In this document: positions 1-64,000 of the stretch, in pieces
How positions within the stretch are numbered: the stretch's first letter is position 1
Layout: every line of letters begins with the position of its first letter
Origin: Candidatus Desulfopertinax cowenii
GTDB taxonomy: Bacteria > Bacillota > Desulfotomaculia > Desulfotomaculales > Desulforudaceae
NCBI GenBank assembly: GCA_001899445.1
Contig: MPOA01000004.1
Coordinates: 1 to 64,000 of the forward strand
Reading direction: 5' to 3'
Length of the DNA stretch: 64,000 bases
Notes under the pieces: model-generated
Databases searched by the model: none
What the model was told of the DNA's origin: nothing
What the model saw: the letters and a program-made list of their open reading frames with translations, nothing else
Program-made: the position numbers and the translations under genes

Positions 1-80
1 GTTTTACCTGCTTTTCCACGTGTTGGTGGACGACTTTTAGTGGCCATTTATGCCGATTTTATACTGGCCATTAACAAAAG
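1..80. mobile_element. Possible insertion-sequence end abutting the truncated recombinase
   Basis: The first ~75 bases do not read as recombinase in any frame. They contain a repeated motif, tggccattta at 41-50 and tggccattaa at 66-75, a 25-base period. From memory, multiple terminal repeats of this general kind are typical of IS21-family ends. Recombinase homology starts sharply at about 75, so an insertion sequence lying mostly outside the window may have removed the recombinase N-terminus. The family assignment is inference only. Confidence 0.35.
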
Positions 81-1043
81 GTCGGCAACAAAAGAAACCA
101 CCACAGGAGCAAAGACCCCGACCAAATCATCGAGATCCCTGGGGGAATGCCGGCGATCGTCGATGAACGGGTCTTTCAGGAGGTCCAGAAGATGCTCGAT
201 AGCCGCAAGCGTGCCCGTGCCCGAAACAAAGCCAAAGTCACATATCTGTTGGCCGGCCTGATATATTGCCAGTGCGGGAGCGCTATGACGGGCAACAGTT
301 CCAGCTATCGCACATCGAGTGGCATCGTAAGACAGCACTACTATGAGTGCAATAAGGCCAACCGGATTGGAACATGTCACGTGGGGAAAATTCGGAAAGA
401 GCTGGTCGAAGAACATGTTTTGACTGATATGGAGAAGGTCCTCTTTTCACCCGAGGTCATTCCCACCCTCGCCCGGCGGCTGCACGAACACTCCAACAAA
501 GAACGGGGTGAGGCTGCCGATGCCTTGGTGCATTTGGAAAGAGAAATGAACCGACTCAACAGTCAGATTGAAAACCTGGTAACTGTATTGGCTGAAGGTG
601 CTGGGGCTCAGGTCTCGGCGATTGTAGAAAAGCTAAAGTCATTAGAAAACCAAAAGAAGGCAATGGCTGATGAATACCAAAAGCTAAAGGCACGCTGTGA
701 CGCCCAAAGCCTAGATCTCTCGGCCATAACTTCATATCTTAACCAACAAGCCCAGATCTTAAAAAGCGGAAACCCCGATGCTTGCCGGAGACTAATAAAC
801 ACGTTCGTCGAACGGGTAAACGTGTCTCCCGAAAACACCGAGGTCATCTATAAAATCACTACTGTGGTTTTTGCTGGTGGAGGCGGGGGGAGTCGAACCC
901 ACCGTCCGGAAGAACGACCACAAGAGGCGGCTACGAGCGTAGGCTGTATTTTCGGTTTCGCTCCCGCTTCACCTACAGCCAGGCTCCGCGGGAACTATCT
1001 CGATGAATGTCCCGCAGCACCTCCGAGAATTGGCGCCGGGTGA
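75..1043 (+). pseudogene. Serine recombinase, 3' fragment, running into antisense ssrA
   Basis: This is the C-terminal part of a large serine (resolvase/invertase-type) recombinase. The frame is open from 75, just after a TAA at 72-74, and shows the end of the recombinase domain (GGMPAIVDERVFQEVQKML from 147), a zinc-ribbon (CQCG, then YYEC and GTCH, at residues 41, 43, 68 and 77 counted from 147) and a coiled coil (about 535-715). The N-terminal catalytic domain with its serine is missing, so this copy cannot recombine DNA on its own. The last ~55 codons (from about 875) are the complement of the tmRNA 3' end and are probably not original protein; the natural tail likely ended near TEVIYKITTVV. 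Location at an ssrA 3' end is the classic signature of a site-specific integration. The catalytic half may lie left of the window. Confidence 0.8.
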
Positions 1044-1232
1044 GCCCGCTGGTGTGACACCCCGCTCCCGCTCCGCGGGCTTAAGCGGGTGGGATGCTGG
1101 CTGATCTTTAAGCAGCCAGGGCTACAGGTTCGTTCTTGGCAGTTATTGCCTTTGCCACCGTTTTACGGGTAAGTGGCGATCCCGGCTCGCTCCTCCTGCC
1201 ATCACTTCCCCCGTCGAGACCACGTCGCCCCC
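875..1232 (-). ncRNA. ssrA: Transfer-messenger RNA (tmRNA)
   Basis: tmRNA rescues stalled ribosomes together with SmpB, whose gene lies just upstream. On the minus strand the gene starts GGGGGCGACGTGG and ends with a T-arm and CGCCTCC-A-CCA; the first seven bases pair with CGCCTCC (one G-T wobble), and CCA is encoded. The tag reading frame at 1155-1108 gives AKAITAKNEPVALAA followed by TAA, the expected ALAA ending. The exact resume codon is uncertain (GCA at 1155 or the GCA at 1149). The 358-base length fits a one-piece tmRNA. A recombinase fragment overlaps the 3' end in antisense. Confidence 0.95.
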
Positions 1233-1269
1233 ATATTCACTTTGACCACACCAACAACGGTGTATTCAC

Positions 1270-1298
1270 ATGATAGCACGAACAGCGCTTCCCGTCAA
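1270..1298 (-). promoter_or_regulatory. Sigma-A promoter for ssrA
   Basis: On the minus strand TTGACG (1298-1293), 17 bases, then TATCAT (1275-1270). Transcription would begin near 1263, giving a short 5' extension to be trimmed to the mature tmRNA start at 1232. Confidence 0.65.
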
Positions 1299-1323
1299 TA
1301 TTTGGCAAATCTTAGGTTGCGCC

Positions 1324-1785
1324 TCAAGCTTTGCCCCGGGCAGCCCGGGCGATCTCGCGCTTGGCTTCCCGCCTGGCGATTTCTTCGCGCTTGTCGTAGA
1401 TCTTTTTGCCCTTGGCCAGCGCGAGTTCCACCTTGGCCTTCCCGTCCCGAAAGTACACCCGCAGCGGCACCAGCGCCAGGCCCTTTTCCCGAGTTTTACC
1501 CCAGAGCCGCATGATCTCGCTCTTGTGCATCAGGAGCTTGCGCACGCGCTTCGGGTTGTGGTTGAAACGGTTCCCCTGTTCGTAGGGGCTGATGTACATG
1601 TTCTCCAGCCAGAGTTCGCCGTCCTGGATCCGGGCGTAGCTGTCCCTCAGGTTGGCCCGGCCCACGCGTAGTGACTTCACCTCGGTACCCTTCAGTACCA
1701 TCCCGGCCTCGTAGGTCTCCAGAACGTGATAGTCGTGCCGGGCCTTGCGGTTCTGGCAGACCGTTTTTTCCGACTTCCCGATCAA
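1324..1785 (-). CDS. smpB: SsrA-binding protein SmpB
   Basis: SmpB binds the tRNA-like domain of tmRNA and delivers it to stalled ribosomes. The 153-residue product shows the family blocks [28 protein letters not shown] and the basic C-terminal tail [20 protein letters not shown] that enters the mRNA channel. I place the start at a TTG (1785) because GGAGGTGG precedes it by about 6 bases and the protein then begins just before NRKARHDY; the frame stays open to 1917 but that part has no homology. It sits directly upstream of ssrA, which has its own promoter, so the two partners of trans-translation are adjacent. In Bacillus smpB lies elsewhere, so this linkage is lineage-specific. Confidence 0.95.
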
Positions 1786-1883
1786 CTCTATCCACCTCCG
1801 GCGCCGGCCGTACCATTGCGGGTATTTTCCAGTATAAGAAAGAAACACCCCGGAGTCAACGAAAAGAGCGTCCAGGGGGTGCC

Positions 1884-2636
1884 TCAGGTTAAGTCGTATT
1901 CTACTGCTTCCAGGCACAGTCCATGGGCGGGCGCCGTCGGTCCGGCGCGCTTCCGGTCTCGGGCGGCAATGATGTCCGGTACCGCCTCCGGATCGAGCCG
2001 CCCTAAGCCCACCTCGACCAGAGTACCTACCATGATCCGAACCATGTTGTACAGGAAGCCGTCGGCCCGGAAGGTGAGACGTACCAGGGGCGGGGCGAAT
2101 TCAACTTCGGCCCTGGAAAGCAGGCGCACTGCCGACCTGACCGGCCTTCCGGTGGCCTGGAAGGAGCTGAAGTCGTGCTGTCCGACAAGGTGCCGCGCCG
2201 CCTGCCGCATGGCGGCAATTTCAAGAGGGTCTCGGACGTGCAGGCTGTACAGCCGCCAGAACGGTGACCGCACGCGGTGGTTGAATATGGTGTAGCTGTA
2301 AGTCTTGGCCAGGGCGCTGTACCGGGCGTGAAAGCCCTCCGGCACCTCGCAGGCCTCCACGGCTACGATGTCGTCGGGCAACACTCCGTTCAGCGCGGCC
2401 GCGATCCGGCCGGTGGGAATAGCCCACCCGCCGGTGGCAAAACCCACCACCTGGCCCCGGGCGTGCACGCCGGCATCCGTGCGGCCGGCCCCGATCACCT
2501 TGATCACGTTCCCGGACAACTCGGCCAAGCAACGCTCCAATGCATCCTGGATGGTCGGCAGGCCCGAACCGGACTGCTTCTGGAAACCGTGGTAGGCCGT
2601 GCCGTCATAGGCCAGAATCAGCTTGACCTTCGGCAC
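1884..2636 (-). CDS. truA: tRNA pseudouridine synthase A
   Basis: TruA converts uridines 38-40 in the anticodon arm of many tRNAs to pseudouridine. The 250-residue protein has the signature GRTDAGVHA with the catalytic aspartate at residue 54, and N-terminal [14 protein letters not shown]. It follows rplQ after 9 bases and closes the ribosomal superoperon. In Bacillus the energy-coupling transporter genes ecfA/ecfT separate rplQ and truA, and rplM-rpsI follow; neither set is present here. Confidence 0.95.
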
Positions 2637-2645
2637 CTGGAATCA

Positions 2646-2984
2646 CTACACCAGTTCCAGAATCACCATGGGGGCCGCGTCTCCCTGCCGGTGACCGATC
2701 CTGATAATCCGCGTATAGCCGCCCGAACGGTCCTCGTACCTGGGCCCGACCGTGTCAAAAAGTTTTCTGACCGCCGCCTTGTCAAACACGTATTCCATCA
2801 CCTGGCGCCGCGCGGCCAGATCGCCCCGCTTGGCCAGGGTAACCATTTTTTCCGTGATGCTCCGCACCTCTTTGGCCCGCGTTTCGGTGGTGGTGATCCG
2901 CTCCTCCTTGATGAGCGAAGTGACCATGTTCCGCAACATGGCCTTCCGCTGGTCGGAGCGCAACCCCAGCTTCCGGTAGCCCAT
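2646..2984 (-). CDS. rplQ: 50S ribosomal protein L17
   Basis: L17 sits near the exit of the peptide tunnel in the large subunit. The 112 residues begin [19 protein letters not shown] and contain [10 protein letters not shown], both family landmarks. This is the short bacterial form without a C-terminal extension. It is 24 bases downstream of rpoA, the classic alpha-operon end. Confidence 0.97.
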
Positions 2985-3008
2985 TTCGATCCTTACCTCC
3001 TCGCTGCC

Positions 3009-3959
3009 TTATTCTTCGTCCTGGCGCAGGCTTAAGCCCAGTTCGCCCAGTTTGCGCACCACTTCTTCGAGCGATTTCTTGCCCAGGTTGCGCACTTTCA
3101 TCATTTCTTCCGCGTTGCGCTGGATGAGTTCTTCCACCGTGTTGATCCCCGCCCGCTTTAGGCAGTTGTACGACCGTACCGAGAGATCCAGTTCCTCGAT
3201 CGGCATCTCCAGGAGCTTGTTTTTCTTCTCCTCTTCCTTTTCCACCATGATCTTAACGTTGTTTACGGATTCGGTCAGGCCCACGTACAACTGCAGGTGC
3301 TCGATGATTATCCGGGCGGCCAGGCTCAGGGCCTCGTCCGGGCGAATACTGCCGTCGGTCCAAACCTCCAGGACCAGCTTATCGAAGTTGGTGTCCTGCC
3401 CCACCCGCGTCTTCTCGATCGTAAAGTTGGCCTTGGTGACCGGTGTAAAGATGGCGTCCATCGGGATCTCACCGATGACGTGATTGCCCCGCCGGTTTTT
3501 TTCGGCCGGAACGTAACCCCGGCCCCGGTTAACCGTCAATTCCATGAACAGCCGGGCGTCAGGTTCCAGGGTCGCGATATGCAGGTCCGGGTTCAGGATC
3601 TCGATGTCGGGGTCGGTGATGATGTCCCGGGCCAAAACCTCCCGCTGGCCTTCGGCTTCGATCCGGATCAGTTTCTCCTCGTTTTCGCCGTGGAACTTCA
3701 GCCGCAGGCTTTTTAGGTTCAGGATCAGCTCGGTAACGTCCTCGCGCACCCCGGGTATGGTCGAGAACTCGTGGAGCACCCCTTCAATCTTTACGGCGGT
3801 GACGGCCGCGCCAGGCAGGGAAGCCAGGAGCACCCGCCGAAGCGAATTACCCAGGACGATCCCGTAGCCCCTCTCCAGCGGCTCCACCACAAACTTTCCG
3901 TAAACACCGTCCGGATTCATCTCCACACACTCTATCCGCGGTTTTTCTATTTCTAGCAT
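3009..3959 (-). CDS. rpoA: RNA polymerase alpha subunit
   Basis: Alpha dimerises to nucleate RNA polymerase assembly and contacts UP elements and activators through its C-terminal domain. The 316 residues show the N-terminal assembly domain ([21 protein letters not shown]) and the helix-hairpin C-terminal domain ([19 protein letters not shown], then [11 protein letters not shown]), joined by a linker near residue 235. The start is the ATG at 3959 with GAGGGGG upstream; a longer frame adds five unlikely residues. Genes rpsD upstream and rplQ downstream complete the alpha operon. Confidence 0.97.
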
Positions 3960-3986
3960 TGCGAACCCCCTCAAGCAGGTATCCGG

Positions 3987-4613
3987 TTACCTGGAGTACA
4001 GCTCCACTACCAGTGACTCCTGCACCGGGATATCAATGTGTTCCCGGGTGGGCAGAGCGACGACCCGGCCCACGGACCGCTCGCTGTCGTACTCCAGCCA
4101 GGCGGGGGGATTGTTTTCCGTGGCCCGCTCCAGGTTCTCCCGGATCCGCGACATGGACTTGCTCCGCTCGCGAATCCCGATCACGTCCCCAACCCGCACC
4201 AGGTACGACGGAATGTTCACCTTGCGTCCGTTGATGGTGAAGTGGCCGTGCCGGATCAGCTGGCGGGCCTCCACCCGGGACGCGCCCAACCCCAGCCGGT
4301 AAATCACGTTGTCAAAGCGCCGTTCCAATAAGCGTAACAGATTTTCACCGGTTACCCCCGGCTGCCGCTCGGCCTTGCGGAAGTAGTTCCGGAACTGGGT
4401 CTCCATAACCCCGTAGATTCGCCTGACCTTCTGCTTTTCCCGGAGCTGCAGGCCGTACTCGGTGACCTTCCGCCGGGACGGGCCCTGCTGCCCGGGCGGG
4501 AAGGCCCGGCGGCCAATCGCGCATTTCGGGGTATAGCAACGATCTCCTTTCAGGTACAGTTTGGTTCCCTCGCGGCGACACAAACGGCACCGCGCATCCG
4601 TGTATCTGGCCAA
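3987..4613 (-). CDS. rpsD: 30S ribosomal protein S4 (four-cysteine form)
   Basis: S4 is a primary 16S rRNA binder that starts 30S assembly; in Bacillus it also represses its own mRNA. The 208-residue product starts at TTG 4613 behind AGGAGGTG. Near the N-terminus it carries CRLC ... DRCYTPKC, the four-cysteine zinc site lost in many S4 proteins, and a C-terminal S4 RNA-binding domain ([20 protein letters not shown] type). The frame continues upstream to 4667 but overlaps rpsK and is not conserved. Confidence 0.96.
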
Positions 4614-4636
4614 AAAGGCACCTCCTAAACTTAAAC

Positions 4637-5023
4637 TTATACGCGCCGGCGCTTGGGTGGCCGGCAACCGTTGTGCGGAATGGGCGTAACGTCTTTGATT
4701 AGGCTTACTTCCAGTCCGGCGGCCTGCAGGGAACGGATCGCGGCCTCGCGGCCAGCCCCCGGGCCCTTCACCATCACGGCTACTTCCCGTACGCCATGCT
4801 CCATGGCCTCCCGGGCCGCTTTCTCCGCCGCCAGCTGGGCGGCAAAAGGCGTGCTCTTCCGGGAACCCTTGAAGCCCACCGTGCCGGCGCTGGACCAGGA
4901 AATGGTGTTGCCCCGGACATCGGCAATGGTAATCACCGTGTTATTAAAGGTAGACTTGATATGGGCCACGCCCTTTTCGATATTCTTCCGCTCTTTCTTT
5001 TTCGTTCTGGGCCTACGCGCCAT
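4637..5023 (-). CDS. rpsK: 30S ribosomal protein S11
   Basis: S11 lies on the 30S platform and supports mRNA-tRNA contacts at the exit site. The 128 residues contain [19 protein letters not shown] and the C-terminal [18 protein letters not shown], both near-invariant. It is 11 bases after rpsM and 23 bases before rpsD. Confidence 0.97.
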
Positions 5024-5034
5024 CTGCTAACCCC

Positions 5035-5406
5035 CTACTTTTTTCTCCGGATGCCCACGGTCTTCCTGGGGCCTTTTCGGGTCCGGGCGTTGGTTCTGGA
5101 GCGCTGTCCCCTAACCGGCAAGCCCCGCCGGTGGCGCAAACCACGATAAGATCCAATTTCAATCAGTCGCTTGATGTTCAGGGCTACCTCGCGCCGGAGA
5201 TCCCCCTCCACCTTGTATTCCTTGTCGATCAGGTCCCTGATCCGGGTGATCTCTTCCTCGGTGAGATTCCGGACGCGGGTTGAAGGATCGACAGCCGCCT
5301 GTTCCAAAAGTTTCTTGGCCGAGGAACGGCCGATCCCGTAAACATAGGTCAGGGCCACTTCCACCCGCTTATCCCTCGGCAAGTCAACCCCGGCTATTCT
5401 GGCCAA
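5035..5406 (-). CDS. rpsM: 30S ribosomal protein S13
   Basis: S13 forms a bridge between the 30S head and the large subunit. The 123 residues begin [20 protein letters not shown] and include the [15 protein letters not shown]-type signature close to the basic C-terminus. Translation starts at TTG 5406 behind GAGTGAGGG. It is 14 bases downstream of rpmJ. Confidence 0.97.
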
Positions 5407-5420
5407 ACACCCTCACTCCT

Positions 5421-5534
5421 TTATCCTTGCCTTTGCTTATGCTTGGCGTTTACGCAGATAACCTTCACTTTGCCCTTCCGGCGGATTATCTTACACTTTT
5501 CGCAAATAGTCTTCACCGAAGGTTTGACCTTCAC
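5421..5534 (-). CDS. rpmJ: 50S ribosomal protein L36 (zinc form)
   Basis: This 37-residue gene is read directly from the sequence: GTG start at 5534 behind GGAGGG, product beginning [15 protein letters not shown] and ending KHKQRQG. Cys11, Cys14, Cys27 and a following His form the zinc ribbon of the C+ paralogue. L36 organises 23S rRNA near the L7/L12 stalk base. It lies between infA and rpsM, the standard place. Confidence 0.95.
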
Positions 5535-5559
5535 CGTAATACCCTCCTAAACAGTGCTT

Positions 5560-5781
5560 CTACTTATACCGATACACGATCCGGCCCCGGGTCAGGTCGT
5601 ACGGAGAGAGTTCAACCAGGACCCTGTCCCCCGGCAGAATGCGGATAAAGTTCATCCGGATCTTCCCCGAGACGTGAGCCAAGACCTTATGGCCGTTGGG
5701 CAGCTCAACGCGGAACATCGCATTGGGCAGAGGCTCCACAACCTTCCCCTCCACCTCGATGACATCTTGCTTCACTGGCAA
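5560..5781 (-). CDS. infA: Translation initiation factor IF-1
   Basis: IF-1 is an OB-fold protein that blocks the ribosomal A site during initiation. The 73 residues contain the family core [18 protein letters not shown] and end GRIVYRYK. Its start overlaps the stop of the upstream KOW-domain gene by 10 bases, suggesting translational coupling; rpmJ follows after 25 bases. Confidence 0.97.
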
Positions 5782-6059
5782 CCCTCCTTCTCCACCAAAA
5801 CCCAGAGCACTCGCCGGATATCGGCGTCCGTTATTCTTTCCCCGCTGGTGATCTTGCGCTCCAGTTCCGGATCCGGTTCCGCCAGTAACCGCAGGTGCTT
5901 GAAATTCTTGTACTTCGGATTCTGCACCCGGCGCCGCGTCCCGTCAGCAACGGCCGCGCGGGAATCGCCCCGCAACGAAATTACCACGTAACACTGTCCG
6001 GCGTCCCGACCGGCCCGGGAGACAACCACCTGTCCGGGCCTGATCCGTTCCGCTTTCAC
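5772..6059 (-). CDS. KOW-domain RNA-binding protein (L14e/L27e-like)
   Basis: This 95-residue protein belongs to the small KOW-domain group found between map and infA in many clostridia. The N-terminal KOW motif reads [20 protein letters not shown]; the C-terminal half (residues ~50-95) is charged, with [18 protein letters not shown]. It is probably ribosome-associated, but its role is not established. The start is GTG 6059 behind GGTGGAGGG; the frame stays open to 6266 without similarity. It overlaps infA by 10 bases and lies 110 bases after map. Confidence 0.85.
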
Positions 6060-6169
6060 GTGTATCCCTCCACCGCCCAACCGATGACCGCTTGACTCTT
6101 TACCAGACCTTTCGGAGCACTTTACAGACTTCGCTAATAACTTGCTCGGACAAGCGACGACCGACGACC

Positions 6170-6919
6170 TTAAAGCCACGTCAAAATCTCCGGCCCGTCT
6201 TCGGTAATCAGGATGGTGTGTTCGAAGTGGGCGGATGGCTTGCCGTCCTTGGTCACCACCGTCCACTGATCCACCAGCGTCATTACCTCGTAGCCACCCA
6301 TATTCACCATGGGTTCCAGGGCCAGCGTCATGCCCGGCTCCAGCCGGGGGCCTCTTCCCGGGGGGCCGAAGTTCGGAATCTGCGGATCCTCGTGCATTTT
6401 CGCCCCGATCCCGTGCCCCACGTAATCCCGGACCACTGAAAACCCGTGGCGCTCCACGTAGGTCTGCACCGCGTGGGAGATATCGGTCAGCCGTTTTCCG
6501 GCCCGCGCCTGGGCGATACCGGCTTCGAGGGCTTCCCTGGTTACCCGGATCAGTTCCAAAACCTCGTCTTCCGGCTTCCCCACGGGGAAGGTCACCGCAC
6601 CGTCGCCAAAATAACCATTTATTTCCGCCCCGATGTCAATACTGATAATATCTCCTTTTTTTAATTTCCTTAAACCGGGAATGCCGTGCACCACCTGGTC
6701 GTTGATGGACGTGCAGATGCTGGCCGGAAAACCATACAAACCCTTGAAGGCCGGTTTGGCCCCTTGTTGGCGAATGTATTTCTCGGCTACCGCGTCTAGT
6801 TCCCGGGTAGTGATCCCGGGCGCGATCAGCGGAGCCAGTTCGGCGAAGGCTCCGGCCACGATCCGCCCAGCCTCCCGCATATACCCGATTTCCCGGGGCG
6901 ACTTCCTGGTAATCATCAA
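6170..6919 (-). CDS. map: Methionine aminopeptidase, type I
   Basis: Removes the initiator methionine from nascent proteins using a dinuclear metal site. The 249 residues carry the expected ligands: His in [18 protein letters not shown], Asp in [19 protein letters not shown], His in [10 protein letters not shown], Glu in LALEPMV and Glu near [10 protein letters not shown]. It follows secY by 11 bases. In most Firmicutes adenylate kinase (adk) sits between secY and map; here it is absent. Confidence 0.96.
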
Positions 6920-6930
6920 ATCAACCCGAA

Positions 6931-8196
6931 CTACTTGATGAAGCCCTGGTAGCTACGCATCAACAGGTGCGCCTCCACCTGCTTCATGGTTTCCAGCGCC
7001 ACACCGACCACGATCAACAGCGCCGTGCCCCCGAAATACACGTTCGGGATCTGGGTGGCGATCAGCACGAAGTTCGGCAGGATCGCGATCAGCGCCAAAA
7101 ACAGCGCCCCGGCCAAGGTGATCCGAGACATGACCTTACTGATGTACTCGGCCGTGGGCCGGCCCGGCCGGATTCCGGGGATGAACCCCCCGTGCTTCTT
7201 GATGTTGTCGGCCATGTCCACCGGGTTCATGATAATGGCGGTGTAGAAATAAGTAAACCCGATGATCAGCAGGGCGTACAGCGTAGTGTGCAGGAACGAC
7301 CCCCAGTGGAAGAAGTTCAGGAACCACGCGGCCACCATGTTCCCCGAGAACCACTGCAGGAGCTGTTCGGGAAAGATCAGGAACGAGGACGCGAAAATTA
7401 CCGGGATGACGCCGGCCTGGTTTACCTTCAGGGGCAAATGGGTGGTCTGCCCGCCGTAAACCCGACGTCCGATCACCCGTTTCGCATACTGCACCGGAAT
7501 CCGGCGCTGTCCCTCGTGGATGGCCACCACCGCCGCAATCATCAAGAGCCCGATGATCACCAGGCCGAGCACGCTCAGGATGTTGATGGTGCCCACCTGC
7601 AGGTACTCGAACACCCGGGTAACGCCTTCCGGAACCCGGGAGACGATACCCGCGAAGATCAGCAGCGAGATGCCGTTGCCGATGCCCTTCTCGGTGATCT
7701 GCTCGCCCAGCCACATCAGGAACACGGTGCCCGCGGTAAGGATGAGCGCCACGAACAGATAATTGATCACGCTCGGAGCAATCAGCGCCCCCTTAATGGC
7801 CACCGACATTCCCAGCGCCTGGAGGAAAGCCAGGATGGCCGTACCGTACCGGGTGTACTGTAGAATCTTCTTGCGCCCCTCTTCCCCTTCCTTCGCCAGC
7901 CGCTCCAGCTTGGGAATGACCACGGTCAGGAGCTGCATGATGATGGACGCGTTAATGTAGGGAATGATGCCCATAGCGAACACCGAGAAGTTCTTAAAGG
8001 CACCACCGGAAATCACGTCAAAGAAGCCGAACAGGATCCCGCTCTGGATGAGTTCCACCATGGCCTCGGGTCGCACCCCCGGGGTCGGGATGTGCGCCCC
8101 GATCCGGAAAATCAACAGCATGGCCAGGGTGAACAAGAGCTTGCTTCTGAGCTCCGACACTTTCAGGGCCGCCTGCAGGGTGCCGAGAAACTGCAA
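6931..8196 (-). CDS. secY: Preprotein translocase subunit SecY
   Basis: SecY forms the membrane channel for protein export and insertion, with SecE (encoded at 32252-32545). The 421 residues show about ten membrane helices. Near the N-terminus is [25 protein letters not shown] (a highly conserved first segment), and the cytoplasmic loop has [10 protein letters not shown]. It begins at the base after the rplO stop, so the two are tightly coupled. Confidence 0.97.
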
Positions 8197-8637
8197 TTAA
8201 ATCACCTCGGCCTTTCCTCCGGCAGCGGCGATTTTTTCCCGGGCGGCTTTGGAAAAAGCGTGTGCCTGCACCGCCAGGGATTTCTTGATTTCGCCGTCTC
8301 CCAGGATCTTGATTCTATCAGCCGGCCTCCGGACCAAGCGGGACTGCCGCAGCAGTTCCGGGGTGACCACGGTCCCGTCGTCAAAGCGGTTCAGGTCCTC
8401 CAGGTTAACCACCGCAAAATTCTTTTTAAAGATGTTGTTAAAGCCCCGCTTTGGCAGCCGGCGGTAGAGAGGCATCTGTCCGCCCTCAAAGCCACGGCGC
8501 ACACCGCCGCCCGACCTGGCGTTCTGACCCTTGTGGCCGCGCCCGGCCGTCTTGCCCCGGCCCGAACCGATACCCTGTCCCTTGCGGATCGGTTTCCGGC
8601 GGGCCCCGGCCGCGGGCTTAAGTTCGTTCAGTTTCAC
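8197..8637 (-). CDS. rplO: 50S ribosomal protein L15
   Basis: L15 is a late-assembly 23S rRNA-binding protein. The 146 residues have the glycine-rich N-terminal tail ([20 protein letters not shown]) typical of the family and the globular C-terminal half ending in a KAEVI strand. Translation starts at GTG 8637. It ends one base before the secY start. Confidence 0.97.
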
Positions 8638-8649
8638 TCCTTCACCCCC

Positions 8650-8829
8650 CTACGCTTCCTCAACCTTAACCAGGTGCTTTACCTTGTCAACCATACCCCT
8701 GATCTGGGGCACGTCTTCCTTTTTCACCGTTTGGTTCATCCGGGTCAATCCCAGGGCCCGGACCGTCCGGCGCTGGGCTTCGGGCCGACCGATCAGGCTC
8801 CTGACCAGGGTGATCTTAAGCTTCGCCAC
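8650..8829 (-). CDS. rpmD: 50S ribosomal protein L30
   Basis: A 59-residue product read from GTG 8829 to TAG 8650: [19 protein letters not shown], then [15 protein letters not shown], ending VKVEEA. This is the bacterial L30 ferredoxin-like fold that binds 23S rRNA domain II. It is 3 bases after rpsE and 12 before rplO, the normal spc-operon order. Confidence 0.96.
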
Positions 8830-8832
8830 GGC

Positions 8833-9339
8833 CTAACCCCCTATCCGCAGTTCCTTGACGCTCTTGCCCCGCAGGCGGGCAACCTCTTCCTTGGTTTTCA
8901 ACCGTTTCAGCGCGTCGAGGGTTGCCCGGACCATGTTGTTGGCGTTGTTGGAACCCAGCGACTTGGTCAGAATGTCCCTGACCCCGGCCAGCTCCAGCAC
9001 CGCGCGCACTGGACCGCCTGCGATCACCCCGGTACCGGGGGCCGCGGGTTTCAAGAGGACCTTGCCCGCGCCGTACTGCCCCACCACCTCGTGGGTGATG
9101 GTGGTTCCAACCAAGGGTACCTTAATAAGGTTCTTCTTCCCGTCCTCGATTCCTTTTCGGATGGCCTCGGGAACTTCGGTTGCCTTGCCCAGTCCGGCAC
9201 CCACGTGCCCGGCACCATCGCCCACGACTACCAGCGCCGAAAAGCTGAACCGGCGTCCGCCCTTGACCACTTTCGCGCAGCGGTTGATGAAAACCACCTT
9301 TTCGGAAAGCTCCATTTTTGAGACGTCAATTCTGGTCAC
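8833..9339 (-). CDS. rpsE: 30S ribosomal protein S5
   Basis: S5 supports decoding accuracy and mRNA unwinding at the entry channel. The 168 residues have the S5 double-stranded RNA-binding core [19 protein letters not shown] and the C-terminal [18 protein letters not shown] place the start at GTG 9339 behind a GGGGGG run; the frame is open to 9525 but that part is antisense-like filler over rplR. Confidence 0.96.
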
Positions 9340-9358
9340 ACCATTCCCCCCGTGCACT

Positions 9359-9730
9359 CTAAAATTCCAGTCCCTTCGCCCGGGCCCCATCGGCCAGGGC
9401 TTTGACCCGCCCGTGGTATAGGTATCCGGCCCGGTCGAAGACCACTTTTTCGATCCCCAACGCTTTGGCCTTTTCGGCCACCAGTTCCCCAACGGCGCGG
9501 GCCGCCTCGGTCTTACCCCCGGCACCGTCCAGTTTCTCTTTCAGTTCAGGAGAAAGGGTGGAGGCGGCACAGAGGGTCACCCCACGGTCGTCGTCCACCA
9601 GCTGCGCGTAGATGTGCCGCGCACTGCGGAAAACGTTCAGCCTAGGGCGTTCCGCGGTGCCCGCGATCTTTTTCCGAACCCTGATTCTTCTCCTTTCGCG
9701 CGGCCCCTTACGGCTGGCTTTCTTCAGCAC
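9359..9730 (-). CDS. rplR: 50S ribosomal protein L18
   Basis: L18 binds 5S rRNA and attaches it to the large subunit with L5. The 123 residues begin with a basic arm ([16 protein letters not shown]) and contain [20 protein letters not shown] and the C-terminal [22 protein letters not shown] start at 9730; 21 bases after rplF. Confidence 0.97.
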
Positions 9731-9751
9731 GACTGTCCAGCCCCCTTTCCC

Positions 9752-10294
9752 TTATTTTTTCAGCCCGGTTTTGCCGGCCTTCAGGCGAATCTTCTCGCCC
9801 TCGTATCTGATGCCCTTGCCCTTGTACGACTCGGGCTTCCGGAAAGACCTGATCTTGGCCGCTACGCGGCCGACCTCTTCCTTGTCGGCGCCCCGGATGA
9901 TGATCTTGGTGGCCGTCGGCACCTCGATCTCTATGCTCGCGGGTAGTTCGTACTCCACCGGGTGTGAGTACCCCAGGGTCAGGACGAGCTTCTTCCCCTG
10001 CAGCGCGGCGCGGTATCCCACCCCGCTCAGCTCCAGGGTCTTCTGGAACCCCTTGGTAACCCCGTCCACCATGTTGGCCACCAGGGTGCGGGCCAAGCCG
10101 CGCATGGCGGTGGTCCGTCCTTCATCGCCGGCTCTTTCAACCACCAGCTTCCCATCCTGCTGCAACAACTTAATGCCAGCCGGGATTTCCCGCCGGAGTT
10201 CGCCCTTGGGCCCCTGGACCAAGACTGTGTTGCCATCGATCGAAATCTTCACGCCCTGCGGTATGTTAATAGGTAGTCTCCCTGTACGCGACAT
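9752..10294 (-). CDS. rplF: 50S ribosomal protein L6
   Basis: L6 lies near the sarcin-ricin loop and the factor-binding site. The 180 residues contain two similar domains; the second has the signature PESYKGKGIRYEGEKI. It is 62 bases downstream of rpsH, and that spacer is filled by a short tandem repeat (10312-10359). Confidence 0.97.
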   Translation of the reverse strand: MSRTGRLPINIPQGVKISIDGNTVLVQGPKGELRREIPAGIKLLQQDGKLVVERAGDEGRTTAMRGLARTLVANMVDGVTKGFQKTLELSGVGYRAALQGKKLVLTLGYSHPVEYELPASIEIEVPTATKIIIRGADKEEVGRVAAKIRSFRKPESYKGKGIRYEGEKIRLKAGKTGLKK

Positions 10295-10311
10295 CTGCTC
10301 TTAGTTCACCT

Positions 10312-10359
10312 CCCGGTTCACACTACCACCGGCTCACAACTATCACCGGCTCATAACTA
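10312..10359. repeat. Tandem 17-base repeat between rpsH and rplF
   Basis: Two adjacent 17-base units, ccaccggctcacaacta (10326-10342) and tcaccggctcataacta (10343-10359), differ at two positions. A third degenerate unit (ggttcacacta, about 10315-10325) precedes them. The array overlaps the rpsH stop codon. The units look like a slippage-derived duplication. Confidence 0.75.
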
Positions 10360-10755
10360 CCAGATGTAACAAATTACCTCGCCGCCGATGCCTTGTTTGC
10401 GGGCCTCCTTGTCGGTCATAATCCCCCTGGACGTGGACAGGATCGCAATGCCCAGTCCGCCCAGGACGCGGGGAATCTCGTCCTTGCCCACGTATACCCG
10501 GAGTCCGGGTTTGGAGATCCGCTTCAGGCCGGTAATCACCCGCTCCTTGCCTTTTCCGTATTTCAGGTAGATCCTAATCTTACCTTGTTTGCCATCGTCC
10601 ACTAGCTCAAAGCCCTTGATGAAACCCTCTTCCTTCAAAATCTCGGTTAGCGCTTTCTTGATCCTGGAAGCCGGGACCTCGGTGGTTTCATGAAAGGCGG
10701 TATTGGCATTCCTGATCCGGGTCAGGTAATCCGCGATTGGATCGGTCAACATCAA
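10357..10755 (-). CDS. rpsH: 30S ribosomal protein S8
   Basis: S8 is a primary binder of the 16S central domain and, in E. coli, the repressor of the spc operon. The 132 residues begin [14 protein letters not shown] and end with the conserved [22 protein letters not shown]. It is 84 bases after rpsN. Confidence 0.97.
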
Positions 10756-10839
10756 CCCACCACCTCCTTAAAAACTAAACGTCGAGCCGCTCCCGACGGC
10801 GCTCCTGCCAGCCCGGCCAACCTTCATCCCCCACCTCAC

Positions 10840-11025
10840 CTACCAGCTTGCCTTGCGGACGCCGGGTATTTGTCCTTGGTAGCAAAGCATCCGGAAACAA
10901 ATCCGGCACACGCCAAACTTGCGCATGTACGCGCGGGGCCGCCCGCACAGCTTGCACCGATTGTATTGCCGCACCCTGAATTTCGGCGTCCGCTTGGCTT
11001 TGTTGATTAAGGCTTTTTTGGCCAT
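10840..11025 (-). CDS. rpsN: 30S ribosomal protein S14, zinc-binding type Z
   Basis: The 61-residue zinc form of S14, needed late in 30S assembly. The cysteines are CKLC (residues 24, 27) and CRIC (40, 43), followed by [18 protein letters not shown]. The zinc-independent AltS14 type would be longer and lack these cysteines. It is 13 bases after rplE. Confidence 0.97.
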
Positions 11026-11038
11026 TATCCGCCCTCCT

Positions 11039-11578
11039 TTAGTGGGGTTTAAAGGGCATCCCTATTAGTTTGAGCAACTCACGCGCCTCTTCGTCGTTCT
11101 TGGCGGTGGTCACTAGCGTGATGTCCATCCCCCGCACCTTGTCGATCTTATCGTAGTTGATCTCCGGAAAGATCAACTGTTCTTTCAAACCCAGGGTGTA
11201 GTTGCCCCGCCCGTCGAAGGCCCGGGGAGAAATGCCCCGAAAATCCCGCACCCGGGGCAGCGCAACGTTGATCAGCCGGTCCACGAAATCGTACATCCGG
11301 CTCCCCCGGAGGGTGACCTTGACCCCGATGCGCATTCCTTCCCGTACCTTGAAGGCCGCCACCGACTTCTTGGCCCTGGTGACCACCGGCTGCTGTCCGG
11401 TGATCGCCCGGATGTCTTCGATCGCGGCGTCGATAGCCTTCGGGTTTTGGATCGCCTCCCCCAGGCCCACGTTGATCACGACCTTCTCCAACCGGGGGAC
11501 TTCCATCACGTTCCGATAACCGAATTTATCCATCATCGCCGGAACGACTTCCTGTCGGTACTTCTGCTTTAGTGACAC
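11039..11578 (-). CDS. rplE: 50S ribosomal protein L5
   Basis: L5 binds 5S rRNA and bridges to the 30S head. The 179 residues include the motif [17 protein letters not shown] and the C-terminal [18 protein letters not shown]. Translation begins with GTG 11578. Confidence 0.97.
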
Positions 11579-11631
11579 CTTTCAACAAGCCCCCTTTTGT
11601 TCCACCCATCCGCAAGATTAATCAAGATTAA

Positions 11632-11958
11632 TTATAGGGCTTCTCCGCATTTCTTGCAGATTCTGATCTTGCTGCCGTCGTCCAGGACACGCTTGGCCAC
11701 GCGGGTCGGCTTGTGACAGCGCCCGCAGATCAGCATCACGTTTGAGCGGCTGATCGGGGCCTCCTTCTCCTGGATCCCGCCCTGGGGCAGCTTGCGGGTC
11801 GGACGGGAATGTCTCTTCACCACGTTCACACCTTCAACGATCACCCGGTTGCGCCGGGGGTCGACCTCAATGACCTTGCCGTGCTTGCCAGCGTCTTTAC
11901 CGGCAATCACGACCACCTTATCTCCCTTGCGTACGTTCAGTTTGCCCACTGCTACCAC
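11632..11958 (-). CDS. rplX: 50S ribosomal protein L24
   Basis: L24 is an assembly initiator at the 5' end of 23S rRNA. The 108 residues start with the KOW motif ([21 protein letters not shown]) and end with a four-cysteine ribbon, CGRCHKP and CKKCG. The cysteine pairs mark the zinc-binding version seen in several thermophilic and clostridial lineages. Confidence 0.96.
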
Positions 11959-11991
11959 CTCGTTGAATTTCTCCTTGGGACGAGCCGATTG

Positions 11992-12360
11992 CTACAGTAC
12001 CTCGGGAGCGAGCGAGACAATCTTCATGAAATCTTTTTCCCGCAGTTCCCTGGCCACCGGGCCAAAGATCCGGGTCCCGCGCGGGCTCTTGTCGTCCTTA
12101 ATGACTACGGCCGCATTCTCATCAAACTTGATGTAGGAACCGTCGGGGCGCCCGATCTCTTTCTTGGTCCTGACCACCACGGCTTTGACTACGTCGCCCT
12201 TCTTCACTACGCCGCCCGGTGCTGCCTCCTTACAGGAGCACACGATGATGTCGCCGACGGAGGCGTAACGCCGGAAAGAGGCGCCCAGGATCCGAATGCA
12301 CATCAGTTTCTTGGCCCCGGTGTTGTCTGCTACGTTGAGGATCGTTTGTACCTGGATCAA
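11992..12360 (-). CDS. rplN: 50S ribosomal protein L14
   Basis: L14 contacts 16S rRNA in an intersubunit bridge and is the docking site for RsfS. The 122 residues begin [20 protein letters not shown] and contain [18 protein letters not shown]. Translation starts at TTG 12360 behind GGAGGTG. Confidence 0.97.
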
Positions 12361-12374
12361 GGCTTACACCTCCT

Positions 12375-12638
12375 CTAGATCTGCGACCGCTCCAGCACCT
12401 CGGCCACCCGCCATCGCTTATGACGGGACAGCGGGCGCGTTTCCATAATTTTAACCTTATCGCCAACGCGGCACTGGTTCTCCCGGTCGTCGGCCATGAA
12501 CTTCTTGGTTCGGCGGATGGTGCGCCCGTAGAGCGGGTGCTTGACCAGGGTGTCCACGGCCACGACCACTGTCTTGTCCATCTTGTCGCTCACGACCACA
12601 CCGATACGGACTTTACGGCTTCCGCGTTCCACTGCCAA
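12375..12638 (-). CDS. rpsQ: 30S ribosomal protein S17
   Basis: S17 is an OB-fold 16S binder. The 87 residues include the family signature [19 protein letters not shown] and [19 protein letters not shown]. Start is TTG 12638, 6 bases after rpmC. Confidence 0.97.
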
Positions 12639-12644
12639 CCCCCC

Positions 12645-12857
12645 TTACGCGTGTTTGATGCCCAGCTCTCTCTCCCGGATCACGGTCTTTAGGCGCGCGA
12701 TACGCCGGCGGACATCCTGGATCTTCATCGGGTTGTCGAGCTGTCCGGTAGCGTTCTGAAATCTGAGTCTGAACAATTCGTCCTTGGAATCAGCCAGCTT
12801 TTTCCGCAGTTCGGCGTCGGTCAGGTCCCGCATTTCCTTAACCTTCACCGGCCTCAC
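12645..12857 (-). CDS. rpmC: 50S ribosomal protein L29
   Basis: L29 is a helical hairpin at the tunnel exit, next to L23, and part of the docking site for trigger factor and SRP. The 70 residues contain the motif [19 protein letters not shown]. Its start lies inside the rplP 3' end (20-base overlap). Confidence 0.97.
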
Positions 12858-13269
12858 CTACTTCCTGGCGTTTCACGATTTTGGTCTTGCAGGGCAGCTT
12901 GTGGGAAGCAAGCCGTAAAGCCTCGCGGGCGATCTCCTCCGGCACCCCGGCGATCTCAAAGATGATCCGCCCCGGCTTGACCACGGCCACCCAGTATTCC
13001 GGCGTGCCCTTGCCCTTGCCCATGCGCGTTTCCGCCGGCTTCGCCGTGATCGGCCGGTCGGGAAAGATCCGAATCCAGACCTTGCCGCCGCGCTTGACAT
13101 GGCGGGTCATGGCGACCCGCGCGGCCTCAATCTGCCGGCTGGTCACCCAGGCGGCGTCGAGCGCTTGCAGGGCCAGGTCCCCGAACTGGATCTTCGTCCC
13201 GCCTTTGGCCTTACCCGCCAGGTTTGGCCGGTGCTGTTTTCTGAATTTAACCCTCTTGGGCATCAACAT
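12838..13269 (-). CDS. rplP: 50S ribosomal protein L16
   Basis: L16 lies by the A-site tRNA elbow and the peptidyl-transferase centre. The 143 residues begin [14 protein letters not shown] and contain the invariant [20 protein letters not shown]. It starts 2 bases after rpsC. Confidence 0.97.
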
Positions 13270-13271
13270 AG

Positions 13272-13931
13272 TTACCTGCCTCCTTCACGAGAAGCCCGTT
13301 CCAGCAGAACCTCGCCCTTGTAAATCCAGGCCTTAACCCCGATCTTACCGTACGTGGTCTTCGCTTCGGCAAAACCGTAGTCAATGTCGGCCCGCAGCGT
13401 ATGGAGAGGCACCTTGCCCTCGCTGTACCACTCGGTACGGGCGATTTCCGCTCCGGCCAGCCGACCGGCGACCGCGATCCGGATGCCCTTCGCCCCCATC
13501 TTCATGGCGCGCCCGACCGCCTGCTTCATGGCCCGGCGGAAGGCAATCCGCCGTTCCAGCTGCGCGGCCACGTTTTCGGCCACCAGCTGGGCATCCAGCT
13601 CCGGCGTCTTGACCTCCACGATGTTGATGCTGATCTGCCTGCCGGTCAGCTTCTCTATTTCCTTGCGCAGGACCTCGACCTCGGACCCCCCGCGGCCGAT
13701 CACCACCCCGGGCTTCGCGGTATGGATGGCGATCCGCACCCGATTGGCCGTCCGTTCGATATGGATCCGGGAGATGCCCGCACCGTAAAGCTTGTTCTTA
13801 ATGTGTTTCCTGATCTTGACATCTTCCAAAAGGAGATTGGAAAAGTTTTTCTTGTCGGCGTACCACTTGGCGTCCCAGTCACGAACGATCCCAAGCCGCA
13901 ACCCCCTCGGGTCAACCTTTTGCCCCACCAA
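13272..13931 (-). CDS. rpsC: 30S ribosomal protein S3
   Basis: S3 forms part of the mRNA entry site. The 219 residues show the N-terminal domain ([15 protein letters not shown]), the KH domain ([19 protein letters not shown]) and the C-terminal S3 domain ([17 protein letters not shown]). It abuts rplV with no spacer. Confidence 0.97.
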
Positions 13932-14273
13932 CTATCCCTCCTTTCCGTCACTAACTACTACGGTGATGTGGCTGGTTCGGTGCTTGATCACGTTGGCCCG
14001 GCCGTAAGCCCGGGGCCGCCACCGTTTCAGGGACGGACCCTGGTCCACGTAGGCCCTGGCGATGTAAAGCCGGGCCCGGTCCATATCGTTGTTGTGCTCG
14101 GCGTTGGCCGCCGCCGACCTGATCACCTTGGCCACGGTCCTGGCCGCCCGCTTCGGCGTAAACTGGAGAATGGCCAGCGCCTCGTCCACGCTCTTGCCCC
14201 GCACCAGGTCCACCACCTGGCGCACCTTGGCAGGCGAGAGACGGATGTATTTCGCAACCGCTTTCGCTTCCAC
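13932..14273 (-). CDS. rplV: 50S ribosomal protein L22
   Basis: L22 lines the peptide tunnel constriction with L4. The 113 residues include [17 protein letters not shown] at the N-terminus and the long beta-hairpin region [18 protein letters not shown] start at 14273. Confidence 0.97.
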
Positions 14274-14287
14274 GAAGAATTCCCCCC

Positions 14288-14572
14288 TTACTTCAACGCC
14301 GTGGATCTCTCGGTATGATGCCCGTGTCCCCGATAGGTCCGCGTGGGTGCAAACTCGCCCAGCTTGTGCCCGACCATTTCCTCGGTGATGTACACCGGTA
14401 CGTGCTTACGCCCGTCGTACACGGCGATGGTGTGGCCAATCATCTGGGGGAAGATGGTCGACCGGCGGGACCAGGTCTTGATGACCCGCTTTTCGCCCCT
14501 GGCGTTCATCTCCTCGACCCGAGCCAGGAGTTTCGGACTGCAGTAAGGTCCTTTCTTCAGTGACCGACCCAC
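14288..14572 (-). CDS. rpsS: 30S ribosomal protein S19
   Basis: S19 works with S13 in the 30S head. The 94 residues begin [11 protein letters not shown] and contain the signature [23 protein letters not shown] start at 14572. Confidence 0.97.
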
Positions 14573-14588
14573 GTTGCTACCCCCTTTC

Positions 14589-15416
14589 TTACTTCGAACG
14601 CCGTTTTACGATCAGCCTGTCGCTGGCCTTTTTCTTCTTCCGCGTCTTGGCGCCCAGGGCCGGCTTGCCCCAGGGCGTCACCGGGTTCCGTCCGATTGGG
14701 GAGCGCCCCTCGCCGCCGCCGTGGGGATGATCGACCGGGTTCATCACCACGCCGCGGACCGTCGGCCGGATACCCAGCCAGCGGGTCCGGCCGGCCTTGC
14801 CGGTGATAATGTTCTCGTGTTCCACGTTGCCCACCTGGCCAACAGTGGCCCGGCAGTCTAAGTGGAAGAGCCGCACCTCGCCCGAAGGTAAGCGCACGTG
14901 GGCGTAGTCTCCTTCCTTGGCCATCAGCTGGGCCGCGCCGCCGGCCGAGCGGATCACCTTACCCCCCTGTCCGGGGTAAAGCTCCAGGTTATGAATCAGC
15001 ACGCCCGCCGGAATGTTCCGGAGCGGCAGGGCGTTACCCACCTTGATGTCCGCCTCGGGACCGGACACCACCGTCTGCCCGACCCGCAGGCCGGCCGGCG
15101 CGATGATGTACCGCTTCTCGCCGTCGGCGTAGTGGATAAGGGCGATGTTCGCCGAACGGTTGGGGTCGTACTCGATGGTCGCCACCTTGCCCGGCACCCC
15201 GTCCTTGTCCCGTTTGAAATCAATCACCCGGTAACGCCGCTTGTGACCGCCGCCCCGGTGCCGCACCGTGATGCGGCCCTGCAGGTTGCGGCCGCCCTTT
15301 TTCTTAAGCGGCCGGAGCAGGGATTTCTCCGGCTCTACCGCCGTGATTTCCTGAAAATCCGAAACGGTCACAAAACGGCGCCCCGGAGAAGTAGGTTTGT
15401 ATTTTTTAGTGGCCAT
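14589..15416 (-). CDS. rplB: 50S ribosomal protein L2
   Basis: L2 is required for subunit association and peptidyl transfer. The 275 residues contain [19 protein letters not shown] and the C-terminal [20 protein letters not shown] with the functionally important histidine. It lies 12 bases after rplW. Confidence 0.98.
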
Positions 15417-15428
15417 CCCTATTCCTCC

Positions 15429-15716
15429 TTACACGCCTTCAAAGATCTCGATTTTATCGCCGGGACTCAGGGTTACGATCGCTTTCTTGGTTTCCGGCGT
15501 CCGGCCGACGATGTTCCGCCGGCGCACCCGTTTACCCTTCACCCGGATAGTGTTCACCTTAAGCACCTTGACCTTGAAAATCTCCTCGACCGCCCGCTTA
15601 ATTTCGGTCTTGTTCGCCTTGAGATCGACGATGAAGGTGTACTTGTTCCCCTCGGTCAGCGACATTGACTTTTCAGAAATCAAGGGCTTGCGCAGAATGT
15701 CGTGGGAAAAATTCAT
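15429..15716 (-). CDS. rplW: 50S ribosomal protein L23
   Basis: L23 is the tunnel-exit docking site for trigger factor and SRP. The 95 residues contain [20 protein letters not shown] and the RNA-binding loop around [17 protein letters not shown]. Its start overlaps the rplD stop by one base. Confidence 0.97.
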
Positions 15717-16339
15717 CAGGCGAATACCTCCTCCACGCGGGCTACCGCATCCCTGGTCAGAATCAGGTGGGGATGATCCAGCAGATCGTACACGTTGAGC
15801 TGCCGGGCCTCCATGGACTTGACTCCCGGAATATTGCGGACCGACTTTTCAATATTGGAGTTTTTTTCCGCTGTGACCACCAGGGCGCCCTCCCTGGCCT
15901 TGAGATTGTCCAGAATTTGGACCATTTCCCTGGTTTTCGGCTCCGGAAGCTCCAGGGCATCCAAAACCAGGATCCGTCCCTCGCCGGCCTTGGCAGAAAG
16001 CGCCGATTTCAGGGCCAGTCGTTTCACTTTCTTGGGCACCTGGTAACTGTAATCCCGCGGGTGGGGTCCGAAAACGATTCCGCCTCCGCGCCAGATCGGC
16101 GAACGTATCGTTCCGTGGCGTGCCCGTCCGGTACCCTTCTGGCGCCAGGGCTTCCGGCCGCCTCCCCGGACCCCACTCCTGGTCTTGGTTTCGTGGGTAC
16201 CACGGCGCCGGTTGGCGAGCTGCATTACCACCACTTCGTGCAGCACGACCTCGTTGACCGGCTGGCCGAAAACGGCTTCGCTGAGTTCGATTTCGCCCAC
16301 CTGTTCGCCATTTATGTTGTAGACTGCTGCTCTGGGCAC
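15716..16339 (-). CDS. rplD: 50S ribosomal protein L4
   Basis: L4 reaches into the peptide tunnel with a long loop and is the autoregulator of the S10 operon in E. coli. The 207 residues carry the loop [19 protein letters not shown] followed by [13 protein letters not shown]. Translation starts at GTG 16339. Confidence 0.97.
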
Positions 16340-16360
16340 TATTGATCCTCCTTTGCCACC

Positions 16361-16990
16361 TTACTGGCTCTTAACGGCTTCTCTTATAAAGAGCAGGCTG
16401 CCCCGGGGACCCGGGACCGCGCCCTTCACGGCCAGGAGGTTTCTCTCGGGATCCACTTTGACAACCTCCAGGTTCTGAACGGTCACCCGGACACCGCCCA
16501 GGCGGCCCGGCATTTTCCGCCCCTTGAACACGCGCGCCGGACCCTTTGCCGCCGCGGCGCCCGGCCGGCGGTGATACTTGGAGCCGTGGCCCATAGGGCC
16601 GCGGCGAAAGCCGTGACGTTTGATCCCCCCGGCAAAACCTTTGCCCTTGGACGTACCCACCACGTCCACCTTGTCGCCCGGGGCGAACAGGTCGACCCTG
16701 AGCACCTGGCCCACCTGGTAGTCGTCAACGTCGCCCGTGCGTAGTTCGCGCAGGTAGCGGGTCGGGTTGACGCCCTTCGAGCGGAAATGCCCTCTCGCCG
16801 GCTTGTTCACTCTCTTTTCCGGTCGCTCCTCAAAACCCAACTGTACCGCGGCGTAGCCGTCGGTGTCGGTCGTTTTCTTCTGCACCACGGTGCACGGTCC
16901 GGCCTCGATTAGAGTGACCGGTACCATTACCCCTTCCGCCGTGAAAAACTGGCTCATCCCCAGTTTGCGTCCGAGGATTCCCTTCGCCAT
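16361..16990 (-). CDS. rplC: 50S ribosomal protein L3
   Basis: L3 initiates 50S assembly and reaches towards the peptidyl-transferase centre. The 209 residues start [16 protein letters not shown] and contain the signature [20 protein letters not shown]. There are 85 bases between rpsJ and this gene. Confidence 0.97.
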
Positions 16991-17075
16991 CTGTTACACC
17001 TCCCCGGGGGCCAGCCCATCCCGTCAGCTCGATCCCCCGCATGCCTCTTGAGTTTTGGATTTTTGAACCCCGGCC

Positions 17076-17384
17076 CTACAGTTTAATCTCGATATCCACC
17101 CCGGCCGGCAAATCGAGGCGCATTAAAGCGTCCACCGTTTTGGGCGTTGGTTCGAGGATGTCGATCAACCGCTTGTGGGTCCGGATCTCAAACTGTTCCC
17201 GCGAATCCTTATCCTTGTGCGGCGAACGCAAAACCGTGTAGATTTCCTTTTCGGTCGGTAGCGGAACTGGGCCGGCCACGTCGGCGCCGGTTCGCCGGAC
17301 CGTTTCGACTATCTTCCGGGCCGACTGATCCAGCATGTTGTGGTCGAAAGCCTTGAGCCGGATCCGGATCTTCTGCCTCTGCAT
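17076..17384 (-). CDS. rpsJ: 30S ribosomal protein S10 / NusE
   Basis: S10 is a 30S head protein that also joins NusB in antitermination and contacts NusG. The 102 residues start [20 protein letters not shown] at ATG 17384 behind AGGAGGGG and contain [19 protein letters not shown]. The frame continues upstream through tuf only because the GC-rich antisense is open. It is 17 bases after tuf copy 1. Confidence 0.97.
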
Positions 17385-17401
17385 CAAAAAGCCCCTCCTG
17401 C

Positions 17402-18604
17402 CTATTCCTTGATTGCCGTGACCACGCCGGCGCCCACCGTACGGCCGCCCTCCCGGATGGCGAACCGCAGGCCCTCTTCGATGGCGATCGGGGTAATCAG
17501 GGAGACCTCCATCTGAATGTTGTCCCCGGGCATCACCATCTCCACGCCCTCCGGCAGCTCGATGACCCCAGTGACGTCGGTGGTCCGGAAGTAGAACTGC
17601 GGGCGGTAACCGTTGAAGAACGGGGTGTGCCGACCACCTTCCTCCTTGGTCAAAACGTAGACCTCCGCCGAGAATTGGGTCAACGGCTTGATGCTGCCCG
17701 GCTTGGCCAACACCTGGCCCCGCAGCAGTTCGTCGCGGTCGACGCCCCGCAGCAAACACCCGACGTTGTCGCCCGCTTGGGCAAAGTCCAAAACCTTGCG
17801 GAACATTTCCACGCCCGTGACCACGGTCTTCCGCGGCTTGTCGGCAAAACCAACGATCTCCACTTCGTCGCCGACTTTGACGGTGCCCCGCTCGACGCGG
17901 CCCGTACCCACCGTGCCCCGACCGGTGATGGAGAAGACGTCCTCCACCGGCATCAGGAAGGGTTTGTCGATGTCACGTTCCGGGGTGGGGATGTATTCGT
18001 CCACCGCGTCCATGAGTTCCCAAATGGATTTGCAGTGGGCACAATCCCGGCTGCCGCAGCCGCATTCCAGGGCTTTCAAGGCCGAGCCGGCGATGATCGG
18101 GGTGTCGTCTCCCGGAAAGTCGTACTTGGATAAAAGCTCGCGCACTTCCATCTCAACCAGTTCCAACAGTTCCGGGTCGTCAACCTGGTCGGCTTTGTTG
18201 AGGTAGACAACGATGGAAGGCACAGCCACCTGACGGGCCAGGAGAATGTGCTCCCGAGTCTGGGGCATGGGACCGTCGGCCGCCGAGACCACCAGGATCG
18301 CTCCGTCCATCTGGGCCGCACCAGTGATCATGTTCTTGATGTAGTCCGCGTGACCCGGACAGTCCACGTGGGCGTAGTGCCGTTTCTCGGTTTCGTACTC
18401 GACGTGCGCCGTGTTAATGGTGATCCCACGCGCCTTCTCCTCCGGCGCCGCGTCGATCTCGTCGTACTTCTTGTATTGGGCCTGACCCAGCTTGGACAGA
18501 ACCAGCGTAATCGCCGCCGTCAAGGTGGTCTTACCATGGTCCACGTGGCCAATGGTTCCAACGTTCACGTGCGGCTTGGTACGCTCAAACTTGGGCTTCG
18601 CCAT
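17402..18604 (-). CDS. tuf: Elongation factor Tu, copy 1 (str operon)
   Basis: EF-Tu delivers aminoacyl-tRNA to the ribosome as a GTP complex. The 400 residues contain [18 protein letters not shown] and NKAD (the GTP-binding motifs), then domains 2 and 3. An insertion near residues 180-192 reads [11 protein letters not shown], with four cysteines (181, 183, 188, 191) that could bind metal. It lies downstream of fusA in the str order and is followed by rpsJ after 17 bases. The reading frame appears identical base for base to the second copy at 32865-34067, while flanking DNA differs. Confidence 0.98.
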
Positions 18605-18667
18605 CTTGATCTTCCTCCTTAAAATAACTTAAATCCTTAATGCCTTTTCTCTGCATTCAATATCTGC

Positions 18668-20737
18668 TTAATAGCGGCGGATCATCTTGTCCGCAATATT
18701 CTGCGGCACCTCGGCGTAGTGATCAAACTGCATGGTATAGTTGCCCCGGCCTTGGGTGCGCGAACGCAGGTTGGTCGCGTAGCCGAACATCTCGGCCAGC
18801 GGCACATGCGCGCGCACAATCTGGGTTTTACCTTCGAGATACATTTCCTCGATCTGGCCACGCCGCGCGTTGAGGTCGCTGATCACGTCCCCCGTGTAGT
18901 CTTCGGGCAGAACCACCTCCACCGCCATTACAGGTTCCAGCAGCACCGGTGCAGCGTTAGAGGCCGCCTTTTTAAAGGCCATCGAGGCGGCGATCTTAAA
19001 AGCAATTTCCGAAGAGTCCACCGGGTGGTAGGAGCCGTCGACCAGAATCACCCGCACGTCCGTGACCGGGTAGCCGAAAAGTACGCCGCTTCCCAGCGCC
19101 TCCCGGACGCCTTCCTCGACGGACGGAATATACTCCTTGGGCACCACGCCGCCCACGATCTGGTTCACGAATTCGAAGCCCTTGCCCCGTTCCAGAGGTT
19201 CGAGCACCAGTTTCACGTGGCCGTACTGCCCGCGGCCCCCGGTCTGGCGGATAAACTTGCCCTCGGCCTCGGCCGTGCCCTGGATGGTTTCCTTATAGGC
19301 CACCTGGGGCCGGCCGACGTTAGCCTGGACCTTGAACTCCCGCAGGAGGCGGTCCACAATAATTTCCAGGTGTAACTCTCCCATCCCGGAAACCAGGGTC
19401 TGCGCGGTTTCCTCGTCGGTCCGGACCCTGAAGGTTGGATCCTCCTCGGCCAAGCGCTGCAAAGCGATCCCCATCTTATCCTGGTCGCCCTTGGTCTTGG
19501 GTTCGATGGCGATGGAGATCACGGGCTCCGGAAACTCCATGGCCTCTAGAATGATAGGATGCGTCTCGTCGCAGAGTGTATCGCCGGTAGCCGTGAATTT
19601 CAAGCCCACCGCTCCTACGATGTCCCCGGAGTACACAGCATCGATCTCCTGGCGGTGGTTGGCGTGCATCTGCAGCAGCCGCCCGATCCGCTCCTTTTTC
19701 TGCTTGGTCGAATTATAAATGTATGACCCTGTTTTCAAAGAACCCGAGTATACCCGGAAAAAGGTCAGTTTACCTACGTAGGGGTCGATCATCACCTTGA
19801 AGGCCAGGGCCGCAAACGGCTCGCCGTCATGGGCCGCGCGCCGGTCCTCCTGGCCGGTCTCCGGGTTGACCCCCACCACGGCCGGGATATCGGTCGGCGC
19901 CGGCAGGTAATCCACTACGGCGTCCAGGAGCGCCTGCACCCCCTTGTTCCGGTAGGACGACCCGCACAGAACCGGCACGATCTTCACCGCCAACGTGGCC
20001 TTGCGGAGGCCGATCTTGATATCCTCCACCGTCAGTTCCTCGCCGTCCAGGTACTTCGCTAGGAGTTCCTCGTCGGTTTCGGCAACGGTTTCCAGAAGCC
20101 GCTCCCGGTACTCGGCCGCCAGTTTGGCCAACTCGGCCGGGATCGGAATCTCCTTGAACTTGGTGCCCAGCTCATCCGTGTAAATCAAGGTCTTGTTGGT
20201 AACCAGGTCGATCAGGCCGACAAACTTCTCCTCGGCCCCGATCGGAATCTGGACCGCCACCGGATTGGCCCCGAGTTTTTCTTTGATCGAATGGATACTC
20301 TTGAAGAAGTCGGCGCCTACCCGGTCCATCTTGTTGATGTAAGCGATCCGCGGTACCCGGTACTTGTCAGCCTGGCGCCAGACTGTTTCGGACTGGGGTT
20401 CCACCCCGGCCACCGAATCAAACACGGCGATCGCACCGTCAAGCACCCGCAGCGAGCGCTCGACCTCAACCGTAAAGTCCACGTGCCCTGGTGTATCAAT
20501 AATATTTATCCGGTAGTCACGCCAGAAACAGGTGGTGGCCGCCGAGGTGATGGTGATACCGCGTTCCTGCTCCTGGACCATCCAGTCCATGGTGGCCGCA
20601 CCGTCATCAACCTCGCCGATCCGGTGCACCCTACCGGTATAAAACAGTATCCGCTCGGTGGTCGTGGTCTTACCGGCGTCAATGTGGGCCATTATGCCGA
20701 TGTTGCGTGTCCTTTCGAGCGGAAACACCCGGGCCAT
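18668..20737 (-). CDS. fusA: Elongation factor G
   Basis: EF-G is the translocase GTPase. The 689 residues contain the G-domain motifs [28 protein letters not shown] and NKMD, then the EF-G domains II-V ending in [19 protein letters not shown] place the start at ATG 20737 behind AAAGGAGG; eleven codons upstream are open but lack family similarity. It lies 13 bases after rpsG. Confidence 0.98.
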
Positions 20738-20750
20738 TCGTGAACCTCCT

Positions 20751-21221
20751 TTACCATCTGTAGTGGGCAAACGCTCTATTGGCCTCCGCCATCCGGTGCG
20801 TGTCCTCTTTTTTCTTCACCGCGCCACCGATCCCGTTGGCCGCGTCCATGATCTCGGCCGCCAGCTTTTCACGCATGGTCCGGCCAGGCCTCTGGCGGGC
20901 GTAACCGGTCAGCCAGCGGATCGCCAGGGTCTGCCGGCGGTCAGGCCGCACTTCCACGGGCACCTGGTAATTGGCGCCGCCGACCCGCCGTGGCCTGGTC
21001 TCGACGATGGGCATCAGGTTTTTCATGGCCTGCTCCAGCACTTCCAGAGGCTCGCGGCCGGTTTTTTCCCGGACGATTTCGAGCGCGCCGTAACAGATCG
21101 ACTCGGCGACACTGTGCTTGCCGTCCAGCATCACCTGGTTGATCAGCTTGGTCAGCATCTTGCTGCCGTAGACCGGGTCCGGCAGGACTTCCCTTTTCGG
21201 GACTGCTCCTCTGCGTGGCAC
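20751..21221 (-). CDS. rpsG: 30S ribosomal protein S7
   Basis: S7 is a primary 16S binder and E. coli str-operon repressor. The 156 residues begin [20 protein letters not shown] and include the motif [23 protein letters not shown] start at 21221; 12 bases after rpsL. Confidence 0.97.
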
Positions 21222-21233
21222 ATCCTTACCCCC

Positions 21234-21608
21234 CTACTTCTTGGGCCTTTTCGCCCCGTATTTGGAACGTCCCCGGCTCCGGTTCTGGACCCCGGCGGTG
21301 TCCAGAGCCCCGCGGACGATATGGTAACGCACCCCGGGCAAATCCTTGACCCGGCCACCCCGGACCAGGACCACCGAGTGTTCCTGCAGGTTGTGCCCGA
21401 TCCCGGGAATGTAAGTGGTCACCTCGTAACCGTTGGTTAGGCGGACACGCGCTACTTTGCGCAGGGCGGAATTGGGCTTCTTCGGCGTAGTAGTGTACAC
21501 GCGGGTGCACACGCCCCGTTTTTGCGGGCATTCCTTGAGCGCCGGCGAAGCCGACTTCTTGCTTGCGGTCTGGCGCCCCTTACGTATCAGCTGACTGACC
21601 GTTGGCAT
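21234..21608 (-). CDS. rpsL: 30S ribosomal protein S12
   Basis: S12 lies at the decoding centre. The 124 residues include [18 protein letters not shown] and [19 protein letters not shown]; lysines at the usual streptomycin-target positions are intact, so no resistance allele is visible. It is first in the str group rpsL-rpsG-fusA-tuf. Confidence 0.97.
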
Positions 21609-21669
21609 CCTCTTTCCACCTCCTCATGGTCTTAAGTATCACCATTAATCTCCCATTCTACAAATTTAT

Positions 21670-21693
21670 CCCCTTACCCCGGGTGGTAAGGGG
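21670..21693 (-). promoter_or_regulatory. Nine-base-pair hairpin in the rpsL leader
   Basis: ccccttacc (21670-21678) pairs with ggtaagggg (21685-21693) around a six-base loop, between the L7Ae-like gene and rpsL. The minus-strand side is followed by ATAAATTTG rather than a clean T-run, so it is more likely a leader or attenuator structure, or an RNA-stability hairpin, than a strong terminator. Confidence 0.45.
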
Positions 21694-21699
21694 AAGTTA

Positions 21700-21930
21700 T
21701 TACTCCTCCGTAACCGCCGCTGAAGCACAATTAACCACAATCCCACAAGCCCTACCAAGTTCCCGCATCGAATCGACCTCCACCAGGGGAGTGCCCCTGG
21801 CCCGGCAGGCCTCGATGATCGGGTCAATCACCCGCCGGTCGGCGTCAAGCGCCACATACACTACCCGGGCCTGACCCCGCTGGATCGCCTTCAAAGTTTG
21901 CCTGGAGCCGACCGTCTTTTTACGGGCCAT
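21700..21930 (-). CDS. L7Ae/L30e-family kink-turn RNA-binding protein (YbxF type)
   Basis: A 76-residue member of the L7Ae family that binds kink-turn RNA; the Bacillus homologue between rpoC and rpsL is YbxF. Visible landmarks are TLKAIQRGQARVVYVALDAD at the N-terminus and SMRELGRACGIVVNCASA near the end. I start at ATG 21930 to match YbxF length; no strong ribosome binding site precedes it, and starts up to 21984 remain possible. It keeps the conserved rpoC-ybxF-rpsL order. Confidence 0.85.
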   Translation of the reverse strand: MARKKTVGSRQTLKAIQRGQARVVYVALDADRRVIDPIIEACRARGTPLVEVDSMRELGRACGIVVNCASAAVTEE

Positions 21931-22025
21931 CGCGATTCTTTTCAAAGGCAAAAGCGTCATCCCCCAGGAACTAACAGACGACACTACAAAATGATAGCAC
22001 CGCGGAATTCTTTTGTCAACGTCAT

Positions 22026-25000
22026 CTACTGGACTTGGACGTCTTTTTGCCCCAACGGAGGTTCCTCCGCCTCGATCTCAATACTCCGGTAACGGTTCAT
22101 TCCCGTTCCGGCCGGCACCAGCTTGCCGATGATCACGTTTTCCTTCAGGCCCAAAAGCGGGTCCACTTTGCCCTTAATGGCCGCTTCGGTCAACACCCGG
22201 GTCGTCTCCTGGAAGGAAGCGGCCGACAGGAACGAGTCCGTGGCCAGCGAGGCCTTGGTGATCCCCAGGAGCACCGGTTTCTTGGTGGCCGGCCGGCCGC
22301 CCGCAGCCTCGATGCGGCGGTTCGCCTCCTCGAAATCGAGGACATCCACCAGGCCGCCCGGCAGAAACTCGGTGTCGCCCGGATCGTCGACCTTCACCTT
22401 GCGCAGCATCTGGCGGATAACCACCTCTATGTGTTTGTCGTTAATGTCCACGCCCTGCATGCGGTAAACCCGCTGCACCTCCCGCAGGAGGTAGATCTGT
22501 ACCGCGGCCATACCCTTGATCTTCAACAGGTCGTGCGGGTTGATCGCCCCCTCGGTCAGCTCGTCGCCGGCCTTAACGTAGTCACCGTTCTGGATCTTCA
22601 GACGCGCGCCGTACGGGATACCGTACTGTACCCGTTCACCGTTCTCGCCCTTGATCTCGACCTCCCGCCGGCCCTTGACCTCCCGGACCTCGGCCACGCC
22701 GTTGATCTCGGCCACGATGGCCTGGCCCTTGGGGCGCCGGGCCTCGAAAATCTCCTCCACGCGGGGCAGGCCCTGGGTGATATCTTCGCCGGCCACACCG
22801 CCGGTATGGAAAGTCCGCATGGTCAGCTGGGTGCCGGGCTCGCCAATGGACTGGGCAGCAATAATCCCGACGGCCTCCCCGATGTCCACCAGGTAACCGG
22901 TGGCCAGGTTCCGCCCGTAACACAGCCGGCAGACCCCGTGCCGGGTCTTGCAGGTGAACACCGAGCGGATAGGCACCTTGGTGATCCCGGCGGCCAGGAT
23001 CGCCTCGGCCGCCTCCTCCAGGATCTCCTCCTGGGCGTCGACAATCAGGGTACCGTCCGGCCGATAGATGGGCCGCGCCGCGATGCGGCCGATGATCCGG
23101 TCCGCCAGCTTCTCGATGACTTCGGTGCCGTCCCGCAGGTCTTCGACCTCCATGTATTCCTCGGTGCCGCAGTCCACTTCGCGCACGATCACGTCCTGGG
23201 CGACGTCCACCAGCCGGCGGGTCAGGTAACCCGAGTCGGCCGTCCTAAGCGCCGTATCCGCCAGGCCCTTGCGCGCCCCGTGCGTGGAAATGAAGTATTC
23301 CAGCACCGAGAGTCCCTCCCGGAAGTTGGCCTTGATCGGCAGGTCGATGATCCGCCCAGACGGGTCCGCCATCAGTCCGCGCAGCCCGGCCAGCTGCCGG
23401 ATCTGCTGGATGTTGCCCCGGGCACCCGAGGTGGCCATCATGTACACCGGGTTGAACCGGTCCAGCTTCGCTAGTAGTTCCTCGGTGACGGCACTCGTGG
23501 CCTTGTTCCAGGTGGTGATGACGTGGCGGTACTTCTCCTCATAAGTGATCAGGCCGCGCCGGTACTCATCCTCGATCATTTCCACCTGTTTTTCGGCTTC
23601 GGCCAGGATTTCCTTTTTCCGTTCCGGAATCACAATGTCACCCATGCCGATGGTCAGTCCGCCCTGGGTGGCGTACTTGAAGCCGAGCGCCTTGATGCTG
23701 TCCAGGAGATCGGCCGTCCTGGTATAGCCCAGCTTGCGGTAACACCGTTCAATGATCTGGCCCAGCAGCTTCTTGTCCACCAGGCGGTTGATAAACCCGA
23801 TTTCCGCAGGCATGGGCTCGTTAAAGATGATTCGGCCGACGGTGGTCTCCAGGATTTTCCCGTCCGGCATCCGTACCTTCACCAGGGCGTGCAGGTCTAC
23901 CGTCCCGGTTTCGTAGGCCAGGATGGCCTCGTCCGCATCCCGGAAGACCCTGCCTTCGCCTTTGGCCCCCGGCCGGTCAATGGTCAGGTAGTAAATCCCC
24001 AGGACCATGTCCTGGGTAGGAATGGTCACCGGTCGGCCGTCCTTGGGATTCAGGATGTTGTAGGTGGACAGCATCAACAGCCGCGCCTCGGCTTGGGCCT
24101 CGGCCGAAAGCGGCACATGCACCGCCATCTGGTCCCCATCAAAGTCGGCGTTGTATGCGGTGCAGACCAGGGGGTGGATCTGGATGGCGCGGCCCTCCAC
24201 CAGCACCGGTTCAAAAGCCTGGATCCCCAGGCGGTGCAAGGTGGGTGCCCGGTTTAACAACACCGGGTGTTCCCGGATCACGTCCTCCAGCACGTCCCAC
24301 ACCTCGGACCGCATCCGCTCCACTTTGCGCTTCGCGCTCTTGATGTTGTGGGCATGGCCGTCGCTGACCAGGCGCTTCATCACAAAAGGTTTAAACAGCT
24401 CTAACGCCATTTCCTTCGGGAGGCCGCACTGGTGCAGCTTCAGGGACGGGCCGACCACGATCACCGAGCGGCCCGAGTAGTCCACCCGCTTGCCTAGCAG
24501 GTTCTGCCGGAAACGGCCCTGCTTCCCTTTCAGCATGTCGCTCAGGGACTTCAGGGGACGGTTCCCCGGACCGGTGACCGGACGACCCCGCCGCCCGTTG
24601 TCGATCAGGGCGTCCACCGCCTCCTGGAGCATGCGCTTTTCATTCCGGACGATGATGTCCGGCGCCCCCAGCTCAAGCAGCCGTTTGAGCCGGTTGTTCC
24701 GGTTGATCACCCGCCGGTAAAGGTCGTTCAGGTCGGAGGTGGCGAACCGGCCGCCGTCCAGCTGGACCATGGGCCGGAGTTCCGGCGGGATCACCGGCAG
24801 CACGTCCATTATCATCCAGGCCGGGTTGTTGTGGGATTTACGGAAAGACTCGACTACTTCCAGCCGGCGGATGGCGCGGATCCGCCGCTGACCGGTCACG
24901 TCCCGGATTTCCTGCCGCAACTCGGCCGCCAGTTCCTGGAGGTTAATTTCCTCCAGGAGGGTTTTGATGGCTTCGGCGCCCATGGCCGCCTGAAAACTGT

Positions 25001-25490
25001 TGCCGTATTTTTCGCGGTACTCCCGGTATTCCTGCTCGGTGAGCAGTTGCTTCTTGAACAGGGGCGTATCCCCGGGATCGGTGACGATGTAGGAAACGAA
25101 GTAAAGCACCTTTTCCAGTGCCCGCGGGGACATGTCCAATAAGAACCCCATCCGGGACGGGATACCTTTGAAATACCAGATATGAGACACGGGAGTGGCC
25201 AGCTTGATGTGCCCCAGACGTTCCCGGCGAACCTTGGAACGGGTGACCTCCACCCCACACCGGTCGCAGACCACACCCTTGTAACGCACCCGCTTGTACT
25301 TGCCGCAGTAACATTCCCAGTCCCGGGTCGGTCCGAAGATCCGCTCGCAGAACAGACCGTCCCGCTCCGGCTTGAGGGTCCGGTAGTTAATGGTCTCCGG
25401 TTTTTTCACCTCGCCGTGGGACCAGGTGATGATCTGCTCCGGTGATGCCAGTCCGATTCTAATCCGATCGAAGTTGGTAAGATCTAGCAC
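22026..25490 (-). CDS. rpoC: RNA polymerase beta' subunit
   Basis: Beta' forms one pincer of RNA polymerase and holds the catalytic magnesium. The 1154 residues show the N-terminal zinc site ([19 protein letters not shown]), the active-site motif [15 protein letters not shown] and the second zinc cluster [15 protein letters not shown]. The length is normal for Firmicutes. It begins 48 bases after rpoB. Confidence 0.98.
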
Positions 25491-25538
25491 TATACTTGCT
25501 CCCTCCCGATTTGGTCGTCGGTCGTTGCTTAAAACCAG

Positions 25539-28500
25539 CTAATCTTTGTCCAACTCCTCGTCAGCCTCCCCGTCTTCTTCACCGGCGGTCAACGGTGCTC
25601 CGAGCGCTTCCTCGTCCGCGTCCGCGACGTCGGCATCCTCGTTGTCGTCTTCTTCACCGTCGTCTTCCACGGGTTCTTCCTCTTCCATGAAGCCGTCCAG
25701 GGGTTCCTCTTCGTCTTCGTCCTCGTCCTCATCCACGCTCTCCCCGGGAACCACGCCGCTGCGGGTTTCCGGCACCCGGAAGTCGAATCCCAGTTCCTTG
25801 CCGGTTTCAGTAACATCCTCGTCGATTTCCTTGATCTCGATTTCGGCGTCTTCCTCGGTGAGCACCTTGACGTCCAGGCCCAAACTCTGCAGCTCCTTGA
25901 TCAACACCTTGAAAGACTCCGGCACCCCGGGTTCGGGCACGTTTTCACCCTTGACGATGGCCTCGTAAGTCTTCACCCGACCGACCACGTCGTCGGACTT
26001 CACGGTCAGGATCTCTTGCAGGGTGTAGGCCGCCCCGTAAGCCTCCAGCGCCCAGACCTCCATCTCCCCGAATCGCTGGCCGCCGAACTGGGCCTTGCCG
26101 CCCAGGGGCTGCTGGGTAACCAGGGAGTACGGTCCGGTGGAACGGGCATGAATCTTGTCATCCACCAGGTGGGCCAGCTTCAGCATATACAGGTAACCAA
26201 CGGTTACCGGGTTGTCAAACGGCAGTCCGGTGCGGCCGTCACGCAGCACCACCTTGCCCTCGGCGGGCAACCCGGATTTCTCCAGGGTCCGGACGATGTC
26301 CTCCTCGCTGCCGCCACCGAACACCGGGGTGGCAATATTGTAGCCCAGGATCTTGGCCGCCCAACCCAGGTGGGCTTCCAGCACCTGGCCGATGTTCATC
26401 CGGGACGGTACCCCCAGAGGGTTCAGTACCACTTCGATGGGTGTGCCGTCAGGCATGAAGGGCATATCTTCCTCGGGCATGATCCGGGCGATCACACCCT
26501 TGTTGCCGTGCCGGCCGGCCATCTTGTCGCCCTCGGAAAGCTTGCGCTTCTGGGCCACGTACACCCGGACCAAGCGGTTGACCCCGGGCGGCAGCTCGTC
26601 GCCGTTCTCCCGGGAAAACACTTTCACGTCCACCACTTTGCCGGACTCGCCATGGGGTACCCGCAGGGAGGTGTCCCGGACCTCGCGGGCCTTTTCCCCG
26701 AAAATCGCCCGGAGCAGACGTTCTTCGGCGGTCAGTTCGGTCTCGCCCTTGGGGGTCACCTTGCCTACCAGGATATCCCCGGACCGGACCTCGGCGCCGA
26801 TCCGGATGATTCCCCGGTCGTCCAGATCCTTGAGCGCCTCGTCGCCGACGTTGGGGATGTCCCAGGTGATTTCCTCCGGCCCCAGCTTAGTGTCCCGGGC
26901 GTCACACTCGTACTCCTCGATATGAATGGAAGTGTAATAATCTTCTTTAACCAGCCGCTCGCTTACTAGGATGGCGTCCTCGTAATTGTAACCATCCCAG
27001 GGCATGAAGGCGATGAGCACGTTCTTGCCCAGGGCCAATTCCCCGTAGTCGGTACAGGGCCCGTCAGCGATCACTTCGCCGGCAGCGACCCGCTGGCCGG
27101 TGTACACGATCGGGCGCTGGTTGAAACAGGTGCCCTGGTTCGACCGCCCGAACTTGATGAGCCGGTACGAATCCACCGCGCCATCGTCGGTGCGGATCTT
27201 GATCTCCGTGGCGGTCACCCGCTCGACGACGCCAGCTTTCCTGGCGATCACCAGGACCCCGGAGTCGTACGCCGCCTTCCGTTCGATCCCGGTGCCGATG
27301 TAAGGCGCCTCCGACTTCAACAGCGGTACAGCCTGGCGCTGCATGTTCGCGCCCATCAGCGCCCGGTTGGCGTCGTCGTGATCCAGGAAGGGAATCAGCG
27401 AGGTAGCCACGCTGAAAACCTGCTTGGGCGAAACGTCCACGTAATCCACCTGGTCGGAGTTCACGGTCAGGATCTCGCCCCGGTACCGGCAGTTCACCTT
27501 CTGTTCCAGAAAACGGCCTTCTTCGTCAAGTTTCACGTTCGCCTGGGCGATTACGTATTCTTCTTCCTCGTCGGCCGTTAGGTACACAATCTCGTCGGTG
27601 ACCCGGTGGGTTTTCTTGTCCACTTTCCGGTAAGGTGTTTCGATAAAGCCGAACTCGTTCACCCGGGCGTAAGTGGTCAGCGAACCGATCAACCCGATGT
27701 TCGGACCCTCCGGGGTCTCGATGGGGCAAACCCGGCCGTAGTGAGAGTGGTGCACGTCCCGGACCTCGAACCCGGCTCGCTCCCGGGACAGCCCACCCGG
27801 TCCCAGGGCCGAGAGCCGGCGCTTGTGGGTCAACTCGGCCAGTGGGTTGGTCTGGTCCATGAACTGGGACAGCTGACTGGAACCGAAGAACTCCTTGATG
27901 GCCGCCACCACCGGCCGGATATTGATCAGCGCCTGCGGCGTGATCACCTCCACGTCCTGGATGGTCATCCGCTCGCGCACCACGCGCTCCATACGGGCCA
28001 ACCCGATCCGGAACTGGTTTTGCAGGAGTTCGCCCACGGAACGCAACCGGCGGTTGCCCAGGTGGTCGATGTCGTCCACCCGGCCCTCACCCTGCATCAG
28101 CTTGATCAGGCAGCGCACGGTGGCCAGGATGTCCTCCCGGGTAAGTTCGCGGATGAATTCGCGTTCCACCGGCACTTCCTCGTTCAGGTAACGGTCAAAC
28201 TCGGTGCGACCACTTCTTTCCTTGGGGTAGCGGTACAACACCCCGTGCTTCAGCTTCTTGAAGAGCTTGTAGCGGCCAACCACCGCTAAGTCGTAGCGCT
28301 TGGGATCAAAGAACAGCATTTCCAACAGGGAGCGAGCACTCTCCGCCGTGGGCGGCTCACCGGGCCGTAGCCGCTTGTAGATTTCAATCAGGGCATCTTC
28401 TTCGCTATCGGTATTGTCCTTGTTCAGCGTCTCCTGGATGCTCTTGTGGTGCTCGAACAGTTCTAGGATCCGCGCCTTGTTTCCAAAACCCAGCGCCTTG

Positions 28501-29072
28501 ATCAGCACCGTGGCCGGGATCTTCCGGGTACGGTCGACCCGTACCCAGATTTGGTCCTGGACATCGGTCTCGAATTCCAGCCAGGCGCCCCGGTTCGGGA
28601 TGATGGTGGCGCCGTAGATGTTCTTGCCGCTGGGATCCGGTTGGGCGTTGAAATACACGCCGGGAGAGCGAACCAATTGACTGACAATGACTCTCTCGGC
28701 TCCATTAATAATGAAGGTACCCTGTTCGGTCATGAGCGGAAAGTCACCCATGAACACGTCCTGCTCCTTGACCTCGCCGGTTTCCCGGTTAATTAGGCGT
28801 ACCTTGATCCGCATGGGGGCCGCGTAGGTGACGTCGCGGTCCTTGCATTCCTGCACGCTATACTTGGGTTCTCCGAGTTGGTAATCGAGGAATTCAAGCA
28901 CGAGGTTGCCGGTAAAGTCCCGGATCGGGGAGATATCGTGAAAAACCTCACGGAGTCCCTTGTCCAAGAACCACTCATAAGAACGTTTCTGTACCTCTAC
29001 CAGATCGGGAAGATCGAGGACCTCGCCAGCTTCGCCGAAAACCTTACGTTCCCTGGGCCGGACGGCCTGCAT
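25539..29072 (-). CDS. rpoB: RNA polymerase beta subunit with acidic C-terminal tail
   Basis: Beta is the second large RNA polymerase subunit. The 1177 residues include the intact rifampicin-pocket core ([20 protein letters not shown]) and the DNA-binding [12 protein letters not shown]. The last ~70 residues after [14 protein letters not shown] are almost entirely Asp and Glu ([20 protein letters not shown]) and end ELDKD. Short acidic tails are known in Firmicutes beta subunits; this one is unusually long. Upstream lies a 283-base gap from rplL with a strong promoter. Confidence 0.97.
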
Positions 29073-29203
29073 ACCTCAACCTCCTGAAAAATAAAATACT
29101 AAAAGCAAGGTTTTAGTTTACCTCGCTTTATACCTGATTAGACACCTTATTTGGAGTATTGCCGTCCTGGAAGAAAATACTTTATCAGGCGCAACGACTT
29201 TAG

Positions 29204-29232
29204 ATGATATCATTATAAGAACTTTTTGTCAA
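29204..29232 (-). promoter_or_regulatory. Sigma-A promoter upstream of rpoB
   Basis: TTGACA (29232-29227), 17 bases, TATCAT (29209-29204), reading towards rpoB. It means rpoBC can be transcribed independently of the rplKAJL genes, with a leader of about 120 bases. Confidence 0.65.
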
Positions 29233-29267
29233 GTTAAAATTTGTGGAAAAACCTGGATACAATAAAA

Positions 29268-29314
29268 GGGGACAGGTCACCTTTTAAAATCAAGTGCAAA
29301 AAGCAGCCTGTCCC
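29268..29314. repeat. Inverted repeat with ACCTGTCCC-type arms between rplL and rpoB
   Basis: gggacagg (29269-29276) is complementary to cctgtccc (29307-29314) across a 30-base AT-rich loop. On the minus strand the second arm is followed by CTTTTATT, so the structure could also end or attenuate transcription after rplL. A related single arm, acctgtcccc, occurs at about 63037-63046. The arms resemble REP-type dispersed repeats; family unknown. Confidence 0.5.
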
Positions 29315-29355
29315 GCTTGTTGTCCATTCTGATCTGAATCCTGGATTCCGAATTT

Positions 29356-29745
29356 CTATTTAATCTCCACGGTCGCGCCGGCCTCTTCGAGTTTCTTCTT
29401 AATGGCCTCGGCTTCTTCCTTGTTGATCTTTTCCTTAACCGGGTTGGGTGCACCATCAACCAGTTCTTTGGCCTCTTTCAGGCCGAGCGCGGTGATTTCC
29501 CGGACCACCTTGATAACGTTGATCTTCTTGTCGCCAACGCTCTTGAGGATGACGTCGAATTCAGTCTGTTCCTCTTCCTCGGCCGGCGCTGCCGCCGCAC
29601 CCCCGGCCGCCGGGACCGCCGCCACGGCCGCCACGGGCGCCGCAGCGCTCACGCCAAACTCTTCCTCCATGGCCTTGACCAGTTCGGCCAGCTCCAGCAC
29701 GGTAAGTCCCTTTAGCGCTTCAATGATTTCGTTCACCTTGGACAT
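29356..29745 (-). CDS. rplL: 50S ribosomal protein L7/L12
   Basis: L7/L12 forms the mobile stalk that recruits translation GTPases. The 129 residues have the N-terminal dimerisation domain ([20 protein letters not shown]), an Ala/Pro hinge ([20 protein letters not shown]) and the factor-binding C-terminal domain ([20 protein letters not shown]). It is 56 bases after rplJ. Confidence 0.98.
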
Positions 29746-29801
29746 GTTACTTGACCTCCTGATTTTTCAATGTTTTTGCTTTTAGCCTGTAAATACCGGA
29801 G

Positions 29802-30329
29802 TTACTCTCCGGCCGCCTTTTTCTCCCGGATGGCCTCCAACGCGTAGACCAGTTTCCGGATGTTGCCCTGCAGCACGCTGACCAGGCCGTAAATCGGGGC
29901 CTGGAAAGCGCCGGTGACCTGGGCCAACAACACTTCCTTGGGCGGCAGGTCGGCCAGGCGCTGCACGCCCTCTGGCGGCACCACCTGTCCCTGCAGCACG
30001 CCGCCCTTCAGCTCAAACGCCTTGAAATCCTTTTGGAACTGAGTCATCAGCTTGCTGAGGGAGACCTCGTCCTCGTAACCGAAAGCGATGGCGGTCGGAC
30101 CCTTGAGCAGGGGATCCAGATCCTCGATGCCGGCTTCGCGGGCCGCCAGTCGCGCCAGGGTGTTCTTGACCACCAGTACCTGGGAGCCGCTTTCCCGCAC
30201 CTTGCGCCGGAGCACGGTCATTTCGGCCACCGTCATTCCCCGGTAGTCACTCAGGATGATCACCCGCGCCCGGCTCATCCGGTCCTTAAGGTCGGCGACC
30301 GCCGCAACCTTTTTTTCCCGTACGGACAA
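29802..30329 (-). CDS. rplJ: 50S ribosomal protein L10
   Basis: L10 anchors L7/L12 dimers to the stalk base. The 175 residues start MSVREKKVAAVADLKDRMSR and contain SDYRGMTVAEMTVLRRK. Its mRNA carries the L10 leader that normally lets the L10-L12 complex repress its own synthesis. Confidence 0.97.
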   Translation of the reverse strand: MSVREKKVAAVADLKDRMSRARVIILSDYRGMTVAEMTVLRRKVRESGSQVLVVKNTLARLAAREAGIEDLDPLLKGPTAIAFGYEDEVSLSKLMTQFQKDFKAFELKGGVLQGQVVPPEGVQRLADLPPKEVLLAQVTGAFQAPIYGLVSVLQGNIRKLVYALEAIREKKAAGE

Positions 30330-30344
30330 TCGTTAACACCTCCT

Positions 30345-30480
30345 CCTGAAAACGGTAAAACCTCTGCAGACAAGGGCATACAGAGGTCTTGCAAACCTTG
30401 TTTCCCGCCTCGGCTGGCGGTCAAGACGACCATTAAGCCTTTACGGCGCCAGCTGTCTACAGCCTGGAATCCGCTTTATA
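30345..30480 (-). promoter_or_regulatory. L10 leader (autoregulatory ribosomal-protein leader RNA)
   Basis: In the 159-base rplA-rplJ spacer the minus strand has the conserved L10-leader blocks in order: GTAGACAGCTGGCG, CCTTAAT-like CTTAATGG, CTTGACCGCCAGCCGAGGC, then GACCTCTGTATGCCC...CTGCAGAGGTTTT forming the last stem before the Shine-Dalgarno. The arms cctctgcag (about 30361-30369) and tacagagg (about 30379-30387) pair. Known function: L10(L12)4 binds it and represses rplJL. Confidence 0.9.
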
Positions 30481-30488
30481 TAGTTTGC

Positions 30489-31184
30489 TTACCCGACGAA
30501 TTTGCGGGCGTTAACCTTTACTCCCGGGCCCATCGTGGAGGAAACCACTATCCCCCGCACGTACTGGCCCTTGGCCGCCGCCGGCTTCGCCCGGATCAAC
30601 GCGTCCAGAAGCGTCTTCAGGTTTTCCTCCAGTTTGCTGGTGTCAAAAGAAACCTTGCCGATCGGAGCGTGAATGTTGCCGGCCTTGTCCACCCGGTACT
30701 GGATTTTCCCGGCCTTGACCTCGCGAACCGCCCGGGCGATGTCAAAGGTTACGGTGCCCGTTTTCGGGTTAGGCATCAGGCCCCGCGGGCCGAGAATGCG
30801 CCCGATCTTACCCACGGCGGACATCATGTCCGGGGTGGCGATGGCCACGTCGAACTCCATCCAGCCTCCCTGGATCTTGGCCACCAGTTCCTCGCCGCCC
30901 ACGTAATCGGCGCCCGCCTCTTCGGCTTCCTTTACCTTTTCGCCCTTGGCGAAGACCAGGACGGTACGGGTCTTGCCCGTGCCGTGCGGCAGCACCACTG
31001 CGCCCCGCACCTGCTGGTCGGCGTGCCGGGGGTCAACCCCCAGCCGGATGGCGGCCTCCACGGTCTCGTCGAACTTGGCCGGCGCCAGCCTCTTGACCAG
31101 TTCAAGGGCCTCGACGACCTCGTACTGCTGTTCGCGGTCGTACTGCTTTCTCGCTTCCTCGTACTTCTTACCGTGCTTCGGCAT
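30489..31184 (-). CDS. rplA: 50S ribosomal protein L1
   Basis: L1 forms the mobile stalk at the E site and can repress its own operon. The 231 residues start [18 protein letters not shown] and contain the signature [20 protein letters not shown]. It follows rplK after 47 bases. Confidence 0.97.
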
Positions 31185-31231
31185 TGTTTTACAACCCCCC
31201 CCGTGGTGTTAACGGAGCAGCGCTCCTCCCA

Positions 31232-31660
31232 CTAGCCTTCAACGATTTCAATCCCCATACTTCTTGCCGTACCCTCGACCATCCGCATCGCGGCCTCTAT
31301 GTCCGCCGCGTTCAGGTCGGGCATCTTCAGCGCGGCGATCTCGCGTACCTTGGAGCGGGTAACCTTGCCCACCTTCTGCTTGTGCGGCTCCCCGGAGGCG
31401 GTCTCGATACCGGCCGCCTTCTTCAGGAGCACCGAAGCCGGCGGGGTCTTAGTCACGAAGCTGAAACTCCGGTCGGCGTAAATGGTGATTTCAACCGGAA
31501 TGATCAGCCCGGCCTGGGCGGCCGTACGGTCGTTGTATTCCTTGACAAAGGCCATGATATTGACCCCGTGCTGACCGAGGGCCGGACCAACCGGGGGTGC
31601 CGGCGTGGCTTTTCCCGCTGGAATCTGTAGCTTAACAACAGCCATTACCTTTTTCGCCAT
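31232..31660 (-). CDS. rplK: 50S ribosomal protein L11
   Basis: L11 lies at the GTPase-associated centre with L10. The 142 residues include [21 protein letters not shown] (the N-terminal linker and thiostrepton-site proline helix) and the C-terminal RNA-binding domain ending in [13 protein letters not shown]. It is 12 bases after nusG. Confidence 0.97.
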
Positions 31661-31672
31661 TCCGTCACCTCC

Positions 31673-32209
31673 TTACATAACCTTTTCAAGCTGGAAATAT
31701 TCTAATTCGATCGGGGTCTCCCGGCCAAACATGGAGATCATCACCCGGATCTTGGCTTTCTCGTAGTTGATGCCCTCCACCGTACCGATGAAGTTTTCAA
31801 ACGGCCCGGCCAATACGCGCACCTTCTCACCGGGTTCCACGTCGATCCGGAGGCGCGGCTTCTCGCCTTCCATCTGGCTGATGATCTGGTTGGCCTCCTC
31901 ATCCGTCAGGGGAATGGGCTTGGAACCGATCCCGACGCTGCCCACGAAACCGGTGACCCCGGGAGTGTTCCGAACCACGCGGTAGGAATCGTCGTCCAGG
32001 ATCATCTCCACCAGGACGTAACCGGGATAGATTTTCCGCTTGGTGATCTTTCGCTTACCGCCCTTGACCTCGATCTCGTCCTCAACCGGCACCACGATGC
32101 GGAAAATCCTATCCTCCATGTGCATGGATTCGATGCGCTTTTCCAGGTTGGCCTTCACCTTGTTTTCGTAACCGGAATAGGTGTGGACCACGAACCACTG
32201 TTTACCCAC
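31673..32209 (-). CDS. nusG: Transcription termination/antitermination protein NusG
   Basis: NusG (Spt5 homologue) binds RNA polymerase and modulates elongation and pausing. The 178 residues have the NGN domain beginning KQWFVVHTYSGYENKVKANL and the C-terminal KOW domain (PGEKVRVLAGPFENFIGTVE). I place the start at GTG 32209 by family length; an upstream in-frame GTG (32242) would add 11 residues, and neither has a well-spaced Shine-Dalgarno. It follows secE. Confidence 0.95.
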   Translation of the reverse strand: MGKQWFVVHTYSGYENKVKANLEKRIESMHMEDRIFRIVVPVEDEIEVKGGKRKITKRKIYPGYVLVEMILDDDSYRVVRNTPGVTGFVGSVGIGSKPIPLTDEEANQIISQMEGEKPRLRIDVEPGEKVRVLAGPFENFIGTVEGINYEKAKIRVMISMFGRETPIELEYFQLEKVM

Positions 32210-32251
32210 AAAATGAGGACCGGGTAGCCCCGGGTCCCGCACCTCCCAGCC

Positions 32252-32545
32252 TTAGGTAATAATCCGGGTCAGGATTTGGCTTAGGATCAGGTCCGCCACC
32301 ATTAGAATGACCCCAACGAATACCACGGACACCAGCACCACGCCCGTGTAAATCATTACCTCCCGGCGCGTGGGCCAATGGACCTTCTTGAGTTCCTGCC
32401 ATACGCCTTCAAAAAACCGGCGGCTCGCCTTAATTAGGCTTTCCCGGGGCCGCTTACGAACAGGAGGCACTCCCTTTTTGAGGTCCTTTTTATCGGCAGC
32501 CCGCTTGGCGGCGTCGCTGCCCTCCCGCTTTCTGCCTTTAGCCAT
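32252..32545 (-). CDS. secE: Preprotein translocase subunit SecE
   Basis: SecE clamps SecY. The 97-residue protein has a charged N-terminal extension (about 45 residues, rich in Lys and Arg) before the family core FFEGVWQELKKVHWPTRREV and a single membrane helix at about residues 67-88. It lies between rpmG and nusG as in Bacillus. Confidence 0.96.
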   Translation of the reverse strand: MAKGRKREGSDAAKRAADKKDLKKGVPPVRKRPRESLIKASRRFFEGVWQELKKVHWPTRREVMIYTGVVLVSVVFVGVILMVADLILSQILTRIIT

Positions 32546-32563
32546 ATTATCATCCCTAGCTTC

Positions 32564-32713
32564 TTATTTGGTCTCTTTGTGGGTCGTGTGCGTACCGCAC
32601 CACCGGCAGTACTTCTTGAGTTCGATGCGCCCGGGATCGTTTTTCTTGTTCTTCGTGGTAATATAGTTGCGCCGCTTGCACTGGGTGCAGGCCAGCGTGA
32701 CGTCCACCCGCAC
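32564..32713 (-). CDS. rpmG: 50S ribosomal protein L33 (zinc form)
   Basis: The 49-residue product starts at GTG 32713 behind GGGGAGGTG and reads [20 protein letters not shown], then [15 protein letters not shown]. The cysteine pairs CTQC and CRWC mark the zinc-binding form. The frame is open further upstream but passes through the promoter. Confidence 0.95.
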
Positions 32714-32771
32714 AGGCAAACACCTCCCCAAACTAAAAAAAAAACCTACCCGGCAAAAATTTACGGTACTG

Positions 32772-32800
32772 AATCTATCACAACTGTCAGAGGATGTCAA
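32772..32800 (-). promoter_or_regulatory. Sigma-A promoter for rpmG-secE-nusG
   Basis: TTGACA (32800-32795), 17 bases, TAGATT (32777-32772) reading towards rpmG. It lies just past the tuf terminator, so this group begins an independent transcription unit. Confidence 0.75.
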
Positions 32801-32822
32801 GAAAATTAATCGCGGTCGCGGT

Positions 32823-32855
32823 TTTTAAAGGGTGGGGGTCTTTCGGCCCCCACCC
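32823..32855 (-). terminator. Rho-independent terminator after tuf copy 2
   Basis: A GC-rich hairpin, gggtggggg (32830-32838) with cccccaccc (32847-32855) around a short loop, followed on the minus strand by TTTAAAAAC. It lies 10 bases after the tuf stop. Confidence 0.75.
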
Positions 32856-32864
32856 GCCTCCTGC

Positions 32865-34067
32865 CTATTCCTTGATTGCCGTGACCACGCCGGCGCCCAC
32901 CGTACGGCCGCCCTCCCGGATGGCGAACCGCAGGCCCTCTTCGATGGCGATCGGGGTAATCAGGGAGACCTCCATCTGAATGTTGTCCCCGGGCATCACC
33001 ATCTCCACGCCCTCCGGCAGCTCGATGACCCCAGTGACGTCGGTGGTCCGGAAGTAGAACTGCGGGCGGTAACCGTTGAAGAACGGGGTGTGCCGACCAC
33101 CTTCCTCCTTGGTCAAAACGTAGACCTCCGCCGAGAATTGGGTCAACGGCTTGATGCTGCCCGGCTTGGCCAACACCTGGCCCCGCAGCAGTTCGTCGCG
33201 GTCGACGCCCCGCAGCAAACACCCGACGTTGTCGCCCGCTTGGGCAAAGTCCAAAACCTTGCGGAACATTTCCACGCCCGTGACCACGGTCTTCCGCGGC
33301 TTGTCGGCAAAACCAACGATCTCCACTTCGTCGCCGACTTTGACGGTGCCCCGCTCGACGCGGCCCGTACCCACCGTGCCCCGACCGGTGATGGAGAAGA
33401 CGTCCTCCACCGGCATCAGGAAGGGTTTGTCGATGTCACGTTCCGGGGTGGGGATGTATTCGTCCACCGCGTCCATGAGTTCCCAAATGGATTTGCAGTG
33501 GGCACAATCCCGGCTGCCGCAGCCGCATTCCAGGGCTTTCAAGGCCGAGCCGGCGATGATCGGGGTGTCGTCTCCCGGAAAGTCGTACTTGGATAAAAGC
33601 TCGCGCACTTCCATCTCAACCAGTTCCAACAGTTCCGGGTCGTCAACCTGGTCGGCTTTGTTGAGGTAGACAACGATGGAAGGCACAGCCACCTGACGGG
33701 CCAGGAGAATGTGCTCCCGAGTCTGGGGCATGGGACCGTCGGCCGCCGAGACCACCAGGATCGCTCCGTCCATCTGGGCCGCACCAGTGATCATGTTCTT
33801 GATGTAGTCCGCGTGACCCGGACAGTCCACGTGGGCGTAGTGCCGTTTCTCGGTTTCGTACTCGACGTGCGCCGTGTTAATGGTGATCCCACGCGCCTTC
33901 TCCTCCGGCGCCGCGTCGATCTCGTCGTACTTCTTGTATTGGGCCTGACCCAGCTTGGACAGAACCAGCGTAATCGCCGCCGTCAAGGTGGTCTTACCAT
34001 GGTCCACGTGGCCAATGGTTCCAACGTTCACGTGCGGCTTGGTACGCTCAAACTTGGGCTTCGCCAT
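32865..34067 (-). CDS. tuf: Elongation factor Tu, copy 2 (tRNA-linked)
   Basis: Same 400-residue EF-Tu as at 17402-18604, including the [11 protein letters not shown] insertion. The two frames look identical over 1203 bases, and the identity continues only about 5-7 bases past the stop; upstream sequence diverges at the start codon. This copy lies downstream of four tRNA genes and has its own terminator, the tufB-type arrangement. Identity limited to the coding region suggests gene conversion rather than a recent block duplication. Confidence 0.97.
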
Positions 34068-34165
34068 TCTCCCGACCTCCTGTGAAAGTCATAAAATGGT
34101 TATTACTTATTTGTCCAAAGCCAAAGTGTTTATTCGCGGAAAAGCGGTAATCTCCTGCCGGGTAA

Positions 34166-34194
34166 GGCAAAAAAACCAGCCTTGCCGGCTGGTT
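34166..34194 (-). terminator. Rho-independent terminator after the tRNA cluster
   Basis: Hairpin aaccagcc (34174-34181) with ggctggtt (34187-34194), loop of five, followed on the minus strand by a run of T (complement of 34169-34175). It separates the tRNA genes from tuf copy 2, so tuf needs its own promoter in 34070-34165. Confidence 0.8.
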
Positions 34195-34201
34195 GGAACA
34201 C

Positions 34202-34279
34202 TGGTAGCGGAGGAGGGACTTGAACCCCCGACGCAGCGGGTATGAACCGCTTGCTCTACCAACCTGAGCTACTCCGCCA
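34202..34279 (-). tRNA. tRNA-Met (CAT), elongator
   Basis: The 78-base cloverleaf is complete with encoded CCA. The anticodon loop TTCATAC lies in the stem AGCGG/CCGCT. The acceptor TGGCGGA pairs with TCCGCTA (one G-T). It lacks the initiator features of the gene at 34379, so it is the elongator methionine tRNA; a CAT-anticodon Ile2 tRNA (lysidine-modified) cannot be wholly excluded. Confidence 0.9.
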
Positions 34280-34286
34280 AAAATAC

Positions 34287-34363
34287 TGGAGCCCATAGGC
34301 GGGATCGAACCGCCGACCTTATCCTTACCAAGGATACGCTCTGCCTACTGAGCTATATGGGCT
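34287..34363 (-). tRNA. tRNA-Thr (GGT)
   Basis: Acceptor AGCCCAT with ATGGGCT; anticodon loop TTGGTAA in the stem TATCC/GGATA gives anticodon GGT. The CCA end is encoded. Confidence 0.95.
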
Positions 34364-34376
34364 CGTCTGAGTCAAT

Positions 34377-34454
<78 letters not shown>

Positions 34455-34527
34455 AAGTCAACGTTTTCATTTTATCACAAACCGGCGCGCATTACAAGAA
34501 CAATTCGCAACGCAACCGGCACCTTCC

Positions 34528-34602
34528 TGGAGCCGGCGAAGGGATTTGAACCCCCGACCTGCTGATTACAAGTCAGCTGCTCTGCCCCTGAGCTACGCCG
34601 GC
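34528..34602 (-). tRNA. tRNA-Thr (TGT)
   Basis: Acceptor GCCGGCG pairs with CGCCGGC; anticodon loop CTTGTAA in the stem GCTGA/TCAGC gives anticodon TGT. CCA is encoded. It is the first gene of the minus-strand tRNA group. Confidence 0.95.
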
Positions 34603-34711
34603 CCAAAACGCGAACGGAGCTGGCTAATGAACCGGCACCGTTCTGGCGCGCTTGGAACGCATCCCTATGGTAACAAAACCGGCTTGCGGCTGTCAACATC
34701 GTTTCAGCTCC

Positions 34712-34742
34712 CCAAATGAAAACGGGGCTTTGCAACCCCGTT
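34712..34742 (-). terminator. Rho-independent terminator after sigH
   Basis: Hairpin aacgggg (34721-34727) with ccccgtt (34736-34742) and, on the minus strand, TTTTCATTT after the second arm. It lies 27 bases after the sigH stop and isolates sigH from the tRNA cluster. Confidence 0.75.
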
Positions 34743-34768
34743 AGTAGGTCAACCTGTCAACTAATTGC

Positions 34769-35413
34769 TTAAATCCTCCGCCTTTCAAGGTATTTCTCCA
34801 GTTTGCGCTTTACTCGTTGTAACGCGTTGTCGATGGATTTCACGTGCCGGTCCAGCTCCACGGCGATCTCCTGGTAGGACTTGCCATCCAGGTAGGACAT
34901 CAACACGTTCCACTCCAGCGAACTAAGCAGTTCGCCGATTTTCTCCTCGATGTCGTCGAACTCTTCCCTGCTGATCACCAGTTCCTCCGGATCGGTGATC
35001 TTGGAGCCGGAGATGACGTCGAGCAGGGTGCGGTCCGAATCTTCGTCGTAAATCGGTTTATTCAGGGAAACGTAAGAATTCAGGGGAATGTGTTTCTGCC
35101 GGGTCGCCGTCTTGATCGCCGTGATGATTTGCCTGGTAATGCACAGTTCCGCAAAAGCACGGAACGAGGAGAGTTTGTCCAGGCGAAAGTCACGGATCGC
35201 CTTGTATAGCCCAATCATTCCCTCCTGGATGATGTCCTCCCGATCCGCCCCGATAAGGAAGTAAGACCGCGCCTTGGCCCGGACGAAATGACGGTACTTG
35301 TCGATAAGATACTCCAATGCTTCACTGTTGCCGTCTCGGGCATACTCAACAATCTTTTCATCTTCTAACGTCAGGTAGATTGGGGTGGTTTCCAGCTGGG
35401 GGTTGAGGCTCAA
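34769..35413 (-). CDS. sigH: RNA polymerase sigma-H factor
   Basis: Sigma-H (Spo0H) directs early sporulation and stationary-phase transcription. The 214-residue protein has region 2 (EYLIDKYRHFVRAKARSYFL, then ADREDIIQEGMIGLYKAIRD) and region 4 (SLEWNVLMSYLDGKSYQEIA). It lies between yacP and the rpmG-secE group, the Bacillus position. A good sigma-A promoter precedes it. Confidence 0.96.
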   Translation of the reverse strand: MSLNPQLETTPIYLTLEDEKIVEYARDGNSEALEYLIDKYRHFVRAKARSYFLIGADREDIIQEGMIGLYKAIRDFRLDKLSSFRAFAELCITRQIITAIKTATRQKHIPLNSYVSLNKPIYDEDSDRTLLDVISGSKITDPEELVISREEFDDIEEKIGELLSSLEWNVLMSYLDGKSYQEIAVELDRHVKSIDNALQRVKRKLEKYLERRRI

Positions 35414-35467
35414 ACACTATCGCCTCCGTAGTTAAGGGTGTAAAGCCAGGAGTCACTTACGTAGTTG

Positions 35468-35496
35468 ATTATACTTAAAGGTTGAAGGGGAGTCAA
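35468..35496 (-). promoter_or_regulatory. Sigma-A promoter for sigH
   Basis: TTGACT (35496-35491), 17 bases, TATAAT (35473-35468), then about 55 bases to the sigH start. Confidence 0.8.
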
Positions 35497-35509
35497 GCCC
35501 ACTTGTCCG

Positions 35510-36019
35510 CTAACCCCCCGGTTTTTTGTGCCGCCAGGCTTCCAGGGCGGCACGGATCCGATCTTCCAGACGGTTCTCCAGGTAGCCGTCGGCGGGAAGA
35601 TCGCGCCGGTAGGTGCCGGACTCTCGGCGGAGCTGCTGCTCTTTTTTCCAGAACTCGACCGGAGGCACCCGGTACGCCCCCCGGCCCAGAATCAACCGCT
35701 GCTCAACGTAGTCCGCGGTGACTACGAACACCACCCCGGACCCGGACAGCTTGCCGGCCAAACGTTCGATGACCGTGTCCGCCGTCTCCCCCTGGGCCGT
35801 GTAAATCACCTCGACGCCGCCGTGTCTCTCGGTATGCGCCACCCCTCCGGGCACCAGGTGGGCGTCGAACACCACGGTCACCTGCTGGCCGGCCAGCGCG
35901 GCGAAGTTGATCAGGGTAGCAATGAGACGCTCGCGCGCGTGTTCCAGGTTGCCCAGGTTTTTCAACTCGGGGGATTGGAAAATGACGTTGTACCCGTCAA
36001 CCAGGAGATATTCCTTCAT
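35510..36019 (-). CDS. NYN-domain endoribonuclease, YacP/Rae1 family
   Basis: A 169-residue PIN-like (NYN) protein. In Bacillus the YacP homologue (Rae1) cuts mRNA in the ribosomal A site. The N-terminal YLLVDGYNVIFQ supplies the first catalytic aspartate, and VFDAHLVPGG and VFVVTADYVEQRLI provide further acidic positions. Start ATG 36019 overlaps the rlmB stop as ATGA, so translation is coupled. A longer frame to 36400 is antisense-like extension. Confidence 0.9.
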   Translation of the reverse strand: MKEYLLVDGYNVIFQSPELKNLGNLEHARERLIATLINFAALAGQQVTVVFDAHLVPGGVAHTERHGGVEVIYTAQGETADTVIERLAGKLSGSGVVFVVTADYVEQRLILGRGAYRVPPVEFWKKEQQLRRESGTYRRDLPADGYLENRLEDRIRAALEAWRHKKPGG

Positions 36020-36756
36020 GCTTTCCGTCCGCTCCTCTGGCGGACAGCCTCGTAAACCAGCAGGGCGGCCGCCACCGAGGCGTTCAGCGACCCGACTCGG
36101 CCGAACATCGGCAGCCGGACCAGGTAGTCGCATTCCCCGCGGACCACCCGGCCCAAACCCCGATCCTCCCCCCCAATCACCAGGGCCAGGGGACCCTGCA
36201 GGTCGGCCTCCCAGTAGAGCTCTTCCCCCTCGGGATCGGCTCCAACTACCCACAAGCCATTTTCCTTGAAGTAGCGTAAGGTGTACGCGATGTTGGCCAC
36301 CCGCGCCACCCGCAGGTGAATGGCGGCTCCCGCGGAGGCCTTCACCACCGCCGGGGTGATGCCGGCCGCCCGCCGGGCCGGAATCACCACGCCGGCACAA
36401 CCCGCCGCCTCCGCCGTCCTCAGAATCGCTCCTAGGTTATGCGGATCCTGGATCTCGTTCAAGACCAGGATCAGGGGCGGATCCCCAGCGGCCAGTAAAT
36501 CCTCAACTTCAACGTAGGCCTGTCCGGCCGCCAGTGCCAACACCCCCTGGTGCTTCGCTCCCGGCACCAGGGCGTCCAGCCGCGCCCGTGCTACCTCCTG
36601 TACCGGGACGCCCCGGCGGCGGGCTAGGGCGACGAGTTCTCGGCGCACCGGCGGCGTAATACCGCAGGCCAGAATAATCTTATTTAAGGGTTGACCGGCC
36701 CGCAGAGCTTCCCGCACCGCGTGCCGGCCGAAGATCACGTCCTTCAGGAAGACCAC
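36016..36756 (-). CDS. rlmB: 23S rRNA (guanosine-2'-O)-methyltransferase RlmB (TrmH family)
   Basis: A SpoU/TrmH methyltransferase of 246 residues. It shows an N-terminal L30e-like substrate-binding domain (GRHAVREALRAGQPLNKIIL) and the knotted SPOUT domain motifs LNEIQDPHNLGAILRTAEAAG-like motif 1, GGEDRGLGRVV motif 2 and RLPMFGRVGSLNASVA motif 3. The usual substrate is 23S G2251. The stop overlaps yacP by four bases. Upstream the conserved order is broken by the accessory island. Confidence 0.93.
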   Translation of the reverse strand: MVFLKDVIFGRHAVREALRAGQPLNKIILACGITPPVRRELVALARRRGVPVQEVARARLDALVPGAKHQGVLALAAGQAYVEVEDLLAAGDPPLILVLNEIQDPHNLGAILRTAEAAGCAGVVIPARRAAGITPAVVKASAGAAIHLRVARVANIAYTLRYFKENGLWVVGADPEGEELYWEADLQGPLALVIGGEDRGLGRVVRGECDYLVRLPMFGRVGSLNASVAAALLVYEAVRQRSGRKA

Positions 36757-36793
36757 CCGCCTTGACCATCCAGAAATAGAACTTCGTCTATGG

Positions 36794-37180
36794 TCACCAA
36801 ATGACCTCCACCGAATACCGGGATATCTGTGGATCTGCGGTTAAGATAGGTAAGCTCTCTAACCGGGCCTGGGCAACAAGAAGCCGGTCAAAAGGATCCC
36901 GGTGATAATCAGGAAGCGTATAAGTATGCAGGGCATGGCTCATCTGAACCGGGAGGCTCTCAAGGCGGTTAATGATCAGCTGCTCGGCAACAAAAGATTC
37001 CAGATCGTTTGGCAGACGTAGCCGGCCAAGCCTGGCCTTAATCGCCATCTCCCAACCGCTTGCGGTACTTAAGAAGAGTTGATTGCTCGCGTCGCCGATA
37101 ATTTCACGGACCCGCAGCGACAACTGGGGATCATCCGTAATCCACCATAAGAAGGTATGGGTGTCCAACAAGGCCCTCAT
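36794..37180 (-). CDS. PIN-domain toxin of a Phd/PIN toxin-antitoxin pair
   Basis: A 128-residue PIN ribonuclease. The acidic catalytic set is visible: Asp6 in LLDTHTFLWW, Glu44 in SGWEMAIK, Asp in YHRDPFDRLLVAQA and Asp in ILTADPQI. The DTHTFLWW form belongs to the VapC-like group paired with Phd/YefM antitoxins. Its start overlaps the antitoxin stop by four bases (ATGA), as expected for a coupled pair. It lies just upstream of rlmB at the edge of the accessory island. Confidence 0.9.
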   Translation of the reverse strand: MRALLDTHTFLWWITDDPQLSLRVREIIGDASNQLFLSTASGWEMAIKARLGRLRLPNDLESFVAEQLIINRLESLPVQMSHALHTYTLPDYHRDPFDRLLVAQARLESLPILTADPQISRYSVEVIW

Positions 37181-37413
37181 TTCGCAAACGTCTCCAAGAC
37201 GGATTCAGGGAGCGGCTCATTAAAATCGGGCGTAAAGGCTACTTTTCCCTTGGCACTTCCAGGGACACGCTTGCGCGGTTGTTCACTTACTGGCACCAAG
37301 CGCGCCACAGGCCTACCGGCCTTTGCAATAATAATTTCTTCTCCGGCCTTCACCCGCGCTAAAAGCTTGGAAAAATGAGTTTTCGCCTCGTGAATATTTA
37401 CCTGCACCGGCAT
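37177..37413 (-). CDS. Antitoxin, Phd/YefM family
   Basis: A 78-residue protein that starts with the family motif VQVNIHEAKTHFSKLLARV and continues GEEIIIAKAGRPVARLVPV; the C-terminal part (from about residue 50) would wrap the toxin. GGAGGTG lies 7 bases before the ATG. The C-terminus is Pro/Glu-rich (FNEPLPESVLETFAK). Confidence 0.92.
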   Translation of the reverse strand: MPVQVNIHEAKTHFSKLLARVKAGEEIIIAKAGRPVARLVPVSEQPRKRVPGSAKGKVAFTPDFNEPLPESVLETFAK

Positions 37414-37436
37414 CAGTACGCACCTCCATTACAGAC

Positions 37437-37466
37437 AGTATAGACTAAGGCTACAGACTAAGTCAA
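37437..37466 (-). promoter_or_regulatory. Promoter with direct-repeat operator for the toxin-antitoxin pair
   Basis: TTGACT (37466-37461), 18 bases, TATACT (37442-37437). The octamer agactaag occurs twice at 37442-37449 and 37455-37462, a 13-base period lying inside the promoter. The repeat would suit binding by the Phd-family antitoxin; that is inference. Confidence 0.6.
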
Positions 37467-37538
37467 GGGCTGTGGCCTGACGTTACTGTCAAGATAATTC
37501 GGGTCGATTGCCGCCCACCCGAAGTAGCAAGCTGCTTT

Positions 37539-37788
37539 TTATGTTAGGGCCGGTCTTGGGTGAGATAACTTGCGAAGCATAATCGAACATCCTCTGGACG
37601 TCGTTCTCCCGTGATCCAAGATCGGTAGATGCACCTGGAATGCTGGTTCAGTCTTAGCAGATAGAGTTTTTAGTACCTGTGCGGCGCTGGTTTTGAAACG
37701 AATGTCGGACAGTAAGTCCAAGCGGCTTTCAATGGCCTGGGCCGCCTCTTTCAAGTAACCCGCAAAACGGGCGTTTAAGCTGGACAGC
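37539..37788 (-). pseudogene. Unidentified open frame next to the IS3 element, possibly a transposase tail
   Basis: The frame (LSSLNARFAGYLKEAAQAIESRLDLL ... ILDHGRTTSRG) is open from inside the insertion-sequence end at 37814 down to a stop at 37539, with no start of its own outside the element. I do not recognise it firmly. The last 35 residues (FQVHLPILDHGRTTSRGCSI, MLRKLSHP) vaguely resemble tails of some transposases. It does not read on into the ISLre2-type fragment beyond the other IS3 end, so the copy did not simply split one gene. Confidence 0.35.
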
Positions 37789-39079
37789 TGGAGTTGCCCC
37801 GGTTTTTTGGACACTCTACAGCTTTGACCTCACGCGACCGCTGGCTTTTTCTCCAAGTGCCACCTCCTTTCGAACTCGGCCGGACTCAGATACCCCAGCG
37901 CCGAGTGCAGTCGCCGGCGGTTATAGAAGACATCTACGTACTCGAATACCGCCGTCCGCAGCATGTGCCGGGTAGGCCAGCGCCGTTGGTCCAGCAACTC
38001 GGTCTGCAGCGTAGCGAAAAAGCTCTCCGCAATGGCGTTGTCCAGCGCGTCGCCCACCGCCGCCCATGGAGCCCCGGATCCCGGCTTCCTGAAGCCGCCG
38101 GCTAAAGGCCAGCGAGGTGTACTGGCTGCTCATGAGTCGGAGTGGTGGATTAACCCAGGCATCGGCCGGCGGTTCCGAACGGCCATGTTGACCGCGGCCA
38201 CAACCAGATCCGCCGTCGGACACATCCCCCATGCTCCAGCCCACAACCCGCCGCGAAAATACATCAATGACCGGGGCGAAGTACAGCCAGCCTTCAGCGG
38301 TGGCGTGCTGGGTAATGTCGGCCACCCAGAGCTGATTGGGCGCGCTTGAGCCGTGAAGTCTCGCCGCACCAGATCCGGATAACCCAAACGAGCCGGGGCA
38401 CGGCGGGTGCAACCCCGCAACCGGCGGCGGTGCACGCCGGTCACGCCGGCTTCCCGCATCAGGCGCGCCACACGCTTTTCCCCGCAACGGTTGCCCTTTT
38501 GGGCCAGCGCCGCATGCACACGGGGTGTCCCATAAGTGCCCCGACTGTCCCGGTGGATTTGCACGATCAACTCCTTCAGTCTGGCGTCTTCCCGGGCTCA
38601 TGAGCCGAGGGGCTCTTGAGCCCGCCACTTGTAGTATCCACTGGTGGAGACACCCAGCACGCGACACATGATAACGACGGGGTAATTGGCCCTCTCCCGC
38701 TCCACAAAAAGGTGCACGGCTACCGTTTCCCGTTGGTCTCCTGGGCATTGAGGGCCGCGGCTTTTTTAGGATCTCGCGCTCCATACGCAAAACCCGGTTC
38801 TCACGGCGTAACTGCCGCAATTCCTCCCGCTCGGCACTGGTCAGGCCCTCACGCTCACCTGCGTCAACCTCATAGCGACAGACCCAAGGCCGCAACGACT
38901 CCAAGGACACCCCCAGATCCGCCGCGATCTGGGTCATGGTTTGCCGCTCTCCCGCACCAACCGCACGGCTTCCCGCCGAAACTCCGGCGGATAAGGCGGT
39001 TTTGTCTTTGGCATTTGCAACCTCCCCTTTCTCAGCTTACTCCAAGTATCAGGGTGTCCACCAAACCGGGTCAAGTCCG
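37789..39079 (-). mobile_element. IS3-family insertion sequence, degenerate
   Basis: Bounded by near-perfect inverted ends: ggagttgccccggttttttggacac (37790-37814) and, read on the minus strand, ggacttgacccggtttggtggacac (39078-39054), about 21 of 25 matching. The ~1290-base length fits the family. OrfA starts at ATG 39014 (MPKTKPPYPPEFRREAVRLV) but shifts frame before MTQIAADLGVSLESLRPW. OrfB follows in three frames: RETVAVHLFVERERANYPVV, then IVQIHRDSRGTYGTPRVHAA, then LWVADITQHATAEGWLYFAP and DALDNAIAESFFATLQTEL. The run AAAAAAG near the OrfA/OrfB junction matches the programmed slip site of this family, but further frameshifts make the copy inactive. Confidence 0.9.
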
Positions 39080-39905
39080 TCCAGACCATGTTTGACCCAC
39101 TCGGCTCCGTCTCCACCAATGCGGATTTTCTTAACCTCGCTCAGTACCCACTTGTGTCCAAAAGCAGCACTAGCACTCTCCCAGGCCACCCGGCTGCTCT
39201 TGGTGGTAGCCACCGTGTACCGGTTCGCTAGTCTTGAGGAGTCTTTCTCTTTGCCCTCGTAGCCGACCACAAGCTTGATCTCGCCGTGGGGCTTTACCGA
39301 CCGCTGCAAAGGCACTACAACACCATCGGCCTCAATGAATAGCTCTTGGACCACTTTGCCGCTCATGAAGGAACAACACCGTCTTCAAACACAGCCGCGC
39401 GTAATGTTTCAGTGTCCTGCACGGCTTGTTCCCCCGCCTCCTGTACCTTAGCCCACACGGTCATCGGTTGAATCCCCGGTACCAGGAAACCCAGAATCCG
39501 GGCCGCGCGCCTAAAGGGCATCTCGGTACCCAGCTCCAGGATCAAGCGCGTCATCCGCGGCGTTACCCGCTGGCGCTCGGGCAACCTCAAGGCTTTGTCC
39601 AGGAGGAAGCGGTACGTGCCAGTCTCCCGATTACGGTACAGTCTACGCCTAAACGTGATTTCCCCGAAACTGGTAACCAGGGTTCGGGACCGCCGCCCCA
39701 CGTTTTTGAGAACCGGATCGCGCTGGCTGCTGAGTTGCAGGTCAATATGTTCCAAGGCTCCCACTAACAGTTTTCCGGCAGCTTGTTGGACCAGCCGCTG
39801 CACCCGCTCCTCCAACTCATCAATACTTCTGCTTGTCCTGATTAACTCAAAAATTTCCTTCGCCAGAAACAGGACTATCTCGACCAGGAATCGAATCTTA
39901 AACAC
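39080..39905 (-). pseudogene. ISLre2-family (UPF0236) transposase, frameshifted and truncated
   Basis: Frame one (39905-39363) begins MFKIRFLVEIVLFLAKEIFE and contains FGEITFRRRLYRNRETGTY and GTEMPFRRAARILGFLVPG, typical of the UPF0236/ISLre2 group. It stops at VFEDGVVPS; a one-base shift continues as KVVQELFIEADGVVVPLQR and runs to GGDGAEWVKHGLDGL, where the IS3 end cuts it. The C-terminal ~40 percent is missing. The frameshift site lies at 39363-39366. Confidence 0.85.
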
Positions 39906-40312
39906 GAGACCTCACTCCTTTGGCTGGGAGGGCTCCCCCTCGGGGGAAGCCGTTTTGAGGTCTCACTTCTATTCCCGACCCCTCATCACCTACTTAAATC
40001 TTACACTCACGCCTGACCGGTACAAGGCAAAACCGCTTCTAATCGGCCATGTGCCAAGCCGTATCCCGTTTGGCGGGGAGGTAATTCGGGGGGCCGTTTA
40101 CGCAAGCGGTATGGATGGCACCGCTGGAAGTCCGCTCTATATTTTTACCACGCATTACCACGCAGGTTCTGGCGGGAATATCAGGGCAAAATTTAACAAA
40201 AACGTTACCAAAAACCTTGGAACTCGTCTATCATGTTAGAATCTATTTAGAATCTATATGGATTCCTAAGCATGCATGTTTTAGAAGATCTTAAAGATCT
40301 GCCGGAGGAACA
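39906..40312. other. Non-coding region between the transposase remnant and the sigma-factor gene
   Basis: No gene is visible in these 407 bases. Near the transposase start there is a hairpin (ggctccccctcgggggaagcc, 39930-39950). Close to the sigma gene are the tandem repeat tagaatctatt/tagaatctata (40235-40258) and a palindrome agatcttaaagatct (40286-40300). The remainder is AT-richer than the neighbours. The GGAGG at about 40303-40307 is the sigma-gene ribosome binding site. Confidence 0.6.
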
Positions 40313-40867
40313 ATGGGCAGTAACGGTTTAACCCCGCGGCGGCATCACGATTCCGCCCTGACATTTGAAGAATTGTACAACAAAAATTTCGCCGGGGTGA
40401 ACCGTTATTTGCGCTACCGGCTGGCAAATGCCTGGGACGCGGACGACTTAACGGCCTTAGTATTCACCAAAGCGCTAGAAAAGTTTCACACCTGGCGAGG
40501 GCGGTGTTCTTTTTCAACCTGGCTGTTTCGTATTGCCCACAATGCCTACCTGGATTATACGCGCGGCAACCGCCAAACGACCGCCTCCGGCGCTTCCCTG
40601 CTCCACCGGGCGACACCGGGCGGAAATCCGGAGGAACAGGTACTGCTGGATGAGGAAATGCGCGAACTGCATGCCCGGTTGAACAAATTACCTCCGGTTT
40701 ATCGCGATGTGCTGACGCTGCGTTATGCCGGAGAATTGCGTTTTTCCCAGATTGCCGGGGTGCTGGGCAAAACCGAAACCGCGGTGCGGATGATCCACTA
40801 CCGGGCCTTGAAAATGCTGCGCCGCCACTACGAAACTGGTCCGGGGAAGAAGCAGAATGAAAAATGA
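40313..40867 (+). CDS. ECF-type RNA polymerase sigma factor
   Basis: A 184-residue group-4 sigma factor with only regions 2 and 4: region 2 is LYNKNFAGVNRYLRYRLANA, DADDLTALVFTKALEKFHT and FSTWLFRIAHNAYLDYTRGN; region 4 is LPPVYRDVLTLRYAGELRFS and GKTETAVRMIHYRALKMLRR. The ATG at 40313 has GGAGGA five bases upstream. It overlaps the next gene by 11 bases and heads a five-gene plus-strand cassette. By analogy with other ECF systems it likely directs its own operon; target promoters are unknown. Confidence 0.93.
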   Translation: MGSNGLTPRRHHDSALTFEELYNKNFAGVNRYLRYRLANAWDADDLTALVFTKALEKFHTWRGRCSFSTWLFRIAHNAYLDYTRGNRQTTASGASLLHRATPGGNPEEQVLLDEEMRELHARLNKLPPVYRDVLTLRYAGELRFSQIAGVLGKTETAVRMIHYRALKMLRRHYETGPGKKQNEK

Positions 40868-42257
40868 CCGCGACAACCGGCGGAACAAAGCTGAAAAAGT
40901 AGTGCTCATGGACAAGTACCGCCGCCCATCCGGGGCAGAAGAAACGGGTGCAGCCGAGCAATCGTTAACCCAACTGCTGGACCACATCCGCCGGGTGCGG
41001 AAAGCGGTTCCGGTCAACCGCCGCCTGCAGGAAGAACTGCGCGAAAAACTACTGCGCCGGCAACCGGAAACAACCGGCGGGGGCAGCGCCGGGACTTCCG
41101 GCCGGCCGAACCTGCAAAGCAGCAAGCCCTACGCGAAGCGGAAAATCGGGGGACTTTTTTTGCTCCTGCTGCTGGCGGCGGCCGTACTGGCCGTGCGGTT
41201 TTACCCAACGCCGACCCCCGCCAGTCTCCAACCGGTAGACTCTCCCGTGGCGGTGGTGCGGTTCTGGAACGAAGATGCCGGCGTCTCCTTCACGGTGTCG
41301 CGGACCGGCGACCTGCTGGCGGCCCGCCACGGCCAACTCCTCCTGGTGCGCAAACCGGAGAGCCGGTACCGGGTGCTGGCGCTCCCCCCGAACCGGCGGT
41401 ATCATTCTCCCGCTTTTTCACCAGACGGCAGCAAAGTAGCCCTGGTCCAACAAAAGCCGGGCCGGTCACCGCAGATTGCCGTAGTAAGCACCGCAAAACT
41501 GCTCGGTGGCCCGGCGGTATCCGCCCGGGATTTTGAAGTCCTGGTTGAAGGCGGAGAAAACGTGCAGTTCACCCACCTGGCCTGGTCACCGTCCGGAACT
41601 GAACTGGCCTATACGGAAATCACCCCGCAAAATACCGCCCGGGTGTGGGTGGTGGGGGAAAAAGATAATACCCCCCACTTGCTGACCGCAGGTAAACATC
41701 CCACCTGGTCCCCGGATGGCGCCAGCCTGATCGTCCAAAGACCCGGGCCGAACGGCAGCAGCACGTTATACCTGGTCGACCGGGAAAACGGCGCAGAATT
41801 ACTGCTGGGTCAAGGAGAACAACCTGCCTGGAGCGCCGGCGGCCACCTGGTTTTCGTCAGCATCAGGCCGCAAGAAAGGATCCTGACTTTCATGCCCGAC
41901 GGCTCCCCGCAGTTTTCGGTGCAACAGCGGATAGGTGAAATCCGGTCGGTCTACACCGGGGCCAGCGGCCGAGAACTTGCCGAAAGGCTGGGCCGGGACC
42001 GGAACGGACTGGCCGCCAGCAATTTACTGGCTAGCCCGGGTGCGGAAAGCAGCAACCGGGAAATAGAGTGGTTGCGGTGGCTGGAGCTACAAGGAGTACG
42101 GGAACCCCGGGTTCTGCGGTTGGAAACGGTGGTTAAGTACCAGAACCCCGTACTCGACCAGCAGGAGGACAATTTATTTTTTCTCCGCCAGGATGGAGCG
42201 ACAGCCACAATACTCCAGGTAAATCTGAAGAAACAGGCGGTGGCTCCGGTAAGCTAA
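40857..42257 (+). CDS. Membrane protein with N-terminal anti-sigma-like region and beta-propeller-like repeats
   Basis: A 466-residue bitopic protein. Residues 1-95 are charged and cytoplasmic (helix LTQLLDHIRRVRKAVPVNRR), residues ~98-114 are a membrane helix (KIGGLFLLLLLAAAVLAVRF) and the rest lies outside. The outer part carries TolB/PD40-type repeats: YHSPAFSPDGSKVALVQ, FTHLAWSPSGTELAYTE, KHPTWSPDGASLIVQ and EQPAWSAGGHLVFVS. Overlap with the sigma gene (ATGA-like, 11 bases) suggests it is the cognate anti-sigma factor; that is inference, since no classical zinc anti-sigma motif is present. Confidence 0.75.
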   Translation: MKNDRDNRRNKAEKVVLMDKYRRPSGAEETGAAEQSLTQLLDHIRRVRKAVPVNRRLQEELREKLLRRQPETTGGGSAGTSGRPNLQSSKPYAKRKIGGLFLLLLLAAAVLAVRFYPTPTPASLQPVDSPVAVVRFWNEDAGVSFTVSRTGDLLAARHGQLLLVRKPESRYRVLALPPNRRYHSPAFSPDGSKVALVQQKPGRSPQIAVVSTAKLLGGPAVSARDFEVLVEGGENVQFTHLAWSPSGTELAYTEITPQNTARVWVVGEKDNTPHLLTAGKHPTWSPDGASLIVQRPGPNGSSTLYLVDRENGAELLLGQGEQPAWSAGGHLVFVSIRPQERILTFMPDGSPQFSVQQRIGEIRSVYTGASGRELAERLGRDRNGLAASNLLASPGAESSNREIEWLRWLELQGVREPRVLRLETVVKYQNPVLDQQEDNLFFLRQDGATATILQVNLKKQAVAPVS

Positions 42258-42340
42258 GGAGGAGTAGCAATGCTTCCATCCCTGGATTGGCGCCTAATTC
42301 CTTCGGGGGGCCCCGGCAAGTTTGCGGAGGAGGGACAACG

Positions 42341-44611
42341 GTGAGGGTCCGCAAAAGTTTCCTGATTTTGGCGTTGACGCTGCTCCTGGTGCTCCCCGGC
42401 ACCGGGGCTTGGGCCGACCCGGTACTCATCCGGGTGGTGCCGGGATTAAACGGCTTATATGAAGCCGACGAGGTGCCGGTACAGTTAAACATCAGCATCA
42501 CCAACAACGGACCGGCCATCGAAAACGGCCTGCTGGTAGTAAAGCGGGATCCCGACCACCCTGCTCTCGAAGCGGTGTACCAGCGCCGGGTGCGGATTCC
42601 GGCCAATCAGCACTTCAAAACCGCCATGCTGGTCCCCGGGGAGCTGGCCGCGCATGGGGCCGTGATCTGTCTGCTGGCGGACGGAACGGAAATAGGCCGG
42701 GCGGTAGTCCAAGGAACAGTGACCAACGGACCGGTAGGCATCAGTATCGGGGAGAAGCCCCTGTCCGGCGGCCTGCCTGTTTGGTGGAGCAGTAAAATGC
42801 CCGCGCCAGGTACCGCGATCATCAAAAATATGACCCCGGAGGAAATCCCGACCACTCCGCTGCCCCTGGCCGTCGCCGACTTGCTTGTGCTGGACGGACA
42901 AGAAACGGCCGGACTCAGCCCGGAACAGGTGCAGGCCATCCGCCGCTGGGTGGCCTTGGGAGGGAAACTAGTGCTTTCAGGTGGGGCAGGGGCCCGGGAA
43001 GGACAACCTTTCGCCGGCCTCAGCCCGGTAGTGGCCGGCGAGCAGGTAATGTTAGGCGGCAATTGGGGCGGGATGCGGACCGGCACGGACCCCGTGCCAG
43101 TAGCCAGGGGTACCTTCGTCCAAGGAGAAAAGCTGGTGTCCCAAGGGGACCTGCCGCTAATCGCCTACCGCAGCGTCGGGCGCGGCTGGGTGATTTACAG
43201 CGCCGCCGGCCTGGAGCACCTGCAGCCGGCAGACGAAAAGTTCTGGGAAACACTTTTGCCGGCCCGCCTTTTCCGGCCGCAGGATCAGCATGATTTTTTA
43301 TTTCACCCACTGCTGCAGCGCAGCACCGACCTGCTCCCCCTGCAGTTGCCGCCGCTCCAACTGCTGGCCGGGATCTGGGGCATATACATGCTGGTCGTAG
43401 GGCCCGGCCTATACCTGGTACTCAAACGCCGCCACCGGCCGGATTGGGCCTGGGCCGGTATTCCTTTAACCGCCGTGCTGACGGTGCTGGTAATCTATTG
43501 CCTGGGACCGTTTCACCGGCTTGACGGTCCGGTGGGCCAAACCATGGCGGTAGTGGAACTGCTGGACGAAGACACCGCCGAAGTCTGGGCTAGCGGGTCT
43601 TACGTCGCCCCCCGGGGCGGCAGCCTGATGCTGACCGATGCGGGGGAAGGTGTGTTCCTCCCCGCCGTGGTTGGCTACCCCGGCGGCGGAAGCTGGAAAC
43701 CACCAGTGGTCGAATGCCGCGCGGAAAACCGGCAGATCCGCTTTGACCAGGTGGAATTCTGGTCCATGCGCCAGGCTACGATTTACAAAGTGGCCGGGAA
43801 CTTCGGGCAAATCCGGGGCGAGTTGAAACTGGCGGGAGACGAGATCTCCGGGACTTTGTACAACGGCACCGGTATGGACCTGGCCGCTTGCCTGGTGGTG
43901 GTCGGCGACCGGGCCGTGGAAATCGGTGCCTTGCCGGCGGGAAGCAAGGTGCACGTCGACGGTAGTTTAACGGCCGCCCGGCGCTTTGACTGGCCCGCTT
44001 ACCTGGGCGAATGGCTTTCCCAGGACCGGCCGGCGGACCTGTACCCCAAAAAAGAATTCGCCGAATTCGTCATTTCCGAGAAACCGGCGGGCGTTAAGAT
44101 GGGCGTGCAGTTGGTGGGACGCGCCGCCGACCTACCCGGCACCATGCAGCTGGCCCACCCTGGCGGCGCAAACCACTACTCAGCGCTGGTGCGGCAGCGG
44201 CTGCCGCTCGCCCTGCCCGAGTCCGGAGCGTTCTGGCTGCCACCGGGCCTCGTGCCGGCAAAAATCATCGACCCCGGTCCGGAATACACCCCGGCCGAAC
44301 CAATGATCCCCGGTGAACAGGTAGTGCTGGAATTCGACCTGCAACTGCCGGCCCATTACCCGGAAATCAACATCCGGGCCGTGGAACTTTCCGGGCTGGG
44401 TCCGGATTCTCGGCCCTACCAGATAAGCGTTTTCGACTGGGCAAACAACCGGTGGGTCAACCTGGGAGCGGGGCGGAAGCGTCTGGCGGGTGAAGAACTG
44501 AAACCGTATCTTTCCGCGCAAAGCCGCCTCCGGTTCAGCATCGCGCAAACGGGTACGACCTCCGCCGCAGCGCCCATGCCCGCCCTGGCGGTGGAAGGGG
44601 TGGTGAAATGA
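42341..44611 (+). CDS. Exported membrane protein with GATase-like domain, ABC-linked
   Basis: The 756-residue product starts at GTG 42341 behind GGAGGAGGG and begins with a signal peptide (RVRKSFLILALTLLLVLPGTGAWA). Residues ~27-130 look like a beta-sandwich; ~175-290 like a class-I GATase/ThuA-type fold (DLLVLDGQETAGLSPEQ, AIRRWVALGGKLVLSGGAG); two membrane helices lie at ~340-362 and ~371-388; a large outer C-terminal beta-rich part follows. The stop overlaps the ATPase start (ATGA). Similar outer-surface partners accompany Gld-type and other ABC-2 exporters, but I cannot name a family or substrate. The open frame extends 18 codons upstream without support. Confidence 0.75.
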   Translation: MRVRKSFLILALTLLLVLPGTGAWADPVLIRVVPGLNGLYEADEVPVQLNISITNNGPAIENGLLVVKRDPDHPALEAVYQRRVRIPANQHFKTAMLVPGELAAHGAVICLLADGTEIGRAVVQGTVTNGPVGISIGEKPLSGGLPVWWSSKMPAPGTAIIKNMTPEEIPTTPLPLAVADLLVLDGQETAGLSPEQVQAIRRWVALGGKLVLSGGAGAREGQPFAGLSPVVAGEQVMLGGNWGGMRTGTDPVPVARGTFVQGEKLVSQGDLPLIAYRSVGRGWVIYSAAGLEHLQPADEKFWETLLPARLFRPQDQHDFLFHPLLQRSTDLLPLQLPPLQLLAGIWGIYMLVVGPGLYLVLKRRHRPDWAWAGIPLTAVLTVLVIYCLGPFHRLDGPVGQTMAVVELLDEDTAEVWASGSYVAPRGGSLMLTDAGEGVFLPAVVGYPGGGSWKPPVVECRAENRQIRFDQVEFWSMRQATIYKVAGNFGQIRGELKLAGDEISGTLYNGTGMDLAACLVVVGDRAVEIGALPAGSKVHVDGSLTAARRFDWPAYLGEWLSQDRPADLYPKKEFAEFVISEKPAGVKMGVQLVGRAADLPGTMQLAHPGGANHYSALVRQRLPLALPESGAFWLPPGLVPAKIIDPGPEYTPAEPMIPGEQVVLEFDLQLPAHYPEINIRAVELSGLGPDSRPYQISVFDWANNRWVNLGAGRKRLAGEELKPYLSAQSRLRFSIAQTGTTSAAAPMPALAVEGVVK

Positions 44612-45576
44612 TCGAAATCAAGGGCCTGACTAAAACTTTCGGCAAAACCGAAGCGCTGCGGGGCGTAACCTTGGTCGTCCCCGGCGAGCAGGTTTACGGG
44701 TTGATCGGGCCTAACGGCGCGGGCAAGACGACGCTTTTGAACATTCTGGCCACGCTGCTTCCCGCCGACCGCGGCACGGTCACCATCAACGGCCTCGAGG
44801 TCTTCGCCGCGCCCCGCAAGGTACGGCGGGTGATCGGCTACATGCCCGATTTCTTCGGCGTGTATCACGGGCTGACGGCCAGGGAATATCTGGAGTTTTT
44901 CGCCGCCGCTTACCGCCTTTCCAGGAATCAATACCGCCGGTTGGTCGGTGACTTGCTGGAACTGGTGAACCTGCAGGACAAGGCCGATTCCTACGTGGAT
45001 AACCTGTCGCGGGGAATGAAGCAGCGGTTGGCCCTGGCCAGGTGCCTGGTGCACGATCCGCAGGTGCTGATCCTCGATGAACCGGCGGCGGGTCTGGATC
45101 CCAGGGCCAGGTTTGAAATAAAAGAAACCGTGCGGCGGTTGAAACAGTTGGGCAAAACGGTGCTGATCAGTTCGCACATCCTGCCCGAACTGGCCGAAAT
45201 ATGCGACCAGGTAGGCATTATGGAAAACGGCCGGCTGGTGGCCGGCGGCCCGGTAGCGGAAATCACCGCCGCCGGCCGGGACACCCGGGTAATAACGGTG
45301 GAGGTAGACCGCCCCCGGCCGGAACTGCTAAGCTACCTGGCCCGCTATCCCGGAGTGAGACGGGTGGACGAAGTAGAAAGCCACGTCCGGCTCGTATTCG
45401 CGGGGGATCGCGAGCGCCAGGGCGCCCTGCTCAAAGACCTGATCAAAAACGGCTACCCGGTGCTGCAGTTCACCGTAATCAGGAGCAGCCTGGAAGACGC
45501 TTTCCTGGCGGTAACCGGAGGGGAGCGGCAAAGCCCCGCCGCCACCCGGGCGAAGGAGGAAGACAAAAAATGCTGA
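44608..45576 (+). CDS. ABC transporter ATP-binding protein
   Basis: A 322-residue ABC-2-type ATPase. Walker A is GPNGAGKTT (34-42), the signature is LSRGMKQRLALAR, Walker B is VLILDEPAAGLDP and the switch His lies in ISSHILPELAEI. The C-terminal ~95 residues form the extension common to drug-export and Gld/CcmA-like ATPases. It overlaps both neighbours (ATGA upstream, 7 bases downstream), so it is translated as part of the cassette. Confidence 0.93.
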   Translation: MIEIKGLTKTFGKTEALRGVTLVVPGEQVYGLIGPNGAGKTTLLNILATLLPADRGTVTINGLEVFAAPRKVRRVIGYMPDFFGVYHGLTAREYLEFFAAAYRLSRNQYRRLVGDLLELVNLQDKADSYVDNLSRGMKQRLALARCLVHDPQVLILDEPAAGLDPRARFEIKETVRRLKQLGKTVLISSHILPELAEICDQVGIMENGRLVAGGPVAEITAAGRDTRVITVEVDRPRPELLSYLARYPGVRRVDEVESHVRLVFAGDRERQGALLKDLIKNGYPVLQFTVIRSSLEDAFLAVTGGERQSPAATRAKEEDKKC

Positions 45577-46421
45577 ACCTGAAACCGCTGGTGGTCAAAG
45601 AACTGCGGCCGCATTTCCGCCACGCCAGGGGTCCGGTGATCTTGTTTTTCTACCTGCTGGTGCTGGGCGGGTTTACCCTCGGCTATCTGTACCTGACCGG
45701 GCAGGCTTCGGCCGCCGTCTTTGACCCCGCGCGCAGCCGGGCGGTATTCTCCGTCCTCAGCGTAGCCCAGTTGATCCTGCTGGCCTTCGTCACCCCGGGC
45801 CTCACAGCGGGCAGTATCAGCGGCGAGCGGGAACGGCAGACGCTCAATGTGCTGCTACTCACCGACCTAAGCCCGGCGCGGATCGTGGCGGGCAAAATGA
45901 TCTCCTCGTGCGCCTTTACCATCCTGCTGGTACTGGCCACCCTACCGTTGTACGGGATAGTGCTCGTGTTCGGGGGCGTTGCCCCCGCCCAGCTGGGGGG
46001 TGTATTCGGTTTTTACCTGGCAACCATGTTTTTGTTCGCCGCCGTCGGGACGACCTGCTCGGCGCACTTCAAGCGCACCGGTACCAGCACCGTAACCGCC
46101 TACGGCATCACCGCCTTTTTGATGGCCGGTACCGGTTTCTTAGCGGCCTTCATTTATGAAGCCGCCAACCGAGAGGTTTCCTCCCGACCGCCGGATATCC
46201 CGGTGGCTACCCAGTTCCTGATGGACATCAACCCGCTGGTCGTGCTGTTCCGCATCCTAGGTGAGGGTGCGCCCTTCGGCGGTGAATGGCTCCTGCCTTA
46301 CTGGCTCGTTTACCCCACTTTTTACCTGGGCGTCGGCCTGCTGCTGTTGTGGTGGAGCAGTCGAATGCTGGACCCGCTGAAAAAACCACGGTGGAAAAAT
46401 CTTATTCCCCCGCCAAAATAA
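45570..46421 (+). CDS. ABC-2 type transporter permease
   Basis: The 283-residue permease starts at ATG 45570 (MLNLKPLVVKELRPHFRHAR) and has about six membrane helices. It contains the ABC-2 landmark LTAGSISGERERQTLNVLLL followed by SPARIVAGKMISSCAFTILL, matching the coupling-helix region of the NosY/Gld-type permeases. An open frame further upstream (from 45201) only shadows the ATPase. It ends 14 bases before the convergent thyX. Confidence 0.9.
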   Translation: MLNLKPLVVKELRPHFRHARGPVILFFYLLVLGGFTLGYLYLTGQASAAVFDPARSRAVFSVLSVAQLILLAFVTPGLTAGSISGERERQTLNVLLLTDLSPARIVAGKMISSCAFTILLVLATLPLYGIVLVFGGVAPAQLGGVFGFYLATMFLFAAVGTTCSAHFKRTGTSTVTAYGITAFLMAGTGFLAAFIYEAANREVSSRPPDIPVATQFLMDINPLVVLFRILGEGAPFGGEWLLPYWLVYPTFYLGVGLLLLWWSSRMLDPLKKPRWKNLIPPPK

Positions 46422-46435
46422 TCGGCGGTCAAGAG

Positions 46436-47185
46436 TCAGGCTTCTTCGGGATCCACCCGGTAACGGGCCCGGACCTCCTTTATTTTCCCGCAGTACAGTT
46501 CCCCTTCCGGGCAGGGTCCGCGCAGGCAGGCCGGGCCGGCCGCGGCGAAAATGGTGGGCGCGAGCGGTTTTACCAGCCGCAAAATCTCCTCGGCCAGGCG
46601 GCGTATTTCCCACTGCGCCCGCTCGCAGCAACGCAGGGCAAAGAAGTGCAGGAGTTCTCGGGCGTTCATGGTAAACACGAACTTGGTCTCGGCGGCATTC
46701 GGCAGAACGAACCGGGCATCCTCGTAGGCCTCCCGGTCGCCGCCCAACTTGTGCACCCAGCAGTCGTACCACTCCTGGATCTGCCGCATCTGGCGGGCGA
46801 ACTCGGCCCGGGCCTCCGCCCCCAGGGCGGCTATTGACGGCGGGACAATATAATCAAATACCCCCTCGGGGTTCGCCGCCGCCGTTTCCCCGACGTAGCG
46901 CTGGGACTGCACACTGAAAGACGCCAGGCGGTGCCGGGTGATCTGCGCCAGCAAGCTCCGGGACACCCCTTCCACCGCAAAGGTGAACGCGGCGTGCTCG
47001 ATCACCGTGACGTGGCCCATGCGGACCAGTTTTTGGATCAGGGCCGCGGGATCCCGCCGGGCCTCCCCCGCAATCAACTCCGCGTTGCCCAGGCGCGAAT
47101 AACAGCGGCGCCCGGCCAGGGCGGCCAGCTTTTCGGGTTCCGGAGTGTACGCCAACAGCACGACCCTTAGCTTGCTCTCTCCCAC
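46436..47185 (-). CDS. thyX: Flavin-dependent thymidylate synthase
   Basis: ThyX makes dTMP from dUMP using FAD, NADPH and methylene-tetrahydrofolate. The 249 residues contain the ThyX motif RHRLASFSVQSQRY (84-97) and the dUMP-binding region NARELLHFFALRCCERAQWE. Start GTG 47185 lies 6 bases after GAGGAG; a second start at 47224 adds 13 residues. The insertion island begins just beyond its 3' end. In related genomes mini-RNase III (mrnC) usually lies close to cysS here and is missing. Confidence 0.95.
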   Translation of the reverse strand: MGESKLRVVLLAYTPEPEKLAALAGRRCYSRLGNAELIAGEARRDPAALIQKLVRMGHVTVIEHAAFTFAVEGVSRSLLAQITRHRLASFSVQSQRYVGETAAANPEGVFDYIVPPSIAALGAEARAEFARQMRQIQEWYDCWVHKLGGDREAYEDARFVLPNAAETKFVFTMNARELLHFFALRCCERAQWEIRRLAEEILRLVKPLAPTIFAAAGPACLRGPCPEGELYCGKIKEVRARYRVDPEEA

Positions 47186-47229
47186 CCTTAGCTCCTCGCA
47201 AACCTTATTTCCTATTTTCCCCATAATAG

Positions 47230-48678
<1,449 letters not shown>

Positions 48679-48679
48679 G

Positions 48680-49342
48680 CTACTTGTCTCCTCCCACCTG
48701 TTGTTCTTCTTCCAGTTGGCGGATCTTGGCTTCCAGTTTTTCAATCCGCGCCTGCATCACGGCCAGCGCTTCGGCCACCGGGTCGGGCAACTCGTCGTGC
48801 CGCAGGTCGATGGTGTCGACCCGCTGCCCGCCACGGCGTACGATCCTCCCGGGCACCCCCACCACGGTACAGTTCGGCGGCACAGGCTTCAGGACTACCG
48901 AACCGGCACCGATTTTGGAGTTTTCCCCGATTTCAAAGGAGCCCAGGATTTTGGCGCCCGCGCTCACCACCACGTTGTCCCCGAGCGTCGGGTGACGCTT
49001 ACCCTTCTCCTTGCCGGTCCCGCCCAGGGTTACCCCCTGGTAGAGGGTTACGTTGCGGCCGATCTCGGTGGTTTCGCCGATCACCACCCCGGACCCGTGG
49101 TCAATAAAAAATCCCTCCCCGATCCGGGCCCCGGGGTGAATCTCGACGCCGGTCAGGAAACGGGAAAAGTGCGAGATAAGCCGGGCGATAGTGAATAGGC
49201 GCCAGCGGTAGAACCGGTGGGCAATGCGGTGCATGCAGATGGCGTGCAGGCCGGGGTAACAGAGGAGCACCTCCAGCAGGTTTTTCGCCGCCGGGTCGCG
49301 TTCGAAGACCACTTGGACGTCCCGCCGGATTGTCCGCAACAC
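48680..49342 (-). CDS. cysE: Serine O-acetyltransferase
   Basis: CysE makes O-acetylserine, the precursor of cysteine. The 220-residue protein has the N-terminal alpha domain with [20 protein letters not shown] and HRFYRW, then a left-handed beta-helix of hexapeptide repeats ([43 protein letters not shown]). The start at GTG 49342 lies 6 bases after GGGGAGGGG; the open frame begins 7 codons earlier. In Bacillus gltX precedes it; here it does not. Confidence 0.94.
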
Positions 49343-49399
49343 AGTTTTCCCCTCCCCAGGCAACCCGGAATCGCCCGCAAGCTAGCCCTTATTACCCTT

Positions 49400-49405
49400 A
49401 TTATA
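49400..49405 (-). promoter_or_regulatory. Possible -10 element upstream of cysE
   Basis: TATAAT on the minus strand (49405-49400), about 57 bases before the cysE start and inside the 74-base spacer after ispDF. A matching -35 is poor, so only the -10 is recorded. Confidence 0.35.
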
Positions 49406-49416
49406 ATAACACTCGC

Positions 49417-50586
49417 TTACCGGCGAAAACAACCGCGCAGGGCGGCCACGGCGTAAGCCGCCATTCCCACGCCGGCGCCCGTGAACCCCAGGCCCTCGGT
49501 AGTGGTCGCCTTCACGTTCACCACCTCGGGAGACAACCCCAGCACCCGGGCTAGGTTGTCCCGCATTTGCGGGATGTACGGCGCCAGCCGGGGCGCCTGG
49601 GCGACGATTACCGCGTCCAGGTTTTCCGCCTCCAGGCCGCGCTCCCGGAGCAGCCCGGCCACCCGTTCCAGGAGGACCAGGCTGGAGATGCCGCGGTAAG
49701 CCGGGTCGGTATCCGGGAACAGCCGGCCGATATCCCCGATGCCGGCCGCCCCCAGCAGGGCATCCATGACCGCGTGCACCAGCACGTCGGCGTCCGAGTG
49801 CCCGGCGATCCCCCGGTCAAAGGGTACCTCCACCCCGCCCAGGATCAGTTTCCGGTTGTCAACCAATTGGTGGACATCATATCCGAACCCGATCCGCACC
49901 GCCCCACCCCCCAAAAGCGCCTCCGCAAAGGCAAAGTCTTCGGGGGTCGTGATCTTGATGTTACGGTAACTGCCGCGGACCAGTCGCACGGGCTGACCGG
50001 CAAATTCGGCAAGGGAGGTGTCGTCGGTGCCCTGAAACCCGCGTTCCCGGGCCAGGCGGTGCGCCGCCAACAGCAGGTCGCGGCGGAAAACCTGGGGCGT
50101 CTGCACGAGCCACAAACGCTCCCGAGGCAGCGTGGTGGCGGCCGTATCGTCCGCGGCCGCCAGCTTCACAGTGTCCTTGGGGGGCACTGCCAGGGTGGCC
50201 GCCCCGCACTCCCGGGCGGCGGCCGCCAGCTCCCCGATTTGTTCCGGGGTGATAAACGGCCGCACCCCGTCGTGCACCAGGACCAGTTCGCACGGCGGCA
50301 GGGCCTCGAGGCCGCACCACACCGACTCCTGGCGCGTGGCGCCGCCCGGCACCACCGCCAGCACCTTATCGAAACCGTACCGCGCCACGATCTCGCGGCG
50401 GCACCAGTCCTCCTCCTCGGCCGTAACCACCAGGACCACGCCCCCGACTAGGGACGTACGTTCAAGCACTTCCAGGGTGCGGGCCAAAACCGGGCGGCCG
50501 GCTAGCAGCCGGTACTGTTTCTTAGGACCACAGCCCATCCGACTGCTCCGGCCGGCCGCCGCCACAATGGCCAGCATTTCAGCCAA
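49417..50586 (-). CDS. ispDF: Bifunctional IspD-IspF isoprenoid enzyme
   Basis: A 389-residue fusion for two non-consecutive steps of the MEP pathway. Residues 1-225 are MEP cytidylyltransferase IspD (AAAGRSSRMGCGPKKQYRLL, then VLVHDGVRPFI). Residues ~232-389 are the cyclodiphosphate synthase IspF (GFGYDVHQLVDNRKLILGG, GHSDADVLVHAVMDALLG). In Bacillus the two are separate genes. Its start overlaps the yacL 3' end by eight bases. Confidence 0.95.
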   Translation of the reverse strand: MAEMLAIVAAAGRSSRMGCGPKKQYRLLAGRPVLARTLEVLERTSLVGGVVLVVTAEEEDWCRREIVARYGFDKVLAVVPGGATRQESVWCGLEALPPCELVLVHDGVRPFITPEQIGELAAAARECGAATLAVPPKDTVKLAAADDTAATTLPRERLWLVQTPQVFRRDLLLAAHRLARERGFQGTDDTSLAEFAGQPVRLVRGSYRNIKITTPEDFAFAEALLGGGAVRIGFGYDVHQLVDNRKLILGGVEVPFDRGIAGHSDADVLVHAVMDALLGAAGIGDIGRLFPDTDPAYRGISSLVLLERVAGLLRERGLEAENLDAVIVAQAPRLAPYIPQMRDNLARVLGLSPEVVNVKATTTEGLGFTGAGVGMAAYAVAALRGCFRR

Positions 50587-51688
50587 CCGCGTTCACCTCA
50601 TCCAGTTCGCGGGCGGCACCGCTACGCTTCACGGCCGTCTTGGGCCGGGCGAAAATCATCCGGCCCGCGGTGGTCTGTAAAACGCTGGTGACCAGCACCC
50701 GCACCGTGTGGCCGATGTACTTTTTGCCACCGTCAACCACGATCATGGTGCCGTCATCCAGGTAACCGATACCCTGCCCGGCTTCCTTGCCGTCCTTGAT
50801 CACCTGGATGCTCATCTCCTCGCCCGGCAGCATCACGGGTTTCAGCGCGTTGGCCAATTCATTAATGTTCAGCACCCTGATCCCGTGGATTTCCGCCACT
50901 TTGTTCAGGTTGAAGTCGGTGGTGATGATCTTGACGCCCAGCTTCTTAGCCAGCTTAACCAGCTTGGCGTCAACGTCCTGGACGTCCTTCAGGCCTTTAA
51001 CGTTTTCGTAGATCTGCACCCGGATATCGCCGTGGTTGCGGATGTGATTGACGATATCCAGGCCCCGGCGTCCTCGGTTCCGCTTCAGAGCGTCGCCCGA
51101 ATCGGCCACCTGCTGCAGTTCGTCCAGGACAAAGGCCGGGATGATCAGGGTGCCTTCGAGGAAACCGCTTTTGCACAGGTCGGCGATGCGACCGTCAATG
51201 ATCGCCGAAGTGTCGAGCAGCTTGATTTCCCCGCGGCCGGTTTTCTCCCGTCCAAACCACGGGATGCTGCCGAACATGCCCGCGATATCGTCCCGCTTTT
51301 TCACGGCCAGGACCATCCCCAGGTAGCCCAGGAAAGCCGCCAGCAGGATAGTCGCAGACTGGCCGACGTAGCCGAAGCCGGCAAGCAAGGAACCGACGAG
51401 GTTGGCAATAATAAGACCGAAAATGAGTCCGAAAGAACCGATGATCAGATCCTGGGCCGGCATCTTCTGCAGGTACTCGACCGTACGCGCCACCAACAGG
51501 GAGGCGACGTTAATGATCCGCGGCGCGACGATCACCCCCACCACCAGGCCCAGCACGATGATCGCTATCGCCAGCCCCAGGTCAATCGGCGGGGTAAAGT
51601 AATTACCCGCCACCAGCAAGTAACCCAAAAAAGCACCAGCCACACCAAAAGCCAAAACCAAGGCGAAAAAGGTGACCTTACGTGCCAA
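50579..51688 (-). CDS. Membrane protein with PIN and TRAM domains, YacL family
   Basis: A 369-residue protein with four N-terminal membrane helices (about residues 5-145), a PIN nuclease-like domain (LLDTSAIIDGRIADLCKSG, then VKIITTDFNLN) and a C-terminal TRAM RNA-binding domain (GKEAGQGIGYLDDGTMIVVD). Its cellular role is not known. I place the start at TTG 51688 behind GGGAGGTG. Conserved next to disA, carD and ispD in Firmicutes. Confidence 0.9.
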   Translation of the reverse strand: MARKVTFFALVLAFGVAGAFLGYLLVAGNYFTPPIDLGLAIAIIVLGLVVGVIVAPRIINVASLLVARTVEYLQKMPAQDLIIGSFGLIFGLIIANLVGSLLAGFGYVGQSATILLAAFLGYLGMVLAVKKRDDIAGMFGSIPWFGREKTGRGEIKLLDTSAIIDGRIADLCKSGFLEGTLIIPAFVLDELQQVADSGDALKRNRGRRGLDIVNHIRNHGDIRVQIYENVKGLKDVQDVDAKLVKLAKKLGVKIITTDFNLNKVAEIHGIRVLNINELANALKPVMLPGEEMSIQVIKDGKEAGQGIGYLDDGTMIVVDGGKKYIGHTVRVLVTSVLQTTAGRMIFARPKTAVKRSGAARELDEVNAVG

Positions 51689-51773
51689 TACAGTCACCTC
51701 CCTTCGGCCATAATCCTCTTAATACATCCTACCTTACTATCCTAATATTATGCAATTCTCAAAACCCCTACAT

Positions 51774-51802
51774 ACAAAAAGGCTGGCGTTGCTTTCGCCA
51801 GC
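51774..51802 (-). terminator. Rho-independent terminator after carD
   Basis: Hairpin gctggcg (51782-51788) with cgccagc (51796-51802), loop of seven, followed on the minus strand by CTTTTTGT. It lies immediately after the carD stop codon. Confidence 0.85.
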
Positions 51803-51803
51803 G

Positions 51804-52280
51804 TTAGGCAAACATCTCTTCCAGCATTGATCGTGTTTCGTCTTCCTCTACTTCCGTGGCCAGCACCAACTCACTGATCAGGATTTGCCTCGCGCTTTCG
51901 AGCATTCTCTTTTCACCCGAAGACAACCCCTTTTCCCGTTCCCTGCGCGCCAGGTTTCGGACCACCTCGGCCACTTCGTAGATGTTCCCGCTTTTGATTT
52001 TCTCCAGGTTCGCCCGGTAACGCCGGTTCCAGTTCCCGGGCATCTGGGTGCTCACACCCTTCAGGATCCGGATTACCTTTTGCACTTCATCGTGGCTGAT
52101 CACCTGGCGCAGCCCAATGTTCTCGCCGCTCGCGGTCGGCACCATTACCTTCATATTCCCGATCGGCAGGCGCAGTACATAGTACTGCTGCCGCTCGCCC
52201 AGAATCTCTTTCTCTTCAATCGCCTCTATAACTCCGGCTCCGTGCATGGGGTAAACGACCTTGTCCCCAATTTTGAACAA
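51804..52280 (-). CDS. carD: CarD-family transcription regulator
   Basis: CarD binds the RNA polymerase beta subunit and stabilises open promoter complexes. The 158 residues have the N-terminal RNA-polymerase-interaction domain (FKIGDKVVYPMHGAGVIEAI) and a helical DNA-binding C-terminal domain (NWNRRYRANLEKIKSGNIYE). The TTG start at 52280 sits behind TTAGGAGGTGG. It has its own promoter and terminator, so it is monocistronic. Confidence 0.93.
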   Translation of the reverse strand: MFKIGDKVVYPMHGAGVIEAIEEKEILGERQQYYVLRLPIGNMKVMVPTASGENIGLRQVISHDEVQKVIRILKGVSTQMPGNWNRRYRANLEKIKSGNIYEVAEVVRNLARREREKGLSSGEKRMLESARQILISELVLATEVEEDETRSMLEEMFA

Positions 52281-52318
52281 CCCGCGCCACCTCCTAAAAA
52301 CCCCTCTCACTGCTGAAC

Positions 52319-52348
52319 AGTATAACACAAACCAGCCATTTCTGTCAA
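52319..52348 (-). promoter_or_regulatory. Sigma-A promoter for carD
   Basis: TTGACA (52348-52343), 18 bases, TATACT (52324-52319). Confidence 0.75.
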
Positions 52349-52382
52349 AATCACCCCTCCGAGCGTATCCGGGCGGGTAGAA

Positions 52383-53468
52383 TCATCTATATCGCTCTTG
52401 AAGCAACTGGTTCCAGTAACGGCTAAGTCCGTCCTTAATTGAACGGGCCCTGGTCTCGCCGATGCCTTCCACCTCGTCCAGTTCCTCCAGGGAGGCGTTC
52501 AGCACCTGGTTCAGGGTGCCGAAGCTGGCAACCAGGTTCTCCACCACCGGGTAGGGCAACCGCGGGATTTTACCCAGCACCCGGTAGCCGCGCGGCGAAA
52601 CGTTCTGTTCCAGAATGGCGCTTCCGCCGGAGTAACCCAGAGCACGGGCGATCAGGGACAGGTCCAGCAGATCCTCGCTCGGCCAGGACTCGATCATGCT
52701 CAGGATCTGCCGGGGCGACTTTTCGTCCGGGTTCACGGTGTAATCCCGGATCACCATCAGGCCCTCGCTTTCCACGTTGCTGACCAGTTCCTCCAGCTGC
52801 ATGGTGATCAGGCGGCCCTCCGTGCCCAGTTCGCAGATATACTTTTCGATTTCCCGGACCACCTGCCGGGTCATTACCACCCGCTGGATCACCTTGCAGA
52901 CTTCAAACAGGGTCACCGTATCTTCAAATTCGGTGATGCTCAGGCTGACCAGCACCCGGTCCAGAACGGTGCGGTACTTCTCCAGCGTCTGCAGCGCCTG
53001 GTTGGCCTTGGTGAAAATGACCTCCAGGTCCCGCAGGACGTACTTCATGGCCCCTTTGTAAATGGTGATCACGCCGCGCCGCTCGGAAATGGAGATCACC
53101 AGCGCGTCGGTCTGCCGGGCCACGCGCTCGGCGGTACGGTGCCGGATTCCTGTTTCGTTGGACGGAATGCCGAGGTCGGGGACCAGCTGGGTATTCGCCG
53201 CGATGATCCGGCGGGCGTCCTTATCCAGAATGATCGCCCCGTCCATCTTGGCCAGTTCATACAGCTTGGCCGGTGAAAAATCGGCGTTGACGTGAAAACC
53301 ACCTTCCGCGATCTCCAACACCTCTGGGCGGTTGGCGATCATGATCAGGGCCCCGCTCTCGGAACGTAGGATATGTTCCAGTCCCTCGCGTAGGGGGGTG
53401 CCGGGCGCCACGGTCCGTAATACTTTCAGCAACTGTTCTTCGGCCCGCTCATCTTGCAACGCACTCAA
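52383..53468 (-). CDS. disA: Diadenylate cyclase / DNA integrity scanning protein DisA
   Basis: DisA makes c-di-AMP and senses branched DNA. The 361 residues show the DAC catalytic motifs (AKMDGAIILD and GIRHRTAERVA), a helical linker and a C-terminal helix-hairpin-helix DNA-binding region (EELDEVEGIGETRARSIKDG). It begins 13 bases after radA, the normal order. Confidence 0.96.
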   Translation of the reverse strand: MSALQDERAEEQLLKVLRTVAPGTPLREGLEHILRSESGALIMIANRPEVLEIAEGGFHVNADFSPAKLYELAKMDGAIILDKDARRIIAANTQLVPDLGIPSNETGIRHRTAERVARQTDALVISISERRGVITIYKGAMKYVLRDLEVIFTKANQALQTLEKYRTVLDRVLVSLSITEFEDTVTLFEVCKVIQRVVMTRQVVREIEKYICELGTEGRLITMQLEELVSNVESEGLMVIRDYTVNPDEKSPRQILSMIESWPSEDLLDLSLIARALGYSGGSAILEQNVSPRGYRVLGKIPRLPYPVVENLVASFGTLNQVLNASLEELDEVEGIGETRARSIKDGLSRYWNQLLQERYR

Positions 53469-53481
53469 CCCCTTCCCTTCG

Positions 53482-54804
53482 TCACCTGGTAAAGAACACC
53501 TCCAGGACTTCCTTCAGGCTCCTGGCCGTAAACAACCGGAGATCCGGATCCCAAGCTCCGTTGCGGCCGGCGTCCGGCAGTACCGCGTTTACAAAACCCA
53601 GTTTTCCCGCCTCCTTCAGCCGCTTCTCGATGGCGGGCACAGGGCGCAGTTCCCCGGTCAAACCGACCTCCCCGATCGCCACTGTCCGGGACGGCAACGG
53701 CCGATTCTGGAAACTGGAGGCCAGAGCCAGGGCGATTCCCAGGTCGGCAGCCGGTTCCGTGACCCGTACCCCACCAACGGCATTCACGTACACGTCCTGG
53801 TTTGAAAGAACCATCCCCACCTGCTTTTCCAGCACGGCGGTCATCAGAATCACCCGGTTGTAATCGACCCCCGTGGTCAATCGGCGGGGAGTGCCGAAAC
53901 TGGTGGCGCTGACTAGCGCCTGTATCTCCACCAGCAGGGGCCTGGTGCCTTCCACACAAGAAACGACCACAGAACCCGGAACCTGAGCTTCACCGCTGCT
54001 CAAGAACAGCCGGGACGGGTTTTCTACCTCCGAAAGGCCGCCGGAATTCATCTCAAAGACCCCGATTTCGTTAGTCGAGCCGAAACGGTTCTTTACCCCG
54101 CGCAACACGCGATAAGTGTGGTGCCGGTCCCCCTCCAGGTACAGCACAGTGTCCACCATGTGCTCCAGCGTCCGGGGGCCCGCCAGCACGCCCTCCTTGG
54201 TAACGTGCCCAACCAGCAACACCGGAATCCCGGTGCTCTTGGCCAGGCGGGTGAGGCGCAAGGTGCACTCCCGCACCTGCCCCAGGCTACCCGGAACGGC
54301 CGCCAGCCCCGCGTGGAAAACGGTCTGGATGGAGTCCACCACCACCAACCGCGGCCGGAGTTCGGCAACGTGGTTTTCGATCCGCTCAATATCGGTCTCG
54401 GCCACCAGGTAAAGACCGGGATGCAACGCTCCCAAACGTTCGGCGCGCAAACGTACCTGCAGGGCTGATTCTTCGCCCGAGGCATAAAGCACGTGTTCAC
54501 CGGTGCCGGCAACCAGGAAAGCAACCTGCAGCAGAAACGTGGATTTACCGATGCCGGGGTCTCCGCCGAGGAGCACAACCGCACCGGGGACGATACCGCC
54601 CCCAAGCACCCGGTCCATTTCGGCGATGCCGCTGGTGAAGCGCGGTTTTCCGGTGACAACCACCTCGGTGATGGGCCGCGGCGGCTCGGCCGCACATGCG
54701 GTCGAGCCGCCGCGGCCTTCCTCCTCAAAGCTGTGCCACGCCCCGCAACCCGGACAGCGCCCCAGCCACCGCACCGATTGGTAACCGCACTCGCGGCAAC
54801 GCAT
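53482..54804 (-). CDS. radA: DNA repair protein RadA
   Basis: RadA is a RecA-like ATPase promoting branch migration and recombination repair. The N-terminal zinc finger is CRECGYQSVRWLGRCPGC, the Walker A is GGDPGIGKST, the KNRFG motif is VKNRFGSTNEIG and the C-terminal Lon-like protease fold follows. I place the start at ATG 54804 (440 residues, zinc finger at residue 3). The frame continues to 54897 with 31 extra residues containing CSHC; unlike the family. Promoter at 54974-55002. Confidence 0.93.
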   Translation of the reverse strand: MRCRECGYQSVRWLGRCPGCGAWHSFEEEGRGGSTACAAEPPRPITEVVVTGKPRFTSGIAEMDRVLGGGIVPGAVVLLGGDPGIGKSTFLLQVAFLVAGTGEHVLYASGEESALQVRLRAERLGALHPGLYLVAETDIERIENHVAELRPRLVVVDSIQTVFHAGLAAVPGSLGQVRECTLRLTRLAKSTGIPVLLVGHVTKEGVLAGPRTLEHMVDTVLYLEGDRHHTYRVLRGVKNRFGSTNEIGVFEMNSGGLSEVENPSRLFLSSGEAQVPGSVVVSCVEGTRPLLVEIQALVSATSFGTPRRLTTGVDYNRVILMTAVLEKQVGMVLSNQDVYVNAVGGVRVTEPAADLGIALALASSFQNRPLPSRTVAIGEVGLTGELRPVPAIEKRLKEAGKLGFVNAVLPDAGRNGAWDPDLRLFTARSLKEVLEVFFTR

Positions 54805-54904
54805 CTTGTAACCCCGCTTACCGGATGGGCTAAAAGCAAGAATCCAGGAGCATTCTCCCCGGGTAACGTGAGAGACAATACAATGAGAACAATACATGCA
54901 AGCC

Positions 54905-54965
54905 AGAAGATCGAATTCAGGCCAGATTTATCGGATTCTGAATACTAACTCCTGAATTCTGCATT
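54905..54965. repeat. EcoRI-type inverted repeat in the radA leader
   Basis: gaattcagg (about 54912-54920) and cctgaattc (54951-54959) form a perfect nine-base inverted repeat, with a related ggattctga between. AT-rich gaattcagaatcc-like words recur at about 29320-29360 and 57525-57540, so this may be a dispersed family. Confidence 0.45.
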
Positions 54966-54973
54966 CTTAGGCT

Positions 54974-55002
54974 ATTATACCATTTTCTGGACTTGATCAC
55001 AA
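54974..55002 (-). promoter_or_regulatory. Sigma-A promoter for radA
   Basis: TTGTGA (55002-54997), 17 bases, TATAAT (54979-54974), lying 170 bases before the radA start. It allows radA-disA expression without clpC. Confidence 0.7.
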
Positions 55003-55071
55003 GTCGAAGACGTTATGACTCATCTAAATTCGACTTTGACGTGACCCTGTGTTATTAACTGTCCGTGCTTG

Positions 55072-57504
55072 TCACTTAACGGCACGAACGGTGATCTCGT
55101 CCCCCTCGGCGTCCAGGACCAGCCGGTCGCCCTGGCCGAAGGCGCCCCGGAGCAGCTCTTCGGAGAGTTTGTCCTCCACCCGGCGCTGGATGGTGCGCCG
55201 CAACGGCCGCGCCCCGAACTTTTCGTCAAAGCCCTCCCGGACCAGCAGCTCCTTGACCCGGTCGGTGAATTCCACCTTGACCTCGTTCTCTTCCAGCCGC
55301 CGGGCCACGTCCCGGAGCATCAGTTCCGCTATCTGCCGGATTTCGGCATCGGTGAGCGCGTGGAAGACGATGATCTCGTCCAGGCGGTTCAGGAACTCGG
55401 GGCGGAAGGTCCGGTGCAGTTCACCCATTACGTTCTCCTTCATGCGCTCGTAGCTCGCGGCCTGGTTCTCCCTTACAAAACCCAGCCTGGCTTCCTTGAT
55501 CAAGCCGACGCCCACATTGGAAGTCATGATGATCACCGTGTTCCGGAAATCGACGGTACGGCCCCGGGCGTCGGTAAGCCGACCGTCATCCAGCACCTGC
55601 AGCAGGACGTTGAACACTTCCGGGTGGGCCTTTTCGATCTCGTCCAGCAGCACCACCGTGTAGGGCCGGCGCCGCACCGCCTCGGTCAGCTGGCCGCCCT
55701 CGTCGAAACCTACGTAGCCGGGAGGCGCACCCACCAGCCGGGAAACGGTGTGGCGCTCCTGGTATTCCGACATGTCGATCCGCACCAGGGCGTCCTCGTC
55801 GTCGAACAGCGCCTCGCCCAACGCGCGGGCCAGTTCGGTCTTGCCGACCCCGGTGGGCCCCAGGAACATGAACGAGCCGATCGGCCGGCGGGGATCTTTC
55901 AGGCCGGCACGCGCCCGGCGGATCGCCCGGGACACCGCCCGCACCGCCTCATCCTGGCCCACCACCCGCTCGTGGAGCACCTCCTCCATTCTTAGCAGGC
56001 GCTCGGTTTCTTCCTCGGCCAGCTTACGCACCGGCACGCCGGTCCAGCTGGAGACGATGTGGGCGATGTCCTGCTCGTCCACTACCACTTCGTCGCCGCC
56101 CTTCTGCTGGCGCCAGCTCTCCCGGGACGCTTCCAGTTCCCGCCGGATCTTCTGTTCCTGGTCGCGCAGCTGGGCCGCCTTTTCAAACTCCTGCGCGGCC
56201 ACCGCCGCCTCCTTTTCCTTCTGTAATTCTTCGACCTTCTGCTCCAGTTCCTTCAGTTCGGGCGGCATGGTGAAAGCCTGCAGCCGCACCCGGGCCCCGG
56301 CCTCGTCGATCAGGTCGATAGCCTTGTCCGGTAAAAACCGGTCGGCGATGTAGCGGTCCGACAGCCGGGCCGCGGCCTCCAGGGCAGCATCAGTGATCCG
56401 TACCCGGTGGTGCGCCTCGTACCGGTCCCTTAAACCCCGGAGAATGGCGATGGTCTCCTCGACCGTCGGTTCGTCGACCGTGATGGGTTGGAAGCGGCGT
56501 TCCAGCGCCGAGTCGCGTTCCACGTGCTTGCGGTACTCGTCCAGGGTGGTCGCCCCGATGGTCTGCAACTCCCCCCGGGCCAGCGCCGGCTTCAGGATGT
56601 TGGCGGCGTCGATGGCGCCCTCGGCCGCCCCGGCCCCCACCAAGGTGTGCAGTTCGTCGATAAATAGAATGATGTTCCCGGCGCCCCGGACCTCCTCCAG
56701 GACCTTCTTCAGCCGTTCCTCGAACTCGCCGCGGTACTTGGTTCCGGCCACCAGCGCGGCCAGGTCCAGGGCCACCACCCGCTTGTCGGTCAGCACCTCG
56801 GGCACGTTGCCCGCGCTGATGCGCTGCGCCAGGCCCTCCGCGATCGCCGTTTTGCCGACGCCCGGGTCACCGATCAGGCACGGGTTGTTCTTGGTACGCC
56901 GGCTCAGGATCTGGATGACCCGCTCGATCTCCCGGTCCCGCCCGATCACCGGGTCCAGCTTGCCGTCCGCGGCCAGGGCCGTCAGGTCCCGGGCGTACTG
57001 GTCCAGGTTCGGAGTGTTCGTCTTGGCCTGCTGCGGCGCCCGTCCCGGGCCGCCCTCGCTGAACGGGGCACCGCCCAGCAGCTGCAGGACCAGTTTCCGG
57101 GCCCGCTCCAGATCGGCACCCATCCCGGTGAGAATCTGGGCCGCCACCCCTTCACCCTCCCGGATCAGGCCCAGGAGAATGTGTTCGGTACCCACGTAGT
57201 TGTGGCCCAAGCGTCGCGCTTCGTCAATCGCCAGTTCCAATACCTTTTTGGCCCGGGGCGTGAAGGCTACCTCCACCGGCGCACCGCCGCCTTGGCCCGG
57301 TTCCACCATCTTTTCGATGGCCGCCCGAATCTTGCGGGCGTCGATATTGATCTCCGCCAACACCTTAGCGGCGACCCCCTCACCTTCCCGGACCAGGCCT
57401 AGCAGCAGGTGCTCGGTGCCGATGTAGGGGTAACCTATTCTGCGGGCCTCTTCCTGGGCCAACAGGATCACTTTTTGGGCGCGCCTGGTAAAACGTCCGA
57501 ACAT
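55072..57504 (-). CDS. clpC: ATP-dependent Clp protease ATPase subunit ClpC
   Basis: ClpC unfolds proteins for ClpP; adaptors include McsB and MecA. The 810 residues have the N-terminal double repeat ([20 protein letters not shown] and [20 protein letters not shown]), AAA1 ([15 protein letters not shown]), a coiled-coil middle domain (around residue 420), and AAA2 ([19 protein letters not shown]). The coiled-coil segment shares 34 bases with 63379-63412. It follows mcsB by 83 bases. Confidence 0.97.
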
Positions 57505-57587
57505 TAATAAAACACCTCCTAAATGTAACTACTGAATCCCGCGTCTATTTTTTAAAGAGTATTCCCGGTCTAAGAGTCATTCCTGGT

Positions 57588-58676
57588 TTAAGAGTTATTT
57601 TTAACCCCCTGCAAAGCCTGCCGTACCAGGGTGGCCCGGAGCTCGCCCCGCTCCGGCGGGGACAGTTGCCGCCCGCTGGTTTTCACCAGGTAGGTCGACC
57701 TGGTCTTCACCATGAGTTCGGAAAGCAGCCGGGGGGTGAGCCCCTTCAAGAGCCCCATCCCCACGCCCAGGCGGACGTCCGAGAGCAGGCGCATGGCCTC
57801 CTCGGAACTAAGGACATACGCGTGGCGCAGAATACCGAAAGCCCGGCTAACCCGGTCCCGGATTACTACCGGCATCTGTTTTTGGAGCTGCTCCCGGGCA
57901 GTGCGTTCCTGGTCGATCACCTGCCGGGTGATCGATTCCAGGTTGTTGACGATGTCCGCTTCGCTGTGCCCGAGGGTGACCTGGTTGGACAGCTGGAATA
58001 GGTGGCCGGCCGACTCGGTCCCCTCCCCGAACAACCCCCGCACGGTCAGGCCCAGCCTGGTGACCGCGGTCAGAATATCCTTGACCCGTCCCAGCAGCAC
58101 CAACGCCGGGAGGTGCAGCATGACGGACGCCCTCAGGCCCGTACCTACGTTCGTCGGACAAGCCGTGAGGTAGCCGATCCGGTCCGAAAAGGCGAAGTCC
58201 AGCGTCTTTTCCAGCAAGCCGTCGGCCTCGTCCGCCAGCCGCGCCGCGGCCGCGAGTTGTAGTCCAGGGTAAAGGGACTGGATGCGCAGGTGATCCTCCT
58301 CGTTCACCATGATACTTAGCCGCTCATCAGCGGACAGCACCAGGCCCTTGTGCTGGTGGCCGGTACGCTCCGCCGTTACGAAGCCGGGACTGATCAGGTG
58401 TTTTTCCACCAGCATCCATCTTTCCACCGGCGCCAGCTCCGCCAGCCGGACCAGTTCCACTTCCCCGAAGCGCGCGCTGAACTCCGGGTCCCGGAGTGCC
58501 AGGGCAACCGCGTGGACCACCTGTTCGGCCGCCTCCGGCGACATCTGGTGGGGGAAAGAAAAGTTGGCCAAATTGCGGGCCAGGCGGGCCCGGGAGGAAA
58601 TCACCACATCCGTTTCGGGCGCGGCGTGGTCCATCCACGGACTGTACGGGTTGTGTACCGCTTCCTTCAGGCTCAC
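57588..58676 (-). CDS. mcsB: Protein arginine kinase McsB
   Basis: McsB phosphorylates arginines, marking proteins for ClpC-ClpP. The 362-residue phosphagen-kinase-like protein shows VISSRARLARNLANFSFPHQ at the N-terminus, the family ATP-guanido-kinase block SDRIGYLTACPTNVGTGLRA and the C-terminal KTSGRQLSPPERGELRATLV. Its start overlaps the mcsA stop (ATGA). Confidence 0.96.
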   Translation of the reverse strand: MSLKEAVHNPYSPWMDHAAPETDVVISSRARLARNLANFSFPHQMSPEAAEQVVHAVALALRDPEFSARFGEVELVRLAELAPVERWMLVEKHLISPGFVTAERTGHQHKGLVLSADERLSIMVNEEDHLRIQSLYPGLQLAAAARLADEADGLLEKTLDFAFSDRIGYLTACPTNVGTGLRASVMLHLPALVLLGRVKDILTAVTRLGLTVRGLFGEGTESAGHLFQLSNQVTLGHSEADIVNNLESITRQVIDQERTAREQLQKQMPVVIRDRVSRAFGILRHAYVLSSEEAMRLLSDVRLGVGMGLLKGLTPRLLSELMVKTRSTYLVKTSGRQLSPPERGELRATLVRQALQGVKNNS

Positions 58677-59197
58677 GTGCCCATCCCTCCCCTTCGCCCC
58701 AACCGTTCCTCGAGTTTCCTGATTTCGTCCCGCAGTTCGGCGGCCCGCTCAAACTCTTCCTTTTCCACGGCGTCGTGCAATTCGGCCCGCAGGCGATCGA
58801 CTTCCTGCACCAGGAGGTAATTTTTCCGGGAACGCTGGGGCACCTTCCCGGTGTGCCGGACCGAACCGTGAATCCGCCGGAACAGGGGCTGCAGGCGGTC
58901 GCCGAAGTACCGGTAGCAGTCGGCGCATCCGAGCAGTCCCTGCTCACCGAACATTTCCTCGGTCAACCCGCAGGATTCACATTTGAGGCGCTGTTTGCCA
59001 CCGGGAGTCTCCGCGGCGATCACCGGACCCATGAGTCCGGCGAGAAAATTCTGCAGGTTGAGCGCCGGGCCCAGGCCAAACGCTTTCTGGGCCTCCCTGG
59101 CGCAGGCCTCGCACAGGTTCATCTGGCGCTTCTGGTTATTAATAACCTCGGTATAGTGCACCGAGGCAGGATGCTGTTTACACCGTTCACAAAGCAC
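58673..59197 (-). CDS. mcsA: McsB activator / zinc-finger protein McsA
   Basis: McsA activates McsB and modulates CtsR. The 174 residues have two zinc sites: CERC and CEAC (N-terminal), CESC and CADC (around 80-100), then a UVR-type coiled coil (HDAVEKEEFERAAELRDEIR). I place the start at GTG 59197 behind GAGGAGGG; the open frame begins 8 codons earlier. Confidence 0.93.
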   Translation of the reverse strand: MLCERCKQHPASVHYTEVINNQKRQMNLCEACAREAQKAFGLGPALNLQNFLAGLMGPVIAAETPGGKQRLKCESCGLTEEMFGEQGLLGCADCYRYFGDRLQPLFRRIHGSVRHTGKVPQRSRKNYLLVQEVDRLRAELHDAVEKEEFERAAELRDEIRKLEERLGRRGGMGT

Positions 59198-59224
59198 GGT
59201 AGCCCTCCTCTTTTGCTCCAAAAC

Positions 59225-59737
59225 CTATCCCGCGGAGTCTTTCCCGCCCCTGCTCCCGGCGCCTCGGGGGTCTCCGTTGCCCAGCAGGGCGCCGAGCATA
59301 CCCTTCAGGATGCCGGCCCGGACCGCATTGCGCCAGGGAACGTCCACCACGCGCAGGGTACGGTTATCCACGGCCCCAATCATCAGCCGCGCCTCCCGCT
59401 CGCTGATCAACCCTTCACCGTGCAAGCGGAGAACGATTTCCCGGGCCTCGCGCGGCCCGATACGGGAGCCAATATGACGGTATAATTCTCCGACCAGCCC
59501 GCTCTGTTCGGGCAGGGAAAGCTTGACGATCCGGATGAATCCACCGCCCCCGCGCCGGCTCTCCACCAAAAACCCGGCCCGGACGTCAAACCTGGTGGAC
59601 AGCACGTACGTCACCTGCGACGGCGTGCATTGAAACCGGTCCGCCAGGTCACTGCGCTGAACTTCAAGGCAGCCGTCTGGGCTTTCCGCCAGGCGCTTCT
59701 TGATGTACTCCGCGATGTAGTCGGCGAGGGTCGGCAT
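59225..59737 (-). CDS. ctsR: Heat-shock repressor CtsR
   Basis: CtsR represses clp genes and is inactivated by heat and McsB. The 170-residue protein starts at ATG 59737 (PTLADYIAEYIKKRLAE) and shows the winged-helix region (EVQRSDLADRFQCTPSQVTYVLSTRF) with the glycine-rich wing ESRRGGGGFIRIVK. It begins the ctsR-mcsA-mcsB-clpC group. Confidence 0.95.
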   Translation of the reverse strand: MPTLADYIAEYIKKRLAESPDGCLEVQRSDLADRFQCTPSQVTYVLSTRFDVRAGFLVESRRGGGGFIRIVKLSLPEQSGLVGELYRHIGSRIGPREAREIVLRLHGEGLISEREARLMIGAVDNRTLRVVDVPWRNAVRAGILKGMLGALLGNGDPRGAGSRGGKDSAG

Positions 59738-59754
59738 AAAGGGGTCCACCTCGC

Positions 59755-59830
59755 TCTGGTTTTGGTTTTGGTTTTGACTTTGACTTACTTTAACTATAAT
59801 CTAAATATACCCCAAGCGGCAAGGCAAAAG
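59755..59830 (-). promoter_or_regulatory. ctsR promoter region with possible CtsR-box-like repeats
   Basis: On the minus strand, a weak promoter TTGCCG (about 59828-59823), 17 bases, TTATAG (59805-59800), is followed by GTCAAAGTCAAAACCAAAACCAAAACC. GTCAAA repeats are the half-site of the CtsR box (RGTCAAANANRGTCAAA), but here they lack the standard spacing, so binding is a guess. The ggtttt units form a hexanucleotide tandem repeat. Confidence 0.35.
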
Positions 59831-59939
59831 CAACTTCTTGTTGGGTTTATATTTTCCTGGAATAGCTAAAATAAATCTGATATAATCCTGATATAATCTT
59901 TACAATTGATAGACCGAAGGTTTTTGAGGATGGTTGTAA

Positions 59940-60140
59940 ATGAGAATCTTGTCTTACCTTGTGATTGCGCTGGGCGTTCTGATCCTGGGCGGGTTCGCCG
60001 CCTGGATCGCTTGGCTGTTCCTGACCGCGCCGGAAATCCCCCTGCTGTTGCGCGTGGGGGTCGGGGCGGTCACCCTGGGTTTCTCAATCTTGATCCTGGT
60101 CCTTTGGCTGGAAAAAAGACGGGAGGGCGATGAAGGATGA
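59940..60140 (+). CDS. Small two-helix membrane protein
   Basis: A 66-residue protein of unknown function. Two hydrophobic segments (ILSYLVIALGVLILGGFAAW and LLRVGVGAVTLGFSILILVL) are separated by a short loop, and the C-terminus is charged (WLEKRREGDEG). Its stop overlaps the next gene (ATGA), so it is co-translated with the YbjQ-family protein, suggesting a shared membrane or metal-related task. Promoter not identified. Confidence 0.75.
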   Translation: MRILSYLVIALGVLILGGFAAWIAWLFLTAPEIPLLLRVGVGAVTLGFSILILVLWLEKRREGDEG

Positions 60141-60454
60141 TCATTACCACGACGCGCGAAGTGCCGGGGAAACGGGTGGTCCGGACCCTGGGCCTGGTCA
60201 GCGGAAACATCGTCCGCAGCCGGAATATCGGCCGCGACGTGCTGGCCGGTCTCAAGAACATTGTCGGCGGCGAGATCAAGGAATACACCGAGCTGATGGC
60301 CCTGTCCCGCCGGGACGCGCTTAAGCGGATGTTGGCGGAGGCCGAGCAGCTGGGGGCGAACGCCGTCGTCGAGGTCCGGTTCGCCACCGCCCAGGTGGCG
60401 GCCACGGCCGCCGAGATCCTGGCTTACGGCACTGCTGTGGTCGTTGAGGACTAG
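60137..60454 (+). CDS. YbjQ/UPF0145-family protein
   Basis: A 105-residue member of the YbjQ (UPF0145, heavy-metal-binding-like) family, usually a homopentamer of unknown function. Landmarks are EVPGKRVVRTLGLVSGNIVRS and the C-terminal YGTAVVVED. It overlaps the small membrane protein gene by four bases. Confidence 0.88.
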   Translation: MIITTTREVPGKRVVRTLGLVSGNIVRSRNIGRDVLAGLKNIVGGEIKEYTELMALSRRDALKRMLAEAEQLGANAVVEVRFATAQVAATAAEILAYGTAVVVED

Positions 60455-60583
60455 CACGGTCCAGCTCAGTTTACGCTTTTTGTATGGCTCGTAGGCCCGC
60501 GGCATCGTCTCCGGAAGCGTGTGTCCCGCTACGGCAGAGAAGGCCGCGGCTTTATTTTGCGGAAAACGAAGCCCGACGGTGAA

Positions 60584-61843
60584 CTAGCAGTAGCCCCAGA
60601 ACCGCCGCTCCCGCACCGTACCCTTGGGTACCAAGCTGACCTGGGCCCCGCGAAACAGCTTTTCCAGCCCGACTCCTTCCCGGTAGGACAGGCGGTTGCA
60701 GGTCTCGCAGTCACGGCAGGCTTCGGCCCGCGTTTCCGGTTCGGTGTAGGCGGCGATCAAACCCTCGTAGTTGCGTAGGACCACCTTGCCCTCGGCCTGG
60801 GAGATCAAGTATTGCGGAGCGACGGGGATCTTCCCGCCCCCGCCGGGAGCGTCGATCACATAGGTAGGTACAGCCAGGCCCGAGGTATGGCCGCGCAGGA
60901 GTTCGACGATCTCGATCCCCCGGGCCACCGTGGTCCGGAAGTGTTCCAGGCCCGGGGAAAGGTCGCACTGGTAGAGGTAATAGGGGCGGACCCGGATCCG
61001 CAAAAGCGCGTGCATCAGGTCCTTGATGATGTACGGACAGTCGTTCACCGCGCGCAGCAGCACGTTCTGGTTGCCGAGCGGAATTCCAGCGTCAGCCAGC
61101 CTTCCGCAGGCCTCGGCGGCCTCGAGGGTGATCTCTTTCGGATGGTTGAAGTGAGTATTCACGTAGAGCGGGTGGAAGCGGCGCAGCAGGTCGCACAGGC
61201 CGGGCGTGATCCTCTGGGGGACAACCACCGGCGCCCGGGTACCAATCCGGATGATTTCCACGTGGTCGATCGCCCGGAGCCGTTCCAGGATGTCGCCCAG
61301 CCGGTCTTCGGACAGGAGCAGGCCATCCCCTCCGGAAAGCAATACGTCCCGGATGGCCGGCGTTTTACGGATGTATTCCAAGGCGGTCTCAATCTGCTCG
61401 GAGGGTAGCGCCCGGTCGGTCTTGCCGGCCAGGCGGCGCCGCGTGCAGTGCCGGCAGTACACAGCGCACTGGTCGGTAACCAGGAACAGCACCCGGTCCG
61501 GGTAGCGGTGCGTAACCCCGGGCACGGGGGAATCGACGTCCTCGTGCAGGGGGTCCTCGCTTTCGGCCAGCCCGAACTGCAGTTCGGCTGTCAAGGGTAC
61601 CGCTTGCTTCCGGATAGGGCACTCCGGGTCGTCCGGATCCATGAGGCTGGCGTAGTAGGGCGTGATCGCCATCCGCAGGGTCTGCAGGCAGCGCCGCACC
61701 CCCTCTTCCTCCTCGGGGGTGAGGTTGATAATACCCCGGAGTTCTCCAAGCCGGGTGATGCGGTTGGCCAACTGCCAGTGCCAGTCGTTCCAGTCGGTGT
61801 CCGGCACGTCGCGCCAGGGACCCTCGTTGCGAATGGCCGACAT
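60584..61843 (-). CDS. ablA: Lysine 2,3-aminomutase
   Basis: KamA/AblA converts L-lysine to beta-lysine with a radical-SAM/PLP mechanism. The 419 residues contain CAVYCRHC (Cys126, 130, 133), the iron-sulphur motif, and Lys338 in PGGGGKIP, the PLP-binding lysine. In methanogens and several Firmicutes it pairs with AblB to make the osmolyte N-epsilon-acetyl-beta-lysine. Here ablB is divergent across a 275-base spacer containing a degenerate copy of this gene's 5' end, an unusual arrangement. Confidence 0.92.
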   Translation of the reverse strand: MSAIRNEGPWRDVPDTDWNDWHWQLANRITRLGELRGIINLTPEEEEGVRRCLQTLRMAITPYYASLMDPDDPECPIRKQAVPLTAELQFGLAESEDPLHEDVDSPVPGVTHRYPDRVLFLVTDQCAVYCRHCTRRRLAGKTDRALPSEQIETALEYIRKTPAIRDVLLSGGDGLLLSEDRLGDILERLRAIDHVEIIRIGTRAPVVVPQRITPGLCDLLRRFHPLYVNTHFNHPKEITLEAAEACGRLADAGIPLGNQNVLLRAVNDCPYIIKDLMHALLRIRVRPYYLYQCDLSPGLEHFRTTVARGIEIVELLRGHTSGLAVPTYVIDAPGGGGKIPVAPQYLISQAEGKVVLRNYEGLIAAYTEPETRAEACRDCETCNRLSYREGVGLEKLFRGAQVSLVPKGTVRERRFWGYC

Positions 61844-61950
61844 ACAGCGCGCCTCCAGAATCAGCTTCGCTAGCGGCGGTGTTCCAGCTCTTCGAGCTTG
61901 TTGGCAAATCAGGCGGTTGCAGGTCCTCGTCGATCAGGTTGCTGCATGCG

Positions 61951-62000
61951 GAGTTCCAAGCGGTTAACCAACTACCAGTGCTAGTCGTTCCAGCAGGTAG
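61951..62000 (-). pseudogene. Degenerate partial duplicate of the ablA 5' end
   Basis: Bases 61961-61993 match ablA codons encoding NDWHWQLANR (61761-61793) at 29 of 33 positions, in the same orientation. The copy changes TGG to TAG and CAG to TAG, giving two amber stops, and lacks about ten bases present in the real gene. Preceding bases gagttccaag match gttctccaag of the gene. It is an inert fragment. Confidence 0.75.
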
Positions 62001-62001
62001 G

Positions 62002-62082
62002 GTCTTGTTCAAGTTCACCTCCACCGTAGTTTTTGCCGGATCGGAGAGGGCTATACGAACGCACGGGTTCGGGGAAAGTTAA
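62002..62082 (+). pseudogene. Remnant resembling the tail of a serine recombinase
   Basis: The frame VLFKFTSTVVFAGSERAIRTHGFGES aligns with the tail of the recombinase at the left edge, VIYKITTVVFAGGGGGSRTH, including the identical TVVFAG. At base level accgtagtttttgccgg (62023-62039) matches actgtggtttttgctgg (861-877) with few changes. No further recombinase coding is seen. It suggests the scar of a second recombinase-carrying element beside ablA. Confidence 0.55.
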
Positions 62083-62118
62083 ACAACGGATAATTCACTG
62101 GAAGTCGAGGGGAGCGCT

Positions 62119-62973
62119 TTGCTTTTTACCGATAATGACGATCTGGTGCGGGAGGAGCGCGAAGGGTATCTCTTTCGCGCGCAGAACGACTACACCAGCA
62201 AACGGCTGTGGGTTTTTGATTACCGGGTAAAAGACTACGCGGCCTTTGCGGACCACCTGGAGCGCCACGCGCGGGCGAAGGGTTTCAGCAAAATCATCAT
62301 CCCCACCCGGGAAGCAGACGCGGCCGAGATGGCCGCCGTGGGGTTCGTCAGCGAGGCCCGGGCCGAGGGCTTCTTCCGCGGCGAAACGGCCTATTTCCTG
62401 GCGCGCTACCTCCGGCCCGAAAGGCGCGAAAGCCGGCTGCTGAACGAGGAACTGGAAACGCTGGCGGAGATTCAGCGCCAGCCGCAGAAAACCCCGGGCG
62501 CACCCGATCCGGATTTCGAGCTGCGCCCGGCGACTACGGCGGACATTCCGGAGTTGGCCGCCCTCTTCGGCGCGGTGTTCCGCTCTTATCCCACTCCGAT
62601 TGACGACCCGGAATACCTGGCCTTGGCTATGCGGCTGGGAACCCTGTTCCAGGTGGCGCTGAAGGACGGACGGATCGTGGGCGCTACGGCGGCCGAAGCG
62701 GACCCGGGGCAGCAACACGCCGAGATGACCGACTGCGCCACCCACCCGGACTTCCGGGGGCGGGGCTTGGCCAGCCACCTGCTCGCCGCCCTGGAAAAAG
62801 TCTGCGTGGCCCGGAGCTACCGCTGCCTGTGGAGTCTGTCCCGGGCCGGCTCGTACGGGATGAACCTGGTTTTCCACCGCCTCGGCTACCGGCACGGTGG
62901 CATCCTGATCAACAACGCCCACATCGGCGGCCGGTTCGAGGATCTGCACCTGTGGGTGAAATATCCCGCTTGA
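62119..62973 (+). CDS. ablB: Putative beta-lysine N-acetyltransferase
   Basis: A 284-residue GNAT acetyltransferase that would acetylate beta-lysine to the compatible solute N-epsilon-acetyl-beta-lysine. The acetyl-CoA site is HPDFRGRGLASHLLAALEKV; the family-specific N-terminus contains GYLFRAQNDYTSKRLWVFDY. It starts at 62119 (TTG/ATG region; start codon read as TTG by position). It is divergent from ablA, whereas the two are normally one operon. Confidence 0.85.
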   Translation: MLFTDNDDLVREEREGYLFRAQNDYTSKRLWVFDYRVKDYAAFADHLERHARAKGFSKIIIPTREADAAEMAAVGFVSEARAEGFFRGETAYFLARYLRPERRESRLLNEELETLAEIQRQPQKTPGAPDPDFELRPATTADIPELAALFGAVFRSYPTPIDDPEYLALAMRLGTLFQVALKDGRIVGATAAEADPGQQHAEMTDCATHPDFRGRGLASHLLAALEKVCVARSYRCLWSLSRAGSYGMNLVFHRLGYRHGGILINNAHIGGRFEDLHLWVKYPA

Positions 62974-63015
62974 CGGAGGGCGAAAAGGAAGTTAGTCATT
63001 CGGAGGCCAACCTCA

Positions 63016-63321
63016 TTAAAGATACTTTCTGTAACCTGTCCCCATGCGCAGCACCGCCGCCGCGGCTAGGGCCAGCAGCGCCCAACCATAATCCGGGCCA
63101 ATCAACCGGACACCGACCGGATACAGGGCGGTCAGCACCCCCAGGCCGAAAACCCAGAGGCCCAAGAACATGAACAGTCCGCCCGAATCGGCCACGCCGC
63201 GGATCTCAAACCCGGCCGCCCGGGCAATTTTGTCCGCGAACATGATGAGGTTGCCGGTGGAGATCAACACCAGTCCCAACCCCAGCGTAACCACGTCCAA
63301 CGGACCCAGCGTCCAGTCCAG
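63016..63321 (-). CDS. Small membrane protein, function unknown
   Basis: About 101 residues with three hydrophobic segments (LGPLDVVTLGLGLVLISTGN, GLFMFLGLWVFGLGVLTAL, WALLALAAAAVLRMGTGY). I do not recognise a family. The start is unresolved: GAGGAG stands six bases before a CTG at 63321, while the first usable TTG lies 45 codons earlier (63456) in unconserved sequence. A coiled-coil fragment in another frame lies just upstream. Confidence 0.5.
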   Translation of the reverse strand: MDWTLGPLDVVTLGLGLVLISTGNLIMFADKIARAAGFEIRGVADSGGLFMFLGLWVFGLGVLTALYPVGVRLIGPDYGWALLALAAAAVLRMGTGYRKYL

Positions 63322-63378
63322 CTCGTTCTCCTCCCCAACGAACGGCGTCCGGTTCGAACAGACCTCGTTATCAGTTGC

Positions 63379-63412
63379 AATTCTTCGACCTTCTGCTCCA
63401 ATTCCTTCAGTT
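63379..63412. repeat. 34-base segment duplicated from (or with) the clpC coiled coil
   Basis: This segment matches 56225-56258 inside clpC at 33 of 34 positions, both encoding [11 protein letters not shown] on the minus strand. Here it lies in a short frame starting MIARSCAQGALAQ (63470) that quickly loses coding character. Confidence 0.75.
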
Positions 63413-63470
63413 TTAGGCGCTCGCGGCGTCCTTGCGCCAAAGCTCCCTGGGCGCAAGACCGCGCAATCAT

Positions 63471-64000
63471 TTAGGAACCGCCGAAATACTCCTTCCAGCG
63501 CCGGTCCACCAGGGCGACGGTCTCGGGATCGGGTTCCACCTCCGGCGGGTAGGCCCGTTTCATCCGGGCGTCGATCACCGCCGGACTGGTATACCGCAGG
63601 TGGTGGCGCCGCACCTCGGTGCCGGCCGCGTAGATGTCCGCCGCCGGCTCGAACCGGGTGAACACCGTCCAGAGAAACCGGGTCTGGTCCCGGGCGATGT
63701 CCGCCCGGTCGGCGACGATGACCAGCGGCCAGGCGGCGAAAACTGGGTGGGTGGCGACCCGGACCGCCAGATCCGGCGCGTCGGCGTGCGCCGCCCCGGC
63801 CACCACTAGGCAGCCCGGGCAGAAGACTTCGGCGGCAGATACACCCGCCGGCAGCCCGCCCGTGAAGCTGCGGGGGAGCTCCCGGTGGGCCGCACCCAAG
63901 CCCATCAGGATGGCCTTGCTGCCCCGGTTCAGTTCCGGGCCGGCGTAATCCAGGGTGTCCATGGCCAGGTTGTCCAGGATGAAGAAGTCCGTTTCCCAGT
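63471..64000 (-). CDS. UbiD-family decarboxylase, C-terminal part (cut by window edge)
   Basis: The visible 177 residues begin within WETDFFILDNLAMDTLDYAGP and contain LNRGSKAILMGLG and FLWTVFTRFEPAADIY, typical of the C-terminal half of UbiD-type decarboxylases, which use prenylated FMN. The 5' end lies beyond the window, so activity and substrate (phenolic acid or other) cannot be told. The C-terminus ends EYFGGS. Confidence 0.75.
   Translation of the reverse strand, partial: WETDFFILDNLAMDTLDYAGPELNRGSKAILMGLGAAHRELPRSFTGGLPAGVSAAEVFCPGCLVVAGAAHADAPDLAVRVATHPVFAAWPLVIVADRADIARDQTRFLWTVFTRFEPAADIYAAGTEVRRHHLRYTSPAVIDARMKRAYPPEVEPDPETVALVDRRWKEYFGGS

Follow-up and report, generated by a model that had tools for sequence, protein, structure and literature searches.

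The operon sigY-yxlC-yxlD-yxlE-yxlF-yxlG of Bacillus subtilis starts with the gene of an ECF sigma factor, followed by membrane anti-sigma gene(s) and then by the genes of an ABC ATPase and a permease. Its anti-sigma parts are small proteins, and the sigma factor serves a small regulon including its own operon. The roles of yxlC to yxlG have been named (PMC4326333), sigY itself belongs to the sigma-Y regulon (PMC3498285), and sigma-Y has been linked to sublancin and SPbeta (PMC10141391). In the BldN-RsbN system the partner protein RsbN is membrane-anchored, and its domain belongs neither to class I nor to class II of anti-sigma domains (PMC8103513). Moreover, Bacillota harbour operons with the order accessory protein, ATPase, permease, membrane protein, MoxR, DUF58 and BatA.

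Here we describe a five-gene cassette found in a window of 64,000 nucleotides, i.e. the whole stretch of DNA that was analysed. Neither a curated family nor a paper describing such an operon was located, in keeping with the initial annotation, which had taken the unit as a candidate for an undescribed envelope-stress or export module. Based on the analysis below, the cassette is probably an autoregulated ECF sigma/anti-sigma/ABC-2 exporter operon that is self-contained and horizontally transferred.

Layout, recurrence and transfer of the cassette

The five genes lie on the plus strand and are flanked by thyX and rlmB, which are both encoded on the minus strand. An ORF check returned the coordinates, lengths and four junctions as initially annotated. 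Pfam likewise supports the identities given there to the sigma, propeller and ABC genes (sigma70 regions 2 and 4, PD40, ABC_tran with DrrA1-3_C, ABC2_membrane_2). The features are as follows.

37921..39905, minus strand: IS remnants that separate rlmB from the cassette (an rve integrase core and a two-piece UPF0236 transposase; Pfam)
40204..40230, plus strand: ECF-type promoter GTTAC-N16-CGTCTA ahead of the sigma gene, putatively recognised by that gene's product
40313..40867, plus strand: ECF sigma factor gene, 184 aa
40857..42257, plus strand: propeller-protein gene, 466 aa, 11-base overlap with the sigma gene
42341..44611, plus strand: accessory-protein gene, 756 aa, GTG start behind GGAGGAGGG, 83-base gap before it
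44608..45576, plus strand: ABC ATPase gene, 322 aa, ATGA overlap with the accessory gene
45570..46421, plus strand: ABC-2 permease gene, 283 aa, 7-base overlap with the ATPase gene

An Rfam search of the cassette region gave no match, and a terminator scan did not rise above shuffled sequences. In the window the cassette is inserted between thyX and rlmB. The two genes are adjacent without it, ~40 to 900 bases apart, in 8 of 8 relatives tested (six genomes of the window's genus and family, two of family f3).

Intact cassettes with the five genes in identical order occur in 33 further genomes, which bears out the earlier expectation that the genes would recur jointly in distant genomes. The carriers comprise families across the window's order (relatives of Desulfotomaculum and Pelotomaculum) and three families outside its class (f31, f64 and f78). 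In a first survey the 756-aa protein served as query against 60 relatives and was matched in 30. Judged by gene order, the matching loci fall into two types. Type one shows the order sigma, propeller, 756-aa protein, ATPase and permease (20 intact loci, including L038, where an IS607-type element separates the ATPase and permease genes). Type two (L054-L061) lacks an adjoining sigma/propeller pair; here the ATPase and permease genes come after the gene of a longer relative of the 756-aa protein. A second survey, in which the class plus 398 phylum genomes were searched with the propeller alignment, added 13 intact cassettes. Within the class, a strong propeller match is accompanied by a strong match to the 756-aa protein in all genomes except G097, where the locus stops at the contig end. 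Broken copies are found in G009, G078, G096 and G100. The propeller alignment search yielded 11 named loci; Desulforadius tongensis, Desulforamulus aeronauticus and Pelotomaculum species are among the named carriers. The single 756-aa protein as query against the genome contig collection found nothing. The genes up- and downstream of the cassette vary between families, and a sixth conserved neighbour was not found.

The five gene trees agree, their pairwise distance matrices correlating at 0.90-0.98. The cassette therefore moves and evolves as one unit. A concatenated tree of 34 cassettes shows mostly family-wise grouping with exceptions: the window copy sits among copies of family f3, f18 falls inside f3, and the f31 copies, which stem from another class, are nested within f8. 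Taken together, the cassette is a horizontally transferred, self-contained unit.

Sigma factor, promoter and propeller protein

The 184-aa protein matches Pfam regions 2 and 4_2 above cut-off and lacks regions 1.1 and 3, as expected for an ECF sigma factor. Among the ECFs it is BldN-like. The best NCBIfam model is TIGR02952 (BldN family), whereby the score of 108 bits stays below the 206 required for an equivalog; the match to the SigY profile is also below threshold. The nearest solved structure is 6dxo, which we take to be the BldN-RsbN complex.

A DNA alignment revealed that in every family group the sigma genes are preceded by GTTAC and CGTCT at a spacing of 16 or 17 bases, i.e. by a two-part promoter with an ECF-type -10 (CGTC) ahead of the sigma factor's own operon. 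The strict form is present at 26 of 32 scorable loci and in 0.04% of mononucleotide shuffles. Of the six other loci, two deviate from GTTAC by one or two bases, and three carry a variant -35 and/or -10 (GTAAC...CGTCA, GTGAC...CGTCT). Only one tested cassette, the decayed copy of G009, is not preceded by the promoter. It was also found at six loci with a mis-anchored start, including the most divergent cassette, L131. GGAAC, which the initial annotation had proposed as a possible -35, is not the conserved element: in the window it falls into the spacer, and upstream of the sigma genes in general it is scattered without a shared place.

In the window's genome GTTAC-N16/17-CGTCTA has a single exact match, located at this operon. 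Degenerate members of a regulon may be missed since the search used the exact pattern. In some other genomes the exact pattern occurs two to five times, and in some it is missing although their promoter exists with a variant -10. The conserved promoter supports, without proving, that the sigma factor reads its own operon. Hence autoregulation is suggested, and the sigma factor seems to activate chiefly the unit to which it belongs.

In every intact copy the next gene after sigma is that of the propeller protein, and the two mostly overlap or lie within ~15 bases of each other. The model of the 466-aa protein (mean pLDDT 82) has two helices (32-50 and 55-67), then a membrane helix and a propeller, arranged as follows.

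Residues 32-67: two-helix cytoplasmic segment, predicted anti-sigma domain (alignment and model)
Residues 97-114: single transmembrane helix (model and hydropathy)
C-terminal to the membrane helix: outer TolB-like beta-propeller (model, Foldseek, PD40)

Hydropathy shows one peak, which is preceded by KRK. The propeller was placed outside because these positive residues precede the membrane helix. Together with the PD40 match in Pfam, this agrees with the bitopic partner and PD40-type outer half described at first. The top solved matches of the propeller in Foldseek are TolB chains, while the TolB equivalog score is 38 of 343 bits.

The cytoplasmic block before the membrane helix reads LLxHMRxVRxxVPVNxxLxxELRxKL, with L40, R45, R48, P52, V53, L57 and L61 invariant in the 21 aligned sequences. 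Searches of Pfam, NCBIfam and PDB found no chain related to the N-terminal segment, nor was a sequence match detectable to solved anti-sigma chains or domains. Class I anti-sigma domains (ASDI/ZAS) are cytoplasmic, over 50 aa long and often contain HxxxCxxC (PMC7406223). The conserved helical block here spans ~36 aa and contains no Cys. Being short and devoid of the zinc motif, the helical pair is hence not class I by the published criteria. Besides class I there are class II and class III domains (PMC8103513). The trait of the latter two is short helices that wrap the sigma factor, and the 466-aa protein offers two predicted helices with no sequence match to the solved chains. The earlier view that the protein has no known anti-sigma motif holds with regard to sequence matches to known classes, but not in the strong sense, since the conserved two-helix block is the obvious candidate. 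The 466-aa protein is thus likely an anti-sigma sensor without a zinc motif, in which the helical pair would bind the sigma factor and the propeller would sense the signal.

ABC exporter and accessory protein

The ATPase is DrrA/GldA-like (ABC_tran 1.4e-29, DrrA1-3_C) and 55-71% identical in the intact cassettes of the window's order. The permease matches ABC2_membrane_2 (3.9e-13) and has several hydrophobic helices. An ABC_tran ATPase together with an ABC2_membrane permease defines an ABC-2 system; such systems can work in ways other than export, and we infer export as the direction of transport. The juxtaposition of an ECF sigma factor with an ABC-2 exporter and its exported accessory protein, seen by the first reading of the sequence, is supported.

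The 756-aa protein was modelled with a mean pLDDT of 81. It is divided into the following parts.

N-terminus: signal peptide (model)
About residues 27-127: Ig-like domain (model)
About residues 130-313: pseudo-GATase domain (model, fold comparison)
Residues 339-387: transmembrane hairpin with a basic loop (model and hydropathy)
After the hairpin: C-terminal beta region, predicted to be outside (model)

Both the GATase-like fold and the two mid-protein membrane helices had been named in the initial annotation, and both are confirmed, the fold by the predicted structure and the helices by model and hydropathy. In the VIA-align fold comparison, which barely covered the C-terminal beta region, the GATase1-like domain resembles STM3548 best (Z 14.9, rmsd 3.0, 177 aligned), followed by GH42 domains, YaaE and ThuA-like folds. 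The elbow region, where the catalytic Cys of GATase1 would be expected, reads GGAGA. The protein is probably not an amidotransferase because no Cys is conserved in the GATase-like domain. DUF7408 is matched by 17 of 21 family members at E up to 0.05 (best 1.6e-7), the window member being below the cut-off; similarity to DUF4350 is weak and sub-threshold. The 756-aa protein is most likely an exported, membrane-anchored, non-catalytic outer accessory subunit of the ABC system.

Proposed mechanism and comparison with known systems

In the resting state the two-helix segment of the propeller protein would hold the sigma factor at the membrane. The outer propeller, possibly together with the 756-aa protein, would sense a ligand or an envelope change, and the sigma factor would be released. 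RNA polymerase with the released sigma factor would then read GTTAC-N16/17-CGTCTA, resulting in more of all five proteins. ATPase and permease would export a substrate, and the pseudo-GATase protein may serve as substrate-binding or coupling subunit at the outer face. One may go further and see in the propeller protein the first member of a new class of ECF anti-sigma factors, in which a sigma-binding segment of just two short helices would be linked by one membrane helix to a TolB-like propeller directly monitoring the exporter state via the 756-aa protein, such that pump load or assembly sets its own expression. This extension is speculative and we lean against it.

As to the purpose of export, the pump might remove or resist an antimicrobial or toxic peptide, with the propeller sensing that compound. 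The DrrA-like ATPase would suit such detoxification or immunity, as would the patchy, mobile distribution and the decay of the cassette. Moreover the pairing of an ABC pump with a small ECF regulon is reminiscent of the sigY operon, and such a role has been proposed for other small ECF-controlled ABC operons. However, no resistance family is matched above the NCBIfam cut-off and no toxin or peptide gene consistently adjoins the cassettes, so that we regard this role as tenable but rather doubtful.

It is unlikely that the propeller protein is instead a structural or export subunit, with control of the sigma factor left to transcription or to a different anti-sigma factor. Envelope complexes such as TolB often contain propellers and a recognised anti-sigma domain is missing, but the invariable position directly after the sigma gene and the conserved cytoplasmic two-helix block argue for a regulatory partner. 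In addition, the related three-gene exporter loci that have no sigma gene have no propeller gene either.

Even less probable is a GldAFG-like transporter for gliding or surface assembly to which sigma control was added. In GldA-GldF-GldG, too, an outer accessory protein accompanies an ABC-2 transporter, the matches to GldF and GldA are weak and moderate, respectively, and the GATase-like fold and weak DUF4350 similarity fit in. GldG/IFT52 also has a GATase-like fold. Membership of the 756-aa family in GldG/ABC_transp_aux was nevertheless rejected: profile comparison by hhalign with an ABC_transp_aux (GldG-type) protein gave a probability of 1%, 0 of 21 scanned members match PF09822 at E 0.05, and the topology differs, with a mid-protein hairpin here and terminal helices there. 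PF09822 has no match in the window's genome. Finally, a chance neighbourhood of unrelated genes is refuted because the cassette recurs, the 33 further copies keeping the same order in different surroundings.

The proposed autoregulated exporter operon can be set against the described systems. For the single parts, TolB is the nearest solved propeller, but it is a soluble periplasmic protein of the Gram-negative Tol-Pal system, whereas the cassette propeller is membrane-anchored and fused to a cytoplasmic segment. BldN-RsbN is nearest to the sigma factor in structure (6dxo) and NCBIfam family, yet the sigma factor scores far below the BldN cut-off and the N-terminal segment of the 466-aa protein matches no anti-sigma chain. 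We know of no propeller in RsbN.

Profile comparison (hhalign probability 100%, E 3e-44) shows homology between the 756-aa family, along almost all of its length, and the accessory protein of the MoxR/DUF58/BatA operons. There, too, the accessory gene precedes ATPase and ABC-2 permease genes, but a sigma/propeller pair is absent. Type-two loci and wider relatives in the phylum usually precede genes for a membrane protein of ~450-690 aa, MoxR, DUF58 and BatA. DUF58 was found in 0 of 17 cassette genomes tested and in 8 of 8 type-two genomes. Both types meet in one genome of the class only (G089, with a fragmentary cassette-type match), an overlap below chance expectation with P about 0.007 when kinship is ignored. 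This outer, DUF7408-like accessory family is linked to two alternative contexts, either a sigma factor or MoxR/DUF58/BatA.

The cassette represents a compact and transferable sigma/anti-sigma/exporter unit for which both a promoter and a sensor are predicted, carried by a group of anaerobes on which the literature searched contains almost no ECF work. The known repertoire would gain a propeller-type sensor and possibly a new, short anti-sigma domain. To our knowledge the sigY operon contains neither a TolB-like propeller nor a 756-aa pseudo-GATase protein. The sigY-type trait is a sigma factor controlling mainly its own ABC operon; in the window's genome the only exact promoter match lies ahead of the cassette. 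The cassette most likely works like the Bacillus sigY operon, with different sensor and accessory proteins. It is a variant of an already known operon type and not a new category.

Transfer and decay of the cassette

The cassette copies of family f31 (L126 and L127, from two genomes of another class) are nested within, and lie near, those of family f8 from the class of the window organism (L045 and L135), which reflects a transfer of the cassette between classes. Stops or frame breaks are present in four further copies (L044, L136, L144 and G078:C33), which are hence decayed; the cassette therefore seems dispensable in some lineages.

Transposable elements in and beside the cassette

Transposase remnants are located between rlmB and the window cassette:

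37921-39905, rve-type transposase remnant and UPF0236 (ISLre2-like) transposase remnant, the latter in two pieces

At locus L038 an IS607-type element (4200-6640), consisting of a serine recombinase and a TnpB-like ORF, splits the ATPase from the permease gene while the rest of the cassette is intact.

The MoxR-type operon of Bacillota

The second context of the 756-residue protein family, the MoxR-type operon, is common across Bacillota (loci L209-L220 and L055-L061). Its gene order is 756-residue-family protein, ABC ATPase, ABC-2 permease, membrane protein, MoxR, DUF58 and BatA. The membrane protein comprises roughly 450-690 residues, and a Pfam scan of one member gave no match. At L211 a 396-residue protein (8098-9288), likewise with no Pfam match, is encoded immediately ahead of the accessory gene. 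The transporter half of the operon appears to have no existing name.
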